Program-made: the position numbers and the translations under genes
Notes under the pieces: model-generated
Told to the model about the DNA's origin: nothing
The model's input: the letters and a program-made list of their open reading frames with translations, nothing else
Databases searched by the model: none
Shown: piece after piece, positions 1-64,000 of the stretch
Layout: every line of letters begins with the position of its first letter
How positions within the stretch are numbered: the first letter of the stretch is position 1
Source of the DNA: Paludibacteraceae bacterium
GTDB taxonomy: Bacteria > Bacteroidota > Bacteroidia > Bacteroidales > Paludibacteraceae
Length of the DNA: 64,000 bases
Direction: 5' to 3'
NCBI GenBank assembly: GCA_905234835.1
Contig: CAJOIZ010000002.1
Coordinates: 40,351-104,350 of the forward strand

Positions 1-1904
1 TGACAATGATGTCTTTAGGCGTCAATTCTTTCATTTCAAACTCTGCAATTAAGAGATGCGTTTACGAACGAGATCAGCAAGGGCATATAGTGGCTGTTTC
101 ATATCGTAAAAATAATGATGATGATTTTTCTATAAGTGTAACGTGTGATGCAGATGGCATTTACGGCATTAAATATATACTAGATTCTTTAGGCAGATGC
201 ATAAAATTAACATATGTAGATAAAAAAGGAGAACCAGTAAGTAATCGTACGGGGATAGTATCTAAAGAATATACATATGATCAATATGGCAATATCTGCG
301 AAACGAAGAATTTAGACATTAACGGAAAACTAACTTTCAATGAACAATTGTGGGCAAGAGGGGAATGTTACTATAATGAAGATGGTAATTGCTATTTGCA
401 GAAATATTTTGATATTTCTAACGAATTAAGTCCAAACGTATATGGACGGGTGCAGGACTTCTTTCTCTATGACACAGATTGTAATATCATCGAATCGCAA
501 TGCTTAGATGCACGTGGGGATTTGTGTTATGACAAAACGGGAGTTGCAGTCCTTAGGTCGATGTATAATAAGGATGGGAGGACTAAAAAAATAATAAACT
601 TGTCTCCTCAAAAAGAGCCCTGTTGCGATAACGTAACAGGAAGTGCATGGGGGATTATGGAGTACGATAAGTACGGGAGACCAGTTTCTGTAACTTATTA
701 TGGAATAGATGGGAAAAAAACATATATCAAAAAAGGGTACTCATCCATGGTAATATCATATAAAGAAAACAAAAGAACATCTAATACATATTACGATGCA
801 AATGGAGAAATGTGTCTAAATAGAGAATTAAATGTTGCACGACAAACATTTGAGTATGATGAACAAGATTATTTGAAAAAGATTTGCAATTATGGAACGA
901 ATAATGAATTATGTGTAGTTGGGAATGGAGCAATTGAGTGTAGAAATAATCTTCCCAATGGTAATCCAGAAGAAGTATATTTTTTGAACGAACAAGGAGA
1001 AAGATTTAATAATATAAATGGTTTCAATAAAATAAGGATAACCTACAACCCTAATGGTCTAATAACCGAAATGTCATATTATGATAAAAACGATAAGCTT
1101 TGCATGTGTGTAGATGGTTTTGCAATACAACGATTCAAGTATAAGGAGTTAGATTCTGGGATGCAGTACTCAATTTCTTTATATGATACCTTAAATAGAC
1201 CATGTATGCACGCAATACAAAATGTCTCTTCTTGTGTATATGAATTAAATAAATATTCTCAACCTGTTTCTCAGTATACTTATGATACGGTAGGGAGACC
1301 GTGTATAAATAATCAATTATGTGCAAAATGTGAGAATGAATACGACGCTCATGGAAATTTAATACAGACCAAATATTACCAATATAAAGATAATAGGTAT
1401 ATGTTAGCAAAAAACATCGAGGGCGTAGCTATTCAACAAAATAAGTACAACGAGCGCGGGCTATGGATAGAAGCGGCTTCGTATGACGAGTATAATAATG
1501 CCACTTATACCGCATACGGCAACTCAAAATGGCAGAGGTCTTATGATGAGCGTGGACGATGTATTGAATTAAGAAATTACCTTGATGGCAACATGTTATT
1601 TAAAAACGCAGAAGGAGTTGCTATTATTACTTTTACTTATAATGCATCAGGTGATATGGTCGGAGAGAGTTTTCTTGATGAGAATAGGCAACTATGTGAA
1701 AATATATATGGAGTAGCTTATATAGTTAATGAATACAATTCGTTCAAAGGAGTAAAAAGAATAAGTTTTTATGATAGAGAAAACAAACTAACAATGTGTA
1801 GTCATCCAAATTTCAATTGTGCTTATATGGAATTTTTATATGATGAGCGAGGAAATTTAATTAGTACTAGCAAATATGATGAGGAGATGGAAATAATTAA
1901 CTAG
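1..1904 (+). CDS. YD-repeat protein, 5' end outside window (partial)
   Basis: The reading frame is open to the left edge: the codon before the first ATG at base 6 is not a stop, so the true N-terminus probably lies outside. The visible 632 residues are almost wholly degenerate repeats of about 40-45 residues built on Y-D-x-x-G-x-x-x-E and G-V-A-x-x-x-x-x-Y. They resemble the Rhs/YD superfamily but lack the large Rhs core and any toxin domain. From memory, Bacteroidales proteins with an N-terminal TIR and a C-terminal array of this kind exist, and the decayed copy just downstream starts with a TIR, so this may be the tail of a TIR-YD protein. That is inference. The composition is AT-rich, like the rest of the TIR locus. 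Role unknown; a ligand- or protein-binding array is plausible. Confidence 0.7.
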   Translation, partial: TMMSLGVNSFISNSAIKRCVYERDQQGHIVAVSYRKNNDDDFSISVTCDADGIYGIKYILDSLGRCIKLTYVDKKGEPVSNRTGIVSKEYTYDQYGNICETKNLDINGKLTFNEQLWARGECYYNEDGNCYLQKYFDISNELSPNVYGRVQDFFLYDTDCNIIESQCLDARGDLCYDKTGVAVLRSMYNKDGRTKKIINLSPQKEPCCDNVTGSAWGIMEYDKYGRPVSVTYYGIDGKKTYIKKGYSSMVISYKENKRTSNTYYDANGEMCLNRELNVARQTFEYDEQDYLKKICNYGTNNELCVVGNGAIECRNNLPNGNPEEVYFLNEQGERFNNINGFNKIRITYNPNGLITEMSYYDKNDKLCMCVDGFAIQRFKYKELDSGMQYSISLYDTLNRPCMHAIQNVSSCVYELNKYSQPVSQYTYDTVGRPCINNQLCAKCENEYDAHGNLIQTKYYQYKDNRYMLAKNIEGVAIQQNKYNERGLWIEAASYDEYNNATYTAYGNSKWQRSYDERGRCIELRNYLDGNMLFKNAEGVAIITFTYNASGDMVGESFLDENRQLCENIYGVAYIVNEYNSFKGVKRISFYDRENKLTMCSHPNFNCAYMEFLYDERGNLISTSKYDEEMEIIN

Positions 1905-1971
1905 AATTATGGATATATTATAGATCGCAACTTAAGAAAGACATGTTATATTAAATTCCTCCAATATATTT

Positions 1972-2119
1972 ATGCCACGAATATTTATATCATACAAACG
2001 CGCAGACAAGGATCTTGTTTTTCCAATTAAGGACAAGATTGAAACCGCAACCGGCGAAAAATATTGGATTGAGTTATAGAGATGATAGAGGCCAATGTAT
2101 TGAAAGACAGCATGGATAA
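1972..2119 (+). pseudogene. Decayed TIR-YD gene remnant
   Basis: An ATG at 1972 opens 35 codons (stop 2077-2079) that read as the start of a TIR domain: MPRIFISYKRADKD, then a K-I-E-T-A-T-G-E-K-Y-W-I-E stretch, ending where a TIR normally continues. In another frame, bases 2072-2119 encode SYRDDRGQCIERQHG and a stop. This closely matches the YD repeat SYDERGRCIE in the upstream protein. I read this as a second TIR-YD gene reduced by internal deletion to its first 35 codons and part of a terminal repeat. The TIR start is clear. The YD match is short and less certain. Confidence 0.55.
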
Positions 2120-3239
2120 AAATTCTAATGAAATATGGATTTTTCTATCCCATTCAAGCGCAGATTTTGAAAAAGTGCGTTTGTTAAGGAATTATCTGGA
2201 GGAGAAATCTTTCAGACCGCTAATGTTCTATCTGAAGTGTTTGGATTCTGATGAGGAAACATACAATTTGATAACTCGTGAAATAGATGTACGTACACGT
2301 TTTATATTATGCGATAGTGAAAATGCAAGAGCATCAGAATGGGTAAAACGTGAAATGGACTATATAACTTCAAAAGAACCAAAGCGTTCGTATGAGATAG
2401 TGGATTTATCAAAGCCAATTGAAGAATTAAAGTCACAACTTGATACTTATACAAATCAAACTAATATTTTCATTTCATATGCGAAGAGTGACAAAAAAAT
2501 GTGTGAATATATATGCAACCGATTACGTAAATATGATTTGAATGTTTTATGTGATTATGAGTTTCTTGATGGTGGAAGTGATTTTGCAGATGAAATAAAA
2601 AAAGAAATCCGGCATGCCGCAAATAATGGATATTTTATAGCTTTATTTACAACAGATTATATCAAGTCAGATTATTGTCTACATGAAATAAGTTACGCCA
2701 AAAACATTGGGGCAAATATAATTCCCATTGCTATAGAGGAGAATGCATATCATTATCTGTTATACACCCAACATATTTTAAATCCTAAAAATGTTATAAA
2801 TTTATCAACAAATGATAGAGCATCTATAGCGGATGATATTACTGATGCAATACTGAAAATGATTCTTCCGGGCGGAACCCGAATTACTCATGCCGAGAAT
2901 TTTAGATCGGGAAAGTTTAATGATATAGATATTGATGAATCTGAAAAGCAATATAAAATTTTGTTAAAAGAAGCTGAAGATTCACAGAACCCGCATGCCT
3001 TAAAATTTATAGGAAGGTGTTATGAATATGGTCTGGGAGTAGAGAAGGATCTTCGGATGGCAGTAAATTATTATGAAGAATATATTCATGCGCCAGAAAT
3101 TAATTATCATGTGGATGAGGTCTTTTTAGTTCATGTAAAAGAACTTCATGAACAATTATATGGAGTAGTTTCATCAAAAAATAAACAAAATGAGAATCTT
3201 CTCTGTAGAAGTATTAAGCGTATTTTTAATATTAGATAG
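2112..3239 (+). CDS. Tandem TIR-TIR protein with Sel1-like repeat
   Basis: Two TIR domains in a row. TIR1 (about residues 8-105) has F-L-S-H-S-S-A-D and a W-V-K-R-E motif. TIR2 (about 117-245) has I-F-I-S-Y-A-K-S-D and Y-C-L-H-E. The final Glu of each motif aligns with the catalytic glutamate of NAD-cleaving TIRs such as SARM1. Near residues 285-325 a Sel1/TPR-like unit (A-L-K-F-I-G-R-C-Y-E-Y-G-L-G-V) follows. The ORF track starts at 2082, but those ten codons overlap the YD remnant, and homologues I recall start at MDKNS, so I use 2112. The next TIR gene begins 3 bases after the stop, which suggests translational coupling. There is no signal peptide or membrane segment, so it is cytosolic. 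NAD hydrolase or signal synthase activity is inferred from the family. Confidence 0.85.
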   Translation: MDKNSNEIWIFLSHSSADFEKVRLLRNYLEEKSFRPLMFYLKCLDSDEETYNLITREIDVRTRFILCDSENARASEWVKREMDYITSKEPKRSYEIVDLSKPIEELKSQLDTYTNQTNIFISYAKSDKKMCEYICNRLRKYDLNVLCDYEFLDGGSDFADEIKKEIRHAANNGYFIALFTTDYIKSDYCLHEISYAKNIGANIIPIAIEENAYHYLLYTQHILNPKNVINLSTNDRASIADDITDAILKMILPGGTRITHAENFRSGKFNDIDIDESEKQYKILLKEAEDSQNPHALKFIGRCYEYGLGVEKDLRMAVNYYEEYIHAPEINYHVDEVFLVHVKELHEQLYGVVSSKNKQNENLLCRSIKRIFNIR

Positions 3240-3242
3240 ACT

Positions 3243-4532
3243 ATGACACTAACCTACGACATATTTATCAGTTACCGCCGAGATGCGTTTGAGTCGGCGA
3301 ATTTATTTGCAACAAGGTTGAAAGCCCTGGGATACCGCGTGTTCTTTGATGTGGAGTCAATGAATCCCGGTAAATTCAATGAGCAGTTATTAGACGTAAT
3401 CAGCAAGTGCAAGGACTTTATTCTCGTACTATCGCCCAATGCGCTTGATCGTTGCAACGATGAGGGAGACTGGGTGCTCAGAGAAACGATGTGTGCGATG
3501 AAGCATAAGAAGAACATTATTCCGATTATGCTTTCCGGTTTTGTATGGCCAACGGAGATGCCAGAAGGCATGGAGGAACTATGCAACTATCAAGCTTTAG
3601 CACCAGCTCCTAATACCTATTACGATTTGCAAGTGCAGCGTCTTAGAGGCTATCTCAAAAGTAAGGCACATTTTCAAACAAGAAAAAGATGGTTGATAGG
3701 GCTAAGTATCACCATTGGTGTATTGGCTGTAATTATGCTAATAGCTCAATTGACGTATATGCCTGTCGCTCAGCATGTAGCCGACAATCTGACCATGCAG
3801 ACGCAATGTATGAATGATTTGGCATGTATTAGTACTACGCTACAATCGGAATGGGGAAAATATGTCGATAAATATAAAATCAGTAAGAAAAGCGTAGAAA
3901 AATTAGAACTGAAATCCCTTATGTGCAAAACGATTCAAATTCAGGAACGCCAACGGGATGCGCTTTTGAAAACACTAAAAGCCAGTTCGATAAGTTTGAA
4001 TGGAATCTATTTGCCTTTATTCTGGATGCACGGAATCAGCCCTGCCGACTTGTTAATTTGTGACACCTACGCGGAGAGCCTGTTTGATGAACTCCAATCG
4101 CAGATAGATTATTATAACGGTCTATTAGAGAGCGATGAGTACACGCAGTTAAACATGCGAATGGCAAAGATTAACTCCAATATTATTATTGCCTATACTG
4201 CTACCTACTACTATGGTTATCTGCAAATGATGACCCATCTGCCAAAATCTACCTATAAAATGTTTTATGAAGTGTCTCCAGATTGGCATAATCTGCCTAA
4301 GGCAGGTATAGGATGGGCAGATGAAGAATATGAGCGTCAGCAAAAAATATTGGCAGATGAAGCCGAAAAAGAAATGGCGCAGTTGGAGATGATTTTAGCT
4401 TATTCGGAGTCTGAATTGGCTGAACAAGAAGAGAAACTAAGACAATTAGAAGAGATGGCGGATGAAGTGCAAAAACGTATCGATACAATGGGTGTGATTA
4501 ATGCTTTTATCTTGCAACAAATGCAACACTAA
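3243..4532 (+). CDS. Membrane-anchored TIR protein with coiled-coil tail
   Basis: Residues 1-125 form a TIR domain (D-I-F-I-S-Y-R-R-D at the start; G-D-W-V-L-R-E with the catalytic-type Glu). A single hydrophobic segment at about 149-171 follows (WLIGLSITIGVLAVIMLIA). The C-terminal 250 residues are largely helical, and about 355-415 is a strongly charged, Glu/Gln-rich coiled coil. The TIR is expected on the cytoplasmic side with the tail across or along the membrane; topology is inferred. The gene sits 3 bases after the TIR-TIR gene and 8 bases before the TIR-WD40 gene, so the three are probably one transcript. The C-terminal region is not a domain I recognise. Confidence 0.85.
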   Translation: MTLTYDIFISYRRDAFESANLFATRLKALGYRVFFDVESMNPGKFNEQLLDVISKCKDFILVLSPNALDRCNDEGDWVLRETMCAMKHKKNIIPIMLSGFVWPTEMPEGMEELCNYQALAPAPNTYYDLQVQRLRGYLKSKAHFQTRKRWLIGLSITIGVLAVIMLIAQLTYMPVAQHVADNLTMQTQCMNDLACISTTLQSEWGKYVDKYKISKKSVEKLELKSLMCKTIQIQERQRDALLKTLKASSISLNGIYLPLFWMHGISPADLLICDTYAESLFDELQSQIDYYNGLLESDEYTQLNMRMAKINSNIIIAYTATYYYGYLQMMTHLPKSTYKMFYEVSPDWHNLPKAGIGWADEEYERQQKILADEAEKEMAQLEMILAYSESELAEQEEKLRQLEEMADEVQKRIDTMGVINAFILQQMQH

Positions 4533-4540
4533 ACAAACCT

Positions 4541-7246
4541 ATGTCCGAAGAAAAACAATATTATGCCTTTATCTCTTACAAACGAGAAGATAAGAAGGAA
4601 GCGAAACGCTTACAACATCAATTGGAATATTATCGTCTGCCAAATAAACTGCGTCAAGAGAATCCGGAACTTCCTGAATATGTCCGGCCTGTATTCCGTG
4701 ATATGACGGATTTGGATGTCGGTGAACTCTCGACGCTCATACATGAAGCACTTGAGCAATCGCATTATTTAATAGTGGTCTGTTCTCCTCGTGCAGCAAA
4801 ATCAAAGTGGGTAAACGACGAAGTGGAGTATTTTATCTCATTAGACAAGCAAGATAAAATCATTCCATATATAATCGAAGGCGTTCCTCATGCAGATGAC
4901 CCTTCCGAAGAATGTTATCCACCGGCATTGTTGCATCTATCAAAAGAAAAGGAGTTACTTGGTGCCAATATTAATGAAGTAGGCAAAGAAGCAGCAGGAA
5001 TTCGTGTCGTAGCAAAGATGTTCGGTATTCGTTATGATACACTTTATCAACGATATCAAAGAGAGCAAAAGCGCAAAAGGCGAGTGATTGTAATAGCTAT
5101 TGCACTTGTAATTTTATTGCTGTTGTCTTTTGTCGGATATGTGTTGGATAATAACCACTTACTACAAAAGAAGAACGACTTAATAAAATTTCAAAATGAG
5201 ACTTTGGAAATTCAAAAATGCGAAATTGAACAAAGTCGGGATAGTATTATAAAAACTAACGCATTACTTCAAAAGAGTCAAGATAGCATAGAGTCTACAA
5301 ATCAAAAACTTATTGAATATAATGAAAAATTGGTAAAATCAAACTGGCAACTATTGGAAAATGATGCAAAGGCAGTTGCTTCAATAGCAGAAAAATATCT
5401 ACAAGAAGGCGACGCATATGATGCAATGAGATATGCATTATCTGTATTGCCTCATGACATGAAGCATCCAACTCGTCCATGGACCGAAGAAGCAGAGTTC
5501 GTTTTGCGCCGTGCAGCCGTTTCTAATAATTCATGTGTATATACTCCAGATGCGCCATTCTCTGCTGTCTTCAACAGAGATAACTCACTCATTGTATCTA
5601 CCCATGCAGACTCAATGCTTCGATTGTTTGAATATTCGTATGATAAGCCAATACGTTTGAAATATCAAATGCCTTTAAGAGCATCTTATGCTCAATACAG
5701 TCCGAACGAACAATATATTATCGCTAATGACTTTTCTGACACCTCGTTGGTAATTATTGACGTAAAGAGTATGCACATATGTAAACGTTTGACCTATCCG
5801 TCTGGATTGTGGGCGAGTTTTGCTTTTGATTCGACAAATAATGTGTTAATATCTTCTTCACATTCAGGTGATTTCTTATTTTGGAATATGCAGGAAGGAA
5901 AATATTTCGGCACATTGAGGAAAATAATAAAAGGGGCGCATAAGGAGACGTTATCCGAATTAAGAAACTCACTTTCAGTTAGTACAGATGGTACGAGACT
6001 AATTTCTTCTTTAGCATTTGAAAATAAAATTTCGATTTGGGACATCCCAAGCGAAAATCTTATTCGCGAGATATATTCGACTGATATGAGCAGCGAAATC
6101 TTTTTGATTCCCAATAGCCATAATATTCTATATCTTGAAAATGGTTTTAGCTACACACGGCGATGTATTAAAATATTATATGAAAATGATTCTATAGCGA
6201 CGCTTCCTATTCTTATGGAAGGGGTTTCTTGTTGTTCGGTTAGTCATAATGGTAAGTTAGCGGCTGTAGTTGGCGGCAATGAAATTCACTTAGTTGATCT
6301 TGATAATTTGAGCATCATTCGTACGTATAATTATCAGAAAAGAGGTAGTTATTCAGGAATAATGTATTCTGTAGCATTTAATGCATCAGATAATCAAATC
6401 ATTACTGGTGGCGCAGATGGCACTATTAGAACTTGGGATGTGGAGCAAAAGATATTTAATCCTACCATTTCCGTTGATGCATCCGATTGTGTGGCTAGTT
6501 TTGATGCAAGTGGAACCAAAATTATTACAGCTCATGATGATCGAATAATTCGCATTTGGGATAGTAAATCAGAACAACTTCTACAAAGTATTGATACAAA
6601 AAAATTATACCACATGTATAATGATATCAATGACGTGGAATTCGTTGATAATAACAATATTATATGTCGCCAATCAAACTATAAAGTTAAAATAAATTTA
6701 TCGACCTATGAGTGTATAGTAACTAAGTGGTGCTCATTCATGGGAGATACCAGTTTGATGGCATACTCAAGAGATAGTCTATTGGAGGCTATTGTTTTGC
6801 ATGATAATTATAATATTCAATTGACAAATAGAAAGGGTAAGACCGTTTCATTAAAAGGTCATATGGACCGGATTAATAGTGTTGTATTCAGCAATGATGG
6901 AAAATTGTTAGTGTCTGCTGCTGAGGATGGAACAATTCGTGTTTGGAATACTCGGACAGGAAAGATAATGCATGTTCTATATCATGATATGCGAGGTCTG
7001 TATTATGCTGCAATCAGTTATGATAAAAAGCGAGTGGCAACAGTGGATATGGCACATAGGCTTTATATTTGGGATTTGGAATCAGAAAAGGTTACAAATC
7101 ATATTGTATTCGTTTCTACTCCTCGAAAAGTATGTTTCTCCCCTGATGATGAAAGAATATTGTGTGGATTAGATAATGGTGAAATTAAAGTATTATACTT
7201 CCCGCCTATTCAAAAGTTAATAAATGCATCTCTAAAAAGAATTTAA
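4541..7246 (+). CDS. TIR-TM-WD40 repeat protein
   Basis: 901 residues. The N-terminal TIR (about 1-150) has Y-A-F-I-S-Y-K-R-E-D and K-W-V-N-D-E-V-E, keeping the catalytic-type Glu. A transmembrane helix lies at about 182-203 (VIVIAIALVILLLLSFVGYV), followed by a heptad-rich linker to about 265 with repeated Q-D-S-I-x-x-T/S-N motifs. From about 315 to the end a WD40-type propeller is recognisable from units ending I-R-T-W-D, I-R-I-W-D, I-R-V-W-N and L-Y-I-W-D. It was probably the last gene of the tandem TIR transcript before the RyR gene. In signalling NTPases and TIR proteins such propellers act as sensors or scaffolds; that role here is inferred. Confidence 0.88.
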   Translation: MSEEKQYYAFISYKREDKKEAKRLQHQLEYYRLPNKLRQENPELPEYVRPVFRDMTDLDVGELSTLIHEALEQSHYLIVVCSPRAAKSKWVNDEVEYFISLDKQDKIIPYIIEGVPHADDPSEECYPPALLHLSKEKELLGANINEVGKEAAGIRVVAKMFGIRYDTLYQRYQREQKRKRRVIVIAIALVILLLLSFVGYVLDNNHLLQKKNDLIKFQNETLEIQKCEIEQSRDSIIKTNALLQKSQDSIESTNQKLIEYNEKLVKSNWQLLENDAKAVASIAEKYLQEGDAYDAMRYALSVLPHDMKHPTRPWTEEAEFVLRRAAVSNNSCVYTPDAPFSAVFNRDNSLIVSTHADSMLRLFEYSYDKPIRLKYQMPLRASYAQYSPNEQYIIANDFSDTSLVIIDVKSMHICKRLTYPSGLWASFAFDSTNNVLISSSHSGDFLFWNMQEGKYFGTLRKIIKGAHKETLSELRNSLSVSTDGTRLISSLAFENKISIWDIPSENLIREIYSTDMSSEIFLIPNSHNILYLENGFSYTRRCIKILYENDSIATLPILMEGVSCCSVSHNGKLAAVVGGNEIHLVDLDNLSIIRTYNYQKRGSYSGIMYSVAFNASDNQIITGGADGTIRTWDVEQKIFNPTISVDASDCVASFDASGTKIITAHDDRIIRIWDSKSEQLLQSIDTKKLYHMYNDINDVEFVDNNNIICRQSNYKVKINLSTYECIVTKWCSFMGDTSLMAYSRDSLLEAIVLHDNYNIQLTNRKGKTVSLKGHMDRINSVVFSNDGKLLVSAAEDGTIRVWNTRTGKIMHVLYHDMRGLYYAAISYDKKRVATVDMAHRLYIWDLESEKVTNHIVFVSTPRKVCFSPDDERILCGLDNGEIKVLYFPPIQKLINASLKRI

Positions 7247-7317
7247 TCGTCTTTCGCTGATAGAAATCCCACTCTTTATGCCTCTATCATAATGTAACAA
7301 TCAAAATTAGTTATCTT

Positions 7318-7402
7318 ATGAAAACGAACAATTACACACCGCAGCCGGTTGACACAAAGGATGTCAAATTGCCGAGAGAGTTAGAAAACATTAGTAGAAC
7401 AA
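7318..7402 (+). pseudogene. N-terminal part of RyR-domain gene, separated by a one-base insertion
   Basis: ATG at 7318 opens a frame whose 25 codons read MKTNNYTPQPVDTKDVKLPR and on to E-N-I, the usual start of an RyR domain (Y-T-P-x-P-x-D-T then L-P-x-E-L). It then runs out of frame. Removing one A at 7393 gives ...E-N-I-V-E-Q-M-A-K-N-V-H-E-V-W, joining it exactly to the 7403 ORF and completing the canonical domain. This is either a real frameshift or a base-calling/assembly error. Confidence 0.75.
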
Positions 7403-7615
7403 ATGGCAAAGAACGTCCATGAAGTATGGGCTGCTGGACGTATTGAAGATGGTTGGACTTACGGCACTAAACGTGATGATGAGAAAAAGACTCATCCTTG
7501 CCTTGTAGCATACGAGGAACTGCCAGAATCTGAAAAAGAGTATGACCGTAAAACCGGTCTTGAAACTTTAAAGTTCATCATCCGAGCAGGATATCAAATA
7601 ATAAAGAAGCAATGA
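7403..7615 (+). CDS. RyR (ryanodine receptor) domain protein
   Basis: 70 residues in the ORF track, about 98 if the upstream frameshift is repaired. The motifs N-V-H-E-V-W-A-A-G-R-I-E-D-G-W, R-D-D-E-K-K-T-H-P-C-L-V and E-K-E-Y-D-R-K-T-G are the hallmarks of the RyR domain first defined in ryanodine receptors. Stand-alone prokaryotic versions are known, and comparative genomics has placed them in nucleotide-centred conflict systems; I recall this association and cannot check it. Here it follows three TIR genes by about 70 bases, so binding of a TIR-made NAD-derived nucleotide is an attractive inference. The stop codon overlaps the next start as ATGA. The ATG at 7403 may not be a natural start, because residues before it belong to the domain. 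Confidence 0.8.
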   Translation: MAKNVHEVWAAGRIEDGWTYGTKRDDEKKTHPCLVAYEELPESEKEYDRKTGLETLKFIIRAGYQIIKKQ

Positions 7616-8067
7616 AATTTAAAGGCAGCATATACATTACTGACTCAAGCTATATAGCCCTCAAGGAAGATTGGGCGGATGATGATGGCTTTGATCCGAT
7701 GGATGAAACTATTTATTGTCCCGAATTTACTGATAGTTTGATGAAATCCACGGGAACAGGTGATGGAGCATGGAAAGTGTATGAGTGCGAATCGCATAGT
7801 CTTTCCGGAATCCAAGCCATCATCGAAAAAAGTGATTATAGGCGGTACAATGAATTGGGCGAATTTAGCGTGGATTCGGCATCGGCGTGCGTGGTCTATC
7901 AGCATGAAGCAGATGAGTATAATCCGTCCTTTATGGCTACGTTCAAAGACAAGCCACTATGTTGGGTGCTAATCAAGGACTTCGATGGTGTAGTGGAAAC
8001 ATACTATGACTCTGACGGAGAACTCCACTTTATCGGAATAGGGAATCGCTGCTTCTTTACCGCATAA
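7612..8067 (+). CDS. Uncharacterised 151-residue protein coupled to RyR gene
   Basis: The start overlaps the RyR stop (ATGA), so the pair is translationally coupled. I do not have a named family. The order of motifs (I-Y-I-T-D-S-S-Y near the start, T-G-D-G-A-W in the middle, G-E-F-S-V-D-S-A-S-A-C-V-V, Y-N-P, L-I-K-D-F-D-G and a final G-x-G-N-x-C-F-F-T) resembles a widespread uncharacterised family with I-T-D-P-C-Y, G-D-W/G, D-A-G and I-K-D-F-D-G motifs. In this member Cys-Pro is replaced by Ser-Ser. It has no signal peptide or membrane segment. Its position at the end of the TIR/RyR run suggests a partner or modulator; no function can be assigned. Confidence 0.75.
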   Translation: MKFKGSIYITDSSYIALKEDWADDDGFDPMDETIYCPEFTDSLMKSTGTGDGAWKVYECESHSLSGIQAIIEKSDYRRYNELGEFSVDSASACVVYQHEADEYNPSFMATFKDKPLCWVLIKDFDGVVETYYDSDGELHFIGIGNRCFFTA

Positions 8068-8153
8068 ATCAAAACAATTACTACTATCCGATAAAAATAC
8101 GACGTACTTTCTCGATATCTTTGTGGTGAGCGGACCTTGCTCCAATTGACACA

Positions 8154-8194
8154 AAAAGAATTGCGCTACATTGTTTATGTAACGCAATTCTTTT
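8154..8194. terminator. Bidirectional hairpin terminator
   Basis: AAAAGAATTGCG-c-TACAT pairs with ATGTA-a-CGCAATTCTTTT around a 5-base loop, with one mismatch. A-tract and T-tract flanks make it work in both directions. It lies between the 3' ends of the + strand TIR/RyR locus and the - strand beta-barrel gene, and marks the right border of the AT-rich island. Confidence 0.8.
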
Positions 8195-8209
8195 CAATCT
8201 GGCTTCGTC

Positions 8210-8776
8210 TTAAAAACGATAGCCTATTTTGAAGTAACCCATGTGCGTATTGGCTGTTACATCATTTGCTGTTTGGCTATAGAGTTGATAACCGCCACCA
8301 AAGTTGAATCTGTTCCAATCGATACCCAAACCTACGCGGAAATACAAACCGTCAGCATCTCTATTCGATGATTCAGTAGTATTGTTATTGATTGTTACCA
8401 ACGATTTGAGACCAACCAAGCCACCAAGAGAGAGATCTACATAAGGAGCTAAACTGCCCATAGGATAATAGCCCTTTAAGTTAGCGAAAACGGGCAAATA
8501 ATGATTATACACGAACACATCTGCTGCCGTATACTTCCCTACCGTATACTTTGTATCCCCCATCAGAGTGTGGTAGCCGAGTCCGACACCCGCAAAGAAA
8601 TAGTCCGTTATTCGTGCACCGGCAACTGCGTCCAAAGCAGGACCGCCCATCTTTGAAGTAAAGTCTGCCGACAGGTCAACGTGACCTTGGAAATTTACAT
8701 CCACTCGTGCATAACTCATCATCGGTACGCACACTAATGCCATCGCAATGGCAAAACTCTTAATAATCTTTTTCAT
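8210..8776 (-). CDS. Small outer-membrane beta-barrel protein
   Basis: 188 residues with a clear signal peptide (MKKIIKSFAIAMALVCVPMM, cleaved near S-Y-A). The rest alternates short polar/aromatic strands with Gly-rich turns (A-G-V-G-L-G-Y-H, F-R-V-G-L-G-I-D-W) and ends in aromatic Phe after G-Y-R-F, the typical terminal strand of an outer-membrane barrel. It probably has eight strands. It is a single gene with its own promoter just upstream and a shared terminator downstream. Substrate or role unknown; such small barrels in Bacteroidales are mostly of unknown function. Confidence 0.85.
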   Translation of the reverse strand: MKKIIKSFAIAMALVCVPMMSYARVDVNFQGHVDLSADFTSKMGGPALDAVAGARITDYFFAGVGLGYHTLMGDTKYTVGKYTAADVFVYNHYLPVFANLKGYYPMGSLAPYVDLSLGGLVGLKSLVTINNNTTESSNRDADGLYFRVGLGIDWNRFNFGGGYQLYSQTANDVTANTHMGYFKIGYRF

Positions 8777-8816
8777 CGTTGTATGGGTTAGAATGTTATC
8801 TTTTTCTTTTGCGCTG

Positions 8817-8847
8817 CAAAAGTACTGCTTATGACTGATATGTGCAA
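8817..8847 (-). promoter_or_regulatory. Bacteroidota-type promoter for beta-barrel gene
   Basis: On the minus strand TACTTTTG (8824-8817) is preceded by TTG (8847-8845) with 20 bases between, matching the TTG/TAnnTTTG promoter form. It predicts a leader of roughly 35 bases before the ATG at 8776. Confidence 0.75.
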
Positions 8848-8990
8848 TTATTACTCAATTTTAGTGATATATAGACAATAATACACACTGGTTTGTGCCC
8901 GAAAATTATCGTTTGTTAAGATTGGACAACTTTTTTATGCCTTATTTCCTAATAAAGTCGTAAAAAGAGTTTACTTTTCTTAAGAGGGTA

Positions 8991-9021
8991 TTGCATTTTG
9001 CCCGAAAATGTATTATCTTTG
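8991..9021 (+). promoter_or_regulatory. Promoter for structured small RNA
   Basis: TTG at 8991-8993, 20 bases, then TATCTTTG at 9014-9021. It is a perfect match to the Bacteroidota form and points away from any + strand coding gene, directly into the hairpin series below. Confidence 0.75.
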
Positions 9022-9025
9022 CACG

Positions 9026-9152
9026 TCATTTCAGTGGAAATGGCTTACGCCGTGAGGCGTTTACAAGTGGCAGTCAGACGTTTTATCCTTCTTGTGCACA
9101 GGCGGATAAGAACGGAAAAGGACATCTATCGTACAGGATGTTTTCTTTTTTT
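9026..9152 (+). ncRNA. Candidate structured small RNA (unidentified)
   Basis: About 127 bases between a good promoter and a terminator, with no convincing ORF. The sequence is a run of local hairpins: CATTTC-agtg-GAAATG (9027-9042), ACGCC-gtga-GGCGT (9047-9060), CGTTTTATCC paired with GGATAAGAACG (9079-9114, one bulge), and a terminator stem GAAAAgga-CATC/GATGTTTTC (9115-9145) followed by seven T. I see no signature of tmRNA, RNase P or SRP RNA, and cannot rule out 6S or another Rfam class. Bases 9153-9319 downstream hold one weak hairpin (CTGTT/AACAG) and nothing else I can support. Confidence 0.6.
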
Positions 9153-9319
9153 CTGTTTCTGTTCGAGTAACAGAGTGTCATCACCTATGTACGACGTTTG
9201 CCGCAACATTGCGCTGCGGAACGGCGGGGCGGAAGCAGACCAACCGCACACAAACTGCAAGTGATCTTTGACAATCGTATTAAGAAAGAACGGAACAAGC
9301 GTTCCATCGTACCGCGCAT

Positions 9320-10000
9320 CTACTGCAACAAGTCCGGGCGGCGTTCACGGGTATGGGCAATGCTCTGTTCAAGCAAGTACTCCTCCACTTTCGCCTGATG
9401 GCCGGAAAGGAGAATGTCCGGTACTTTCCAACCCTTGTAATCAGCGGGGCGCGTATAGACTCCTGCTTCCAATAGCCCGTCCTGGAACGAGTCGTTGAGA
9501 GCGGATTCTACATCACCCAGTGCGCCCGGGAGTAACCGTACAATGGCATCTGTCATAATAGCGGCAGGCATTTCACCACCCGTCAGTACGTAGTCGCCAA
9601 CGGAATACTCCTTCGTAATCAGATGGTCGCGTACCCGCTGGTCCACCCCCTTATAATGCCCGCAAAGGATAATGAGGTTGTGGCAGAGGGAGAGGGTATT
9701 GGCTGTCTGTTGGGTAAACCGTTCACCGTCTGGGGCAGTGAAAATCACCTCATCGTATTCGCGCTCCTGCTTCAATGCGGATATACAGCGGTCGATAGGC
9801 TCAATCTGCAGCACCATACCCGCACCGAAACCGAAAGCGTAATCATCCACTTTCCGATGCCGATCGAGGGTATAGTCGCGCAGGTTATGTACGCATATCT
9901 CTGCCAATCCCTTCTGCTTGGCTCTTCCCAATATTGAATAGTTGAGCGGGCTTTCCAACAGTTCGGGACAGCAGGTGATTATGTCAATTCGCAAGGGCAT
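9320..10000 (-). CDS. trmD: tRNA (guanine-N1-)-methyltransferase TrmD
   Basis: 227 residues from the Met at 10000. The ORF track extends to 10159, but those 53 extra residues are antisense-frame sequence inside the neighbouring GH2 gene, and TrmD homologues start at M-P-L-R-I-D-I-I. Diagnostic motifs are [13 protein letters not shown] and [11 protein letters not shown], which form the trefoil-knot SAM site, and the C-terminal P-D-I-L-L-S-G-H-Q. It methylates G37 N1 in tRNAs reading CNN codons. It starts 10 bases after the GH2-mutarotase stop and is the last gene of the minus-strand run. It is not in the common rpsP-rimM-trmD-rplS arrangement. Confidence 0.95.
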
Positions 10001-10010
10001 ATAACATGGG

Positions 10011-12911
10011 TTATTCAGCTTTTGCGGCAGTAGAGAACCGAAAGACAGTTGTCGATTGGTATTTCTCACCCGGACGGATAATAGGCGATTGCCAATCGGG
10101 TTTGTTGGGTGAGTCAGGGAATTTCTGTGTCTCAAGGCATACTGCATTACGGTGTGCATATACCTCTCCGCGTTTGCCTGTTACCGTACCGTCAAGGAAA
10201 TTGCCGGTATAGACCTGCAAACCGGGTTCGGAAGTGAGGACATTGAGTACGATACCCGTTTCGGTCGAAGTCAGTGTAGCTGCGTTGGTTAGTGCCTGTA
10301 GGTTCTGACGCAGTACGAAATTGTGGTCGTAGCCATGTCCGTTATGCATCTGTACGTTGTCGGCATCTATGTCCTGTCCTATCGCTTTGGCGGCTGTCAG
10401 GAAGTCGAAAGGCGAACCAGCGGGAATATCGCTTATCTCGCCGGTGGTCATAAAGGTGTCGTCCACCGGGGTCATCTGTGCGGCATTGATCCATAAACGG
10501 TGGTTCATAACATTCTGAGTGCCATCCCCCGTGAGGTTGAAGTATGAATGATTGGTCATATTGATTACCGTAGGAGCATCGGTAGTGCCGAAATAGTCCA
10601 TACGGAGCGAATTGTCATCACCGAGCGTATAGACAACACCCGCTTCCACACGTCCGGGGAAGCCGTTGTCACCGTCATCCGAAACGAGAGTGAGACGTAG
10701 TGTACGGATATCGGTCTGCTCTGCATCAAAGACGCGATACTGCCAACCGGTAGGTCCTCCATGTAGCGTATGACCGAAATTATTGGTCGCTAACTGGTAG
10801 TCCTGCCCATCAATAGAGATCTGTCCTTTGTTAATTCTGTTAGCGTACCTGCCAATGGTGGCTCCGAAATCGGAGGGGATATTGACATAGTCCTCCACGT
10901 TGTCGAAACCGAGTACCACATCTCTCATTTTGCCATCCTTGTCGGGAACGAGCATCGATACGATGCGTCCGCCGAAATTGGTGATGCACACTTCCATCCC
11001 GTTCTTATTCTCAAGGACAAAGAGACGGGTGGTCTTACCCTGCCTCAGGCTTTGAAACCGTTGCGGGTCTAAACCCGAACGGGTACGAGTAGTCTGGCTG
11101 CCGGCTTCGATTACCGCCTCATTGGCAGCACGTACTTTTTGTTCGTCCACTTTCATTATTTTTCTGTCGTAAGTCATTAAACCGTTCACTTCTCCTTCCA
11201 CATCAGTTGTCTGCGTATAGACTGCCGCCGAGAAACCTTTGGCAACCAACTTCCGTAGCATATCGCTGTAACGCACATACTCCGCCGTCACTTCCTCACT
11301 GCTACCGAAACGGATGTACCCCCAGTTGCGTCTGTTCCACCATAAGTGGTCTTCTACGGGCCAGCCTATACCGCCGTACTCGCCGAGTACATTGACACGC
11401 TCCGCATCATAGAGATACATATCCGGCTGAGGATAATTGTGTAAGTCGGTGATATCTCCAACATGGCGGAAATTACCGCCCGATGACTGATTAACCAAAC
11501 GCGAAGGATCATACTGCTGCGTGAAGGCAACCACTTCCTCGGTGTCAAACTGCCCCCAAGCTTCGTTGAAGGGAACCCACATCACGACTGACGGGAAGGG
11601 CATACAGAAGTCCATTATGTCCTGCCATTCGCGGTAGTAGTTGGCAGCCGACTCATCGGTACGCTCACGGTCAGTGCCGCCCATAAACTGCCTCGGCTCC
11701 CACTCATTGCCCATATCGCCTGAAGGCATATCCTGCCATACGAGCATACCGAGTCGGTCACAATGATAGTACCAGCGTGCCGGTTCCACCTTTACGTGCT
11801 TGCGAATCATGTTGAAGCCAAGATCTTTGGTCTTCTGTATGTCAAAGCGCAGTGCTTCGTCGGTCGGAGCAGTGTATAGTCCGTCGGGCCACCAACCCTG
11901 GTCTAAGGGACCGTATTGGAAGAGTATGCGGTTGTTAAGCTGCATACGCCAGTGTCCTTTTGCGTCCTTAATGCGAGAGATCTTGCGCATAGCCGCATAA
12001 GAACGCACGCAGTCTATCTGTTTTTCGCCACGTTTGAGCGTAACCTGCATATCGTAGAGGAAAGGACTATCGGGCGACCACAGTTTGGCATCAGGTACCT
12101 GAAGGACAATGTTCTGTCCCGCTACGCCACGACCTACAGCCACTTGCCTACCCCCTTCGGTCAGGGTAACGTATGCCACGTCCTGATTGTCGGCAGAAGT
12201 ATGTACAAGCACGTTCAAGAGTGAACGGTCGATATCAGCCGTGGGTATAATGGCGGTTATATGGTTGTCCTGCACCGGTTCCATCCAGACGGTCTGCCAT
12301 ATACCGGTGACTGATGTGTACCATATAGAGCGAGGGCGGCTCACCTGCTTGCCACGGGGTTGGTAACCGTGATCCGTCGAGTCATATACGCGGAGGGTAA
12401 GCACCTGTTTACCTCTTTTAAGGAACGGGGTAGCGTCCACGGAGAAAGGCGTATAACCACCCTCGTGCACGCCTGCCAGTGCACCGTTCACATACACTTC
12501 TGCGCGCCAATCTACCGCACCGAAGTTGATCATCAATCGTCTGCTTCTCCAAGTACGCGGGATATTGAACTCGCGGCGGTACCATAACTCCTGCTTATCC
12601 GTAGGCACCCGTCCGACACCGGACAGAGCAGACTCAATGGCAAAAGGAACAAGGATATCGCCATCCCATGCTGTCGGTTCGGGGAGACCTTTCTCGGTGA
12701 GAGCGTACTGCCACAGTCCGTTCAGGTTACGCCATTCGCTACGGCGCAGTTGGGGACGCGGATACTCGGGGTGTACGTTGGCAGGTGATACCTGTTCCGC
12801 CCATTGGGTGCGGATCTTGTCACCCGCTATTTGCCACTTCGACGGCTTATTGCAATTGCATGCGGTCAGAAGGGTCAGGACACACAGTGTCAAAAATGAA
12901 ATACGTTTCAT
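10011..12911 (-). CDS. GH2 beta-galactosidase-like / galactose mutarotase fusion lipoprotein
   Basis: The protein begins with a lipoprotein signal ([18 protein letters not shown]); I take the Met at 12911 although the ORF extends to 12932. Residues about 30-600 are glycoside hydrolase family 2: sugar-binding jelly roll, Ig-like domain and TIM barrel, with acid/base Glu near 450 (F-N-E-A-W-G-Q) and nucleophile Glu near 511 (L-G-E-Y-G-G). Residues about 610-965 are a complete aldose 1-epimerase (GalM) with T-N-H-S-Y-F-N-L (catalytic His), G-Y-D-H-N-F and [11 protein letters not shown] (catalytic Glu). It would release a beta-sugar and convert it to the alpha anomer in one lipid-anchored polypeptide. 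The exact glycoside is not fixed; GH2 also includes glucuronidases and mannosidases. Confidence 0.9.
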
Positions 12912-12928
12912 AGTATGATAAACTTTGG

Positions 12929-14089
12929 TCATTGGTTGTCTTCGGTTACGTTACCGCCACTCACAATAAACGTCTTCATTGCGGAGAAAGCATTGTCCCA
13001 ACGATGTATGTGATGACGGTCGGTATCGGTAAGGAATATCTGCGAGAAAGGTGCAATCAGTTGCGCCTGCGCGGAAGGTAATACAATGCGTTCGCTTGTC
13101 ACCATCTCAATCAACTGACTTACACGGTGACTGTCCAGCCGGTCGAATATATCGTCAAGGAGCAGGAAAGGCGGTTGTTTAGTTTGGTTAGACAAGAACA
13201 GAGCCTGCGCAAGGCGAAGAGCCAGCAGACATGTCTTGATTTGTCCCTGTGACGCCACCTGCTTGATAGCATACCCTCCGATGGAAAAGAGCAGGTCATC
13301 CTTATGACATCCTACCGATGTCCATCCGAGTATAAGATCGCGCTGGCGTGTCTGCACCCATGCATCAGGCAGGGGACGGTCCGCCAACTGGCTCTGATAG
13401 GTCAGAAGGACCTCTTCACTACCTTTGGACAGAATAGCGTATGTGTCTGTGAAGAAAGGAACAAACTGCTCCGTAAACTGCCGTCGTGCTTCGTATATCT
13501 GTACCGCAAGGGGTTGCATCTGCTGTTCATAGATAGAAAGAACCTCCTCGTATGACGAAGGAGCGGTACTCCCTTCCTTGTCAGAGAGTTGTTTGAGCAG
13601 CGAGTTGCGCTGCTGCAGGAGTTGGTTGTAACTATTGAGAGCGGGCAGATACGTCGGGTCATACTGCGATATCGTGCCGTCCATAAACTTGCGTCTCACA
13701 TCGGAGCCGTCTAACACGATACCAATATCCTGCGGCGATATAAGCACCAACGGCAGGAGACCTATATGGTCACTCAACCGCTGGTATGTCTTATCGCCTT
13801 TGCGGAACTGCTTTTTTCCTCCCTGTCGCAAACCGCAGGCAATGGTCATCTGTTCGCCGTCTTTCTCATATACTCCCTGTACCATCATCATCTGCTCACC
13901 GTGACGGATACAGTCGCGGTCCTGTAGGGAGAAAGCAGACTTGGCGAACGAAAGCATATAGATAGCATCCAACACGTTCGTCTTTCCCTGTCCGTTCAAA
14001 CCTACGAGTCCGTTCAGCCTGTCTGCAAAGCGCAGATGGGCTTCCGGTATGTTTTTATAGTTGAGCAGATGCAGTTCCTTAAGAATCAT
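12929..14089 (-). CDS. recF: DNA replication and repair protein RecF
   Basis: 386 residues, normal length. The Walker A motif G-L-N-G-Q-G-K-T at about 30-37 is followed by the RecF-type V-L-D-A-I-Y. A C-terminal block has S-Q-G-Q-I-K-T, the ABC-type signature, and L-L-L-D-D-I-F-D-R-L-D (Walker B and D-loop). RecF is an SMC-like ATPase that helps RecOR load RecA at gaps. It starts 25 bases after the NtrC-type gene, and the GH2 ORF start could overlap its stop (ATGA). It is separated from dnaA/dnaN, as is usual in Bacteroidales. Confidence 0.95.
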   Translation of the reverse strand: MILKELHLLNYKNIPEAHLRFADRLNGLVGLNGQGKTNVLDAIYMLSFAKSAFSLQDRDCIRHGEQMMMVQGVYEKDGEQMTIACGLRQGGKKQFRKGDKTYQRLSDHIGLLPLVLISPQDIGIVLDGSDVRRKFMDGTISQYDPTYLPALNSYNQLLQQRNSLLKQLSDKEGSTAPSSYEEVLSIYEQQMQPLAVQIYEARRQFTEQFVPFFTDTYAILSKGSEEVLLTYQSQLADRPLPDAWVQTRQRDLILGWTSVGCHKDDLLFSIGGYAIKQVASQGQIKTCLLALRLAQALFLSNQTKQPPFLLLDDIFDRLDSHRVSQLIEMVTSERIVLPSAQAQLIAPFSQIFLTDTDRHHIHRWDNAFSAMKTFIVSGGNVTEDNQ

Positions 14090-14114
14090 AACGGCGCGGC
14101 TGAATCTATCCGTA

Positions 14115-15275
14115 TCAAGCGAAGTTAGTCACATCCTGTTCGGTAACAGGGTTGTCAGCAAGAATAAGAAGTCGCTCTACGACATTGCGCAGTTCACGTA
14201 CATTGCCTTGCCAATGATGCTGTTGCAACGCGGCTATAGCCTCTTCGGAGAAAGTCTTGCATGCACGCCCCTGCTCAGAAGAAATCAATTGGTTGAAATG
14301 GTTCACCAGTAGGGGAATGTCTTCCTTTCGTTCATCCAAGTCCGGTACATGGACAGGAATAACGTTCAGGCGGTGATAGAGGTCCTCACGGAAAGTGCCT
14401 TTAGCAATCTCGTCTTTCAGATTCTTGTTAGTCGCAGCGAGTACGCGTACATTAACGCGAATAGTTTTGTCGCTTCCTACCCTGGTTATCTCGTTCTCCT
14501 GCAAGGCTCGCAGCACCTTCGTCTGTGCCGCCAACGACATATCGCCTATCTCATCGAGAAAGAGCGTTCCGCCATCGGCTTGCTCAAACTTACCTGCACG
14601 GTCCTTTACGGCACCTGTAAACGAACCTTTCATGTGCCCAAACAGTTCGCTTTCTATCAACTCGGAGGGGATAGCGGCACAATTGACCTCGACAAGGGGC
14701 TGCTTATTACGCTGGCTATGTGCATGAATCATCCTTGCTACGACCTCCTTACCCGTTCCGTTACTACCGGTAATGAGTACACGTGCATCGGTAGCAGCTA
14801 CCTTGTCTATCACGTCCCGTACATGACGTATTGCCTCACTCTCACCAATCATTTCGTTTTGGTGAGAGAGTTGGTTGCGTAGTTTGCGCACTTCCTCCGT
14901 CTTGGTCTTTACCTCCGACTGGAGTTGCCTACGGTCAAGAGCGTTCTTTGTTGTGACAAGCAGACGGTTGAGGTCAATGGGTTTTTCGAGAAAGTCAAAC
15001 GCTCCTTTCTTCAACGCTTCCACCGCGGTTTCCACAGTAGCATGTCCCGAAATCATAATGAACGTGGTATCTTCCACCTGTTCCAAGACTTCGATACCGT
15101 CCATGCCGGGCATCTTCACATCACAATATACGAGGTCATACGGCTGCTTCTTAGCAGCCTCTACCCCAGACTTGCCGTCCGCCGCCGTATCTACCGTATA
15201 ACCCTCGAACTCAAGTATCTCCTTGAGCGTGTTACGGATAGCGCGTTCGTCGTCAATGACTAATATACGTGCCAT
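14115..15275 (-). CDS. NtrC-family sigma-54 response regulator lacking a Fis HTH
   Basis: Receiver domain at 1-115 with acidic pocket D-D-E, phospho-acceptor Asp52 (C-D-V-K-M-P-G) and Lys in E-K-P. The AAA+ domain spans about 140-370: Walker A G-S-N-G-T-G-K (170-176), sigma-54 contact loop as G-S-F-T-G-A (217-222; usually G-A-F-T-G-A), and Walker B G-T-L-F-L-D-E (236-242). The protein stops at 386 after V-R-E-L-R-N-V-V-E-R-L, so there is no C-terminal Fis-type DNA-binding helix-turn-helix. It may activate sigma-54 holoenzyme from solution or use a partner for DNA targeting. No histidine kinase gene is adjacent. It sits between trxA and recF in a tight operon. Confidence 0.9.
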   Translation of the reverse strand: MARILVIDDERAIRNTLKEILEFEGYTVDTAADGKSGVEAAKKQPYDLVYCDVKMPGMDGIEVLEQVEDTTFIMISGHATVETAVEALKKGAFDFLEKPIDLNRLLVTTKNALDRRQLQSEVKTKTEEVRKLRNQLSHQNEMIGESEAIRHVRDVIDKVAATDARVLITGSNGTGKEVVARMIHAHSQRNKQPLVEVNCAAIPSELIESELFGHMKGSFTGAVKDRAGKFEQADGGTLFLDEIGDMSLAAQTKVLRALQENEITRVGSDKTIRVNVRVLAATNKNLKDEIAKGTFREDLYHRLNVIPVHVPDLDERKEDIPLLVNHFNQLISSEQGRACKTFSEEAIAALQQHHWQGNVRELRNVVERLLILADNPVTEQDVTNFA

Positions 15276-15290
15276 TGAATATACGGGTCC

Positions 15291-15608
15291 TTATCCAATC
15301 AGGGAGTTCAATTTGCTCTGTATAGTAGCCTTGGGGTGAGCACCCGTCAAGCGGTCCACCAGTTCTCCGTTCTTGAAAAGCAGGAGTGTGGGAATAGACA
15401 TGATACCGAACTGCTCGCATACCTGCTGGTTCTCATCCACATTGAGTTTACCTATAGCCGCCTTGCCTTCAAACTCCTGTGCAAGTTCGTCGACTACAGG
15501 CGAGAGCATACGGCAGGGACCGCACCAGGGTGCCCAGCAGTCAATCATCGCTACGGTATTGTTCTGTACAAATTCGGCAAAGTTGCCGTCAGTAATTGCT
15601 TGTGCCAT
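15291..15608 (-). CDS. trxA: Thioredoxin
   Basis: 105 residues, the length of a cytosolic thioredoxin, without a signal peptide. The redox motif W-C-G-P-C is at 28-32, preceded by D-C-W-A-P. The cis-Pro loop is S-I-P-T-L-L-L-F. It reduces protein disulphides with thioredoxin reductase. It lies 15 bases before the NtrC-type gene and 42 after hpt. Confidence 0.95.
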   Translation of the reverse strand: MAQAITDGNFAEFVQNNTVAMIDCWAPWCGPCRMLSPVVDELAQEFEGKAAIGKLNVDENQQVCEQFGIMSIPTLLLFKNGELVDRLTGAHPKATIQSKLNSLIG

Positions 15609-15650
15609 ATTGTTTTCTGTTTTATTATTGTTAGTAAGTAACGTTACATC

Positions 15651-16172
15651 TTATTGTGCGTTAACCACGCCTATATACGGGAGGAGTCTTCCCTGTCCGT
15701 TGTCGTCGAGTCCGCATCCGACAAAGAAGTCCGCCGAGTCGTCTGTGATACAGGTATGAAGCGTAATCTCCTCCGGCAGAGAGGTAGTGGTGCGTTTAAG
15801 GAGCGTAAAGAAACATACGGAGTGCGGGCGGAACGAATGCAGATACCGATACAAAGCAATATCGGTCTTCCCCGTGTCGCATATATCGTCCAAAACGACC
15901 ACATCGCGTCCCGTCAGGTTCATCTCAGGCAAGTAGTCCCAATGAATATCTCCACTGCTCATGCCATCGTAGGAATGGAGTTTGACGTAGTAAACCTCGT
16001 TCTGAGGTTCGCCCAAACGATCGAAAACGTGTGATGCAAACCACGTACCGCCATTCATCAGCACGATATACACCGTATCTTTTGTGAGAATCCCTTGCTC
16101 TTGCAGGCGACTGACAGTAGTGTCCATCGCCTCACTTACTTGAGCAGCCGTATATTTGACCTTGTATCCCAT
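15651..16172 (-). CDS. hpt: Hypoxanthine phosphoribosyltransferase
   Basis: 173 residues with the PRPP-binding loop V-V-V-L-D-D-I-C-D-T-G-K-T at 91-103 and the type I PRTase hood residues. K-L-H-S-Y-D-G matches the flexible-loop region of bacterial Hpt. It salvages hypoxanthine or guanine to IMP or GMP. First gene of the hpt-trxA-regulator-recF run, 47 bases after the M16 protease stop, with no clear promoter of its own in that gap. Another purine/xanthine PRTase cannot be excluded from sequence alone. Confidence 0.88.
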   Translation of the reverse strand: MGYKVKYTAAQVSEAMDTTVSRLQEQGILTKDTVYIVLMNGGTWFASHVFDRLGEPQNEVYYVKLHSYDGMSSGDIHWDYLPEMNLTGRDVVVLDDICDTGKTDIALYRYLHSFRPHSVCFFTLLKRTTTSLPEEITLHTCITDDSADFFVGCGLDDNGQGRLLPYIGVVNAQ

Positions 16173-16219
16173 ATCAACTATACATTCCTAAACGTCCAAA
16201 CACCTTAACACATACCTTC

Positions 16220-19123
16220 TTAATATACGAAGATATCCTTGATTTTCAGGCGGCGTACGGCACCGCGAGTCTTAAGGAAGTCCATCGGCATTTCATTCTC
16301 GTTTCCGAGGAAGAAATAACGATAGGTGCGGTTAGCAACATGTTTCTTCTGGAACGCCTGTACATCTTCCAGCGTGAGGTTCTTCACTTCACGATAGATA
16401 TCCTCAAACAGGTCATGGTCCCAGCCTTTGTCGCGGAAGCCGAGGTAAGAGCCAATGGGTGAGGAACGTACATAACGCCGTTTCTCTATGTTCTTGAGCA
16501 GTGAAGACTTGGCTTGTGCAAAAGCAGCCTGCGACATCGGCATGTAGTTGCAAATGGAGTCGAATGTCAGCATACAGTCTTTCAGTTTGTCGTTCTGCGT
16601 GATGATATAAGTGAGGTACGAGTTGTTCTCTCCTTTGTGTCCCGCCATGCTATAGTATGCTGCGGACGTGTAGCACAACGCGCGTGCTTCGCGCATCTCC
16701 TGGAATACAATAGACCCCATTGAACCGTCGAAATACTCGTTGTACAAGCGTATAACGGCTTCGTCTTTCGGAGTATATACCTCTCCCCAGTTGGCATAAC
16801 CCACATAGTAGGTCGTATTGGCATCAAAGGGAGCGATATAGACTTCACTCTTCTTCACTACCTGCGGCTGCAAGCGTTCGGAATGAATCTGCTTAGCACG
16901 ATTGCCTTGCGCCACCAGTCTGGACTGCGAATTGAGAACCTGCTTGAGTTCTCCTTCCGTCATCGGTCCATAGTACGTCACCCTGCACATTCCTGGAATC
17001 AGTTCACGCAACCGCGCAAGCACTTTCTCACCGGAAAGTTTTTTCATCTGCTTCGGCGTAAGTACCATCCGTTGCAAGTTCTTTTTGCCATAGGTACCGT
17101 AGGTGCGCAGGTTGCCAAAGCATGAACGCTGGTCAAGCTTGCTGTCCTCGTGCGCTTTGATACGGTCAGCAACCACCTCCTGATAGACTGTCTCTTCGGG
17201 ACGGGCAGTCAGTACCCAGTCTTCGAGAAGCTGAAGCGTCTTTTGGAAGTTCTCTTGCAAACCGTAAATGTGGAAGTGTGTTTCGTTAGCACTTGCATAG
17301 GCATTGGCTTCCGCTGCAATCTGGTAGAGGTCAGACTGGAACACTTCCGTAGTCATAGTAGCGGTACCGAGATACGACAGGAGGTCTGTAGCGAGCGAGA
17401 GGGACGGATCCTGATGCGTACCTTTCTCGATGCAGAAGTCCAATTCAAAAAGTTCATTCTCCTTGTTCTGCACATAGAGCAGTTCCTGTCCGTTGTTAAG
17501 CGTGGAGCGTGTCAAGTCCTTGTCGAAATTAAGGAACTGCGGTTGGAGTTGGTCAGCAGACATAGCCGCAAGTTCCAACATCCGTGCGGACTGTGCTTCG
17601 CGGTTCATATCAATGGGTGTAATCTTGGGTTTGTCCACCTTGGGCGGATTGACATCTTCGCCCTGCTGTTTGAATACGCAGGCATACCCATCGGTGAAGT
17701 AGCGGTTGGCAACGCGCATGATGTCCTCTTTGGTCACTTTGGCTTTGCGGTCCAATTCGCCTATCACTTCGCTATAAGGGATATTGTAGATATATGAGTG
17801 GAGGAACTTGTTGGCACGGGAGCGGTTCGACTGGAGACTCTCCATCTCATAGCGACGGTGGTTCGCGTTAATAGCCTGCAACATACGTTCCGAAAATTCG
17901 CCACGTTTGAGCTTCTCCAATTCATCCAGCAGCATCTTACGTACCTCTTCAAGTGTCTGTCCTTCTTTCGGACTACCGAACATGAAGAACGTCGTGAAGT
18001 CTTTACCTGCCAGTGCGCCAGCGCCTACGCTGAGCATACGCTGCTGCTGGTCAATGTCCACATCCAAGAGACCACACTTACCGTTTTGCAATACGCTCTC
18101 CATCACTTCAATTACATCAATATCCTCGTGGGTGATATCGGGCATACGCCATCCCATCCATACTTCGGGCGACTCCTTTCCATATACCACCGTATCTCTA
18201 TGCTGTTCGAGAACGGGTTGGTTGGGTGTCTCATAGTTTTCGATATTGGGATTGGGTTGCCACTGTCCGAAATACTCATCTATAAGGGCAATTGTCCTAT
18301 CGAAATCCAAATCACCGGCAAGGCATATCACTACATTATTGGGACGGTAGTAGTTATCGTAGAAGCGGCGAATGTTCTTAATGGAAGGGTTCTTCAGATG
18401 CTCCTGCGTACCTATGATGGAGTGCTGACGATAAGGCACATTAGGATAAAGGATATTGTTGACAGCGAGCATCACCTTATCGCGATCCATTGTGCTGTAC
18501 ATATTGAACTCCTCATATACGGCTTCGAGTTCGGTATGGAATCCGCGGATAACCATATTCTGAAAGCGGTCGGACTCTATAATCGCCCAACGGCGCAACT
18601 CACCCGCCGGTATCACTTCGTGATAGCAAGTGCGGTCATCGGCCGTGTAAGCATTCACTCCCGTTGCGCCAATGAGCGACATCAACTTGTCAAACTCGTT
18701 GGCTACGGCAATCTTCGAGTTGAGGTAGGAGATGCTGTCAATGAGGTGATAGATAGCCGCCCGTTGTTCCGGGTCAGTGGTCTGCCCGTACTGCTCGTAG
18801 AGGTCGTCAATCTGGCGGAGCAGCGGCACTTCTTTCTCGTAGTCGGTAGTGCCGTAACTGCGTGTACCTTTGAACATCAAATGTTCAAGGTAGTGCGCCA
18901 GACCGGTGGAGTTGAGGGGGTCGTTCTGTCCGCCCGCACGAACCGCAATCATCGTCTGGATTTCGGGTTTCTCCGCATTGCGGCTCATGAAGACCGTCAG
19001 GCCGTTATCGAGCGTGTACTGCCGCGCCTGCGCCGGGTCATTGGGGAAGGTTACGTACTTGTAGTCTTTGGCATACGCCATGAAGGCGAACATTGCCAAT
19101 ACGATAGAAAGAATCTTTTTCAT
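16220..19123 (-). CDS. M16 family zinc metalloprotease, secreted/periplasmic
   Basis: 967 residues with a signal peptide (MKKILSIVLAMFAFMAYA). The inverted zinc motif H-Y-L-E-H is at 77-81, and the distal Glu lies in E-L-E-A-V-Y-E-E near 198-205. The length fits a full two-half pitrilysin/PqqL-type peptidase with a catalytic N-half and an inactive, substrate-holding C-half. It degrades peptides in the periplasm. It has its own promoter at 19159-19189 and is divergent from nfeD. Long + strand ORFs inside it are shadows. Confidence 0.92.
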   Translation of the reverse strand: MKKILSIVLAMFAFMAYAKDYKYVTFPNDPAQARQYTLDNGLTVFMSRNAEKPEIQTMIAVRAGGQNDPLNSTGLAHYLEHLMFKGTRSYGTTDYEKEVPLLRQIDDLYEQYGQTTDPEQRAAIYHLIDSISYLNSKIAVANEFDKLMSLIGATGVNAYTADDRTCYHEVIPAGELRRWAIIESDRFQNMVIRGFHTELEAVYEEFNMYSTMDRDKVMLAVNNILYPNVPYRQHSIIGTQEHLKNPSIKNIRRFYDNYYRPNNVVICLAGDLDFDRTIALIDEYFGQWQPNPNIENYETPNQPVLEQHRDTVVYGKESPEVWMGWRMPDITHEDIDVIEVMESVLQNGKCGLLDVDIDQQQRMLSVGAGALAGKDFTTFFMFGSPKEGQTLEEVRKMLLDELEKLKRGEFSERMLQAINANHRRYEMESLQSNRSRANKFLHSYIYNIPYSEVIGELDRKAKVTKEDIMRVANRYFTDGYACVFKQQGEDVNPPKVDKPKITPIDMNREAQSARMLELAAMSADQLQPQFLNFDKDLTRSTLNNGQELLYVQNKENELFELDFCIEKGTHQDPSLSLATDLLSYLGTATMTTEVFQSDLYQIAAEANAYASANETHFHIYGLQENFQKTLQLLEDWVLTARPEETVYQEVVADRIKAHEDSKLDQRSCFGNLRTYGTYGKKNLQRMVLTPKQMKKLSGEKVLARLRELIPGMCRVTYYGPMTEGELKQVLNSQSRLVAQGNRAKQIHSERLQPQVVKKSEVYIAPFDANTTYYVGYANWGEVYTPKDEAVIRLYNEYFDGSMGSIVFQEMREARALCYTSAAYYSMAGHKGENNSYLTYIITQNDKLKDCMLTFDSICNYMPMSQAAFAQAKSSLLKNIEKRRYVRSSPIGSYLGFRDKGWDHDLFEDIYREVKNLTLEDVQAFQKKHVANRTYRYFFLGNENEMPMDFLKTRGAVRRLKIKDIFVY

Positions 19124-19158
19124 TTGTACAGGTATAATTGGTTAACGTTACAACGCCG

Positions 19159-19189
19159 CAAAAATAGTATTTTTTCTTACCTTGCGCAA
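19159..19189 (-). promoter_or_regulatory. Promoter for M16 protease
   Basis: Minus strand TATTTTTG (19166-19159) with TTG (19189-19187) 20 bases upstream. It fits the Bacteroidota form and leaves a leader of about 30 bases before the ATG at 19123. Confidence 0.7.
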
Positions 19190-19227
19190 CCCTATTCCAC
19201 TTTTTGGCATGAAAAATGCGGATTTCA

Positions 19228-19258
19228 TTGTGTATGTCAAAAAAAAACACTTACTTTG
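19228..19258 (+). promoter_or_regulatory. Promoter for nfeD-SPFH pair
   Basis: TTG at 19228-19230, 20 bases, then TTACTTTG at 19251-19258, one base off TAnnTTTG at its second position. The spacing is the same as in the other promoters of this window. Leader of about 47 bases. Confidence 0.55.
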
Positions 19259-19310
19259 CTGCGTTTTTTGAAAACTAACCTATCGAATAATCGTTTAAAC
19301 ACTTCACACT

Positions 19311-19745
19311 ATGATTTGGTATATCTGGCTCATTATCACACTTGTATTAGTGGTTATCGAACTGTTTACAGGTGGATTCGGCGTCCTTTCTTTCGCTTTT
19401 GGATGCGCCGCCGGTGCCGTAGTATCCTTATGCGGACTGTCGCTCAACTGGCAACTACTGACCGCGATAGCCGTTTCGTTAGTGTTCTTCATCTTTGTCC
19501 GTCCGTTTGCAGTCAAGTTCCTGCTGCGTCAGAAGAACGATGAGGTCCGTACGAACACGGATGCGCTAATCGGTCGCAAGGTACGCGTAACAGAAACCAT
19601 CGACAACAACGCGGGTACGGGACACGTAGCAGTGGACGGCGATGTGTGGAAAGCCGTGGCAAAGGATGACACCCTTATCCCCGTCGGAACAATGGTCCAA
19701 ATCACCGAGCAGGACAGTCTGATTCTGACCGTCACCCCCGTATAA
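19311..19745 (+). CDS. NfeD-family membrane protein
   Basis: 144 residues, the short NfeD form. Two or three hydrophobic segments fill residues 1-70 (starting MIWYIWLIITLVLVVIELF), followed by a soluble OB-fold C-domain with the motif L-I-G-R-K-V-R-V-T-E and G-x-V-x-V-D-G-D-V-W-K-A. Short NfeD proteins pair with SPFH proteins, as here (44 bases apart), and are thought to influence membrane microdomain organisation. It has no serine protease domain. Confidence 0.9.
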   Translation: MIWYIWLIITLVLVVIELFTGGFGVLSFAFGCAAGAVVSLCGLSLNWQLLTAIAVSLVFFIFVRPFAVKFLLRQKNDEVRTNTDALIGRKVRVTETIDNNAGTGHVAVDGDVWKAVAKDDTLIPVGTMVQITEQDSLILTVTPV

Positions 19746-19789
19746 ACTATTTCGCAACCAAAATAAAACAACCTTAAAACATTAGCACT

Positions 19790-20737
19790 ATGAACTCAGG
19801 AACATTTGTACTCATTGCGTTAGCAATTGTAGTTGTCATCTATGTATTGAGCGGCATCAAGATTGTGTCGCAGTCGGAAGTGATGATCGTTGAACGACTG
19901 GGTAAGTACCAGCGCACTCTCGGTGCAGGCATCCATATCATGCTTCCTATCATCGAACGCGCCCGCGAAGTGCGTCAGCGCGGCAGAGGTACATCCGCCC
20001 GTATTGACCTTCGCGAACAAGTATTTGATTTCGACCGCCAAACCGTAATCACGAAAGACAATGTGATGACTGAAATCAACGCCCTACTCTACTTCCAGAT
20101 TGTGGATCCCGTCAAATCCGTTTATGAAATCACAAACCTTCCGTTGGCCATCGAGAAACTGACCCAAACGACCCTGCGTAATGTGGTAGGTGAACTGGAA
20201 CTGGATGAGACACTTACGTCACGCGACACCATCAACTCCAAACTGCGCACCGTATTGGACGACGCAACGAACAAATGGGGTGTGAAAGTCAACCGCGTAG
20301 AGCTACAAGACATTATGCCTCCGGTAAACATCCAAGAAGCAATGGAGAAACAAATGACCGCCGAACGCGACAAACGTGCCGCCATCCTGACCGCCGAAGG
20401 TGAAAAGCAATCCGCCATCCTGAAATCAGAGGGTGAGAAATCGGCAGAAATCAACGCCGCCGAAGCCGAGAAACAAGCTCGCATCCTGCGTGCCGAAGGT
20501 GCCGCCAAAGCACAGGTACTGCAAGCCGAAGCCGAAGCTAACGCCATCAATAAAGTGGCTGAAGCCGTCAAAGGACAAAAGTCCAATCCCGTCAACTATC
20601 TGTTGGCAATCAAGTACATAGATAGTCTGAAAGAGATGACGTCGGGCAAGGACAACAAGACCGTCTATCTGCCTTACGAGGCAACGGGCGTTCTCGGTTC
20701 GCTGGGCACCATCAAGGATATGTTCAAACACGAGTAA
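19790..20737 (+). CDS. SPFH/stomatin-like membrane protein (QmcA type)
   Basis: 315 residues. An N-terminal membrane segment (about 5-25) is followed by the SPFH domain (V-S-Q-S-E-V-M-I-V-E-R-L-G-K-Y then D-L-R-E-Q-V-F-D). A long Ala/Glu-rich helix (about 180-250) with repeated A-E-G-E-K-Q and A-E-A-E motifs drives oligomerisation. The C-terminus is short. Together with the upstream NfeD gene it forms the typical slipin/QmcA operon, producing large membrane assemblies. A strong terminator follows directly. Confidence 0.92.
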   Translation: MNSGTFVLIALAIVVVIYVLSGIKIVSQSEVMIVERLGKYQRTLGAGIHIMLPIIERAREVRQRGRGTSARIDLREQVFDFDRQTVITKDNVMTEINALLYFQIVDPVKSVYEITNLPLAIEKLTQTTLRNVVGELELDETLTSRDTINSKLRTVLDDATNKWGVKVNRVELQDIMPPVNIQEAMEKQMTAERDKRAAILTAEGEKQSAILKSEGEKSAEINAAEAEKQARILRAEGAAKAQVLQAEAEANAINKVAEAVKGQKSNPVNYLLAIKYIDSLKEMTSGKDNKTVYLPYEATGVLGSLGTIKDMFKHE

Positions 20738-20742
20738 CAAGA

Positions 20743-20774
20743 CAGCAACAGCGAACGCTGTTGCTGCTTTTTTA
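20743..20774 (+). terminator. Intrinsic terminator after SPFH gene
   Basis: Perfect stem CAGCAACAGC / GCTGTTGCTG with loop GAAC, followed by C and seven T, starting 5 bases after the stop codon. Confidence 0.92.
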
Positions 20775-20791
20775 TTCCCTCCAGAAAAGCG

Positions 20792-20826
20792 ATACACTTG
20801 CTGTAGCATTTATGCAGCAAGTGTAT
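20792..20826 (-). terminator. Hairpin at 3' end of obgE
   Basis: ATACACTTGCTG pairs perfectly with CAGCAAGTGTAT over an 11-base loop. On the minus strand it is followed by CGCTTTTC, a weak T-run. It is the likely obgE terminator, with the 11-bp repeat lying between stop codon and hairpin. Confidence 0.6.
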
Positions 20827-20828
20827 GC

Positions 20829-20861
20829 TATCCCTATAGTATCCCTATAGTATCCGTATAG
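20829..20861. repeat. 11-bp tandem repeat, 3 copies (TATCCCTATAG)
   Basis: TATCCCTATAG, TATCCCTATAG, TATCCGTATAG run back to back between the obgE stop and its hairpin. One of four 11-bp arrays in this window. Confidence 0.9.
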
Positions 20862-20876
20862 TGTGCTGAGGGTAGT

Positions 20877-22067
20877 TTATTGGTCCCAGCCTATACCTTT
20901 ATACTTACTCAAATCCCAGTCCTCGTCCACCTCGTTGAGATAAATAGTGCCGGGTTCGTCTTCCTCCGTGTCCGTGTCATCATCAGCCACGTCCCGAGCA
21001 TCGACAGCAATCGGTGCGTGCGATATCTCGATGACCTGATTCTGCTCTTTCTGCAACTCCGCCCATAGCGCGTCCTTGAGTTCGGGGATGCCCATACCCG
21101 TGACGGAGGATATGCAGAAGACAGGAATACCCAGCTTTTCTTGCAGGGGCTGCGGGTCAAGGGTCTGTATGTCGCACTTGGTCAGCGCCAACAGCCGTGC
21201 CTTAGTGAGCAGTTCGGGGTTGTACTTCTCCAGTTCGGCGAGCAAGATGCGGTACTCCTTTTCTATATGTGCGAGTGCGGACTGTTCGTCTGCGTCGCCG
21301 TCTCTGTCAGGGACAGCTACCGGCACCATGAAGAGCAGCACGGCGTTGCGCTCGATATGCCGCAGGAAGCGGAGTCCGAGTCCCTTGCCCTCGCTGGCAC
21401 CCTCGATAATGCCGGGGATGTCCGCCATACAGAACGAGCAGTTGTCACGTACAGCAACGATACCCAACTGGGGCGTGAGCGTAGTGAAGGGGTAGTCGGC
21501 AATCTCGGGTTTGGCAGCCGAAACGACCGACAAGAGGGTCGATTTGCCTGCATTGGGGAAGCCGACAAGACCGACATCGGCAAGCACTTTGAGTTGGAGG
21601 ACGATGTTGCGCTCCTGCGCAGGTTCGCCGGGCTGGGCATAACGGGGTGTCTGGTTGGTAGCCGAGCGGAAATGCCAGTTGCCCAAGCCTCCACGTCCAC
21701 CTTTGAGGAGGACGAGCTGCTCCTTGTCCTCCTTTATCTCAGCGAGCCATTCGCCCGTGTCGCCGTCATAGACCACCGTGCCGCAAGGGACTTGGATAAT
21801 CTTGTCCTCTCCGTCCTTGCCAAACGAGCGCGACTGACCGCCGTGACCACCGTCGGTGGCAAGGATATGCTTCTGGTACTTAAGGTGGAGCAAGGTCCAC
21901 AAGTTGCGGTTGCCCTGCAGGATAATGTGTCCGCCACGCCCGCCATCGCCGCCGTCAGGTCCGCCCTTGGGGACGTACTTGGCACGATGAAGGTGCATAC
22001 AGCCCGCGCCGCCCTTACCTGAGCGGCAATAGATGCGGACCTGGTCTATGAAGTTTCCGTTCGCCAT
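20877..22067 (-). CDS. obgE: Obg-family GTPase
   Basis: 396 residues. The Gly-rich Obg fold (about 1-160) contains [12 protein letters not shown] and G-G-R-G-G-L-G-N. The G domain follows with G-F-P-N-A-G-K-S-T (G1), D-I-P-G-I-I-E-G-A (G3), T-K-C-D (G4) and S-S-V-T-G (G5). The C-terminus is short and acidic, with a stretch [10 protein letters not shown]. ObgE acts in 50S ribosome maturation and stress control. The ribosomal genes rplU/rpmA are not adjacent. Confidence 0.95.
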
Positions 22068-22081
22068 GGGCTTAATAAGCA

Positions 22082-22123
22082 GTTATCTTTGCGCCTGCGA
22101 CGAGCGCAAGACGCAAAGATAAC
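22082..22123. promoter_or_regulatory. 12-bp inverted repeat carrying two divergent -7 boxes
   Basis: GTTATCTTTGCG (22082-22093) and CGCAAAGATAAC (22112-22123) are exact inverted repeats 18 bases apart. Each arm contains TATCTTTG, so minus-strand 22121-22114 can serve as the obgE -7 box, while the other arm faces the opposite way. No matching TTG is seen at the -33 distance. It could also act as an operator or RNA hairpin. Confidence 0.5.
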
Positions 22124-22141
22124 AGATAAAGTGGTTAAAGA

Positions 22142-23560
22142 TTATTGAAGACGAACGCCCTGTGCGTTGTAGCGGATGCCGTCACGAATGATAACGATGC
22201 GGCCTTCTTCGACAACTTTTACGACTTTCACCTCTGCTTCTACCTGGTCAACAGCAGTAGGAGTAGCGCCAAGACGGTAGAGCGTGAGAGGTCCGCCTGT
22301 ATTCTCTGCGTAGCAGGCAAAACCATACGTATTATTATTACGCAGCCACTTGTTGCCAGAGTCTTGGGAAGAAGCAGCACGAGCTACATTCTCAAACTCG
22401 TAAGTATTGGCTTCGGTGACGGAGATGTTCCACTTGGCGTTGTCGGTCGTAGCGTCGTCTAACAAGGTGCCTTTGTTCTTGGCATCCGTGCTGGCAGCGT
22501 ATTTGCCTGTGCTCTCGTTGAAGAGTGTCCAGTGGTCACCTGCAGAAGCAATGTGCCAGATAATGTCGGCTGCGGGATCAACCAATACTTCTCCTGAAAC
22601 AGTAAACGTAGCGACATCAAAACGGTTCACTTTCTCTTGCTTAGCGTTCTCCTGGATGAAGGCTTTCATTGCGTATTCGCCATAGGTGATTACGTAGTCA
22701 CCTTCAACAACTTCACCTGACATCTTCACGAAGCCACCAGAAAGGTCAGCAACATTCAACTTAACTGATACCTGAGCGGATACATTGTCCGCTTCGGACT
22801 TGATGGTTAGGGTCTGGCTGTATTTGCCTTCCGTAGCGGGATTGGCAGTGATGGTCAGTTTGTCGCCACTCTCAGCGAGTGAACCCGATACGCTGAACGG
22901 TGAAGCCAATGCCGTATAGGTTATCTCGCCCTTCAGATTACCGAAAGAAACAGTGATTTCCATCGAAACAGCCTTGTCACCAACGGCTTTGGTGCCGAAA
23001 TCAGCAGCGGCAGGCGTAACGTTAATAAACGGAGCGGTTGACACTTGGAGCTCATACACGGTGAAATTATGTCCGTAGCTGTCTATATTCGATTGCGCAT
23101 AAGCCTTGTAGCCATTGGAGCCTTCGGAGGTCTCACCGAGGAAACGGTCAGCGTTGGAGACGTTGGTGATAGTAGCCTCATCGCCATCGAATGTGAATTT
23201 CCAACGAGCACTTGCATCGTTAGACATCGTAATGTCGGTCTTCTTGGAGGGGTTGCCGAGGAAGATGTGACCTGTAGGATCATCAGCGTACTTCTTTTCG
23301 TTACGGATAGCAAAACCTTCGATATTGTCTCCGTCCAGTTTCCATACGTAGTCCTCTTTACCAGTCAGCGCGGTTGTCTGGTAGTCATCCGTAGCCTGTA
23401 GAACTTTGTTAACGAGCGAGGAGCAGAGAACGTGGTCGTTGCGCTCGAACACATAGAGACCGCCGTCCTTGACCTCGGTCACCTTGACGAGGCTGTACTG
23501 TTGGGCCGAAAGAGTGCCCATTAGCAGCAAAGCTGCTGCGAGAGTAAACAGTTTTTTCAT
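22142..23560 (-). CDS. Secreted surface protein with short C-terminal tag
   Basis: 472 residues with a signal peptide (MKKLFTLAAALLLMGTLSAQ). Residues about 20-165 and 280-430 look like related lectin- or ricin-like modules (L-Y-V-F-E-R-N-D, W-K-F-T-F-D-G-D; D-Y-V-I-T-Y-G-E-Y, A-K-W-N-I-S-V). Between them is an Ig-like domain with I-N-V-T-P-A-A-A-D-F-G-T. It ends G-R-I-V-I-I-R-D-G-I-R-Y-N-A-Q-G, the tag shared by six proteins here and probably an export or anchoring signal. It lies 94 bases after adk and may be cotranscribed with it. Function unknown. Confidence 0.82.
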   Translation of the reverse strand: MKKLFTLAAALLLMGTLSAQQYSLVKVTEVKDGGLYVFERNDHVLCSSLVNKVLQATDDYQTTALTGKEDYVWKLDGDNIEGFAIRNEKKYADDPTGHIFLGNPSKKTDITMSNDASARWKFTFDGDEATITNVSNADRFLGETSEGSNGYKAYAQSNIDSYGHNFTVYELQVSTAPFINVTPAAADFGTKAVGDKAVSMEITVSFGNLKGEITYTALASPFSVSGSLAESGDKLTITANPATEGKYSQTLTIKSEADNVSAQVSVKLNVADLSGGFVKMSGEVVEGDYVITYGEYAMKAFIQENAKQEKVNRFDVATFTVSGEVLVDPAADIIWHIASAGDHWTLFNESTGKYAASTDAKNKGTLLDDATTDNAKWNISVTEANTYEFENVARAASSQDSGNKWLRNNNTYGFACYAENTGGPLTLYRLGATPTAVDQVEAEVKVVKVVEEGRIVIIRDGIRYNAQGVRLQ

Positions 23561-23590
23561 AGTTGATTTGGTTTTGGTTAATTATTGTTT

Positions 23591-23625
23591 AGTTGAAAGT
23601 TTAAAGTTGAAAGTTGAAAGTTGAA
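23591..23625. repeat. 7-bp tandem repeat (AGTTGAA), 5 copies
   Basis: AGTTGAA, AGTTTAA, AGTTGAA x3 lie between adk and the secreted-protein gene. Similar AGTTGAAAG runs are common intergenic filler in Bacteroidales as far as I recall. The next 30 bases are also low complexity (TTTATAGTTTAGAGTTTAT). Confidence 0.8.
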
Positions 23626-23654
23626 AGAAGTTCGGATAGTTTATAGTTTAGAGT

Positions 23655-24254
23655 TTATAATTTGGATTTCGCTTGTGAGCGGGCGGCACGCAGTTTGAGG
23701 ATGGTGTCTATCTGCTCAAAGGTCTGCTCCATTGAGTAGTTGCCGTTGATAAGGAAATAATTGTGGTGGCGCAGATAGTAGGCGCTGACGGGTTTGGTAA
23801 CCTCCTGATAAATACGGAGACGCTTCTTGATGGTATCGAAGTTGTCGTCCGCTCTGCCACTGGTCTTGCCACGTTCGAGAAGGCGTTTGATAACCTCGTC
23901 CTCATCCACCATCAACTCAAGCATCACTGCATCCATCCCCCTGCGACGCAACAGCAAGGTCAGCGCGTCCGCCTGCTCCACAGTGCGGGGATAACCATCG
24001 AAGATGACCCCTTTGCAGTCCTTTGGCAAGTCGTCAATGTAGTGTGCAATGAGGTGTACCATCATGTGGTCAGGAACGAGATTGCCCTTCGATATGAGTT
24101 CGTCAATCTCCTTACCAAGTTCGCTGCCGGATTTGATTTCCGCGCGGAGCATATCGCCCGTGGAGAGATGCTGGAGACCATAGTGTTTGACCAACAGTTC
24201 CGACTGCGTCCCTTTTCCACTTCCCGGAGCACCAAATAATATAACATTGAGCAT
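23655..24254 (-). CDS. adk: Adenylate kinase
   Basis: 199 residues from the Met at 24254. The ORF track adds 41 residues upstream that precede the likely transcription start and do not belong. Walker A G-A-P-G-S-G-K-G-T is at 8-16, with L-S-T-G-D-M-L-R and F-D-G-Y-P-R-T for AMP binding. The LID is short, without a zinc-type insert (G-R-A-D-D after G-K-T-S). It converts ATP + AMP to 2 ADP. The promoter -7 box lies 30 bases upstream, divergent from the nitroreductase gene. Confidence 0.95.
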   Translation of the reverse strand: MLNVILFGAPGSGKGTQSELLVKHYGLQHLSTGDMLRAEIKSGSELGKEIDELISKGNLVPDHMMVHLIAHYIDDLPKDCKGVIFDGYPRTVEQADALTLLLRRRGMDAVMLELMVDEDEVIKRLLERGKTSGRADDNFDTIKKRLRIYQEVTKPVSAYYLRHHNYFLINGNYSMEQTFEQIDTILKLRAARSQAKSKL

Positions 24255-24284
24255 ATAAAAACTCCTCTTTTTGTTTACAAGCGA

Positions 24285-24292
24285 CAAAGATA
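24285..24292 (-). promoter_or_regulatory. -7 element for adk
   Basis: Minus strand TATCTTTG. The best TTG upstream is 22 bases away, slightly long, so only the -7 box is claimed. Its position excludes the longer adk ORF start at 24377. Confidence 0.55.
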
Positions 24293-24323
24293 AGGCAAGT
24301 TTTTCTAAAAATACAAAAAAAGT

Positions 24324-24354
24324 TGCGTATGCCACATTTTTTTCGGTACTTTGC
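24324..24354 (+). promoter_or_regulatory. Promoter for lipid-anchored nitroreductase
   Basis: TTG at 24324-24326, 20 bases, then GTACTTTG at 24347-24354. It overlaps the ORF-track start at 24351, which supports the downstream starts at 24387 or 24402. Confidence 0.5.
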
Positions 24355-24386
24355 CGCATAAAACCATAATTAACCATTTCACAACT

Positions 24387-25088
24387 ATGAGAACAAGTAC
24401 TATGAAAGGTATTGTACGAGGCATCACAGGCATCGCCTTGTGCGTATTTTTAACAGGCTGCAGCTGCAATACATGCTGCAAAGAAGACGGCGGATGCTGT
24501 GAAAAGCAAGAATGCAAATGCTGCAAGAAACAAACATGCGAACAATGTAACAAGAAAGGATGTAGTATGCAACAGGCAGTGATTGAAAACATTATGACAC
24601 GTGTGAGCGTGCGTCAATTTACGGGCGAGAAAATCAGTGACGAGCAAGTGGAGAGCCTACTGCGTTGCGCGCTTGCCGCTCCCTCAGCAATGAACAAACA
24701 GCCGTGGGAATTCATGGTAATCAGCGACGAGGAGATGCTCGGTCTTCTCGGAGAGACCTTCCCGTACAGCCGTTGCGGCAACGGAGCGGCAATAGCCGTC
24801 ATCCCCTGCGGCAACCTTGAGCGCGCTATCAACGGGATGGAGGATTTCTGGATTAACGATGTATCCGCCGCTACGGAGAACCTGCTGCTTGCCGCCCACG
24901 CGATGGGACTCGGTGCCGTATGGACAGGCGTACACCCTAATGCGGAACGCGTAAAGCAATTGCAGGATATTCTTAACCTGCCCGAACATATCGTTCCTCT
25001 GTGCATCGTTCCCGTAGGCGTTCCTGACGAGCAGCCCGAAGTGAAAGACAAATGGGATGCAAGCAGGATTCACTACAACACATTCTGA
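24387..25088 (+). CDS. Lipid-anchored nitroreductase with Cys-rich linker
   Basis: Starts at Met 24387 or, equally well, 24402; the ORF-track start 24351 lies in the promoter. A lipoprotein signal ends in F-L-T-G-C. The next 35 residues are packed with about 12 cysteines (C-S-C-N-T-C-C, G-C-C, C-K-C-C, C-E-Q-C). The rest is an FMN-dependent nitroreductase fold: R-V-S-V-R-Q-F at the start, A-A-P-S-A-M-N-K-Q-P-W-E-F, and L-G-A-V-W-T-G-V. The catalytic domain is normally cytosolic, so a lipid-anchored form outside the inner membrane is unusual. The Cys segment may bind metal or an iron-sulphur cluster; that is inference. Confidence 0.85.
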   Translation: MRTSTMKGIVRGITGIALCVFLTGCSCNTCCKEDGGCCEKQECKCCKKQTCEQCNKKGCSMQQAVIENIMTRVSVRQFTGEKISDEQVESLLRCALAAPSAMNKQPWEFMVISDEEMLGLLGETFPYSRCGNGAAIAVIPCGNLERAINGMEDFWINDVSAATENLLLAAHAMGLGAVWTGVHPNAERVKQLQDILNLPEHIVPLCIVPVGVPDEQPEVKDKWDASRIHYNTF

Positions 25089-25100
25089 CCCGCGAAAAGA

Positions 25101-25140
25101 TAGCCCAAGGGTAGCGCAAGGGTAGCGCAAGGGTAGCGGA
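25101..25140. repeat. 11-bp tandem repeat, 3.6 copies (TAGCGCAAGGG)
   Basis: TAGCCCAAGGG, TAGCGCAAGGG, TAGCGCAAGGG, TAGCGGA follow each other 12 bases after the nitroreductase stop. One of four arrays in this window with an 11-bp period. Confidence 0.9.
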
Positions 25141-25204
25141 ATGAACAGTTACTTGTCAGACGCGCCGATAGAGTGAGCAAGGATACGGAAAAACAAAAAG
25201 CATT

Positions 25205-25234
25205 TTGCCGTTTACCTGTTTTTCCGTACTTTTG
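25205..25234 (+). promoter_or_regulatory. Promoter for second nitroreductase operon
   Basis: TTG 25205-25207, 19 bases, TACTTTTG 25227-25234. It gives a leader of about 20 bases before the ATG at 25261 and probably drives nitroreductase-pdxA-alaS. Confidence 0.75.
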
Positions 25235-25260
25235 CCGCCCGCAATCGTAAACAGAATAAT

Positions 25261-25770
25261 ATGAATAGTTTTCTTGAATTATGCCGTGCGCGGCGGTCGT
25301 ACCGCAAGTACACCTCCGAGCCGGTGAGCAAAGAGCAATTAGACCGCATCCTGCAATGCGCGTTAATGTCGCCCTCGGGCAAACGTCTCAACCCGTGGGA
25401 GTTCTACGTCAACACTAACCCTTCGGTCATCCGCAGCCTGAAAGACTGCCGCCCGATGGGTACGACGATGTTAGATACCGCTCCTGTCGCCATAGCGGTG
25501 GCCTTGGACGCAGAGAAAGCAGACACGTGGCAAGCCGACGGTGCCATAGCCGCCCTGAACCTGCAACTTGCCGCCACAGACGAAGGATTAGGGTCTTGCT
25601 GGTGCCATATATACAACCGCGACAACGCCGAAGAACGCGTGCGGCAAGCATTCGGCATCCCCGCAAACCTCCGCGTCCTATGCCTCATCACCATAGGACA
25701 TAAAGACGAAGAAAGACAAACCTACGACCTGCAAAAACTACCCTACACAAAAATCCACTACACAGAATGA
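25261..25770 (+). CDS. Nitroreductase family protein
   Basis: 169 residues, a short member without signal peptide. R-R-S-Y-R-K-Y near the start binds FMN phosphate. M-S-P-S-G-K-R-L-N-P-W-E-F and G-L-G-S-C-W-C-H-I complete the FMN fold. It probably uses NAD(P)H; the substrate is unknown. The stop overlaps the pdxA start (ATGA), so translation is coupled. It is only moderately similar to the lipid-anchored neighbour, so the two look like different subfamilies rather than a fresh duplication. Confidence 0.9.
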   Translation: MNSFLELCRARRSYRKYTSEPVSKEQLDRILQCALMSPSGKRLNPWEFYVNTNPSVIRSLKDCRPMGTTMLDTAPVAIAVALDAEKADTWQADGAIAALNLQLAATDEGLGSCWCHIYNRDNAEERVRQAFGIPANLRVLCLITIGHKDEERQTYDLQKLPYTKIHYTE

Positions 25771-26849
25771 AACCCACAATAGCCATTACAGCCGGCGACA
25801 TCAACGGAGTCGGCTATGAGATTATTCTCAAAGGATTAGAAGACAGCCACATAACAGATATATGCAAGCCCATTATCTATGGGAATGCCAAGATAGCCCA
25901 ACAACACGCTGAGTTGCTTACGGACGAGGTGAAACAGATGCAACTGAACATCATCAGCGATGCCGACTCAGCCGCCGACGGGAAAGTGAACCTCATCACA
26001 TGCTACCCCGATGACACCCCTTTGCAGATAGGCGTGAGCACCCCCGCAGCCGGCAAAGCCAGCCTCGCCTCATTGGAACGCGCCTCACAAGACCTCAAAG
26101 CCGGCAAAGTGCAGGCACTCGTCACCGCTCCTATCAACAAAGAGAACATCCAGTCGGAACAGTTCCGCTTCTCGGGACATACCGAATACCTGACCAAACA
26201 GTTCGCCCAAGGCAACGACTCGCTGATGATGATGGTGAGCGACTGCATGCGCGTGGCATTAGTGTGCAACCATGTGCCACTCCGCAAAGTGCCTGAGATG
26301 ATAACCGAAGAACGCATCCTGAACAAACTGCGGACACTGGAACAGACACTTCGGGACGACTTCACGATAGAGAAACCGCGCATAGCCGTATTGGCACTCA
26401 ATCCTCACGCAGGCGACAACGGCCTGATAGGCACCGAGGAACAGGAGATAATCCGCCCGACCGTGATGAAAGCCGTGGACGAAGGGATATGCGTGTTCGG
26501 TCCGTACTCGGCAGACGGGTTCTTCGGTGCAGGACGGTACGTACACTTCGACGCCGTATTAGCCATGTACCACGACCAAGGACTGATACCCTTCAAGTCG
26601 TTAGATATGAACGGCGTGAACTTCACAGCCGGTCTGAACATCATCCGCACCTCACCCGACCACGGCACCGCCTACGACCTCGCCGGCAAGAACAAAGCCA
26701 ACCCCACATCGTTCCGCCACGCACTGTATATGGCCATCGACCTATGGCGCACACGGGAAGAGAACAAAGAACTGCGGAAAAACCCGCTGCACATAGTGGA
26801 AATAACCAATAACCACAAACGCCCGGACATGCCCCTGCCCACAGAATAA
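25767..26849 (+). CDS. pdxA: 4-hydroxythreonine-4-phosphate dehydrogenase PdxA
   Basis: 360 residues. The family signatures are I-T-A-G-D-I-N-G-V-G-Y at the N-terminus, T-A-P-I-N-K-E, S-G-H-T-E-Y-L-T (metal His), N-P-H-A-G-D-N-G and M-Y-H-D-Q-G-L-I-P-F-K (metal and active site). It acts in the DXP-dependent pyridoxal phosphate pathway. Coupled to the nitroreductase by ATGA; alaS follows 20 bases later. Confidence 0.95.
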   Translation: MKPTIAITAGDINGVGYEIILKGLEDSHITDICKPIIYGNAKIAQQHAELLTDEVKQMQLNIISDADSAADGKVNLITCYPDDTPLQIGVSTPAAGKASLASLERASQDLKAGKVQALVTAPINKENIQSEQFRFSGHTEYLTKQFAQGNDSLMMMVSDCMRVALVCNHVPLRKVPEMITEERILNKLRTLEQTLRDDFTIEKPRIAVLALNPHAGDNGLIGTEEQEIIRPTVMKAVDEGICVFGPYSADGFFGAGRYVHFDAVLAMYHDQGLIPFKSLDMNGVNFTAGLNIIRTSPDHGTAYDLAGKNKANPTSFRHALYMAIDLWRTREENKELRKNPLHIVEITNNHKRPDMPLPTE

Positions 26850-26869
26850 GAACCTAAAAACGCTACACA

Positions 26870-29503
26870 ATGACAGCAACAGAAATACGCCAGTCGTTCC
26901 TTGACTATATGCAAAGCAAGGGACACACCATAGTACCATCCGCCCCCATGGTACTCAAAGACGACCCCACACTGATGTTCACCAACGCCGGTATGAACCC
27001 GTGGAAAGGTATCATATTAGGCAACGACCCCATAGTTCACCCCCGCGTGGCAGACAGCCAGAAATGCCTGCGAGTGAGCGGCAAACACAATGACCTCGAG
27101 GAAGTGGGACACGATACATACCACCACACGATGTTCGAGATGTTAGGCAACTGGTCGTTCGGCGACTACTTCAAACAGGAAGCCATCGACTTTGCATGGG
27201 AATACATAGTGGATGTGCTGAAGATAGACCCGAAGAACCTCTATGCGACCGTGTTCGAAGGCTCCGCGTCCGATGGACTTGAACGCGACAACGAAGCCGC
27301 AGCCATCTGGGGCAAACACCTGCCCGCCGACCATATACTGAACGGCAACAAACATGACAACTTCTGGGAAATGGGCGATACAGGCCCGTGCGGTCCGTGC
27401 TCGGAACTGCACGTGGACAGCCGTACCGAAGAAGAGAAACAACGCACAGGCATATCAGGTCGCGAACTGGTGAACAAAGACCACCCGCAAGTGATAGAGA
27501 TATGGAACCTCGTGTTCATGCAATACAACCGCAAAGCGGACGGCTCATTGGTAGAACTGCCCAAGAAAGTGATAGACACAGGCATGGGCTTCGAACGATT
27601 AGTCCGCACCCTGCAAGGCAAACAGTCGAACTACGACACGGACGTGTTCCAACCGATGCTTCGCCGCATAGGTGAACTGACCGGCGTAACCTACGGCAAA
27701 GACGAACAGACAGACATAGCCATGCGCGTGATAGCCGACCATATACGCACCATCTGCTTCGCCATTACAGACGGACAGTTGCCAAGCAACGAGAAAGCCG
27801 GTTACGTCATCCGCCGCATCCTTCGCCGCGCCGTACGCTACGGCTACACGTTCCTCGGACAACGCGACGCTTTCCTATACCGGCTCGTACCGCAATTAGT
27901 AGCAGACATGGGCGAAGCCTATCCCGAACTCAAGAAACAGGAACAACAAATAACACCCGTCATACAAGCCGAGGAACAGGCTTTCCTGCGCACATTGGAC
28001 AAGGGTATCTCGCTGCTTGACAAACTGATAGCCGACGCAAAGAAAACTGGCAGAACACAGATCAGCGGCACAGACGTATTCACTCTGAAGGACACCTACG
28101 GCTTTCCATTAGACCTGACGGAACTCATTCTGCGCGAGAACGGGATGACCACCGACGAGGAGGAGTACAACAAGGCACTGGCGCACCAGAAAGAGATGGG
28201 CCGCTCCGCCAACAAACAGGACCTCGGCGACTGGAACGTCATAGAGGAAGGGGAAACAGAGTTCACGGGTTACGACGAGTTAGAGACAGAGACGAAAGTG
28301 CTACGCTACCGCAAGGTGACGCAGAAAGGAAAAGATTTCTATCAGGTCGTGTTAGCCAAGACACCTTTCTACGCCGAGATGGGCGGCCAAGTGGGAGACA
28401 CAGGCATTCTGACCTTTGCGGATGGAACAACGGCAAGAGTGACCGACACAAAGCGTGAGAACGGGTTGCCGGTGCATATCGTCAGCGAACTGCCCGAGAA
28501 CGTTACGGGTACGGTACGTGCAGCCGTGGATGCGGCACGCCGTCAGGCAATAGCGTGCAATCACTCCGCAACGCATATCGTGCACTACGCGCTCCGGCAG
28601 GTATTAGGCGCGCACGTGGAGCAGAAAGGCAGCCTCGTGACAGCGGACAGCCTACGCTTTGACTTCAGCCACTTTCAGAAAGTGACACCTGAGGAGTTGC
28701 GGAAGGCTGAACAACTTGCCAACCGTCTTATCCGTCAGGACTACGCATTGGAAGAGAGCCGCCATACGCCGATAGCCGAAGCGAAAGCGATGGGGGCAAT
28801 GGCGCTGTTCGGTGAGAAATACGGAGACGATGTGCGCGTAATCAAATACGGTCCGTCCATCGAGTTGTGCGGTGGCTGCCATGTACAGCGGTTAGGGCAG
28901 ATCGGTTCGGTACGCATACTGATGGAGACCTCTGTGGCGGCGGGCATACGGCGCATAGAGGCCGTAACCGCAGCGAGAGCCGACGAGGTGTATTACGACA
29001 TGCAAAACATGCTCAACACCATGCGCGACATGTTCCATAACTCTCCCGACCTTGTGGCTGCCATACACAAGCAGATTGAGGAGAACACCGCTCTAAAGAA
29101 GCAGATGGAGGAGATGATGGCACAGAAGATAGCGCAGTACCGCGACCGAATTATAGAGAAAGCAGAGGACTTCGGCGACATACGGTTAGTGCGCTTGGAG
29201 GGTGAGGCAGACAACGCGCTGATTCGCGGTATGCTGCCCATTCTGAAAGGGAAGTTCGCCGACGTGCGCTTTGCTGTATTAGCAGCGACCGTGAGCGAAG
29301 GCAAGCCGCAAATCGCTGTGTTCTTCAGTCAGCCGCTTGTGGATGCGGGACTGAACGCGGGCATGGTCATCAAGTCGGCAGCGAAGCATATACAAGGCGG
29401 CGGAGGCGGTCAGCCATGGATGGCGACAGCAGGCGGACGCAATACGGAAGGCCTAAAGGCGGCTATGGAGGAGATGACTGCTGTTCTTGCAGAAAAGCGA
29501 TAA
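26870..29503 (+). CDS. alaS: Alanyl-tRNA synthetase
   Basis: 877 residues, full length. Class II catalytic core at the N-terminus ([11 protein letters not shown] and F-T-N-A-G-M-N). The editing domain has [10 protein letters not shown] and C-G-G-C-H-V-Q (zinc ligands). C-terminal DHHA1 region with I-Q-G-G-G-G-G-Q-P. It charges tRNA-Ala and clears Ser/Gly mischarges. It lies between pdxA and the GtrA gene, 6 bases before the latter. Confidence 0.96.
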
Positions 29504-29509
29504 AGTTGT

Positions 29510-30022
29510 ATGCGACTACTTACCTCCCGATTGAACGATACAGCGCGCTCAGCGGTACGGTTCACTATCATAGGATTAGCTGGAACCGTGCTACAGTACG
29601 TGCTATATGACTTCCTGCTTTGGCTCTTCGCTCAGCGGGACGGGGGTATCAACAACTGGCTTACTAACCTTGCTTTCGTCCTTTCCTTCGTGCTGGAAAT
29701 GTTCAGCAACTATTTCCTTACAACCTACTACACGTTCCGTTCACGTCCGTCGTGGAAGAACGTCAGCGGCTTTGCAGGGTCTCGTGCGGTCAATTTCTTT
29801 GTCCAAATGGGTTTCCTCAACCTATTCCTACTGATTCTGCACCGTTGGGAAGACACTATCAATACTGACCGCTGGGCAGGCTTAGCGGCTATATTGGCAG
29901 CAGGCGTAGTCAACTATTTCCTGCTACGCGTTATCTTCCGCAAGAAGAAAGAGATACAGACGCAGCAACAAGAGAGAGCGGCTACTTATCCTATTAAAGA
30001 CCTGTCGCGTACGGCACGATAA
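29510..30022 (+). CDS. GtrA-family membrane protein
   Basis: 170 residues with four hydrophobic segments. The pattern of the GtrA family is visible in F-T-I-I-G-L-A-G-T-V-L-Q-Y, N-Y-F-L-T-T-Y-Y-T-F-R and a last helix N-Y-F-L-L-R-V-I-F. GtrA proteins move or organise undecaprenyl-linked sugars for cell-surface glycan modification. It starts 6 bases after alaS and is followed 13 bases later by the lipoate-ligase-like gene. Specific substrate unknown. Confidence 0.88.
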   Translation: MRLLTSRLNDTARSAVRFTIIGLAGTVLQYVLYDFLLWLFAQRDGGINNWLTNLAFVLSFVLEMFSNYFLTTYYTFRSRPSWKNVSGFAGSRAVNFFVQMGFLNLFLLILHRWEDTINTDRWAGLAAILAAGVVNYFLLRVIFRKKKEIQTQQQERAATYPIKDLSRTAR

Positions 30023-30035
30023 AAACAAGAACAAC

Positions 30036-30767
30036 ATGAAATTCCTTATCGCCCCCCTTCACAAGCGGTTAGTATGGTACCTCGCTATGGAAGAGTACCT
30101 TGCCGCTAACGCTAAAGAAGACACAATGTTTATGTGGGTGGTTCGTCCCACTGTCATATTCGGACGGCATCAGGTGATGGAGAACGAAGTGAACATCCCT
30201 TACTGCAAGACGAACGGTATCGAGATGTACCGGCGTAAGAGCGGCGGCGGTTGCGTGTATGCAGACGAGGGTAACCTGATGGTATCATATATATCACCCT
30301 CCCCTCACAGCGAACAAGTGTTTGCACACTATATGCAGTTTATGTCCTATGCGCTGCGCAAAATAGGTTATCCGGCAGTTACTACCGAGCATAACGACAT
30401 CCTTGTGGAGAATAGGAAAGTGAGTGGCAACGCCTGTTACGCCCTCCCTACCAGTACTATTGTACACGGCACTATGTTATGGCAGGTTGATTTCAACCGC
30501 CTGCAACAGGCTATTACTCCTCCTGCAGAGAAATTAGCGAAGCACGGTGTGGAGTCTGTCCGACAGCGAGTGGTCAATCTCTGCACGATACAACAGGACG
30601 AGCGACTGCGTGAAACACCTCCTATTACCAATATGGCAGACCTGATGAACTGTCTGACACGATTGTTGGCTGACTATTCGGACGAACTACCACAGGACGC
30701 ATACGCAGCCATTGACGCTATAGAACAGACGTACCTTGCCCCTACGTTCCTTCATCCTGCGCAATAA
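30036..30767 (+). CDS. Lipoate-protein ligase A-like protein
   Basis: 243 residues comprising the catalytic biotin/lipoate transferase fold only. R-R-K-S-G-G-G-C-V-Y-A-D-E-G-N is the lipoate-binding loop of LplA, and V-S-G-N-A-C-Y follows the adenylate-binding pattern. The accessory C-terminal domain of E. coli LplA is mostly absent, so it may need a partner or be a transferase. The stop at 30767 abuts the stop of the convergent gene with no base between. Confidence 0.85.
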   Translation: MKFLIAPLHKRLVWYLAMEEYLAANAKEDTMFMWVVRPTVIFGRHQVMENEVNIPYCKTNGIEMYRRKSGGGCVYADEGNLMVSYISPSPHSEQVFAHYMQFMSYALRKIGYPAVTTEHNDILVENRKVSGNACYALPTSTIVHGTMLWQVDFNRLQQAITPPAEKLAKHGVESVRQRVVNLCTIQQDERLRETPPITNMADLMNCLTRLLADYSDELPQDAYAAIDAIEQTYLAPTFLHPAQ

Positions 30768-31637
30768 TTACAGACAGAAACAGGGGAAGGACTTGGATGC
30801 AGAGATTAAGAGAGTCAGTTTAATACCGCATAGTATGTTGCTGACAGCGGATGACTCAATGCCCCGATAGAGGAAAGGATTGGCATAAGGGTAGAAATTA
30901 CCGCCTATTACATCGTTAGGATAGGTGACAGGTGCAAGGGTGGTGGCGTTGTCGCCCGCGAACAGCAAACCATAATCAGCGAACAAGGCGACCGCCAACG
31001 AGAAACGGGTATGCCTTACCTGCGCGGGAAACTCAAACCGGTAACCGGCTTCTATAGAGACCGACATCTTCGGCACAGGCCGATAGCGAGTGGCTACCGA
31101 CCTTTTTTGTGTGTCAAAGAAATGGTCGGGCATATTCTCGAACAGCCCATCCCCGTCAATACCTATAAACTCGTCATAGCGTCCTCGTGTCGTCACTATC
31201 GATGTTACAGTCGTAGGCGAATAAAAGACATAGCCAAACCGAGGACCAGCCAACAGGTAAATCCGATGCTTGGATTCGTACCCTACAAGCAAGGCAAGGT
31301 CAGCCTGCACCTGCCTATGGTGTTCGCGAACGGAAGTGAAGTCAAAATACATCTGCATCTGTTCCCACTCTGTGTCACGCATAGGGAATTGGTCAGAGAA
31401 ATCGCTCTGTCGGAGAAGGCTGTACCTGTAGCCTAACTCAGGTCCCATCTGCAATAAGAATCCCGATTCCTCATATCTGTAACCCAGTCCTAATGTGGCT
31501 CCTGCTCCTCCGATAGCGGATATGTTCTGTTCCGCGTACGGTCGCGGTGAGAGAAGAGCCTCCCAGTGTGGTCCCAGGTCACACCACAAGGCGAAGGAAT
31601 GGACTGCAAGCAATATGGTACAAAAGAAGCTGCTCAT
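30768..31637 (-). CDS. Outer-membrane beta-barrel protein
   Basis: 289 residues with a short signal peptide (MSSFFCTILLAVHSFA). Gly/aromatic alternation is strong: G-A-G-A-T-L-G-L-G-Y-R-Y, L-G-Y-R-Y-S-L-L, S-I-E-A-G-Y-R-F. It has an unusual Cys-containing C-terminus (S-F-P-C-F-C-L) instead of the usual terminal aromatic. Its start overlaps the stop of the 1170-residue T9SS cargo gene (ATGA), so the two are coupled and may work together at the surface. Substrate unknown. Confidence 0.75.
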   Translation of the reverse strand: MSSFFCTILLAVHSFALWCDLGPHWEALLSPRPYAEQNISAIGGAGATLGLGYRYEESGFLLQMGPELGYRYSLLRQSDFSDQFPMRDTEWEQMQMYFDFTSVREHHRQVQADLALLVGYESKHRIYLLAGPRFGYVFYSPTTVTSIVTTRGRYDEFIGIDGDGLFENMPDHFFDTQKRSVATRYRPVPKMSVSIEAGYRFEFPAQVRHTRFSLAVALFADYGLLFAGDNATTLAPVTYPNDVIGGNFYPYANPFLYRGIESSAVSNILCGIKLTLLISASKSFPCFCL

Positions 31638-34600
31638 TTGACTATCATTTTTTGTATTTCACCATCTGATTCCATCATGTACACTCCCTGTACGGAAGGA
31701 GCCTCTATATCCGTGCCACTCACAAGGACACGCCCAGACAAATCGTAGATTGTTACAAGGATGTCCTGTCCGTCGCGGCGGACTGCGATACGCTGTCCGG
31801 GATACAACAACGTGGGTATAGGCTGCACATCCTCATGCGGCACAGGAATAATGGGACAAGTCGGGATAAAGTAGTCCTCCCCTACTCTGCGCAAGGAAGC
31901 GTGATAAGGATGTCCCATCAAGAGGGTCTTTCCTACGCCGCAATAGATGAAAGACTGCGTTTCGCCCGGCATCTCTCTGCCGTCCACATACCATCGGTAA
32001 GCGTCCCAGAGCCATCCGCCATTGTAACGGCTGTTCTTGAGTGCGAGAACGTTGTTCCATTTCTGTCCGATGACCGTTGAAGGATAGCGCACAAGGAACG
32101 TGAAAGGCATCTCCTGCACATAGGACTTATAGCGTATAGTCAGCAGTCCGCTGTAGTAATCGGGTCGGATGCTGTCGGGAACAGGGATAAGCACCGAGCC
32201 GCTTATATCTTCTGAACTGATACCCGAGAAGCGGCTGTTACCGAACGTTACATCCAAGCGTTGCGGAGGCAGAATAACATTGGATAAGGCATAGTCAAGA
32301 GCCACGTTATAGTCATCGGCACAAAGGTCAGCTACGGGCAATAAGGCGGCAACAAAAGGCGTATCAACAATAGTGAGATGAAGAGTGACGAGGCTGTCGC
32401 AGCCATGGGTAGTAAGAGTGTCGAACTGATAATCGCCGGAAGACGTGTAGTTCCACCCCTTCCACATATACTCTTTGTACTCAATCATCTCTTCTTCCTC
32501 CTTACCGCTATAGTTGACGGTAAGATGCAAGGTAAATACACTATCGCAACCGTACAGGGTCTTATAGTCCTTACGGTAGTCACCTGAAAGAGTATATGTC
32601 TCACCCTGCCAGTCATACCTCTCGCAGGCAACGGCAGTGTCAGGGATATTGTACGACGGTGCGATAGTCAGGGTAAGGTGTTCCGTGCTGTCGCAACCCA
32701 ATGTGGTTTTGGTTTCGTAGGTATATTCACCAGACTCGGTATAGGTCTGTCCGTGCCACGTATAGGAGACGCAGGCTGTGTCAGTCAGCGACACATACTG
32801 CGGGTGAGCAATGGTCAAAGAAAGTTGTTCCACACTATCGCAGCCCGCTGTGGTTTTGCCTGTCCATAGGTAGGTGCCAGACTCTTTGTATTCCTTGTCG
32901 TGCCACGTATAACTATCGCAGACGGTGAAGGTATGATAAACCGTATCTTGCGCAGATGTGTTGACATGGATATGGATAGTGTCGGATGCTTCACAGACAG
33001 GCATAAAGCGTAGGTTGTCCACGGCAAAGTCGTTTCCGCCGCTCGCCTGATTGTAGTTCTGGAGGGATATTGATATATGTGTATTGCTGCCACTGTACCA
33101 TAGTTGGTAAATCTTCTTCCAGCGACAGGTTGTGTAGTAATATCCGTGGCTGCCCGGTATGTTAGCAGTATCAGGATGGTGTATCTGCGTGAACGTTTCG
33201 CCGTTGATATAGAACTGGAGCGAGGCAACATTCGATATTGTAGGAGAGTTGGAGATAGAGGACACTTCGCAGGAGAAGGCGTACCACGTATCTGTTTTGA
33301 CATCCACTTCGGTTTTAAACACGTCGGTGTTCTTGCCTGATGATGCGCCGTCCACGACCATCATCAGTCCGTCATAGGTGCATCTTGCCCACGGACTATT
33401 GACTTGTCGTGGGAAAGACACAACAGAGTACTGTCCCGGGCTGATGTGCATACCAGCTGGCGGAAGGTTCTCCCATGGTTCTATGTATTGATAATCGGAA
33501 TAGAAACCTGTGTTGCCCATTTCAAAGTCGCCATTGATGATGAGGTTGTCGCCGTACTCAGTGTAACTCTTGACGGTGACTTCGTAGGTGTAGTCGCCCC
33601 GTTGGTCAAGGTTGACAATGGGATTGCGGATAGTCTGGTCGTTGAGTCCGTAGCCGCTCCATAGGTAGTAGTCCGCCTCCTTGTCGGTGGACAGTTGCAC
33701 TTCATCGGTATGACAGAGTTCTGTTTCGGATGCCTCAATATGCACTTCACAATCGGGAGCAGCAGAGAAATCTGCTTTAATGGTAAGGCGGTCGGTAGCG
33801 CGGCAGAGCTTACGGAAAGAGAGGTTGTCAATAGCGAAGTCGTTACCTCCTGAGGCAGTCTGCGTGTTGCGCAGGATAATGGGTATGGAGCCTGCCGTCT
33901 CGCCGGAATACCAAATTGTATATAGTTTCTTCCAGTCACAAGCAGTGGTATTCGGCACATGGCTGTCGCCGAGTACCTGGTCTTTGATATAGAATTGCAG
34001 TTGTGGCTGTTTGGTAACTATGTTCGATACGCTGGCTACATCAACCGAAAAGGCATACCAAGTATGCGGTTCGACATTGACATACGAGGCATAGACACGG
34101 TTGTTAGGCGTGGTGGAGCCATCGATGACCATCATATATCCATCGTACTTGCATAGAGGCCACGGTCCATTTACCTGGTTAGGGTATACCACGAGTGAAT
34201 AATGCCCAGCGCCCTTTATGTATATATTTTCGTACCCCTTAAAATAGATAAAGAAGAGGGGATTGCTAATGGCGCTATAGTCCGTCTCAAAGCCTGTGTA
34301 TCCTCCTTCAAAATTTCCGTTCGGGGCGAGGTTAGGTCCCGTTTCCGTGAAAGCGGTAAGTTCCATCGTGTATTCCTTTTCGCCGTCCGTGTCGATGGTG
34401 GCTTTCGGGTTGCGGATGGCAGGGTCATCCAGTCCGTAGCCTGTCCACTCGTAGTAGTCTCCTGCTCGGTCGGCGTTGAGTTGGACCGTGCCAGGTTCAT
34501 GCAAGAAGGTTTCGGATGCCTCAATATGCACTTCGCACGGCTCAACAACGACAAGGTCAAGCACATCGGTGTCGCTAATGTATCTGCCCGAGACGGAGAG

Positions 34601-35146
34601 TTGTTCCCCCTCAAAGGAGTATGTCTCGCCCTTGTCAATATAGACCTCGTGGAAGCGTGCTACCCGTTGCTCAATGAAAAAATTGAAAGTCAGCGTGTGA
34701 CCATGCCATTGCCCTTGAATAACGAGCGTATCACGATATATACCCGGAGCGCAATCCAATTTTAGATAGGGATAGAAGAAATAGCCCGGATACTTACGTC
34801 TAAACACCGCTGCATCCAGTTCTGTCGGAGTGACACGGCAATTTACACTGTCAAGACAAACGATAGGGACAAGGAAATCGGACTTCTCGCCTTTGGCGTA
34901 TGAAAATGTCAAGCCAGTAATGTTATCCTCAGTGTTGCTTTTCACGGCAAAGCAGCAGGCAAACGAAACCGAGGCGTGTTCTGTGTAGCCTTCACGCAGG
35001 ATGTCAGCGGGATAGAAAAGAACCTCAAAAGGGGGCGTGCCTTCGCCATCGTAATCAACGCGGTAATGCTGCGCACTGACAGGCAGCAAGCAACCTATCA
35101 ACAGGGAGAGCAGACAGGTTATCCTATGTAATGAGCGTGTGGTCAT
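31634..35146 (-). CDS. Large T9SS-exported surface protein with carbohydrate-binding-like and GCDS repeats
   Basis: 1170 residues with a signal peptide (MTTRSLHRITCLLSLLIGCL). Two related modules of about 190 residues (around 265-445 and 485-695) begin N-L-A-P-N-G-N-F-E-G-G and N-L-I-I-N-G-D-F-E-M-G and resemble carbohydrate-binding jelly rolls. Four tandem repeats of about 45 residues follow (about 705-900), each with S-Y-x-W-x-x-x-x-Y-x-x-S-G and ending G-C-D-S-x-x-x-L-x-L-T. The C-terminus is a classical T9SS type A sorting domain (I-Y-D-L-S-G-R-V-L, then G-V-Y-M-M). A glycan-binding surface adhesin is inferred. Confidence 0.85.
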   Translation of the reverse strand: MTTRSLHRITCLLSLLIGCLLPVSAQHYRVDYDGEGTPPFEVLFYPADILREGYTEHASVSFACCFAVKSNTEDNITGLTFSYAKGEKSDFLVPIVCLDSVNCRVTPTELDAAVFRRKYPGYFFYPYLKLDCAPGIYRDTLVIQGQWHGHTLTFNFFIEQRVARFHEVYIDKGETYSFEGEQLSVSGRYISDTDVLDLVVVEPCEVHIEASETFLHEPGTVQLNADRAGDYYEWTGYGLDDPAIRNPKATIDTDGEKEYTMELTAFTETGPNLAPNGNFEGGYTGFETDYSAISNPLFFIYFKGYENIYIKGAGHYSLVVYPNQVNGPWPLCKYDGYMMVIDGSTTPNNRVYASYVNVEPHTWYAFSVDVASVSNIVTKQPQLQFYIKDQVLGDSHVPNTTACDWKKLYTIWYSGETAGSIPIILRNTQTASGGNDFAIDNLSFRKLCRATDRLTIKADFSAAPDCEVHIEASETELCHTDEVQLSTDKEADYYLWSGYGLNDQTIRNPIVNLDQRGDYTYEVTVKSYTEYGDNLIINGDFEMGNTGFYSDYQYIEPWENLPPAGMHISPGQYSVVSFPRQVNSPWARCTYDGLMMVVDGASSGKNTDVFKTEVDVKTDTWYAFSCEVSSISNSPTISNVASLQFYINGETFTQIHHPDTANIPGSHGYYYTTCRWKKIYQLWYSGSNTHISISLQNYNQASGGNDFAVDNLRFMPVCEASDTIHIHVNTSAQDTVYHTFTVCDSYTWHDKEYKESGTYLWTGKTTAGCDSVEQLSLTIAHPQYVSLTDTACVSYTWHGQTYTESGEYTYETKTTLGCDSTEHLTLTIAPSYNIPDTAVACERYDWQGETYTLSGDYRKDYKTLYGCDSVFTLHLTVNYSGKEEEEMIEYKEYMWKGWNYTSSGDYQFDTLTTHGCDSLVTLHLTIVDTPFVAALLPVADLCADDYNVALDYALSNVILPPQRLDVTFGNSRFSGISSEDISGSVLIPVPDSIRPDYYSGLLTIRYKSYVQEMPFTFLVRYPSTVIGQKWNNVLALKNSRYNGGWLWDAYRWYVDGREMPGETQSFIYCGVGKTLLMGHPYHASLRRVGEDYFIPTCPIIPVPHEDVQPIPTLLYPGQRIAVRRDGQDILVTIYDLSGRVLVSGTDIEAPSVQGVYMMESDGEIQKMIVK

Positions 35147-35249
35147 TTTTCCATATCGGTTGTTAAATAAGATTGTTTTCAGTATGCCATAAAAAGAGTC
35201 AGAGGGTACGGTGATGTTACGGTGTTCCTTCGGTGTGGTTAGCCTTATC

Positions 35250-35315
35250 TATCGTGTATGTATCGTATATGTATCGTGTATGTATCGTATATCTATCGTA
35301 TATGTATCGTAGCTG
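35250..35315. repeat. 11-bp tandem repeat, 6 copies (TATCGTATATG)
   Basis: TATCGTGTATG, TATCGTATATG, TATCGTGTATG, TATCGTATATC, TATCGTATATG, TATCGTAGCTG in perfect register. Largest of the four well-conserved 11-bp arrays. Confidence 0.93.
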
Positions 35316-35399
35316 ATTGCTGCCTTGTCGCTGTCTGTTGGTCAGCTGCGACGTTGAGGACTGCGTGTTAATCAGCGTTGCTGTTAATCTATATAGCAC

Positions 35400-35439
35400 G
35401 AAACGGACACGGTACGACTTGTGTGTACCTGTCCGTTTC
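35400..35439 (-). terminator. Hairpin 3' of malQ
   Basis: GAAACGGACA-c-GGTAC pairs with GTACC-t-GTCCGTTTC over a 9-base loop, 24 bases after the malQ stop. There is no clear T-run on the minus strand, so termination strength is uncertain, but the stem is strong. Confidence 0.55.
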
Positions 35440-35463
35440 ATGTCAAAGAACGTTGTTCGACGG

Positions 35464-38076
35464 TCAACGAACCGAAGTGAGTCTCCGCACTTTGTCGTTG
35501 AAAGCGTCTGCCTTCAAGAGGTCTTCCACGCGTAAGTGCATACGGTAGTTCCAGAAATGCCGCGGATTGGCTGGAACGTTAATGCGTTCGGACTGTGCAT
35601 CGGGTTTGCGTATCTGCTCGTCAATAGCCATCCAGTCCTGCAAGGGGAGAATGACCCACATAGCGGGACTGTACATGTGCTGGTTGATGACCGCTTCGGC
35701 AATCTCGGGCGTCATTTGCGCAGGAGCATCTCCCCAGCGCCCCAACTGCTCGTTGTAGAAACGCTGTGTGACATTTCGGTCTTCCTCCCACCAAGCACGC
35801 AGCGGGTTCATATCGTGTGTTCCCGTAGTGCAAACGCTCAGGTAAGGAGCATCGGCAGGGTGTGCAAAGGTCTGTTTGGGGTCTTTGGGCATCCGCTGAA
35901 TCTCGAGGCTGAGGATATGCAGTTCGTGCATAACGGAGGGCACACATTCGGGCACCATACCGAGGTCTTCCCCGCAGCAGAGCATACCGTTGGAGTGGAT
36001 AAGCGTAGGCAGTTTGCGCATTGCCGAGTCACGCCAGAACTGATTGTGACGACGGTAGAAATAGTCGTTATAGATGTCCATAATGACTTGTTTCTGGTCG
36101 TCATAGAGCTCGTTGAAGGCGTGCGACTGATAGATGGAGATACGCGGGTGGAGGAGTGAAGGATTCGCCTGGTCACGGACGAAGAGTACTTCGCAGTGGA
36201 GATAGAGCAATCCGTTCAACAGGTTGTTGAGCGTATCGTCAGCCAAACGGTCGTTGCGACGGTCCTGCGGCAGAGCCAGCTGGCTTTCTATATACGTCTG
36301 GACCTTAACCTGGTTGTCGTATTCGTCCTTGAACCAATAGACATACCCGTCGTTGGTATTGAGGAAATGCTGCTTGGCATACTCAGTGTCGTAACCGAAG
36401 ACATCGCCGAGGAACGTGGAACGGATATAAGGCAGGGTCATACGGCCTTCGTCCAACTTGACACCCATATTCCAGAGGTCCTGCAGCGAATAAGGCATAG
36501 CGGGCGAGAAATGTCCGCAAAGTCCCCATACATCGGTGCGGCGCATCTGCCAGATACGGAAGAAACCAAGTATATGGTCTATACGATAGGCATCGAAATA
36601 GTCCTGCATCTTGCGGAAGCGGCGTTGCCACCAAGCGTAACCGTCTTTCGCCATCTCGTCCCAGTTGTAAGTAGGGAATCCCCAGTTCTGACCGCTGATA
36701 GAGAAGTCGTCAGGGGGTGCTCCTGCGGAGGCGTCAAGATGGAAGAGCTCGGGATGGGACGCTGCATCGACCGAGTCGGGCGAAATGCCAATAGGTATGT
36801 CGCCTTTGATAGCCACGCCTACCGAATGGGCGTAGTCAACGGCTTCACTCAACTGCTTGTCCGCATGGAACTGCAAATAGAAATACAACTCCTTGTCCTG
36901 CTTGTCGCGACGTGCGATGAACTCAGCATAAGGCACAAGCCAGTCCTCGTTCTTGGCAAAGAACTGACGAAACGCCTCGGTAGCAGCCAGTTTCTTGTAG
37001 TCTTTCTTATAGAGCAGCAGGAAATATTCCATCTTTGCCGCATAGACATTGGGGTAGTCGGCAAACGTGAGGCTGTTGAACTCCTCCTTCTGCTTGTCGT
37101 ACTTCTTCTGCGCAGCGGCAGTGAGTTTGCCCATTGTGGGTATATGCAGATAGATAGGATGCAAGGCGAACACGCTGACCGCCTTGTAGGGATAGGAGTC
37201 AAGGAAAGTATGGGTGATGGTGGTGTCGTTAATGGGCAGAGTCTGAATCATTTTCTGTCCAGTAAGAGCCGCCCAGTCAGCAAGTTTCTTGAGGTCAAGG
37301 AACTCACCCGTACCAAAACCTTCATCGGTTCGCAGCGAGAAGACGGGAACAGCCACACCGGCACCCTTCAGACGGGGTTGGGTACGACGGAAGAGCCTGT
37401 CGTTCTGGCAGATGGTAATACCTTCGCGTATGCCCCATATCTGCCGGTTCTCACCCCATTCCATATCCGCCACTTCGCCCGATTGGAGGTCGTAGATACA
37501 GTATTTGTATTCCACCACTTCGTTCGCCGGAACGCGCAATGCGCCCTGCCATACGGGGAAGCAATGGTCGGTAAGACACAGTTTCTTGGCTTTGTCCCAG
37601 TTGCCGAGCGATGACCCGCTTCCAAGAACCGCCACGCCCTGTGTGGGCAGAATTTGCGGCAGGTCGAGCGAGAAGACAACGACCGCCTCACCTTTCTTCG
37701 GGGCGATATGCTTCATTGCGGCGGCACGGTCAGGACGGCGGAAAGAGAAGGCACGTGTACGGAAGGCGTCCTCCTCGGTCTCGCTGCGCCAGAAGTCGCG
37801 CAGGATGATGTTCTTGTCGGTGGTCTGCCAGTCCAGACGGCGGCTCTCCCCTACCTCGTAGAGGAAGCCTCCGTTGTCAAGGGCAATGGCATAGTGGTAG
37901 GCTATCGCGCCTTTGGGCTGCTCGACCACGACGGATGCCGTCCAGAAGTCCTCGCCCTCGCAGTTGAGGAAGAGGGGGCGCTGTTCAGTCCAGCCGAATG
38001 TTTCGGAGCCTGTTTCGACCACACATAGGCGTTGGCCGAAGACAGCGCGGTAGTTGATTTGAAAAGTCAAAGTCAT
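35464..38076 (-). CDS. malQ: 4-alpha-glucanotransferase (amylomaltase) with two CBM20 domains
   Basis: 870 residues without signal peptide, so cytoplasmic. Two starch-binding CBM20 modules lead (about 1-95 and 125-230; the second shows V-L-G-S-G-S-S-L-G-N-W). The GH77 domain fills about 245-860, with nucleophile Asp near 500 (Y-R-I-D-H-I-L-G-F-F), acid/base Glu near 703 (C-C-G-E-D-L-G) and a third Asp near 755 (T-G-T-H-D-M-N). This is the DPE2-like architecture, moving glucosyl units between maltose/maltodextrin and glycogen-like acceptors. It ends a minus-strand run of surface-protein genes, 19 bases after a lipoprotein gene. Confidence 0.95.
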   Translation of the reverse strand: MTLTFQINYRAVFGQRLCVVETGSETFGWTEQRPLFLNCEGEDFWTASVVVEQPKGAIAYHYAIALDNGGFLYEVGESRRLDWQTTDKNIILRDFWRSETEEDAFRTRAFSFRRPDRAAAMKHIAPKKGEAVVVFSLDLPQILPTQGVAVLGSGSSLGNWDKAKKLCLTDHCFPVWQGALRVPANEVVEYKYCIYDLQSGEVADMEWGENRQIWGIREGITICQNDRLFRRTQPRLKGAGVAVPVFSLRTDEGFGTGEFLDLKKLADWAALTGQKMIQTLPINDTTITHTFLDSYPYKAVSVFALHPIYLHIPTMGKLTAAAQKKYDKQKEEFNSLTFADYPNVYAAKMEYFLLLYKKDYKKLAATEAFRQFFAKNEDWLVPYAEFIARRDKQDKELYFYLQFHADKQLSEAVDYAHSVGVAIKGDIPIGISPDSVDAASHPELFHLDASAGAPPDDFSISGQNWGFPTYNWDEMAKDGYAWWQRRFRKMQDYFDAYRIDHILGFFRIWQMRRTDVWGLCGHFSPAMPYSLQDLWNMGVKLDEGRMTLPYIRSTFLGDVFGYDTEYAKQHFLNTNDGYVYWFKDEYDNQVKVQTYIESQLALPQDRRNDRLADDTLNNLLNGLLYLHCEVLFVRDQANPSLLHPRISIYQSHAFNELYDDQKQVIMDIYNDYFYRRHNQFWRDSAMRKLPTLIHSNGMLCCGEDLGMVPECVPSVMHELHILSLEIQRMPKDPKQTFAHPADAPYLSVCTTGTHDMNPLRAWWEEDRNVTQRFYNEQLGRWGDAPAQMTPEIAEAVINQHMYSPAMWVILPLQDWMAIDEQIRKPDAQSERINVPANPRHFWNYRMHLRVEDLLKADAFNDKVRRLTSVR

Positions 38077-38095
38077 ACGTCAGAGGGCGTAAAGG

Positions 38096-39013
38096 TTATT
38101 TCTTAGTGCCGACAAAGCGGTTGCGGCGTACGGCGGCTGCACGACGGGCGTTCGCTTTGCGACGAGCAGGAGCGTAATCCATATCATCGTCCTCTTCGTA
38201 AACACCTGCTACGTGGAGCGTGTATTCGTAGCCGTCACTGCCCAGAACAACTGCCTCCATTTCGGCACCCGTGGCTGTTTCGCTCACGTTGAACGTTCCT
38301 TCAATGAACGAGATGGTTACACCGGTTGTGTCGTTTCCAACAACGGTATATTCGCTCATATAGGTATAATCCGTGTCCATATCCTCCATCGTGTATGTGC
38401 CATTGACGGTCATCGTTTCTGTAGGCGATACGGTAAGGAAATAAATCTTGCTATCGCTGACTTGGGTATAGCCGTAAAACTGCCACCATCCCATATCAGC
38501 CACTTGGTCAACAAACAGCATTTCGTCGTCAAACGTCAGTTCCTTGTTCCCCTTCTTCTCAAGTTTGGGTGTACTGAAAGTAACGGTAACCACGGGAGTA
38601 GAGGGTTTGAACGAAACCGTATCCATTCCTATTGCAAAAACCGTATAGTCTGTTTGCTGGGTGAGGTCATTCACAGTCTGCTGATCCTTACCGATGTAGA
38701 AAATGTCTGAATAATTCAAATCCTCTTCAGACAACCATTCATAATACTCGATAATGTTATCAAAGAACGCTTTGTTGTAACGAGAAGTAATTGAATCCTC
38801 ATTGTAGTCAGCTGTGGGTACTGCGCCGTAGAGATAAGTCATCTCCAAATCAGCAGGCGTTACAGTAACCGTGGCAGATAGCGCCTGTACATTGGAAACC
38901 TCAATAGTGAAATACTTTTTGGTGTCCTGGGGTTCGTCCTTCTTTTTGTTGCAAGAAGAGAACAAACTAACAATCATAAGGCAGCAGAGTGCCGAAAAGA
39001 ATAGTTTTTTCAT
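38096..39013 (-). CDS. Lipoprotein with strongly basic C-terminal tail
   Basis: 305 residues. Lipoprotein signal MKKLFFSALCCLMIVSLFSS followed by Cys and a K-K-K-D-E-P linker. An N-terminal Ig/fibronectin-like part (about 35-150, with A-T-V-T-V-T-P-A-D-L-E) precedes a beta-rich module (about 160-275, W-W-Q-F-Y-G-Y). The last 30 residues are very basic (R-R-K-A-N-A-R-R-A-A-A-V-R-R-N-R), unlike the acidic body (V-Y-E-E-D-D-D-M-D-Y just before). No known family recognised. It lies between a beta-barrel gene and malQ on one transcript. Confidence 0.8.
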   Translation of the reverse strand: MKKLFFSALCCLMIVSLFSSCNKKKDEPQDTKKYFTIEVSNVQALSATVTVTPADLEMTYLYGAVPTADYNEDSITSRYNKAFFDNIIEYYEWLSEEDLNYSDIFYIGKDQQTVNDLTQQTDYTVFAIGMDTVSFKPSTPVVTVTFSTPKLEKKGNKELTFDDEMLFVDQVADMGWWQFYGYTQVSDSKIYFLTVSPTETMTVNGTYTMEDMDTDYTYMSEYTVVGNDTTGVTISFIEGTFNVSETATGAEMEAVVLGSDGYEYTLHVAGVYEEDDDMDYAPARRKANARRAAAVRRNRFVGTKK

Positions 39014-39047
39014 AGTTGTTTTTGTTTTAAGTTATTGAATAATATGG

Positions 39048-39956
39048 TTACTTGAAGCAATAGCAACGGTAACGTTTGTCGGAGCCGGGGAAGATGGTGT
39101 AAGCCACGCGCACACCGAACGAGACAGGCTTGGCAAGAGCAGGCAGAGAGATCTGCGGTGCGGGGAAAGCGGAAGCCGAGATGCTCACATTCGGCATGGT
39201 CAAGTTCTGATTCTGCCAGAAAGGATACTCAGCATAGAACTGGAGAGTGACGTAGCGTTCGGTGGATTCCAAAGCATGGGGTGAGTTATAGCGAGAAGGC
39301 GACACTCCTTTCATGCCGAGATGCCATTCATAGCCGAGAGCCGCCACACCATAGAGAGCGAAAGCGGAGCCGGACGCACTACCACCAAAAGATTGTCCGT
39401 TAGACGGGATAGCTCCGATAGACGGGTCGTCAGTGATATGCACGTCGTAGTCTATAAGATAGGCATCAATGGTGCCATTGTTGAGCGTCAGCGTATAGGA
39501 CGGACTGATGCCGAGTGCGAAGCGCGGACCGAGGTCAAGGGCAAACGCACCGAAGCGGAACGAGAGAAGTAGCGGAACTGTCAGTTCCCACTGCTTGTCC
39601 TGATAGTTGGCATCAGCGGCAATGGTATAACGGATAGGTACAGGTACAAGTGTGCCGTCTGAAGCGTGGTTATAGGCGGTAATATCGGTCTGCGAAGAAA
39701 CGGATGAACGTTGGAAAGAGGTCTGCCAACCCAATCCCGCGCCGACTTGAAAGCCGACACGCGACATATAGCCGAGCGGAGTAAGGAATACGTAGCGCAA
39801 GTCCGCCGCGAAACTGCCTCCCGGGCGAGGCTGAATACCGCTGCCAAAGCGCAAGTTCGTACCACCCTGCACGCCCACCTGCAAGCCGTTTCTGCCTTGC
39901 GGGAAAGCAGGCAGGGTGAGCAGAAGGGTGAGTATGGCAAGAAGGGCTTTTTTCAC
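39048..39956 (-). CDS. Outer-membrane beta-barrel (PorT-like)
   Basis: 302 residues with signal peptide MKKALLAILTLLLTLPAFPQ. Barrel pattern: L-Q-V-G-V-Q-G-G-T-N-L-R-F, V-G-F-Q-V-G-A-G-L-G-W, L-L-S-F-R-F-G-A-F-A-L-D-L-G-P-R and A-L-G-Y-E-W. The PorT-like likeness rests on size and strand pattern only. The end is K-R-Y-R-C-Y-C-F-K, again with cysteines. It lies 3 bases after the 267-residue T9SS cargo gene. Confidence 0.75.
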   Translation of the reverse strand: MKKALLAILTLLLTLPAFPQGRNGLQVGVQGGTNLRFGSGIQPRPGGSFAADLRYVFLTPLGYMSRVGFQVGAGLGWQTSFQRSSVSSQTDITAYNHASDGTLVPVPIRYTIAADANYQDKQWELTVPLLLSFRFGAFALDLGPRFALGISPSYTLTLNNGTIDAYLIDYDVHITDDPSIGAIPSNGQSFGGSASGSAFALYGVAALGYEWHLGMKGVSPSRYNSPHALESTERYVTLQFYAEYPFWQNQNLTMPNVSISASAFPAPQISLPALAKPVSFGVRVAYTIFPGSDKRYRCYCFK

Positions 39957-39959
39957 GGT

Positions 39960-40763
39960 CTAACGAACTATATAGAGCAATGTCTGGTCAAGTTTAGAAG
40001 TCTTGACGTGTACGAGGTAGCAACCCGTAGCCGACTGCGCGGAGAGAGTCATCGTTTCGGACGCATTGGAGAGAGTGCGGAAGAGCAATCTTCCACTCAT
40101 ATCAAAGACAGAAACAATAGCCTGTTCGGTTATAGGCATACCCGTCAGAGCAAGCGTCTGGTTCTTGTCAGCCACATTCGGCACGAGGCGCAGGTTCGCT
40201 CCTTCGGCATCAGTGAGACCCGTAAGGGATATGCGATAGACGGGACTGCGCAACACGATGTCGCAACGCTCTGATTCGGGATTGGGGAAGTTGCACTGGG
40301 CGTAGTATTCGCCGCTCGGCAGTCCGTCACGGGAGAGGTAGTAACCGGTGGCCACCAAAACATCGTCGCCTCCACCTGCGGCAATAACATTGTCAATCTC
40401 ACCGATTACGCGGTACCAACGCACTTCGGAGGCAATGGGTTCGTAGCCGATTCCCTTGAGGGCGTTGCGATTGAGAACGTACATCTGCGAGAAGAGGTAA
40501 TCAACGGGGAGGATGTACTGCGCATCGCAAGCAGAGATAAAGAGAGCCTGCAGTTCCATCGCCCGTGTGACTTCAACGCGTCGGGGGTTGTCGGTATTGC
40601 CGTCCGACCAACTGACAAAACGGTAGTCGGGTTCGGGTGTGGCGGTTAGAATGACAATCTGTCCGCAGTGAAGTCCGCTCTGCATCCACTCATCGGCGCG
40701 GACAGCACCGAGAGAGAGAAGCATCAAACACAATATAACAAGCCGTTTGGGCAAGGTAAACAC
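39960..40763 (-). CDS. T9SS cargo with InlB-type repeat
   Basis: 267 residues with a signal peptide ending near V-R-A-D. It has one Listeria-Bacteroides (InlB B-type) repeat, H-C-G-Q-I-V-I-L-T-A-T-P then F-V-S-W-S-D-G-N-T-D-N-P-R, then a middle domain (about 85-190) with a Y-I-L-P-V-D-Y start. The end is a classical type A sorting domain (S-V-F-D-M-S-G-R-L-L, then G-C-Y-L-V-H-V-K). It shares the C-G-Q-I-V module with the next gene upstream. Confidence 0.8.
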   Translation of the reverse strand: MFTLPKRLVILCLMLLSLGAVRADEWMQSGLHCGQIVILTATPEPDYRFVSWSDGNTDNPRRVEVTRAMELQALFISACDAQYILPVDYLFSQMYVLNRNALKGIGYEPIASEVRWYRVIGEIDNVIAAGGGDDVLVATGYYLSRDGLPSGEYYAQCNFPNPESERCDIVLRSPVYRISLTGLTDAEGANLRLVPNVADKNQTLALTGMPITEQAIVSVFDMSGRLLFRTLSNASETMTLSAQSATGCYLVHVKTSKLDQTLLYIVR

Positions 40764-40774
40764 GATTGAAAGGG

Positions 40775-41284
40775 TTATTGTACCTGAATATCCACAGTAC
40801 CGTGGTCGGCAGTGGCTTTAATCTTGAACTCGCGGTCAACGAAGACAGCATAGACGGTTGTTTCACCAAGAATAGTATAAGCGAAAGTCTTGGATGTAGA
40901 GAGAGACGTACCGGAAGCATCCTCCCAATGGTCGAACTGATAGCAAGGGTCGGACTCGATGGCATCGAGTGTGACGGGTTCACCCGCCTTGCCAGTGAAG
41001 GTGGTCTGCTCCACATCACCCGTACCCTCGTCCTTGACACGGACGTTAATAGTAAACTCTTGCCCCTCAAAGATGGCAATGAAGTCGGTGATAGTGGTTT
41101 CAGAGGAAATCTCCACCTCGCGAGGATTGTCGGTCACGTTATCCGACCAGCGGACGAAGAAGAACCCTTCGGCGGGCTTGGCAGTGAGAGTCACAATCTG
41201 TCCGCAATGAGCAACAGCTTCCGTCTGCGCCATAGCCGACAGGGACAAGACAAAGAGCGAAACGATAAAAATATATTTTTTCAT
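40775..41284 (-). CDS. Secreted protein of two InlB-type repeats
   Basis: 169 residues with a signal peptide (MKKYIFIVSLFVLSLSAMAQ). Repeat 1 (about 24-90) has H-C-G-Q-I-V-T-L-T-A-K-P and F-V-R-W-S-D-N-V-T-D-N-P-R. Repeat 2 (about 90-155) has G-E-P-V-T-L-D-A and F-D-H-W-E-D-A. It ends D-I-Q-V-Q without a sorting domain, so it may remain periplasmic or depend on a neighbour. 11 bases to the next gene. Confidence 0.75.
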   Translation of the reverse strand: MKKYIFIVSLFVLSLSAMAQTEAVAHCGQIVTLTAKPAEGFFFVRWSDNVTDNPREVEISSETTITDFIAIFEGQEFTINVRVKDEGTGDVEQTTFTGKAGEPVTLDAIESDPCYQFDHWEDASGTSLSTSKTFAYTILGETTVYAVFVDREFKIKATADHGTVDIQVQ

Positions 41285-41318
41285 ACTATGAGGTATTTCT
41301 GAGTATTCTGATTGTGGT

Positions 41319-43058
41319 CTAATCTTCTACGGTAATCTGGATGGTGCCGGTCAGTTCCTCCTTAGGTCGGGCAGTAACGGTCACTTCGCAGTCGGGTTCT
41401 TCGGGTTCAACCTCTTCAGGTCTGCCTGACGTAAAGACGAGAGAAGAAGCGGCGTTGTTGAAATTGAAGTTCCAGTAGTAGAACACGCCATCTTCCGACG
41501 GGTAGTCAGTCCCCCACTTATCCACATTCTTCTGCTCAATGGTCCAAGAGGAGGCTCCGGAAGTAGACTTGAAGGAGTTCTTGATACAGAGTGCTTTTGT
41601 AGGTTTGTTCTTGGAGCATGTCTTCCACATACCGAGATCAAGCGTCTTTTTCGTATTGTCGGTACGTTCGACGTTGATATCATAGCCTCCCCAGTCTGAG
41701 TATCGCATACGATAAATATAACTTTCGATGTACTTGTTTTCATCAAAATTGATGGGTCTTCCGGAGCGGAGCTGCCACGAATTATCAATAGCACAGGCTG
41801 TTCCATCGGTCCATGAGGTGGCGGTCAACGTAGTGGAACGTGCTGTAACAAGACGGAAATAGACGTAACTATCAGTGGTGTGCGCTGTAATCCATTCCCT
41901 CATCTCGGTATTGGAGAACTCAAGGTAGTGAGAACCATCATCGGCTACGTCCATACGGAGCGAATCGAAATAAGTGGACGGATTAGCGGGGTCAATCTCC
42001 GGACCAGTTCCGAAGAAAAGGATGCAGATATGCTTTGTGGGGGTGGTCAAACGTGTCGCTTCCCATTTACCCGTAAAATAGAAGAGGTCTTCTCCGCCGC
42101 GCTTGACTTTCACTTTCTGGTCATAGCGCAGGCGCGTGCCGTTCACCTCCTTCTCAGGAACAATCTCCATCTTGAGCTCGGCAGCTTCCTTGGAGATGAA
42201 CTTGACGTAGTACATACCTCCGTTGGTCCAGTCGCCAATAAGATTGTCAATGGAGTCAATCGTCAGTTTCCACATATCTTCGGAACGGATGAGGCGGTGT
42301 CCAAGGACATTCTCATCGGTCGTTGCGGGATAGAAGTGACAGTCCTGCTTAGCGACCCACACATCAAGGGGCTCATGTATACCGTTCCAAACAAAGCGCA
42401 CGCTGTCTTCTTTCCATAGGCTGAAGGGGAGCATAAATACCGTCTGCGAGTCTTCGGGCTGAATCTGGATGGAACGAGGGAGTGATACAATCTCCGTTTC
42501 ATTGAGACACTGACGTGAGTTGAGGTCAGGTTCGATGTCCACATCACCTGCGGAGGGGACTTCAATCTTCACCCAAGCCTGCACGTTGCGAGTGATACCT
42601 CCGCCCGCCATAATATTGCGGTAACGCGCTTCAACATCTAAGACATAAGCGACCTTGCCGTTGATGGTAGTTTTCTTAAAATCGCGTATGATAGGAAGGT
42701 CAACATAAGAATCGTCCCCAGGTTCTCCTATGGCATCGGCTATGTCGCGGGCAAGAGGACCGTCACACTTGAAATCTATACTAGCAGAGAGAGTATCAAG
42801 CGCCGCCGGATTATCAGGGATATAGACAACGTGCATAGGGAGATCGTAGGTGTAGGCAGTGTACCACGTAGTACCAGTACGGTAGATGTGCTCGGTAATC
42901 CCAGTGCCGACCTTAAAAGCTTCGCTACACGTGCCTTGTGCATAGGCAACAAACGGCAGAAAGCTCGTCACAAGAGCCAACAAAAGCAACCTCAAAGGAC
43001 GGTAAAGACGGTTAGAGCAACTGCGGGTTACAAATGGTAAAAAGGAAATACGGTTCAC
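41319..43058 (-). CDS. Secreted protein of unknown function
   Basis: 579 residues with a long signal peptide (hydrophobic L-L-L-L-A-L-V-T-S-F-L-P, cleaved after A-Y-A). It contains beta-rich segments and Trp-rich motifs (W-Y-T-A-Y-T-Y, L-W-K-E-D-S-V-R-F-V-W). Its final residues C-E-V-T-V-T-A-R-P-K-E resemble the start of the InlB-type repeat in the next gene but stop abruptly. First gene of the run down to malQ, with its own promoter at 43124-43154. No family recognised. Confidence 0.75.
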   Translation of the reverse strand: MNRISFLPFVTRSCSNRLYRPLRLLLLALVTSFLPFVAYAQGTCSEAFKVGTGITEHIYRTGTTWYTAYTYDLPMHVVYIPDNPAALDTLSASIDFKCDGPLARDIADAIGEPGDDSYVDLPIIRDFKKTTINGKVAYVLDVEARYRNIMAGGGITRNVQAWVKIEVPSAGDVDIEPDLNSRQCLNETEIVSLPRSIQIQPEDSQTVFMLPFSLWKEDSVRFVWNGIHEPLDVWVAKQDCHFYPATTDENVLGHRLIRSEDMWKLTIDSIDNLIGDWTNGGMYYVKFISKEAAELKMEIVPEKEVNGTRLRYDQKVKVKRGGEDLFYFTGKWEATRLTTPTKHICILFFGTGPEIDPANPSTYFDSLRMDVADDGSHYLEFSNTEMREWITAHTTDSYVYFRLVTARSTTLTATSWTDGTACAIDNSWQLRSGRPINFDENKYIESYIYRMRYSDWGGYDINVERTDNTKKTLDLGMWKTCSKNKPTKALCIKNSFKSTSGASSWTIEQKNVDKWGTDYPSEDGVFYYWNFNFNNAASSLVFTSGRPEEVEPEEPDCEVTVTARPKEELTGTIQITVED

Positions 43059-43123
43059 TATCAGTAATTCGTGTGGTAATTATTCTTTCTTATACGGAGG
43101 GGTACGCCTCTCCAAAAAACGCG

Positions 43124-43154
43124 CAAAAGTACGGTGTTTTTTTGATATAAACAA
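43124..43154 (-). promoter_or_regulatory. Promoter of the surface-protein/malQ run
   Basis: Minus strand TACTTTTG (43131-43124) with TTG (43154-43152), 20 bases apart. Leader of about 60 bases to the ATG at 43058. Confidence 0.72.
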
Positions 43155-43225
43155 CAAATCATCGAAATATCTTGCATTTTAGGTAATTTCTATCCTGTTC
43201 AGCCGATTCGGTTTGTTTAGAAGAT

Positions 43226-43266
43226 AAAAAGAGGCTGCCTGACAACCGTGATGGTGTCAGGCAGCC
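43226..43266 (-). terminator. Intrinsic terminator of the beta-barrel gene
   Basis: GGCTGCCTGACA and TGTCAGGCAGCC pair perfectly over a 10-base loop. On the minus strand the stem is followed by TCTTTTTATC. It lies 24 bases after the stop at 43290. Confidence 0.9.
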
Positions 43267-43289
43267 GTCGAGATATTCGTAATACGGAA

Positions 43290-44765
43290 TTACTGTTTTA
43301 CGAAGTTGAAGCTGTAGTTCAGTTTGATACCGCAATCGAAGAAGTCCATACCGTTCTTGGCACCGAACTTGAAGCCGTCACCTTGCGTGTAAGCACCGGT
43401 GGTGGTAACATCGTGTGTTACAACGGCAGCCGTGGTTCCAGTAGGTTCAGTAACATTATAGATCTGACCAGCAGCGTTGTTGTTGTAGAGCGAGAAGAGG
43501 CCATAGGAAGCATAAACGCCTACACCGAACGCATTGTTGTTCTTCAGACGCCACTCATAACCGAGTTCAGCACCGAGGAGCAGATTGAGTTTGCTCATGC
43601 TCTGCTGTTTGCCGGTATAAACGCGGGTGTCGCCGTCCATCTTACCCGTGAAATGAGCATTGGTAACTTCCACACCGTAAGCGGGGAACAAGAGACCAAT
43701 GTTGTCATCAGAAATCACTTGTTTGAAGTGATTGAATACGGGAGCCTGAATGCGCGGACCAACGTTGAAGAAGAAACCGCTGTTAGTAATCATCGAGAAC
43801 ATTACGGGGATCTCAAGTATAACTTCGCCGTCATATTCACGTGTGTTACCATACAGGTTGTAGGTATTTCCACTCGGGGTATTGTAGGTGTTCTTGAACT
43901 GAGCGGTAACGCCACTGCGAGCATAACCTACAGAGAGTCCAGTGAGGATACCATACGAGGGATTCATACCTTTCTGCCAGTAGTGAGCATACTGGAGGTC
44001 GAGCAGCACGTCAAAGCCGGGTTTCCAGTTACCGTTGGCATTGGCAGTGGTGTTATGGAGCAGAGATGCTACACCGCCACGCAGGCCAATGGTGAAGCGG
44101 TCAATCTGACGCTTGATGGTCGTGTCGTTCTCAACGGGTCTTGCATCGTCCACTGCGAGTGTTTCTGTTCCATCCTCCTGCTCAGTGATAGCCGGAGTGA
44201 TGTCTTTCTCAACAGGCTGTTCTTCGCGGATAGTGGTCTCTTGCTGTTCTTCGGGCTGACGCACGCGCTCTGCGGGTTTGCGGTCACGCTCGAGCATGGT
44301 CATACCCTCGCGCTTTGCATCCTCTTCGATAGCTTTGCGGCGGTCCTTGTCCATCTGGCGGAGTTCTTCGCGACGCTGTTCAACTTTGCCACGATCCTGT
44401 GCTTCTTTCTGAGCAGCCGCCTCCGAACGTTCTGTTGCTCCAACGAGCAACAGACCATCGGGACCTACCCATGAATTGATACCCTGTACGAGGATACCTT
44501 CGGGGAAGCGTTTGCCACCTACCTGGCCAACGATGTGGCGCACGTAGTAAACCCATTCTGAAGGTTCTTCGCCGGTGAGATACTGCTTCACATCTTTGGA
44601 GATGATGATAGTATCACCTTGGTTGAACGTGTAGCCCTTACCGGGATCTACAGCTTGTTCTTGCAGGCTTTTGTCACGCTTAGCGTGGTTACCTACTACT
44701 ACATCGTCTGCCACGCAGTAAGCGGTCATAAGCAGAGATGCGATTATAAATAATGTCTTTTTCAT
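43290..44765 (-). CDS. Outer-membrane beta-barrel with N-terminal module and charged linker
   Basis: 491 residues with a signal peptide ending near C-V-A-D. Residues about 40-110 form a small beta module (G-Y-T-F-N-Q-G-D-T-I-I-I, W-V-Y-Y-V-R-H-I-V-G-Q-V-G-G) that I cannot name. About 110-215 is a highly charged helical linker rich in R, E and K. About 215-491 is an OmpA/PorT-like barrel (F-T-I-G-L-R-G-G-V-A-S, G-L-S-V-G-Y-A-R, G-A-E-L-G-Y-E-W) ending S-Y-S-F-N-F. The linker may span the periplasm. It lies 18 bases after the giant repeat-protein gene, probably in one transcript. Confidence 0.8.
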   Translation of the reverse strand: MKKTLFIIASLLMTAYCVADDVVVGNHAKRDKSLQEQAVDPGKGYTFNQGDTIIISKDVKQYLTGEEPSEWVYYVRHIVGQVGGKRFPEGILVQGINSWVGPDGLLLVGATERSEAAAQKEAQDRGKVEQRREELRQMDKDRRKAIEEDAKREGMTMLERDRKPAERVRQPEEQQETTIREEQPVEKDITPAITEQEDGTETLAVDDARPVENDTTIKRQIDRFTIGLRGGVASLLHNTTANANGNWKPGFDVLLDLQYAHYWQKGMNPSYGILTGLSVGYARSGVTAQFKNTYNTPSGNTYNLYGNTREYDGEVILEIPVMFSMITNSGFFFNVGPRIQAPVFNHFKQVISDDNIGLLFPAYGVEVTNAHFTGKMDGDTRVYTGKQQSMSKLNLLLGAELGYEWRLKNNNAFGVGVYASYGLFSLYNNNAAGQIYNVTEPTGTTAAVVTHDVTTTGAYTQGDGFKFGAKNGMDFFDCGIKLNYSFNFVKQ

Positions 44766-44783
44766 AGTGTTTGGTCTCCTCTG

Positions 44784-47700
44784 TTATTGTTGAACTTTCT
44801 GACCTTGTGCATCGTACATCACATTGTCTTCGGTAATGATATAGAGTTTACCGTTGATCATGTGCTTACGTGTGCCTACAGCCGAGCCGTTCGATACGGA
44901 TTGGATGATGGTACGCCATTCACCACCGCACTCTTCATTGCTGGTTGTAACGATGCTGATAACAGCGTAGTAAGTGCCATTGGGCAGAGGCTCATTCTCA
45001 AATTTGTCAAGTGCAGTCAGGTAGTAACCACCCGTTCTAACGAGTTCATCGTTATCCGGATCGGGCGTAGCACCCTTCATTCTGTACCACTTAACCTGCT
45101 TGTCGGTTTCGTCACCTTGTACGAGGTTGAGATCCCACTGTTTGTTGATGGTAACGAGGTCAATGATAAGCAACCAGCCGTTGTTGTACGGATCAACAAG
45201 AGGCAGAGTAGTTACCTGATCACCCTTAGCATCAGGAGCATCTACTGTGAGAGTCTGAGTAGCAGTCTGCGACTTGAGAGTTGCATCGCAAGTGCTAACA
45301 GCTTCCGCATAGAACTTAACGGTCTTGCCCTTCTCCATCTTAGTTGCGCCATCGTAAGCCTTGAAGCCGTCGCCGAGGTCAACATAGATAGTAATATTGT
45401 CTGTTACACCAGCAGCGTCAAACGCAGCCTGAATCTGTTTTTCTACAGCCTTATCATCGTACGGGAGTCCGCAGTATGCTTTGCCCCAGTCGAGAGTGAG
45501 GGTAGTCATATCAAATGCGTCATCGCAGCCTTTCTCTACGGGGATATTCCAGATAGTATCCACGATAAGAGCGGTTTCGCACTCAGTGTATACGGTGTAA
45601 GCCAGACTGATCTGAGTGGTCAGCGTGAGGTTCTCCTGCAGAGCCTTAACGTTCTCGATAGGACGGAAGTCAAGCTGGTCAGGATCTACATCATAAGCTT
45701 CCCAAACAATGGTGTCGTAAGCAGCGAGCGAGTCAGCAGCTGTGAGAGTGGTGTAGTAGTTCTTGAGGAATGCATCGAATGCAGAGTAGTCAAGTTTTTC
45801 ACCAGCTTTCGCAACAATCTTGTCAGCGTCAGCCACGGTGCTGTAGTCGAACGCGGTAGCAGCCTCCATAGGAGTAACTGTGAAGCGGTAGATAGAGTCA
45901 ACGAGGATAGTACCGGCACGTACGGAAACGGTATCGTTCCAAGCGAGGGTGGTAGCATCCTTAGCATCGATAGTGTGCTTAATAACTGTAGTAGTCATTA
46001 CGTCGTCATATACTTCGCCGTCGCAAAGAGTAAGAGCAATGTCCTTGAAGCAGATGCTATCGGGCAACTCATCAATGAAGTCAGCACGGATATACATCGA
46101 AGCTTTCGGAGTGCAGAAGTTAACAACGATAGAAGTGGGGTTAACGGACGTGATAAGGTCACGGTCGATAACTTTCGTCTTGGTCTCGTTGGGCTCGAAG
46201 GTGTATTGTCCGTCACCAAGCGAGTGTTCTTTGCACTCGAAGCGGAGATCTGCACTTGCAGATACCTTCTGGTCAGAGAGGTTAACAATAGTGAGTTGGA
46301 GGTCTTTGCCTTCGGGGATACGAAGTTCTTCTACTTCCTTACCGTCAACAATCTTCGTCTCAAGCATTGCAACGTTGTACCAGAGGCAAGCACCTTGCGG
46401 GTTGGTGTTACCGTTCACCCAGTCGAAGTCGATGGGGTTAGCGCACTCGTCACCCTTGCTGAGGTGCATCTCAACACGGAAGGACATTTCTTTCTCAGAA
46501 GTAACACGCACGTAAACTACATCCTTGCCTTCTGCCGAATTGAGCAACTCACGGCTGAAGATACGAGTGTACTTGTCGTTACCTTTGAGAATCATGCTCT
46601 TGGTAGTCATTTCATACTCAACGGGGCAAACCCAAGCCAGTTCAGCGGTAAGGGTGTTCTCTTCGCCCGAGAGCTCGTTCACAATGAGAGTAGCGTCACC
46701 AGAAGTGTTCTCACGAATCTCCTTGAGGTTGATCATATACCATACGTTGGTGTTGATACCCTGTTTGTAATCGGTATTAACCGCGAAACGAACAGCATCT
46801 TCACAAGCGGTGATAGCCGGATCAAGTTTCTCGCGAGCAACAATTTGCATCAAGAGGTTCTGAGCCTGAGCTGCGGTGAGCTGCAGATATACCCAAGGAG
46901 TATTGAGACCCATCAGAGCTTCAACCATGATGGCTTTCTCTCTCTTGGCGTTAGCACCGATAGTGGCATTGCCAGCAATGAGTTGTTCACCTTCGCAGTC
47001 AGTGTAAACAGCTGCATGAACAGCACCAGCCTTAGCGTCCGTATTGGTGAGACTGAAGATGAGTTTGTCGTTAGCGTGGTTAGCGAGGAGGTCAGCTACA
47101 TTGAGTTTGTACCAGAGGGTCTTGCCAGCTTCGTGACCAAGAACCTTACCGTCCTTGATTTCTACAGCGTGCATGCAGTCAGCACCGGTGTTGGGGTCAA
47201 CCATATCAATGCGGAACTGATAGTCCTGATTGCCTTCGATATTAACGTAAACATACTCAATACCCTTAGCCTTAAGCTGATTAACAAGGCTCTGTTCGAA
47301 CAGCTTAGAGATAGTCTGGTTAGCAGCGAACGAGCGAACAACGCTCTGCATTTCCTCAGTAACGGGGCACTCGTAAGCAATCGAACCCTTGATGGACTGA
47401 GCGGTAGCACCGTTGATAACCATTACGCGCGGAGCGAGTTCAGCATCAACCAGTTTGTCCACTTTAATCTTGTACCAAGCGTTGTCACCGGTCTTGTTGT
47501 AAAGCTTATTAACATCCAGGTCGGTAGCAGGCTCACAAACGGTGATCGGTGTGAACGGATCAGCGTCAATAATAGAAGCCTCGAAGTGGAACTTCTGAGT
47601 AGAGGTCAGACGAATATAAACCTTCTCACCGAAGGACATGAATGTCGAACGTGCGATATCTTTCTCACGTACTTGATTTGCCTTGAGAGCGAGAGACTGG

Positions 47701-49817
47701 CTTTGCGGAGAAGTGCAGGGGCACTCAGGAGCCAACATACCGTCGATAACAGCGTCTTTACCAGTGAGGTTCTTCAGGAGAACGTGCACTTTCTTGCCCT
47801 TCGTGTTCTGGATTTCAGTGAGGTCGATAACGTACCAGAGAGTAACGTCAGCGTCCTGGTTGTGACCGGTAGTCCAGTTGAACGGAATAGCTTTCGTGCA
47901 GTTAGCACCTTCGTTCTCAATCTTCTTGTTAAGACGGAAGCTGAAAGGCTGATTACCGTTGAGCTTGATATAGAACTTGTCACCTTTCTGGAGGTTCTTC
48001 ACAAGATCCTTAGCAATTTCTTTCTTGTAAGTACCATTAGCACCGATAGTGAGAGCGCGTTCCTGATTCTCATAGATATCAGGGCACTGAGTAGCCAGTT
48101 CGCCGTGGATAGTGAGAGTCTTGTCGCCTTCGTTGGTGATAATGATTTCAGGAATGTAGTCAGCACCAATGATATTGTCAGCAGGCACTTCGTACCAAAC
48201 GGTAACGCCAGCAGCCTGTTTGTGACCTTCTTCCCAGTTAAACGGAATAGCGTTCTCCAATACGCAAGTTACCAAAGAAGCGTCTTTCAGCTTAGCGGCA
48301 GCAGGAACAACTTCAACCTTAACGGGCTGTGTGGTGGTAACACCTACATAAACCACGTTGGAGCCGAGCATTGCAATAGTAGAATACTTAACAGTCTTGG
48401 ACAAGGGTTTGCCAACTTCTACCTTGCGAGAAATCGTTTCAACATCAATATAGGGGCATTCGAACGCTACTTCAGCGGTAACGTTAGCAGTTGCCTCGCC
48501 ACGGTTGGTGATAGTAACGGTTACATCTTGCGGAGTAGTCTTGAGGTCGGTGATGTCGATAGCATACCACTGAGTAGAAGACTCCTCTTCGAACTCAACG
48601 TCCTGATAAACTACTTCGTTCCACTTAATAGCCTGTGCAGCGGCGCAAGCATTACCTTCACGCATGTGTTTAAGACGTGCAGAAACCTTGATATTCTGGT
48701 TCGCAGAGATACGAACATAAACATATTTGCACTTCTCAGCATCAAGCGATTCGATGATGTTACGTGCGAAATCCATAAAGTCGGACTCACCAGCAACAAC
48801 GGTATCCTTCTTGATGATAACGTTCTTGGTTGCATAGTCATCAACAGACTCGCTGTTGAAAGCAATTTCTACGGTTACAAAAGCAGGAGTAGTATTAGCC
48901 TCGTTGTTGAGGGTAATCTGCGGCTGATTCTTCTTAACCTTAAGGAGTTCAGCAAGCGTTGTTCTGAATACTTGTCCAGCAGCGCCAACAGTGAACTCGG
49001 GAGTGTCGAATGTTACATCAGTGGGAGAAGCGAAGTTGGTTTCCACAGCGGGACCAGCCACTTTCTTAGTGCTAACAGCGATTTCCTTGCTGTTCTCCAC
49101 TTTGAGGTAGAGAGTAGCTTCTGTCATGCTCTGAATAAGAGCAGCAGGGATCTCGTGTACTTTGGATTTCTTGTTGGGGATAGAACCCTTAAGACCTGCA
49201 AGACCCGTGCTGGGGCAGTCAGTAGAAATCATCGAAACGATCTTAGAAGTAGCTGTCGTTGCCGAATAGGTAATCTCCAAGCCTTCATTGCTCTCGCGAA
49301 GAGCATTGAGGTCGATGGTGTACCAGTGCGTACCAGCTGCGAGGCTATGATCTTTGTAATCATAGTCAGTAGCCTTAAGGCAGGCTTCATCAGCAAAACT
49401 TCCTTCATAAACCTTCGCTGCGAGGTGAATCTTCTGAGTGGTGGTCAGTTTAACGAACATGTCGTCATACCCCATCTTCACGAGCATGGAAGCGGAAGAG
49501 TTCCACACCTTGCTGCCGTTACCGACGATGGTGTAGTTGCGCGCTTCCTCTTCACCTGCGATAATCGCGGAGATGTTCACATCCGCGGAACTGGAAGAGA
49601 GGTTCGAGAGGTAGAGGGCGATACTGGGATCGTCAACAGCCTTGAGTCGGTCAGCCAAAGTAACTACATACCACAGGGATGTATTGGCATCCTGGGTGTT
49701 ACCATTGACCCAATCAAACTCGATGGCATTCGCTTTGGACGAACCATCACCCGTTCCGGCTGCAAACCCTGAGAGGGTCATTGTAGCAGCAATCAGAATT
49801 AGGATTAGTTTTTTCAT
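44784..49817 (-). CDS. 1677-residue secreted repeat protein with short C-terminal tag
   Basis: Signal peptide MKKLILILIAATMTLSGFA. About nine repeats of 130-150 residues span residues 25-1240. The core is a Cys, F-x-W-x-x-G-x-x-Q, L-W-Y near the start, then E/T-C-P in the middle, V-Y-V/I-x-L-x-x-x-Q and a closing F-x-x-x. From about 1240 on, different domains appear with paired Cys. It ends G-K-L-Y-I-I-T-E-D-N-V-M-Y-D-A-Q-G, the tag also seen in five other proteins. The gene has no TTA, CTA or TCA codons outside the signal peptide, since the antisense register is stop-free over 1661 codons. That suggests strong codon selection and high expression. A surface or S-layer-like role is plausible but unproven. 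Confidence 0.85.
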   Translation of the reverse strand: MKKLILILIAATMTLSGFAAGTGDGSSKANAIEFDWVNGNTQDANTSLWYVVTLADRLKAVDDPSIALYLSNLSSSSADVNISAIIAGEEEARNYTIVGNGSKVWNSSASMLVKMGYDDMFVKLTTTQKIHLAAKVYEGSFADEACLKATDYDYKDHSLAAGTHWYTIDLNALRESNEGLEITYSATTATSKIVSMISTDCPSTGLAGLKGSIPNKKSKVHEIPAALIQSMTEATLYLKVENSKEIAVSTKKVAGPAVETNFASPTDVTFDTPEFTVGAAGQVFRTTLAELLKVKKNQPQITLNNEANTTPAFVTVEIAFNSESVDDYATKNVIIKKDTVVAGESDFMDFARNIIESLDAEKCKYVYVRISANQNIKVSARLKHMREGNACAAAQAIKWNEVVYQDVEFEEESSTQWYAIDITDLKTTPQDVTVTITNRGEATANVTAEVAFECPYIDVETISRKVEVGKPLSKTVKYSTIAMLGSNVVYVGVTTTQPVKVEVVPAAAKLKDASLVTCVLENAIPFNWEEGHKQAAGVTVWYEVPADNIIGADYIPEIIITNEGDKTLTIHGELATQCPDIYENQERALTIGANGTYKKEIAKDLVKNLQKGDKFYIKLNGNQPFSFRLNKKIENEGANCTKAIPFNWTTGHNQDADVTLWYVIDLTEIQNTKGKKVHVLLKNLTGKDAVIDGMLAPECPCTSPQSQSLALKANQVREKDIARSTFMSFGEKVYIRLTSTQKFHFEASIIDADPFTPITVCEPATDLDVNKLYNKTGDNAWYKIKVDKLVDAELAPRVMVINGATAQSIKGSIAYECPVTEEMQSVVRSFAANQTISKLFEQSLVNQLKAKGIEYVYVNIEGNQDYQFRIDMVDPNTGADCMHAVEIKDGKVLGHEAGKTLWYKLNVADLLANHANDKLIFSLTNTDAKAGAVHAAVYTDCEGEQLIAGNATIGANAKREKAIMVEALMGLNTPWVYLQLTAAQAQNLLMQIVAREKLDPAITACEDAVRFAVNTDYKQGINTNVWYMINLKEIRENTSGDATLIVNELSGEENTLTAELAWVCPVEYEMTTKSMILKGNDKYTRIFSRELLNSAEGKDVVYVRVTSEKEMSFRVEMHLSKGDECANPIDFDWVNGNTNPQGACLWYNVAMLETKIVDGKEVEELRIPEGKDLQLTIVNLSDQKVSASADLRFECKEHSLGDGQYTFEPNETKTKVIDRDLITSVNPTSIVVNFCTPKASMYIRADFIDELPDSICFKDIALTLCDGEVYDDVMTTTVIKHTIDAKDATTLAWNDTVSVRAGTILVDSIYRFTVTPMEAATAFDYSTVADADKIVAKAGEKLDYSAFDAFLKNYYTTLTAADSLAAYDTIVWEAYDVDPDQLDFRPIENVKALQENLTLTTQISLAYTVYTECETALIVDTIWNIPVEKGCDDAFDMTTLTLDWGKAYCGLPYDDKAVEKQIQAAFDAAGVTDNITIYVDLGDGFKAYDGATKMEKGKTVKFYAEAVSTCDATLKSQTATQTLTVDAPDAKGDQVTTLPLVDPYNNGWLLIIDLVTINKQWDLNLVQGDETDKQVKWYRMKGATPDPDNDELVRTGGYYLTALDKFENEPLPNGTYYAVISIVTTSNEECGGEWRTIIQSVSNGSAVGTRKHMINGKLYIITEDNVMYDAQGQKVQQ

Positions 49818-49914
49818 TTTGATTGTTGTTTTTAGTTAATTAAAGAGTTTAGTTAATTTTTGTTTTATATATTGTCGTATTCCGGTATTTCGGGCAAAAA
49901 GATAGCAAAGGGTT

Positions 49915-51249
49915 TTATTCCTTGCGTTCGACTCCGAGGACGGAAATGCGTTTGTTGTCGTTTATAATATATAAGGTACCATTCTCAATGACTTTGCGGG
50001 GTGCATAGGGGTTAGAGGTTTCATCCAATGCGTCACCGTCGAGGTCAATGACCTGCAAGAGGATATGCTGGGTGCAAGTATTCTTCTTACGGATAATAAC
50101 ATCGTGTTCGCCCATGTGATCCACATAATAGGTCTTCTTATAATACATCGGCAAATCTGACTTGTAGATACGTAGGGTGTCGTGCTTCAATGTCGCGGGG
50201 ATAACATTGACATTGTATGTATAGACGTCCACGGTATCCAAGCTGCGCCAAACAGTGTCACCCGAATAAACAGTGGTTTCCTTGAGGATTGTATCCCTCA
50301 ACTCCAGCGACTTGCCTTCACAGAAAGTGGTATCCATCACTGTCTCCTGCCACTTGATATTGTAACGGAAGCGTACGCGTCCCACATCCTCAGCCTTATG
50401 GCGGAATCGGAAGAAGAGCGTATCACCCGCCGCCTTTGCCTTATTAACGATAGCAGTATCGGGGAAGAAGAGCTTTGTCGAGTCACTCATAGTGCGCGTA
50501 CAAATCAACTCGGGGTTTGCACATGTGCCACGGAGGAAGTCCATTTCGCACGGGAGATTCTTCTTCTGCTGCCACTGAACGAACATCTGCTGGTTCTTGC
50601 GCATATCGGCAGGCAGCCAAGCATAGATATCCTCGTCATGGTTGGTGATATAAGTCATCCCGTTCTTAACCGGGAAGAGGTCTTCACAAGTGGAATGCGG
50701 TCCCTCGTCATAAGCAAAAGCAAGGACACGTCCCTGTCCTCCTTTGAGAGGATAAACGCGTAAGTGAGGCTTCACGATGGTTTCCGCCAGTTCTGCAAGG
50801 TCTCCCATATCGGCAAGCTTGGAGTTAATGAAGTCCACATCAATGTCACGCATTGTATTAGCGCCAACCGACATTGTGTAAGTAGGCTCGGTAGAGGAGC
50901 ACAAAGCATACAATTCAAGGCGGATACCCTTGTCAGAGAACCAATAAGCGGACAGACCGTACTTGAGGTCGGAGACGGTAGCGGAGAACCAAAGAGTGTC
51001 CGTAATTACCGTGTCAAGACCGAAATGGAACTCAACCGTATTGTCCTCGGCACAGTCGCAGTAATAGTAGGGATAGTTGAAGGTTTTCTGAATGAGATCA
51101 CAACGCTCGATTACCTGTTCATCAGGGAGTTGCGAAGGATTGCCAATAGCCTTCTGCGCCAAGAGGAACAGGGGTTGTACGAGCATCAGGGCAACCACAA
51201 ACAGTTGTCTGAAACGTACTCTACGGGATGGATTTTGTATGGATTTCAT
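49915..51249 (-). CDS. Secreted protein with short C-terminal tag
   Basis: 444 residues from the Met at 51249. The ORF-track Met at 51288 lies inside the promoter. Signal peptide with F-V-V-A-L-M-L-V-Q-P-L-F-L-L-A-Q. The N-half carries one unit like those of the 1677-residue neighbour (a Cys pair, L-W-F-S-A-T-V, then an S-V-G-A-N segment). The middle has further Cys pairs and V-R-F-R-Y-N-I. The end G-T-L-Y-I-I-N-D-N-K-R-I is a variant of the shared tag with S-V-L-G in place of N-A-Q-G. It is separated from the giant gene by 97 bases. Function unknown. Confidence 0.8.
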   Translation of the reverse strand: MKSIQNPSRRVRFRQLFVVALMLVQPLFLLAQKAIGNPSQLPDEQVIERCDLIQKTFNYPYYYCDCAEDNTVEFHFGLDTVITDTLWFSATVSDLKYGLSAYWFSDKGIRLELYALCSSTEPTYTMSVGANTMRDIDVDFINSKLADMGDLAELAETIVKPHLRVYPLKGGQGRVLAFAYDEGPHSTCEDLFPVKNGMTYITNHDEDIYAWLPADMRKNQQMFVQWQQKKNLPCEMDFLRGTCANPELICTRTMSDSTKLFFPDTAIVNKAKAAGDTLFFRFRHKAEDVGRVRFRYNIKWQETVMDTTFCEGKSLELRDTILKETTVYSGDTVWRSLDTVDVYTYNVNVIPATLKHDTLRIYKSDLPMYYKKTYYVDHMGEHDVIIRKKNTCTQHILLQVIDLDGDALDETSNPYAPRKVIENGTLYIINDNKRISVLGVERKE

Positions 51250-51285
51250 TGTGTTTTCGCTGGTTAGAGCCCATAAAAAATCGCG

Positions 51286-51315
51286 CAAAAGTAAGCATTT
51301 TTCCTATGCTAACAA
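51286..51315 (-). promoter_or_regulatory. Promoter for the 444-residue secreted protein
   Basis: Minus strand TACTTTTG (51293-51286) with TTG (51315-51313), 19 bases apart. Its position rules out the ORF start at 51288 and supports the start at 51249. Confidence 0.75.
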
Positions 51316-51479
51316 AACTTCCCTGCATTTTTTTGCAAAATTTTTTCATTCGCTATTTTAGCGTTTCAAAACGGGAGGTTGACGCAAAAGCAAGAAAAAG
51401 CGTTATTTAGCGTGTAAGTACCTGTTTATCTGCTTATTGCGTTGATATTGGTATTGCATCGTTGTTGTATCGTCCGTCG

Positions 51480-51534
51480 AATCACCCGGTAATCACCCGG
51501 TAATCACCCGCTAACCACCCGCTAATCACCCGCT
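51480..51534. repeat. 11-bp tandem repeat, 5 copies (AATCACCCGCT)
   Basis: AATCACCCGGT x2, AATCACCCGCT, AACCACCCGCT, AATCACCCGCT in exact register. Fourth 11-bp array of the window. Confidence 0.93.
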
Positions 51535-51564
51535 CTTGGTATGACGCAACATCGATAAGATAAC

Positions 51565-51707
51565 GGGAGACAAAGGGAAAACAACGGGATAGACATAGGG
51601 AAATAAAGGGTAAGGGAATGGGAGACAAAGGGAAAAAGAAGGGGAAACAAAGGGATAAACAAAAGGCGACAAGGGGAAAAGGAAGGGAAAGAGACGAAAG
51701 AGGCGAA
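51565..51707. repeat. Purine-rich degenerate 11-bp periodic tract, about 13 units
   Basis: Units begin with GG every 11 bases: GGGAGACAAAG, GGAAAACAACG, GGATAGACATA, GGGAAATAAAG and so on to 51707. The + strand is nearly all purine. GGGAGACAAAG recurs exactly at 51565 and 51620. It ends 7 bases before the -33 element of the mannose-1-P guanylyltransferase promoter. Confidence 0.75.
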
Positions 51708-51714
51708 AAAGTTT

Positions 51715-51744
51715 TTGGTATATGGACAAATGGCACTATATTTG
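51715..51744 (+). promoter_or_regulatory. Promoter of the guanylyltransferase-glycogen-ispE operon
   Basis: TTG 51715-51717, 19 bases, TATATTTG 51737-51744. Leader of about 90 bases to the ATG at 51842, directly downstream of the purine tract. Confidence 0.72.
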
Positions 51745-51841
51745 CGGCGAGGATTATAATGGGATGATACGAGCAAGGATGCCCGAATTATAAATGCGAA
51801 AAGACTACTAACAAACAGGACACACTATAAAATGCAAGACT

Positions 51842-52975
51842 ATGAATAACTACTGTGTTATAATGGCCGGCGGAATAGGTAGCCGTTTCTGGCCTTTCAG
51901 CCGCAACAACCGACCCAAACAGTTCTTAGACTTCTTCGGAACCGGCAGGAGCCTACTGCAAATGACAGTGGACCGCTTCCGCCCATTAGTGCCGATAGAG
52001 AACGTGATCGTGGTGACAAACGTGGTTTACCGCGACATGATTATGCAACAGATACCTGACCTGAGCAAAGAGCAGATACTATGCGAACCCGCACGGAGGA
52101 ACACGGCACCGTGCATCGCATACGCAGTGATGTATATCAAAGGACAGCTGTGCCGCCAGTACGGATTAGACATACGGACAGCGGACTTTGCCAACGATGA
52201 GCGTCTGCAAGCCAACATTGTAGTCGCGCCGTCGGACCACCTGATTGTGCAGGAACAGCGGTTTGCAGACACCATCCGCCACGGATTAGAGTTCGTTAGC
52301 ACACACGACACCCTGCTGACATTAGGCATGAAGCCTACCCGTCCGGAGACAGGCTACGGATATATCCAAAAAGCACAAGCAACAGACGGCTGGGATGACC
52401 TGTACCGCGTCAAGACATTCACGGAAAAGCCTAATCTGGAACTGGCAAAAGTGTTCGTGGAGAGCCGAGAGTTCCTGTGGAACTCGGGTATATTCCTATG
52501 GAACCTGAAGACCATCGCCAACGCCATTGAACAATACCTGCCCGAACTGCACACCGCGTTCATGACCGCCCCAGAGAAGATGGGTACGGAAGAGGAAGAC
52601 GCTTATATACAAGAGGTTTTCCCGACCTGTCCGAACATCAGCATCGACTACGGCGTGATGGAGAAAGCCGAGTCAGTACACGTGCAGCAGGCCGACTTCG
52701 GTTGGAGCGACCTCGGCACATGGGGGTCACTGTACGAACTGAGCGACAAAGACGAGAAAGCCAACGCGACCCTGAAATGCAATGCCGAATACTATGACAG
52801 CGAAGGGAACGTGGTGGTGCTGCCTGAAGGACACCTTGCCGTGCTGAAAGGGATGAAAGACATGATCGTCGTGGAGTCAGACAAGGTGCTGCTAATCTGC
52901 CCCAAAGAGGACGAACAGCAGATACGGCAGATCGTGATGGACGTGGAACACAACTACGAGGGCAAGTACAACTGA
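51842..52975 (+). CDS. manC: Mannose-1-phosphate guanylyltransferase
   Basis: 377 residues: nucleotidyltransferase domain with the signature M-A-G-G-I-G-S-R-F-W-P-F-S-R at 8-21 and R-P-K-Q-F. F-T-E-K-P is the sugar-phosphate motif. There is no C-terminal isomerase domain, so it is the single-function form. It makes GDP-mannose from mannose-1-P and GTP for surface glycans and GDP-fucose. It is followed 16 bases later by the glycogen debranching gene. Confidence 0.93.
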   Translation: MNNYCVIMAGGIGSRFWPFSRNNRPKQFLDFFGTGRSLLQMTVDRFRPLVPIENVIVVTNVVYRDMIMQQIPDLSKEQILCEPARRNTAPCIAYAVMYIKGQLCRQYGLDIRTADFANDERLQANIVVAPSDHLIVQEQRFADTIRHGLEFVSTHDTLLTLGMKPTRPETGYGYIQKAQATDGWDDLYRVKTFTEKPNLELAKVFVESREFLWNSGIFLWNLKTIANAIEQYLPELHTAFMTAPEKMGTEEEDAYIQEVFPTCPNISIDYGVMEKAESVHVQQADFGWSDLGTWGSLYELSDKDEKANATLKCNAEYYDSEGNVVVLPEGHLAVLKGMKDMIVVESDKVLLICPKEDEQQIRQIVMDVEHNYEGKYN

Positions 52976-52991
52976 TAGGGCTTGCATATCT

Positions 52992-54953
52992 ATGAGTTAC
53001 TTAAGTTTTGACAAGACGGCACTGGTCAATCTGGACCGCAGTCTGCGGACAGAAATCCTCCATACGAACCGTGCAGGAGCCTATACGGCAACGACATTAG
53101 CGGACTGCAATACACGCAAGTACCACGGTCTGTTAGTGACTCCGCTGCCAGACAAGGGCGACGACAACTACGTGCTGCTGAGCGGATTAGACGAGACAGT
53201 CATCCAACACGGTGCAGAGTTCCACTTGGGCGTGCACCAATACGGCGAGCGGCTGTTCTACCCCAACGGACACAAGTACCTGCGGAGTTACGACTGTCAG
53301 TTGCTGTCGAAAACCACATACCGCGTAGGGGGCGTCATCCTGACCAAAGAACGTCTGTTAGTCAGTTTCGAGCCGCGTGTGCTAATCCGCTACACCTTAG
53401 TGGAGGCAGGACAGGGGACTGTGATGCGCTTTCATCCGTTCCTTGCGTTCCGTCCGACCGACAGTCTGACGCATGAGAACGGCGCCGCCGACACCCATAC
53501 AGAAGAGGTGAAGAACGGTCGGATGTGCCGTCTGTACGAGGGCTTCCCGGGGCTGTACATGCAGTTCTCGAAAAAGGCGGCATACACGGAAGATGCGCAC
53601 TGGTACAAGGATATCCACTACATGAAAGAAGCCGAGCGCGGATACGAGAGCCGTGAGGACCTGATGGTGCCCGGGTACTTTGAGGTAGCAATGAAACAGG
53701 GCGAGTCGGTGGTGTTCTCGGCAGGTGTTTCGGAAATCAATCCTGCGACGCTGAAGAGCATCTGGAAGAAGGAAGAGAGCCGCCACTGGGAAAGAGAGAC
53801 AATGTACGCGTGCCTCAGGAACGCCGCGTCGCAGTTCTACAAGAGAGAAGGCGATAAGTGTTGGTTGTTAGCAGGTTATCCGTGGTTCAAGGCAGAGGCA
53901 CGAGCGGAGTTCTTCTCCTTGGCGGACTGCACGATGGGCATCGGCCGTCCCGAATACTGGGACGCCATCATGAACAAGACGGCAGTAGGCGAGGTGCGCG
54001 CCTTCCTCGAGGGCAGGTACGAGGATATAGGTCTGAAGGGGATGGACGAGCCGGACGTGCTTCTGTGGTTCGCGAGAGTGATTCAAGAATACTCCCATTA
54101 TGTTGATATCAAACAGGTTGCAGCGCAATACGGGGAGCTGCTGTACGACATCATCGTCTTCCTGCGCGAGCAGCGTCATCCGAGGCTGTTCGTCCATCAG
54201 AACGGTCTGGTGTGGACGGACGGGACGAAACGTCCGGCGACGTGGATGAACGCGATGGAAGACGGTCTGCCCATCACGCCACGGACAGGCTATATCGTCG
54301 AACTGAACGCGCTGTGGTACAATGCTATCTGCTTCACGGCACAACTGATGCGCGAGACGGGAAAAGAACAGCGCGCCGACCTGCTTGACTACCAAGCCGA
54401 ACTTGCCCGCGATCAGTTCGTTGCGATGTTCTGGAACGGCTACTACCTTGACGACTATGTGACAGGCAGTTACCATGACAAAGAGGTGCGTCCGAACCAG
54501 ATATGGGCGGTGTCGCTGCCCTACTCCCCCCTCGACAGGATGCAGCAGAAGGCAGTGGTGGATATATGCACGAAGGAACTATACACGCCGAAGGGGCTGC
54601 GGACGCTGTCGCCAAAGAGCGGGTTCTATCGTCCGGTCTATATCGGCGGACACAAAGAACGCAACCGCAACCTGCACAACGGACCCGTGTTCCCGCTGAG
54701 CATAGCCGCCTACGGGAAAGCGTATATGCGTGTGTATCAGCACAGCGGGGCAAGTTTTATGCGCCGTCTGTTAGCGGGTTACGAAGCAGAGATGCGCGAA
54801 CTGACCATCGGGACGCTGAGCGAACTATACGACGGCAACCCGCCATTCAAAGGGCACGGCGGCATGAGTTACGCACCAAGTGTGAGCGGAGTGATAGGGA
54901 TATACAACTGTCTGAACGAATTGGAACAAAACGCAGATAACCAGCCTTCTTAA
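52992..54953 (+). CDS. Glycogen debranching enzyme, GH133 type
   Basis: 653 residues. The N-terminal GDE_N domain (about 15-230) starts with N-R-A-G-A-Y-T-A-T-T and has N-T-R-K-Y-H-G-L-L-V. The C-terminal alpha/alpha toroid (about 270-645) shows L-L-A-G-Y-P-W-F and W-M-N-A-M-E-D-G, with F-K-G-H-G-G-M-S-Y near the end. It is an amylo-alpha-1,6-glucosidase that removes branch-point glucose. Cytosolic. The next gene, a GT4 glycosyltransferase, begins 2 bases after its stop; the pair is a known Bacteroidales glycogen cassette. Confidence 0.92.
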   Translation: MSYLSFDKTALVNLDRSLRTEILHTNRAGAYTATTLADCNTRKYHGLLVTPLPDKGDDNYVLLSGLDETVIQHGAEFHLGVHQYGERLFYPNGHKYLRSYDCQLLSKTTYRVGGVILTKERLLVSFEPRVLIRYTLVEAGQGTVMRFHPFLAFRPTDSLTHENGAADTHTEEVKNGRMCRLYEGFPGLYMQFSKKAAYTEDAHWYKDIHYMKEAERGYESREDLMVPGYFEVAMKQGESVVFSAGVSEINPATLKSIWKKEESRHWERETMYACLRNAASQFYKREGDKCWLLAGYPWFKAEARAEFFSLADCTMGIGRPEYWDAIMNKTAVGEVRAFLEGRYEDIGLKGMDEPDVLLWFARVIQEYSHYVDIKQVAAQYGELLYDIIVFLREQRHPRLFVHQNGLVWTDGTKRPATWMNAMEDGLPITPRTGYIVELNALWYNAICFTAQLMRETGKEQRADLLDYQAELARDQFVAMFWNGYYLDDYVTGSYHDKEVRPNQIWAVSLPYSPLDRMQQKAVVDICTKELYTPKGLRTLSPKSGFYRPVYIGGHKERNRNLHNGPVFPLSIAAYGKAYMRVYQHSGASFMRRLLAGYEAEMRELTIGTLSELYDGNPPFKGHGGMSYAPSVSGVIGIYNCLNELEQNADNQPS

Positions 54954-54955
54954 CT

Positions 54956-56095
54956 ATGAAAGCACTGATGTTCGGGTGGGAGTTCCCGCCACATATTCTC
55001 GGAGGTTTAGGCACAGCGAGTTACGGACTGACCTACGGTCTGGCGCAGCAGGGGGACATGGAGATTGTGTTTGTTCTTCCCCGCCGCTGGGGCGGCGAAG
55101 AGGAGTCGTTCCTGCGTATCATCGGAGCGGACAGCGTGGACGTGCCGGGACGCGGACACATCGAGTTCTCGGGCCGCTATCCCGACAACCTGTTGGAAGA
55201 GATAAGCAACTATGAGCAGGTCGCCGGCGTGCTGGCCCGTCAAGAATCGTTCGATGTGATTCATTCGCATGACTGGCTGACTTATCCTGCGGGCGTTACC
55301 GCCAAGCGGCTGAGCGGCAAGCCGTTAGTCATCCACGTCCATGCAACCGACTTTGACCGTTCGCGAGGTCAGGTCAATCCGACCGTTTATGCGATTGAGC
55401 GGCAAGGGATGGATATGGCGGACCATATCATGTGCGTGAGCAACCTGACGCGGCAGACGGTGATAGATAAATACGGTCAGTCGCCAGAAAAGGTCTCGAC
55501 GGTGCATAACGCGGTGTTCCCGTTGGCCAACCCCGATGAGTTCAAGCACCATGCGAGGAAAGACCACTTAGTGACATTCTTAGGCAGAATAACGATGCAG
55601 AAGGGACCGGAGTACTTTGTGGAAGCCGCAGCAAGAGTTCTTCGACAGACTGACAATGTGCGGTTTGTGATGGCTGGCAGCGGGGACAAGATGAACGAGA
55701 TGATTGACCTTGTGGCACGCAGAGGGATAGCCACGCGCTTCCATTTTCCGGGATTCATGCGCGGGAAACAGGTGCAACAACTATTAGCCGATTCGGACGT
55801 GTACATCATGCCTTCGGTGAGCGAGCCGTTCGGCATATCGCCGTTGGAAGCCATGCAAGTGGGCTGTCCTACGATCATATCGAACCAGTCGGGCTGCGCG
55901 GAGATTCTTCACCACGCCATCAAGACGGACTACTGGGACATTGACGCGATGGCGGACGCCATCCACGCGATTGTGACCAATCCCGCCCTGTACAAGTCGC
56001 TGAGCGAAGAGGGACGCAAGGAGGTAAACTGCATCCGCTGGGAGGATGCGGGGAAGAAAGTGCGCGCAGTATATGACCTTGTAACGCGCCGATAA
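54956..56095 (+). CDS. GT4 glycosyltransferase, glycogen synthase-like
   Basis: 379 residues, GT-B fold. The N-terminus M-F-G-W-E-F-P-P-H-I-L-G-G-L-G-T is the acceptor/nucleotide loop of glycogen synthase-like GT4 enzymes. V-I-H-S-H-D-W-L-T is in the first domain, and E-P-F-G-I-S-P-L-E-A-M-Q with the E-x7-E donor motif is in the second. It starts 2 bases after the debranching gene, so a role in making alpha-1,4-glucan is likely. The stop overlaps the ispE start (TAATG). Confidence 0.9.
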   Translation: MKALMFGWEFPPHILGGLGTASYGLTYGLAQQGDMEIVFVLPRRWGGEEESFLRIIGADSVDVPGRGHIEFSGRYPDNLLEEISNYEQVAGVLARQESFDVIHSHDWLTYPAGVTAKRLSGKPLVIHVHATDFDRSRGQVNPTVYAIERQGMDMADHIMCVSNLTRQTVIDKYGQSPEKVSTVHNAVFPLANPDEFKHHARKDHLVTFLGRITMQKGPEYFVEAAARVLRQTDNVRFVMAGSGDKMNEMIDLVARRGIATRFHFPGFMRGKQVQQLLADSDVYIMPSVSEPFGISPLEAMQVGCPTIISNQSGCAEILHHAIKTDYWDIDAMADAIHAIVTNPALYKSLSEEGRKEVNCIRWEDAGKKVRAVYDLVTRR

Positions 56096-56907
56096 TGATG
56101 CAGATACGAGCCAACTGCAAAGTGAATGTCGGGCTGCGCGTGAGGCGCAAAAGGGATGACGGTTACCACGAGATAGAGACGCTATTCTATCCCGTCTATG
56201 GGCTGTATGACCTGATAGACATAGAGAAGGACGAGCGCGAAGGCCAACATATCACACTGACGACAAGCGGCATAGGGGTGGATTGTGCGGCAGATGACAA
56301 CCTAATTGTACGGGCATACCTGCGTATGGCGGCGATGTACACAGGAGTCGGTAGTGTGCGTGTACACTTGGAGAAACGCGTTCCTTTCGGTGCAGGATTA
56401 GGCGGCGGGTCGTCGGACGCGACGCATGTAGTGAAGGCTATCAATGAGCTGTTTGCGTTAGGTCTGACACGGGAGCAGATGGCGGAGGCGGTCCGTCCGA
56501 TAGGGGCTGACTGCGCGTTTTTTCTATATAACACCCCCTGTATGGCAACAGGAATCGGCGAAAAGATTCGCCCTGTGGATTTCTCGTGGGCCAGCAAGCG
56601 AATGGTGATGATTAAGCCGCCGGTAAGCGTCAGCACCAAAGAGGCATACGCGGGCATACGGCTGCACGACGAGCCGCTTGACATACAGGTGAACGACTTT
56701 GAGGAGACCGTTTTCGCACGCTATCCGATATTAGGCCGTGTGAAACAAGCGCTGATGAACGCAGGAGCCGAATACGCCGCTATGTCAGGTAGCGGGAGTG
56801 TTGTCTATGGCGTTTTTGAGAAGGATACGGAACGTGGTTCCCTGCCCCTGAACCGACTGATAGACGAAGATCTTGCCGCCATGGTAATCTTCGATGATAC
56901 GCTTTGA
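56095..56907 (+). CDS. ispE: 4-diphosphocytidyl-2-C-methyl-D-erythritol kinase
   Basis: 270 residues of the GHMP kinase family. The N-terminus A-N-C-K-V-N-V-G-L binds substrate. The ATP loop is P-F-G-A-G-L-G-G-G-S-S-D-A. The C-terminal glycine loop is A-A-M-S-G-S-G-S. It phosphorylates CDP-ME in the MEP isoprenoid pathway. It begins on the last base of the GT4 stop. Its last 123 bases, including the codons after the G-S-G-S loop, overlap the end of the histidine kinase gene on the other strand. Confidence 0.95.
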   Translation: MMQIRANCKVNVGLRVRRKRDDGYHEIETLFYPVYGLYDLIDIEKDEREGQHITLTTSGIGVDCAADDNLIVRAYLRMAAMYTGVGSVRVHLEKRVPFGAGLGGGSSDATHVVKAINELFALGLTREQMAEAVRPIGADCAFFLYNTPCMATGIGEKIRPVDFSWASKRMVMIKPPVSVSTKEAYAGIRLHDEPLDIQVNDFEETVFARYPILGRVKQALMNAGAEYAAMSGSGSVVYGVFEKDTERGSLPLNRLIDEDLAAMVIFDDTL

Positions 56908-57945
56908 GAGCGACAGCCCGAGTCCCCAGCCGCGTTGCTTGGTGGTAAAGCCAGGGCGGAAGATACGCTTGAAATGATTGCGGTCGATACCTTTTCCCGT
57001 ATCGGACACGTCCAACACCAGATTTTTATTTTCCTTGTGCAGCCGTAGCGTGATACTTCCAGTTCCGCTGATGGCATCGATGGCGTTCTTGATGAGGTTC
57101 TCCAAGACCCATTGGAAGAGGGGCGCGTTGAGGCATGTCTGCACATCACGGCAGTTGTCCGCGCAGTCACAGCGGAGTGTCACTTTCTTAGATATACGCG
57201 CCTGCATATAGGCGATGGTCTGACCGATGACCGGGACAACGGGCTGGAGAGTCAGTTCGGGTTCGCTGCCAATCTTGGAGAAACGTTCGGTGATGGCCTG
57301 CAGGCGGGTGATGTCGAGTTGGATCTGGGGGATGTATTCATCATCGGGATAGCGTTGCTGAAGGAGTTGCTGCCATGCGGCAAGGGATGAGATGGGGGTG
57401 CCGAGCTGATGAGCCGTTTCTTTAGTAAGTCCAACCCATACGCGGTTCTGTTCGCTGCGTTGAGTGGTAAAGATGACCACGAGGGCAATGATGACGAAGA
57501 GGGCGAGTACGCCAAAGGAAATATAGGGGTAGATATGCAGGTGGCGGAGCGCGATGGAGTCGTCGTAGAAGAGGTATTGCGTAGTGTTTTCGTCGATGTC
57601 CACAACAATGGGCCCGTGGAGGAGAGTCGGATCAGCAACCGTGTCGCTAACATTGCGAGTGAGGAGGATATTGCCGTCGGCATCCAGCATATAGACGGGG
57701 ATATTGGTATTGTCCTCAATGATATAGGACACAAAATCTATATCAGTGTTTTCGTCCGCCTGAATGAACTGCCTCGTCGCCTCCGCCCATATCTCCATCA
57801 GTTTGGTTTCTTCCTCGGCAAGACGGAGAGAGATGAAATTGGAATAGATGATGGACACTACCACAAAAACGATGGAGAAGGCGAGAGCTATCTCCCAAAC
57901 ATGGTGGTAATGAAGGCGGTCGATGAATGAAACCGTACGTTTCAT
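56785..57945 (-). CDS. Membrane sensor histidine kinase
   Basis: 386 residues. TM1 (about 17-38), an extracytoplasmic loop of about 100 residues with Asp/Glu-rich patches, then TM2 (about 141-160). The H-box is T-K-E-T-A-H-Q-L-G-T-P with His179. The N-box is E-N-L-I-K-N-A-I-D-A, and the G-boxes are S-D-T-G-K-G-I-D and G-W-G-L-G-L-S-L. No HAMP domain is evident. No response regulator gene is adjacent; the HTH-less NtrC-type regulator is 42 kb away. The 3' end overlaps ispE antisense by 123 bases, within its ATPase C-terminal strands. Confidence 0.92.
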   Translation of the reverse strand: MKRTVSFIDRLHYHHVWEIALAFSIVFVVVSIIYSNFISLRLAEEETKLMEIWAEATRQFIQADENTDIDFVSYIIEDNTNIPVYMLDADGNILLTRNVSDTVADPTLLHGPIVVDIDENTTQYLFYDDSIALRHLHIYPYISFGVLALFVIIALVVIFTTQRSEQNRVWVGLTKETAHQLGTPISSLAAWQQLLQQRYPDDEYIPQIQLDITRLQAITERFSKIGSEPELTLQPVVPVIGQTIAYMQARISKKVTLRCDCADNCRDVQTCLNAPLFQWVLENLIKNAIDAISGTGSITLRLHKENKNLVLDVSDTGKGIDRNHFKRIFRPGFTTKQRGWGLGLSLSKRIIEDYHGGKIFVYQSVQGQGTTFRILLKNAIDNTPAT

Positions 57946-57975
57946 AGATAAAAATCAGTTTTTTGACGAATTTAT

Positions 57976-58006
57976 TTGCACGTGTGAAAAACCTGCCGTA
58001 CTTTTG
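57976..58006 (+). promoter_or_regulatory. Promoter of tRNA-Glu
   Basis: TTG 57976-57978, 20 bases, TACTTTTG 57999-58006, placing the start about 8 bases before the tRNA. Confidence 0.78.
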
Positions 58007-58019
58007 CGCGCTGTTTTGA

Positions 58020-58092
58020 GGTGCTATCGTCTAGTGGCCTAGGACAACGGCCTCTCACGCCGTAAACCCCGGTTCGAGTCCGGGTAGCACTA
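58020..58092 (+). tRNA. tRNA-Glu (CUC)
   Basis: 73 bases with full cloverleaf: acceptor GGTGCTA/TAGCACT (one G-T pair at the end), D-arm CGTCTAGTGGCCTAGGAC, anticodon loop CT-CTC-AC, T-arm CCCGG-TTCGAGT-CCGGG. The anticodon CUC reads GAG. The genome must add CCA, because it is not encoded (CAA follows the discriminator A). Confidence 0.95.
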
Positions 58093-58093
58093 C

Positions 58094-58149
58094 AAGCGTA
58101 AGAGAAAGAGCAGATTACCGAATGGCGATCTGCTCTTTCTCTTACGCTT
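58094..58149. terminator. 22-bp perfect hairpin, bidirectional terminator
   Basis: AAGCGTAAGAGAAAGAGCAG(AT) pairs perfectly over 22 bp across a 12-base loop. The right arm runs to the alpha-amylase stop codon at 58149. It closes both the tRNA and the amylase transcripts. Confidence 0.9.
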
Positions 58150-60632
58150 TATTGTATCCTATTCCCCGAAACAGAATAGACGCTACCGTCTTCACGGATA
58201 ATCCGTAACGTGCCATCAATGATCAGCTTGCGCGTGGACGATACGGATTGCGGGAGGATGTACTCCAAGGAGGTCAGATCCTCATAACTATCGGGAACAA
58301 CGGGTGCAGCAATATACGAACCAGTGAAGACTTTGATTTCGTTGGGCCGCAGGGTGCAGGACTCCGCCGCTTCCTGCCCTCCGTCAAGATAGTCATACCA
58401 CGTGCCTGAAGGCAATGTGACGGTCTGTGATGCCGTGGCAGAAAAGTTACCTACAGCAAACACCTGATTGCTCCATTGAACGCTCTTGATAGCGGCTTTC
58501 TCATTGAGGGACGATGCTGTCGGGTTGCCGGCAAAGACGTGCGGCAAGAGACGCGTACGGAGTTGCAAGATTCGTGCAAGCCGCTGATAACCCTGCATAC
58601 GCGGTCCGGCTGCCATCCACGTTTCAGGACGGTACTTAACGGACATCTTGACTTCGTAATCAACAGTGTTGGTGCCTGTTTCGCTTTTGCCATAGGCATC
58701 GATGCCGTCTGTACCGAAACGTCCCTGCTCGTCCTGGAACTTGGAGAAATCGAAGGCGAGTTCGTCAAAATGGTAGAAGAGTTGGGGACCATTGAGCAGA
58801 CACTGGAGACCAATGACCAACGGAATACGTGCAGCGCGTGACGCTTCGGAAGTCTGGAGGTCACCTGCACCCCACTTTTTGGCTTTGAAGAAGGGACGCT
58901 CCTCATCATGGTTATTGAAATATGATACATAGTTGTCCGAGTTGGCGTCGTTAAGTCCGTCACCCTGCAGCCAAGCACCTGTCGCCTGCTGGAAAACGTA
59001 GGAGGTGTTCTGCCAACACATCATTCCCTGCGAAACAAATTTCGGGCGGTCGGTTCCCATGCTATTGCCCCAATGCTCAAGCATCAGGTACGAGCCAGGC
59101 GAAACGGACTGCATCACATCGTAGTACTCCTTAATATTGGCGGGGGCGTTGTAGGTCTTTCCGCAAAGTCCGTGGCTGAGGTCTAAACGATAACCGTCCA
59201 CCTTGTATTCATCAAGCCAGTAGGCGACAGCGCGGCGGAACATGTCCCTGACAGGTTCAAAATCGTGATTCCAATCCTGATATACATTGTCCGGATGAGG
59301 GGCAGTGACGTTGAAGCAGGGGTTGAACTTGAGGTCGTTGCCGTAGGGATAGAGTTTGTTCATCGGGTTGTTGCCTGTAGCGTGGTTGAAAACCATGTCG
59401 AGGACAACAGCCATTCCGCGCTTGTGACACTCGTCAATGAAGCGTTTGAGCATATCGGGTGTGCCGTAGGCCTTGTCAAGCGCGAAGTAGTGGTTGGGGG
59501 AATAGCCCCACGAGTTGTTACCATCAAATTCGCAGACAGGCATCAGTTCAACGCAGTTAACACCGAGGTTCTGGATGTAGTCAAGTCGTTTGATCAGTCC
59601 GGGAATGTTGCGCTCAGGAGTATGGTCGTATATCCAGAGTTCGTAGATGACGAGGTTGTTCCTATCAGGACGCTGAAATGAGGTAGTGGAAGATGACCAA
59701 GCGTAAGGTGTCTTGCCAGACTGTAAAACCGAGACGTAGCCTTCCGCACCTTTCATAGGATAGGCGATAAGGGATGGGTCTGTCCAGCGGGGTTCATAAT
59801 TATCGTCACCTGTAAGCAGTTTCTCAGAGAAGAGATCGGAGATGAGCATCTTCACTCCGTCGGCACGTACCACGGCATACTGGAAACGGTATTCACGCCC
59901 CTTCTCGATAGGAACAGTAATCCAGAAATAGTTGCCGTCACGCTTCATCTGGTAGTCGTTGTTGAGTTCCCAGTCCGTCATATCTCCGATGAGGTAAACA
60001 TGTTGTGCAGGTACAAGGACGGTGTTGTCGTTGGCAGTCTTGTTGCCTGCAGCGAAGGTGCAGAGAGTAACGGATGTACCATCTTGCGAGTAATATATAC
60101 CGTTGAAGACACCGGCAGGTCGCGCCTGCTCAACGACGGGTGCGAAAACGAAATCCTCCCAGATGGACTCCTTGTTCTCCTTGCCGAGGTAGATGAGGAT
60201 ATCACCGTTGGACGTGGAAGAACTTTTGCCCTGAAGGGAGTTGTTTCCTTGTCCGTTGTGGAAAACCATCACAATAGCAATGATATTTTCCGTAGAGGGT
60301 GCACCGTAGAAGTCGTAGAGGTTGTTGATAGTGAGCGTCCATTTATCCCCCGCTTGGGTCCAAGCTGTTTCCTGCTTCGTACCCCAAGCGTTTTCGGACT
60401 TGATATATTTCCAATCAGTGATGTTGGTACTTTGGTCGGTGATGAGTCCCATGTGGGAGTAACATTCCGTAGCCGTTTTCATACCTCCTGTTCCCTGTGA
60501 CGGGTCGAAGGTAAACTCTATCGCACCAGTATAGCCGAAAGGAATGACTGCGGGATTAGTAGTGACCTGCGCTTTCAGGAGAAAGGCAAAAGACAGGAAA
60601 ACGGGGAGGATGAGGAGTCTGAACGATTTCAT
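58149..60632 (-). CDS. Secreted alpha-amylase family protein (GH13) with short C-terminal tag
   Basis: 827 residues with a signal peptide (MKSFRLLILPVFLSFAFLL). Residues about 20-330 hold one or two beta-sandwich modules including a CBM48/E-set-like unit (H-V-Y-L-I-G-D-M-T-D-W). The GH13 barrel at about 330-720 has V-D-G-Y-R-L-D-L (nucleophile near 484), L-M-L-E-H-W-G (acid/base Glu near 519) and N-N-H-D-E-E (third Asp). The protein ends G-T-L-R-I-I-R-E-D-G-S-V-Y-S-V-S-G, the shared tag. It degrades alpha-glucans outside the cell. It lies 24 bases after the C10 protease gene. Confidence 0.9.
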   Translation of the reverse strand: MKSFRLLILPVFLSFAFLLKAQVTTNPAVIPFGYTGAIEFTFDPSQGTGGMKTATECYSHMGLITDQSTNITDWKYIKSENAWGTKQETAWTQAGDKWTLTINNLYDFYGAPSTENIIAIVMVFHNGQGNNSLQGKSSSTSNGDILIYLGKENKESIWEDFVFAPVVEQARPAGVFNGIYYSQDGTSVTLCTFAAGNKTANDNTVLVPAQHVYLIGDMTDWELNNDYQMKRDGNYFWITVPIEKGREYRFQYAVVRADGVKMLISDLFSEKLLTGDDNYEPRWTDPSLIAYPMKGAEGYVSVLQSGKTPYAWSSSTTSFQRPDRNNLVIYELWIYDHTPERNIPGLIKRLDYIQNLGVNCVELMPVCEFDGNNSWGYSPNHYFALDKAYGTPDMLKRFIDECHKRGMAVVLDMVFNHATGNNPMNKLYPYGNDLKFNPCFNVTAPHPDNVYQDWNHDFEPVRDMFRRAVAYWLDEYKVDGYRLDLSHGLCGKTYNAPANIKEYYDVMQSVSPGSYLMLEHWGNSMGTDRPKFVSQGMMCWQNTSYVFQQATGAWLQGDGLNDANSDNYVSYFNNHDEERPFFKAKKWGAGDLQTSEASRAARIPLVIGLQCLLNGPQLFYHFDELAFDFSKFQDEQGRFGTDGIDAYGKSETGTNTVDYEVKMSVKYRPETWMAAGPRMQGYQRLARILQLRTRLLPHVFAGNPTASSLNEKAAIKSVQWSNQVFAVGNFSATASQTVTLPSGTWYDYLDGGQEAAESCTLRPNEIKVFTGSYIAAPVVPDSYEDLTSLEYILPQSVSSTRKLIIDGTLRIIREDGSVYSVSGNRIQ

Positions 60633-60656
60633 AGTCGGATTATGGTTAATGGATTA

Positions 60657-62663
60657 TTAATGTATAAGTATGCCCTGAGCATTGTATTCCTGATTGTCAC
60701 GGATGATGACCAACCGCCCGTTACAGAAAATCTTTTGGGCTTTCGTTTCATCAACTTGAATGGCAGGGATGTCTGTGATGGTCTGTCTCGCATAAACGGC
60801 TACAGGCTCCTGCGGCTTCTGATAGGCGGAGAATAGCCGCGAGTGGGAGTTATAACTGATAGTGTTGTGTGAGTTGTTCCCTTGGGCGGTAATCTGTGCT
60901 TCTCCGTCCTCAATGCGAATCGCCCAAGAGGCATCCGCTGTGAGTTGCGACTGTGTACGGAGGTAGTTCTTGCTGGAAGAGGCGGCATAAAGATAACCGT
61001 CCTTCGTATGCAAGCCGAATGTACCATCCGATGTGCCTTGTGTCAGAGTTAGGATCTGCACATCTGTGTTGTTTTCATCCTCAATCTGGATAGCGTTACC
61101 GCTGATGGTAACGGCTGCCTCAGAACGGTTGTTTTTGTTCTGAGTGATACCCAAAGCAACTTGATTATCTTCATTCACAATCAGTATTTCGTCACCTACA
61201 AGGAGGTCTTTCTCATCTACAACGAGAACAAAATCGCGAGAAGCAGCCACCTCGCCCGTCACAACAACTGTGGCAGAAGCCTGCTGACCGTCTGCCGTGG
61301 CTGTAATAACAGCGGTACCCGGACTGACACCTTTAACGGTGCCGCTACTAACTGTAGCTACGGTCGGATCGGAGGATGACCAAGAAGCTATGCGTACAGA
61401 TGAGTTGGTAGGAAGGATGGTTGCATAGAGGGTCTGTCTTTCGTTGATACGGAGGGTAACCGAAGCAGGGCTGACAGATACACTCTCCACAGCGATGTGT
61501 TCTGTCTGAGCGGGTTCGATACCAAAGATAGCATCAAGGTCGGATGAAAACTCATAGCCTTCGTAGTCGAGCGCTGTGATGGCAAAGTGTCCGTTGCCGT
61601 CGCCAGACCATCCCCAGTTGATATGCAGTTTGCCATTATTGTCACGTCCGTCGCACACGAATTCGTGTCCGCCTTCGCCGTATGTGTCATTTCCACCCAA
61701 GATGACGGGACGGCCCTGCTCAAGGTCATCATAGATATAACTGAGTATCTGCGGCGTTTTGACAGAGTATTCTGCCGGTGAGAAATTGGCTACCCCATAG
61801 TCTCTCTGGCTGAGCTGGGTAACAAATTTATCCACATTGTATCCAAAGTACTTAACCAGTCCTGCCGCCATATCATCGGTATAGGCACCGCTCCCTTCAT
61901 CATAGGAATAATCCATATCACAGGCGACTCCGCAATGGAGCATAAGAGTGGCGACCGCCTTTGCCTGGTCGGCATTGTAGGAGCCAGCATAGGACTCGAG
62001 CATATTGTCCCAGTCGTATGGTACATTGAAATCGGCGGAAACAGTCTTTTTCAGTTGTGTACTTGTATAGGAGTGCGAGCCTGTACCCTGTGCCGGGTAT
62101 TTCCACATACGCATCACCTGTGCCGTAGCCGTAGCGACACAGCCGGTAAGCGAACGGTGGGTACCATCAAGAGGGCAAAGGTTGCTGTAGGGTTTCTCCT
62201 GATCGTATTCAATACCACCCAAGAGGGGCTCAACAGGAGTGTAATCCTGCACGGCAGCAGGGGTCATTGCTTCACTTACAGCAGAGACGGCTGCGAGTTG
62301 TTTAGCATATCTCTCCAACCACCAGCGCATACTCGGGTTGGCAGTCGAATAATCAAAATCGCCGTGGTCAGTATAACCGAGGATAGGGAGTGCACGTGTA
62401 TCGGCACTAACGAAGACGGCACCTTGCTGCTGAGGTTGGTTGAAGACGTAATATGCAGTGGTAGTCTGACCCGCGACAGTGGCTGTATAAGCCAGTTGCA
62501 TCTCACCAGCCACAGCAGGTGCTGTACGGCGCGCACGGAGTTGTGTGTGCTGATTGACAAAATGCGCCGCCACTTCGGCAGCCTGTTCAACAGAGCGTTC
62601 GTCCGCCATAAGAGAAAGAACGAACGACAAGGAGAGGAGAATAGAAAAGAGTCGTTTCATCAT
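60657..62663 (-). CDS. C10 (streptopain-type) cysteine protease with BIG2 domain
   Basis: 668 residues with a signal peptide (FSILLSLSFVLSLMA). A propeptide/inhibitor domain (about 25-145) precedes the C10 peptidase, with catalytic Cys175 (S-L-T-G-C-V-A-T-A) and His333 (G-G-H-E-F-V-C-D-G); I-N-W-G-W-S-G-D-G follows. A BIG2 Ig-like domain lies at about 395-475 (S-V-S-P-A-S-V-T-L). Then a further beta module and the tag G-R-L-V-I-I-R-D-N-Q-E-Y-N-A-Q-G. Secreted; it may process surface proteins or degrade host or food protein. In line with the amylase and CBM26 genes. Confidence 0.9.
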   Translation of the reverse strand: MMKRLFSILLSLSFVLSLMADERSVEQAAEVAAHFVNQHTQLRARRTAPAVAGEMQLAYTATVAGQTTTAYYVFNQPQQQGAVFVSADTRALPILGYTDHGDFDYSTANPSMRWWLERYAKQLAAVSAVSEAMTPAAVQDYTPVEPLLGGIEYDQEKPYSNLCPLDGTHRSLTGCVATATAQVMRMWKYPAQGTGSHSYTSTQLKKTVSADFNVPYDWDNMLESYAGSYNADQAKAVATLMLHCGVACDMDYSYDEGSGAYTDDMAAGLVKYFGYNVDKFVTQLSQRDYGVANFSPAEYSVKTPQILSYIYDDLEQGRPVILGGNDTYGEGGHEFVCDGRDNNGKLHINWGWSGDGNGHFAITALDYEGYEFSSDLDAIFGIEPAQTEHIAVESVSVSPASVTLRINERQTLYATILPTNSSVRIASWSSSDPTVATVSSGTVKGVSPGTAVITATADGQQASATVVVTGEVAASRDFVLVVDEKDLLVGDEILIVNEDNQVALGITQNKNNRSEAAVTISGNAIQIEDENNTDVQILTLTQGTSDGTFGLHTKDGYLYAASSSKNYLRTQSQLTADASWAIRIEDGEAQITAQGNNSHNTISYNSHSRLFSAYQKPQEPVAVYARQTITDIPAIQVDETKAQKIFCNGRLVIIRDNQEYNAQGILIH

Positions 62664-62754
62664 AAAGGTATTATTGTTTCAGCCCTTACTGAGTTGCATT
62701 GGTAAGCAAGGGCGGTAATCAGCCGCCCTTGCCTGAAAATGAGGAGCAGAAAAG

Positions 62755-63702
62755 TTATTTCACTTCCACACCTTGTGCATTATAGCGTTTGCCATCGTGG
62801 AGGATGTAGAGAACGCCGTTTACGATAACCTTGCTACCTTCGGCATTGATCTGCATCTCATCAAGTGCAGTAGCACCTGCCTCAAAGGCAACATACATAT
62901 TGTCTCTGCCTTCACCAATAATCTTGATGTAGAGAGTGTACTTACCTGTTTCGGTAACTACATAGTAACCATCGGTAGCAGTGAACTGATAACCTGCTTC
63001 GTCAAGAGCTACCAACCATTCCGCTTTGGCTACATTATCGTAGTTCTTGAATCTGTCGCCTACTGTCAAGGTGGCGGTAACAACGTATTCGGTGCCTTCG
63101 CCCTTATATTCTTCGTTCTTCACACCTGCATAGTAGTCATTATCGTTCACCATAATACCGAAGTCGGGAGTATCATCGCCGGTCGGAATATCTGAAAGCT
63201 GAGCATACCATTTGCCCTCGTAGAAATAAGGAGCAGTGGCGTTCCAAGTCAAGTCGGCAGTCTTTTGCTCACCTTCTCCTACTACTCCGTTGTTGAAGAT
63301 TATATTCACATATTCAACAGCAAACGTATAACTATATACATCAAAACCGTTTACTTGGTCTCCGGTCTTCGTCATTGCTTCACCGGGCCAGTCATTCAGC
63401 ACGTTGTCCGTCTCACCCTCTTTGTACCATACGTAAGCCTTCACAGTCTCCCACTTGTTCGTGTTCACATAGTAAAGAGTAACAGTAGTGGCAGGGGCAG
63501 GGATGTCTTTTGTCTCTGCATACCATTTACCATCGTAGTAGTAAGGAGTAGCGGCATCCCATACGAGGTCAGAAGTCTGAGCCTTGTCGCCGTTGTTGAA
63601 GATGACGTTCACATACTCAGTAGCAAACGTGTAGCTGTAGATGTCATAACCGTTCACTTGGTCGCCCGTCTTAGTCATTGCTTCACCTGACCATTCGTTC
63701 AA
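62755..63702 (-). CDS. CBM26 starch-binding repeat protein, C-terminal portion
   Basis: 315 residues in the ORF track, starting at an internal Met because a 25-bp deletion upstream shifts the frame. Two starch-binding CBM26-type units are visible, with L-Y-Y-V-N-T-N-K-W, A-Y-V-W-Y-K-E-G, G-E-A-M-T-K-T-G-D and Y-V-N-V-I-F-N-N-G. A C-terminal module (about 190-280) and the tag G-V-L-Y-I-L-H-D-G-K-R-Y-N-A-Q-G follow. It lacks its signal peptide, which must lie beyond the window if the gene is whole. Probably the tail of a secreted starch-binding or amylolytic protein acting with the neighbouring amylase. Confidence 0.75.
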   Translation of the reverse strand: MNEWSGEAMTKTGDQVNGYDIYSYTFATEYVNVIFNNGDKAQTSDLVWDAATPYYYDGKWYAETKDIPAPATTVTLYYVNTNKWETVKAYVWYKEGETDNVLNDWPGEAMTKTGDQVNGFDVYSYTFAVEYVNIIFNNGVVGEGEQKTADLTWNATAPYFYEGKWYAQLSDIPTGDDTPDFGIMVNDNDYYAGVKNEEYKGEGTEYVVTATLTVGDRFKNYDNVAKAEWLVALDEAGYQFTATDGYYVVTETGKYTLYIKIIGEGRDNMYVAFEAGATALDEMQINAEGSKVIVNGVLYILHDGKRYNAQGVEVK

Positions 63703-64000
63703 CGGATGATCCGTCTCACCCTAGTCTCCCACTTGGTCGTGTTCACATAGTAAAGAGTTACAGTAGTGGCAGGGGCAGGAATGTCTTTTGTCTCTGCATA
63801 CCATTTGCCGTCGTAGTAGTATGGAGTAGCAGCATCCCATACGAGGTCAGCGGTCTGATCCTTGTCGCCGTTGTTGAAGATGACCTTCACATACTTCGTA
63901 TCAAACGTGTAGCTGTAGATGTCATAACCGTTCACTTGGTCGCCCGTCTTAGTCATTGCTTCACCTGACCATTCGTTCAACGGATGATCCGTCTCACCCT
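63420..64000. repeat. 303-bp tandem repeat unit encoding CBM26
   Basis: Copy at 63420-63722 is 303 bp (101 codons). The next copy, 63723-64000, is 278 bp, lacking the 25 bases that start CTTTGTACCATACG in the intact copy. The two copies are nearly identical over their last 100 bases. A more diverged copy lies at about 63170-63419. The window ends at the same CACCCT sequence where the deletion junction lies. Confidence 0.85.
63699..64000 (-). pseudogene. Upstream CBM26 unit, out of frame with downstream gene (partial)
   Basis: The frame encodes G-E-A-M-T-K-T-G-D, Y-V-K-V-I-F-N-N-G and L-Y-Y-V-N-T-T-K-W-E-T as in the intact unit. It then switches to R-V-R-R-I-I-R and a stop because of the 25-bp loss at 63722/63723. 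It continues past the right edge. Either a true disruption or a repeat-assembly artefact. Confidence 0.65.

Follow-up and report, generated by a model that had tools for sequence, protein, structure and literature searches.

The GalM mutarotases of Lactococcus (PDB 1L7J) and man (human GALM, 1SNZ) are free enzymes. In yeast GAL10 (PDB 1z45), a mutarotase is fused to another galactose enzyme, UDP-galactose 4-epimerase. The fifth domain of LacZ, which follows the GH2 core, has a mutarotase-like fold. A GH2 protein of Bacteroides cellulosilyticus (7SF2), whose solved chain is GH2 alone, was deposited as a beta-galactosidase; we know of no activity on record for it. GH2 group III includes alpha-L-arabinofuranosidases, and furanosidase activities alone are on record for this group (PMC12243196). 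A secretion signal is found in ~80% of GH2_18 vs. ~10% of GH2_19 proteins, and the replacement of the loop-8 Trp by Thr is a mark of GH2_18 (PMC12243196). ORF1110 from Streptomyces JHA19 (GH2_18; PDB 9J6M/9J6N) is a beta-D-galactofuranosidase. Mutagenesis revealed that replacement of its E464 strongly reduces catalysis (PMC11084152).

The window analysed here, a stretch of 64,000 nucleotides, belongs to contig C2. The genome measures 2.68 Mb, is 97.8% complete and has rumen Paludibacteraceae as its nearest named relatives. The window contains a gene that joins a GH2 glycosidase and a GalM-type mutarotase in one predicted lipoprotein. The fusion is not reported in the open-licence papers searched, as judged by title and abstract. 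The two enzyme families themselves are familiar. To judge from the literature searched, the novelty lies in the architecture, in its recurrence and in the lack of any other GalM.

The fusion gene and its product

The gene is a single intact ORF that ends with the stop codon at 10011-10013 (Table 1). An alternative in-frame ATG at 12932 would yield 973 aa. Of the two ATGs, the sister-species homologues have the downstream one (12911, MKRISFL...) and lack that at 12932, so that position 12911 is the likely start (966 aa). This is also the end coordinate given by a preceding sequence-only reading of the locus.

Table 1. Coordinates of the fusion gene, its parts and its neighbours in the window (residues in 966-aa numbering)
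Feature	Position	Strand	Remarks
Fusion gene	10011..12911	(-)	966 aa: signal peptide II, GH2 furanosidase-type glycosidase, linker, GalM mutarotase (predicted)
Lipoprotein signal peptide	12858..12911	(-)	18 residues; lipobox LTAC at residues 15-18, Cys at residue 18
GH2 half	11103..12842	(-)	Residues 24-603; closest solved structures 7sf2 and beta-D-galactofuranosidase 9j6m/9j6n
Putative catalytic acid/base Glu450	11562..11564	(-)	NE motif; equivalent of JHA19 E464
Putative catalytic nucleophile Glu511	11379..11381	(-)	GEYGG; by alignment
Linker	11025..11102	(-)	Residues 604-629; second part corresponds to the N-terminus of free GalM lipoproteins in their mature form
GalM / Aldose_epim half	10041..11024	(-)	Residues 630-957; H717, H788, D862, E927
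recF-like gene	12929..14089	(-)	Context; directly upstream of the fusion gene, gap 17 bp
trmD-like gene	9320..10000	(-)	Context; directly downstream, gap 10 bp; named from sequence, without Pfam scan

Pfam detects GH2_N (68-192), GH2 (267-316), GH2_C (359-495) and Aldose_epim (637-964; all in 973-aa numbering). The Aldose_epim domain is full length (profile 2-298 of 299) with E=1.4e-81. As read from the sequence motif, the N-terminus follows the signal peptide II pattern composed of a positively charged start, a hydrophobic stretch and the lipobox Cys. A similar lipobox is present in most fused homologues with a complete N-terminus. The AlphaFold model of the fusion protein has a mean pLDDT of 89.5 and a pTM of 0.70. 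According to these values, both halves appear well modelled, and their mutual orientation is less sure.

The sequence-only reading had stated that both halves retain their catalytic residues, and this was borne out. Its approximate positions for the two GH2 glutamates proved accurate to the residue (E450 and E511). The GalM half has H717, H788, D862 and E927 plus R688. The His, His, Asp, Glu set of the GalM half was matched by comparison with 1l7j. None of these residues varies in the 26 aligned rows available for the respective half.

Two further regions of the window attracted attention. Three consecutive TIR-domain genes (TIR with Sel1, TIR, and TIR with a WD40 propeller) are located on the plus strand at 2082-7246, for which PADLOC gives weak ThsB/SAVED-TIR-like matches only. 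Together with an adjacent RHS-repeat gene (6-1904) they constitute a possible defence island. On the minus strand, 22142-23560 encodes a 472-aa protein whose only family match, to a ricin-type lectin, is weak.

The GH2 half groups with furanosidases

A beta-galactosidase that releases beta-galactose had been proposed in the sequence-only reading. This assignment is probably wrong. In phmmer searches, the GH2 half scores 810 bits with 7sf2, 506 bits with 9j6n (the galactofuranosidase of JHA19) and 304 bits with 7xyr (GH2_19), which comes next after 7sf2 and 9j6m/9j6n. All remaining GH2 structures are much weaker, and any solved GH2 outside group III reaches ~85 bits or less. The NCBIfam LacZ-type models NF052611, NF007666 and NF007074 yield 53-92 bits vs. 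cut-offs of 999-1284. In the GH2 tree, the window protein is found with 7sf2 and with 9j6n, which itself sits on a long branch, and 7xyr and the GH2_19-like genes lie across a branch labelled 100. Family scores and tree rule out a LacZ-type beta-galactosidase. Foldseek matches the GH2 half to 9j6n with a TM of 0.92 (target-normalised) and also to 7sf2. By these comparisons, the GH2 half groups with the furanosidases (GH2 group III, GH2_18) and not with LacZ. Since it is closest to the JHA19 enzyme and far from LacZ, and group III has furanosidase activities only, its product is likely galactofuranose (or arabinofuranose).

The window protein shares with the JHA19 enzyme the GH2 group and fold, the NE acid/base motif, the GE(F/Y)GG nucleophile motif and the motifs RKHxKVEP and VYTxxTDVExEVNGLxTYDR. 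In contrast to the window protein, whose substrate is a prediction, the solved JHA19 chain is without a mutarotase domain; the identity is 43% in the structural alignment. With 7SF2, identity amounts to 58% across the whole GH2 half. The secretion signal expected of a GH2_18 protein is present as the lipobox, by motif. T566 in VYTQTTDVE is conserved and common to 9j6n at the sequence level; it may be the counterpart of the loop-8 Trp.

Two side observations concern this enzyme group. The nucleophile of the JHA19 enzyme was placed at E573, i.e. 109 residues after the acid/base Glu (PMC11084152). However, in the 9j6n sequence the Glu of GEFGG, which aligns with the conserved GH2 nucleophile, is located 66 residues after the acid/base Glu, so that the published numbering or assignment may need checking. 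Furthermore, phage records including MT836126.1 ('Bacteriophage sp.', human faeces; unannotated) gave GH2-only, GH2_18-like matches (59% identity), possibly due to bacterial contamination.

The C-terminal half is of the GalM type

Foldseek aligns the GalM half with 4rnl and 1snz at a TM of ~0.92. It scores 331.7 bits with the NCBIfam subfamily model NF008277, above the cut-off of 240, and 336.1 bits with the equivalog model TIGR02636, below the cut-off of 397.65. On these scores, the C-terminal half is GalM-type and is not asserted as a strict equivalog. Fold and His/His/Asp/Glu set are common to the enzymes of Lactococcus and man; those are free, whereas the window GalM forms the C-terminal half of a lipoprotein glycosidase. 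It also differs from the mutarotase in GAL10, whose partner is an epimerase and not an exported glycosidase.

Could the GalM half be a module for structure or sugar binding, comparable to the mutarotase-like domain of LacZ? Foldseek does stretch the whole model along LacZ-type enzymes, but with an rmsd of ~24 Å. All catalytic residues are invariant, and both sequence and fold match genuine mutarotases. Moreover, each of the 13 genomes with a fused gene (see below) has exactly one PF01263 match, and this is the fused copy. A module of this kind is very improbable. The C-terminal half would instead be a genuine GalM with its catalytic residues, which distinguishes the window protein from LacZ-type beta-galactosidases.

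Distribution of the fusion and its ancestral-like gene pair

A survey of 178 genomes of the genus revealed the fusion in one open frame in 13 genomes, i.e. in 13 species. The copy in G957 begins at a contig edge, and in G012 the fusion is interrupted by a contig end. Among the 13 species, the fused proteins are identical down to ~66%. The gene is located behind recF in six genomes (G000, G040, G016, G902, G954 and, truncated, G012) and elsewhere in others. A single frame in 13 species and at several loci rules out an assembly join, which the sequence-only reading had considered, and confirms its claim of a GH2-GalM fusion in one lipoprotein. Very long GH2_18-like frames in G417, G199, G124, G319, G448, G120 and G393 were rejected as candidates, since they are without GalM. 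The short-chain dehydrogenases that adjoin the gene in G005 and lie near it in G048 are different genes (29%).

In two sister species (G048 and G881), GH2 and GalM are encoded by separate genes, arranged as in the fusion. Here, a GH43 domain precedes GH2 in one protein, and a lipoprotein gene of its own, which begins 6-14 bp past the GH43-GH2 stop, encodes GalM. In G048, where the order is SusC-SusD-DUF3823-(GH43-GH2)-GalM lipoprotein, an in-frame TAA is located 6 bp before the galM ATG. Fused and split forms come together in the trees of both halves (support 100/100 and 99). Comparison of the junctions showed that the linker of the fused protein continues into the sequence past the lipobox of free GalM. 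This means, loss of the GH2 stop and of the GalM signal peptide explains the fusion, and the adjacent gene pair can be regarded as its ancestral-like state. The GH43-GH2_18 double enzyme with the GalM lipoprotein directly after it is located at L148 (1245-11154) and L033 (8909-12875).

Such a short path would also be open to chance: an operon deletion could have joined two ordinary enzymes, the gain being merely fixed stoichiometry and one export signal. The closely spaced pair in the same order fits this explanation, as losing a stop and a signal peptide suffices. However, the fusion has been kept in 13 species despite their sequence divergence, a GH2-GalM fusion arose independently elsewhere, and a GalM of this type has become linked to a GH3 enzyme (both see below). 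Chance joining is unlikely.

Other glycosidase-GalM fusions and gene pairs

With the GalM half as query, no other GalM frame >500 aa was found among the places listed in a 396-genome phylum sample. The fusion is rare, in line with the sequence-only view of an unusual architecture. L042 (Bacteroidales, horse faeces) encodes a GH2_18-like and a GalM half in one frame, the start of which is lost at the contig end. The nearest relatives of each half differ from those of the window fusion, and one origin of both fusions is rejected (AU p 4.5e-72 for GalM and 1.2e-5 for GH2). Judged by these tree tests, the L042 fusion arose independently.

The congener G900 encodes a GH3-Fn3-GalM fusion lipoprotein (L265, 7117-10458) with a GalM of the window fusion's type and a GH3 half closest to beta-glucosidases. 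Its gene is preceded by SusC, SusD and a PF10091 glycoamylase-like gene, and the fusion is possibly for beta-1,2-glucan. As in the window protein, an exported glycosidase ends in a GalM half of the same clade; in contrast, the partner is of the GH3 beta-glucosidase type, and a free GalM is also kept in G900. This case suggests that the partner, through the sugar it sets free, dictates what the mutarotase acts on.

In an order-wide sample, 60 loci were picked on a GH2_18-like gene alone, with GalM disregarded. GalM was present at a distance of <=6 kb in seven of the 60 loci vs. 0.45 expected, and four of these genes are within 160 bp. The expected value was derived from 62 GalM genes in ~94 Mb, and the Poisson probability of 5e-7 ignores relatedness and the clustering of sugar genes. 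A Catenovulum plasmid (Gammaproteobacteria; L274, 9926-14483) has genes for GH2, GH43 and an aldose epimerase in a row. According to this gene row, the GH2-GalM association crosses phyla. Plasmid matches in Persicobacter and Deinococcus were ruled out as fusions: they are neighbouring genes, a group III-like GH2 gene side by side with a GalM gene.

Sugar metabolism and proposed function

The split-form genomes G048 and G881 have three PF01263 matches each. A scan of 20 other congeners showed a single free GalM in 17, two copies in one and none in the remaining two. GalK is present in 7/7 genus genomes, and AraA_N, the N-domain of L-arabinose isomerase, was found in 0/7 with controls detected, which favours galactofuranose over arabinofuranose. 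In the window genome, the galactokinase gene is located between those for EF-P and trigger factor without galM beside it; in G048, galK and galM are adjacent. UDP-galactopyranose mutase was found in only two of the seven genomes (G000 and G040), so that the consumption of self-made Galf glycans is improbable as a general explanation.

We propose, with an even chance of being right, that an extracytoplasmic furanosidase and a tethered mutarotase work in series and equilibrate the product before uptake, both activities and the furanose substrate being predictions. A cell-envelope lipoprotein, presumably anchored facing the periplasm, would hold the two enzymes. The GH2 group III half would be an exo-acting retaining furanosidase that most likely removes terminal beta-D-galactofuranose and frees the sugar in its bound configuration. 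Owing to its proximity, the attached GalM half would receive the released galactose and, by opening and closing the ring, keep the anomers balanced before import. Usable galactose, including the alpha form phosphorylated by galactokinase, would then be available without a cytoplasmic mutarotase. In the absence of other GalM, galactokinase would depend on the fused GalM and on spontaneous exchange. The presence of GalK and the fused copy as the only PF01263 protein in all 13 fused genomes agree with extracytoplasmic mutarotation feeding galactokinase, an idea already put forward in the sequence-only reading. Co-localisation would be what selection favoured.

Several observations weigh against this proposal. 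In the six genomes where the gene adjoins recF, it lies outside any polysaccharide utilisation locus. The free GalM could have been lost only once, within one clade, and numerous genomes are incomplete. With the domain orientation unsure, channelling is a proposal. Furthermore, free galactofuranose and the pyranose interconvert spontaneously, so that a mutarotase is perhaps unneeded there. If the GalM half acted on the furanose itself, it would be a ring-size converter that turns galactofuranose into galactopyranose at the envelope of a lineage without cytoplasmic mutarotation. Conversion of furanose to pyranose is, to our knowledge, not known for GalM enzymes, and this variant is improbable.

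The GH43 partners in the sister loci and in Catenovulum may point to arabinofuranose, and owing to them the chief rival is the same two-step design for L-arabinose, with the GH2 half as an alpha-L-arabinofuranosidase and GalM equilibrating L-arabinose. GalM enzymes accept L-arabinose, group III comprises the required activity, and the nearest named PDB relatives of the sister-species GH43 partner include alpha-L-arabinofuranosidases (3akf, 5m8e). On the other hand, the seven genomes scanned have galactokinase and no detected AraA_N, and among characterised enzymes, a galactofuranosidase is closest to the GH2 half. A design for L-arabinose is somewhat unlikely.

Significance

Placing the GH2 half among the furanosidases corrects the beta-galactosidase reading. 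With its predicted activities, the fusion protein would be a natural two-step enzyme, in which the glycosidase product is processed at once by the attached mutarotase. The ancestral-like gene pair can be seen alongside two GH2 fusions of independent origin and one GH3 fusion. Since searches in 13 species detected no GalM besides the fused copy, the role of mutarotases outside the cytoplasm is now testable.
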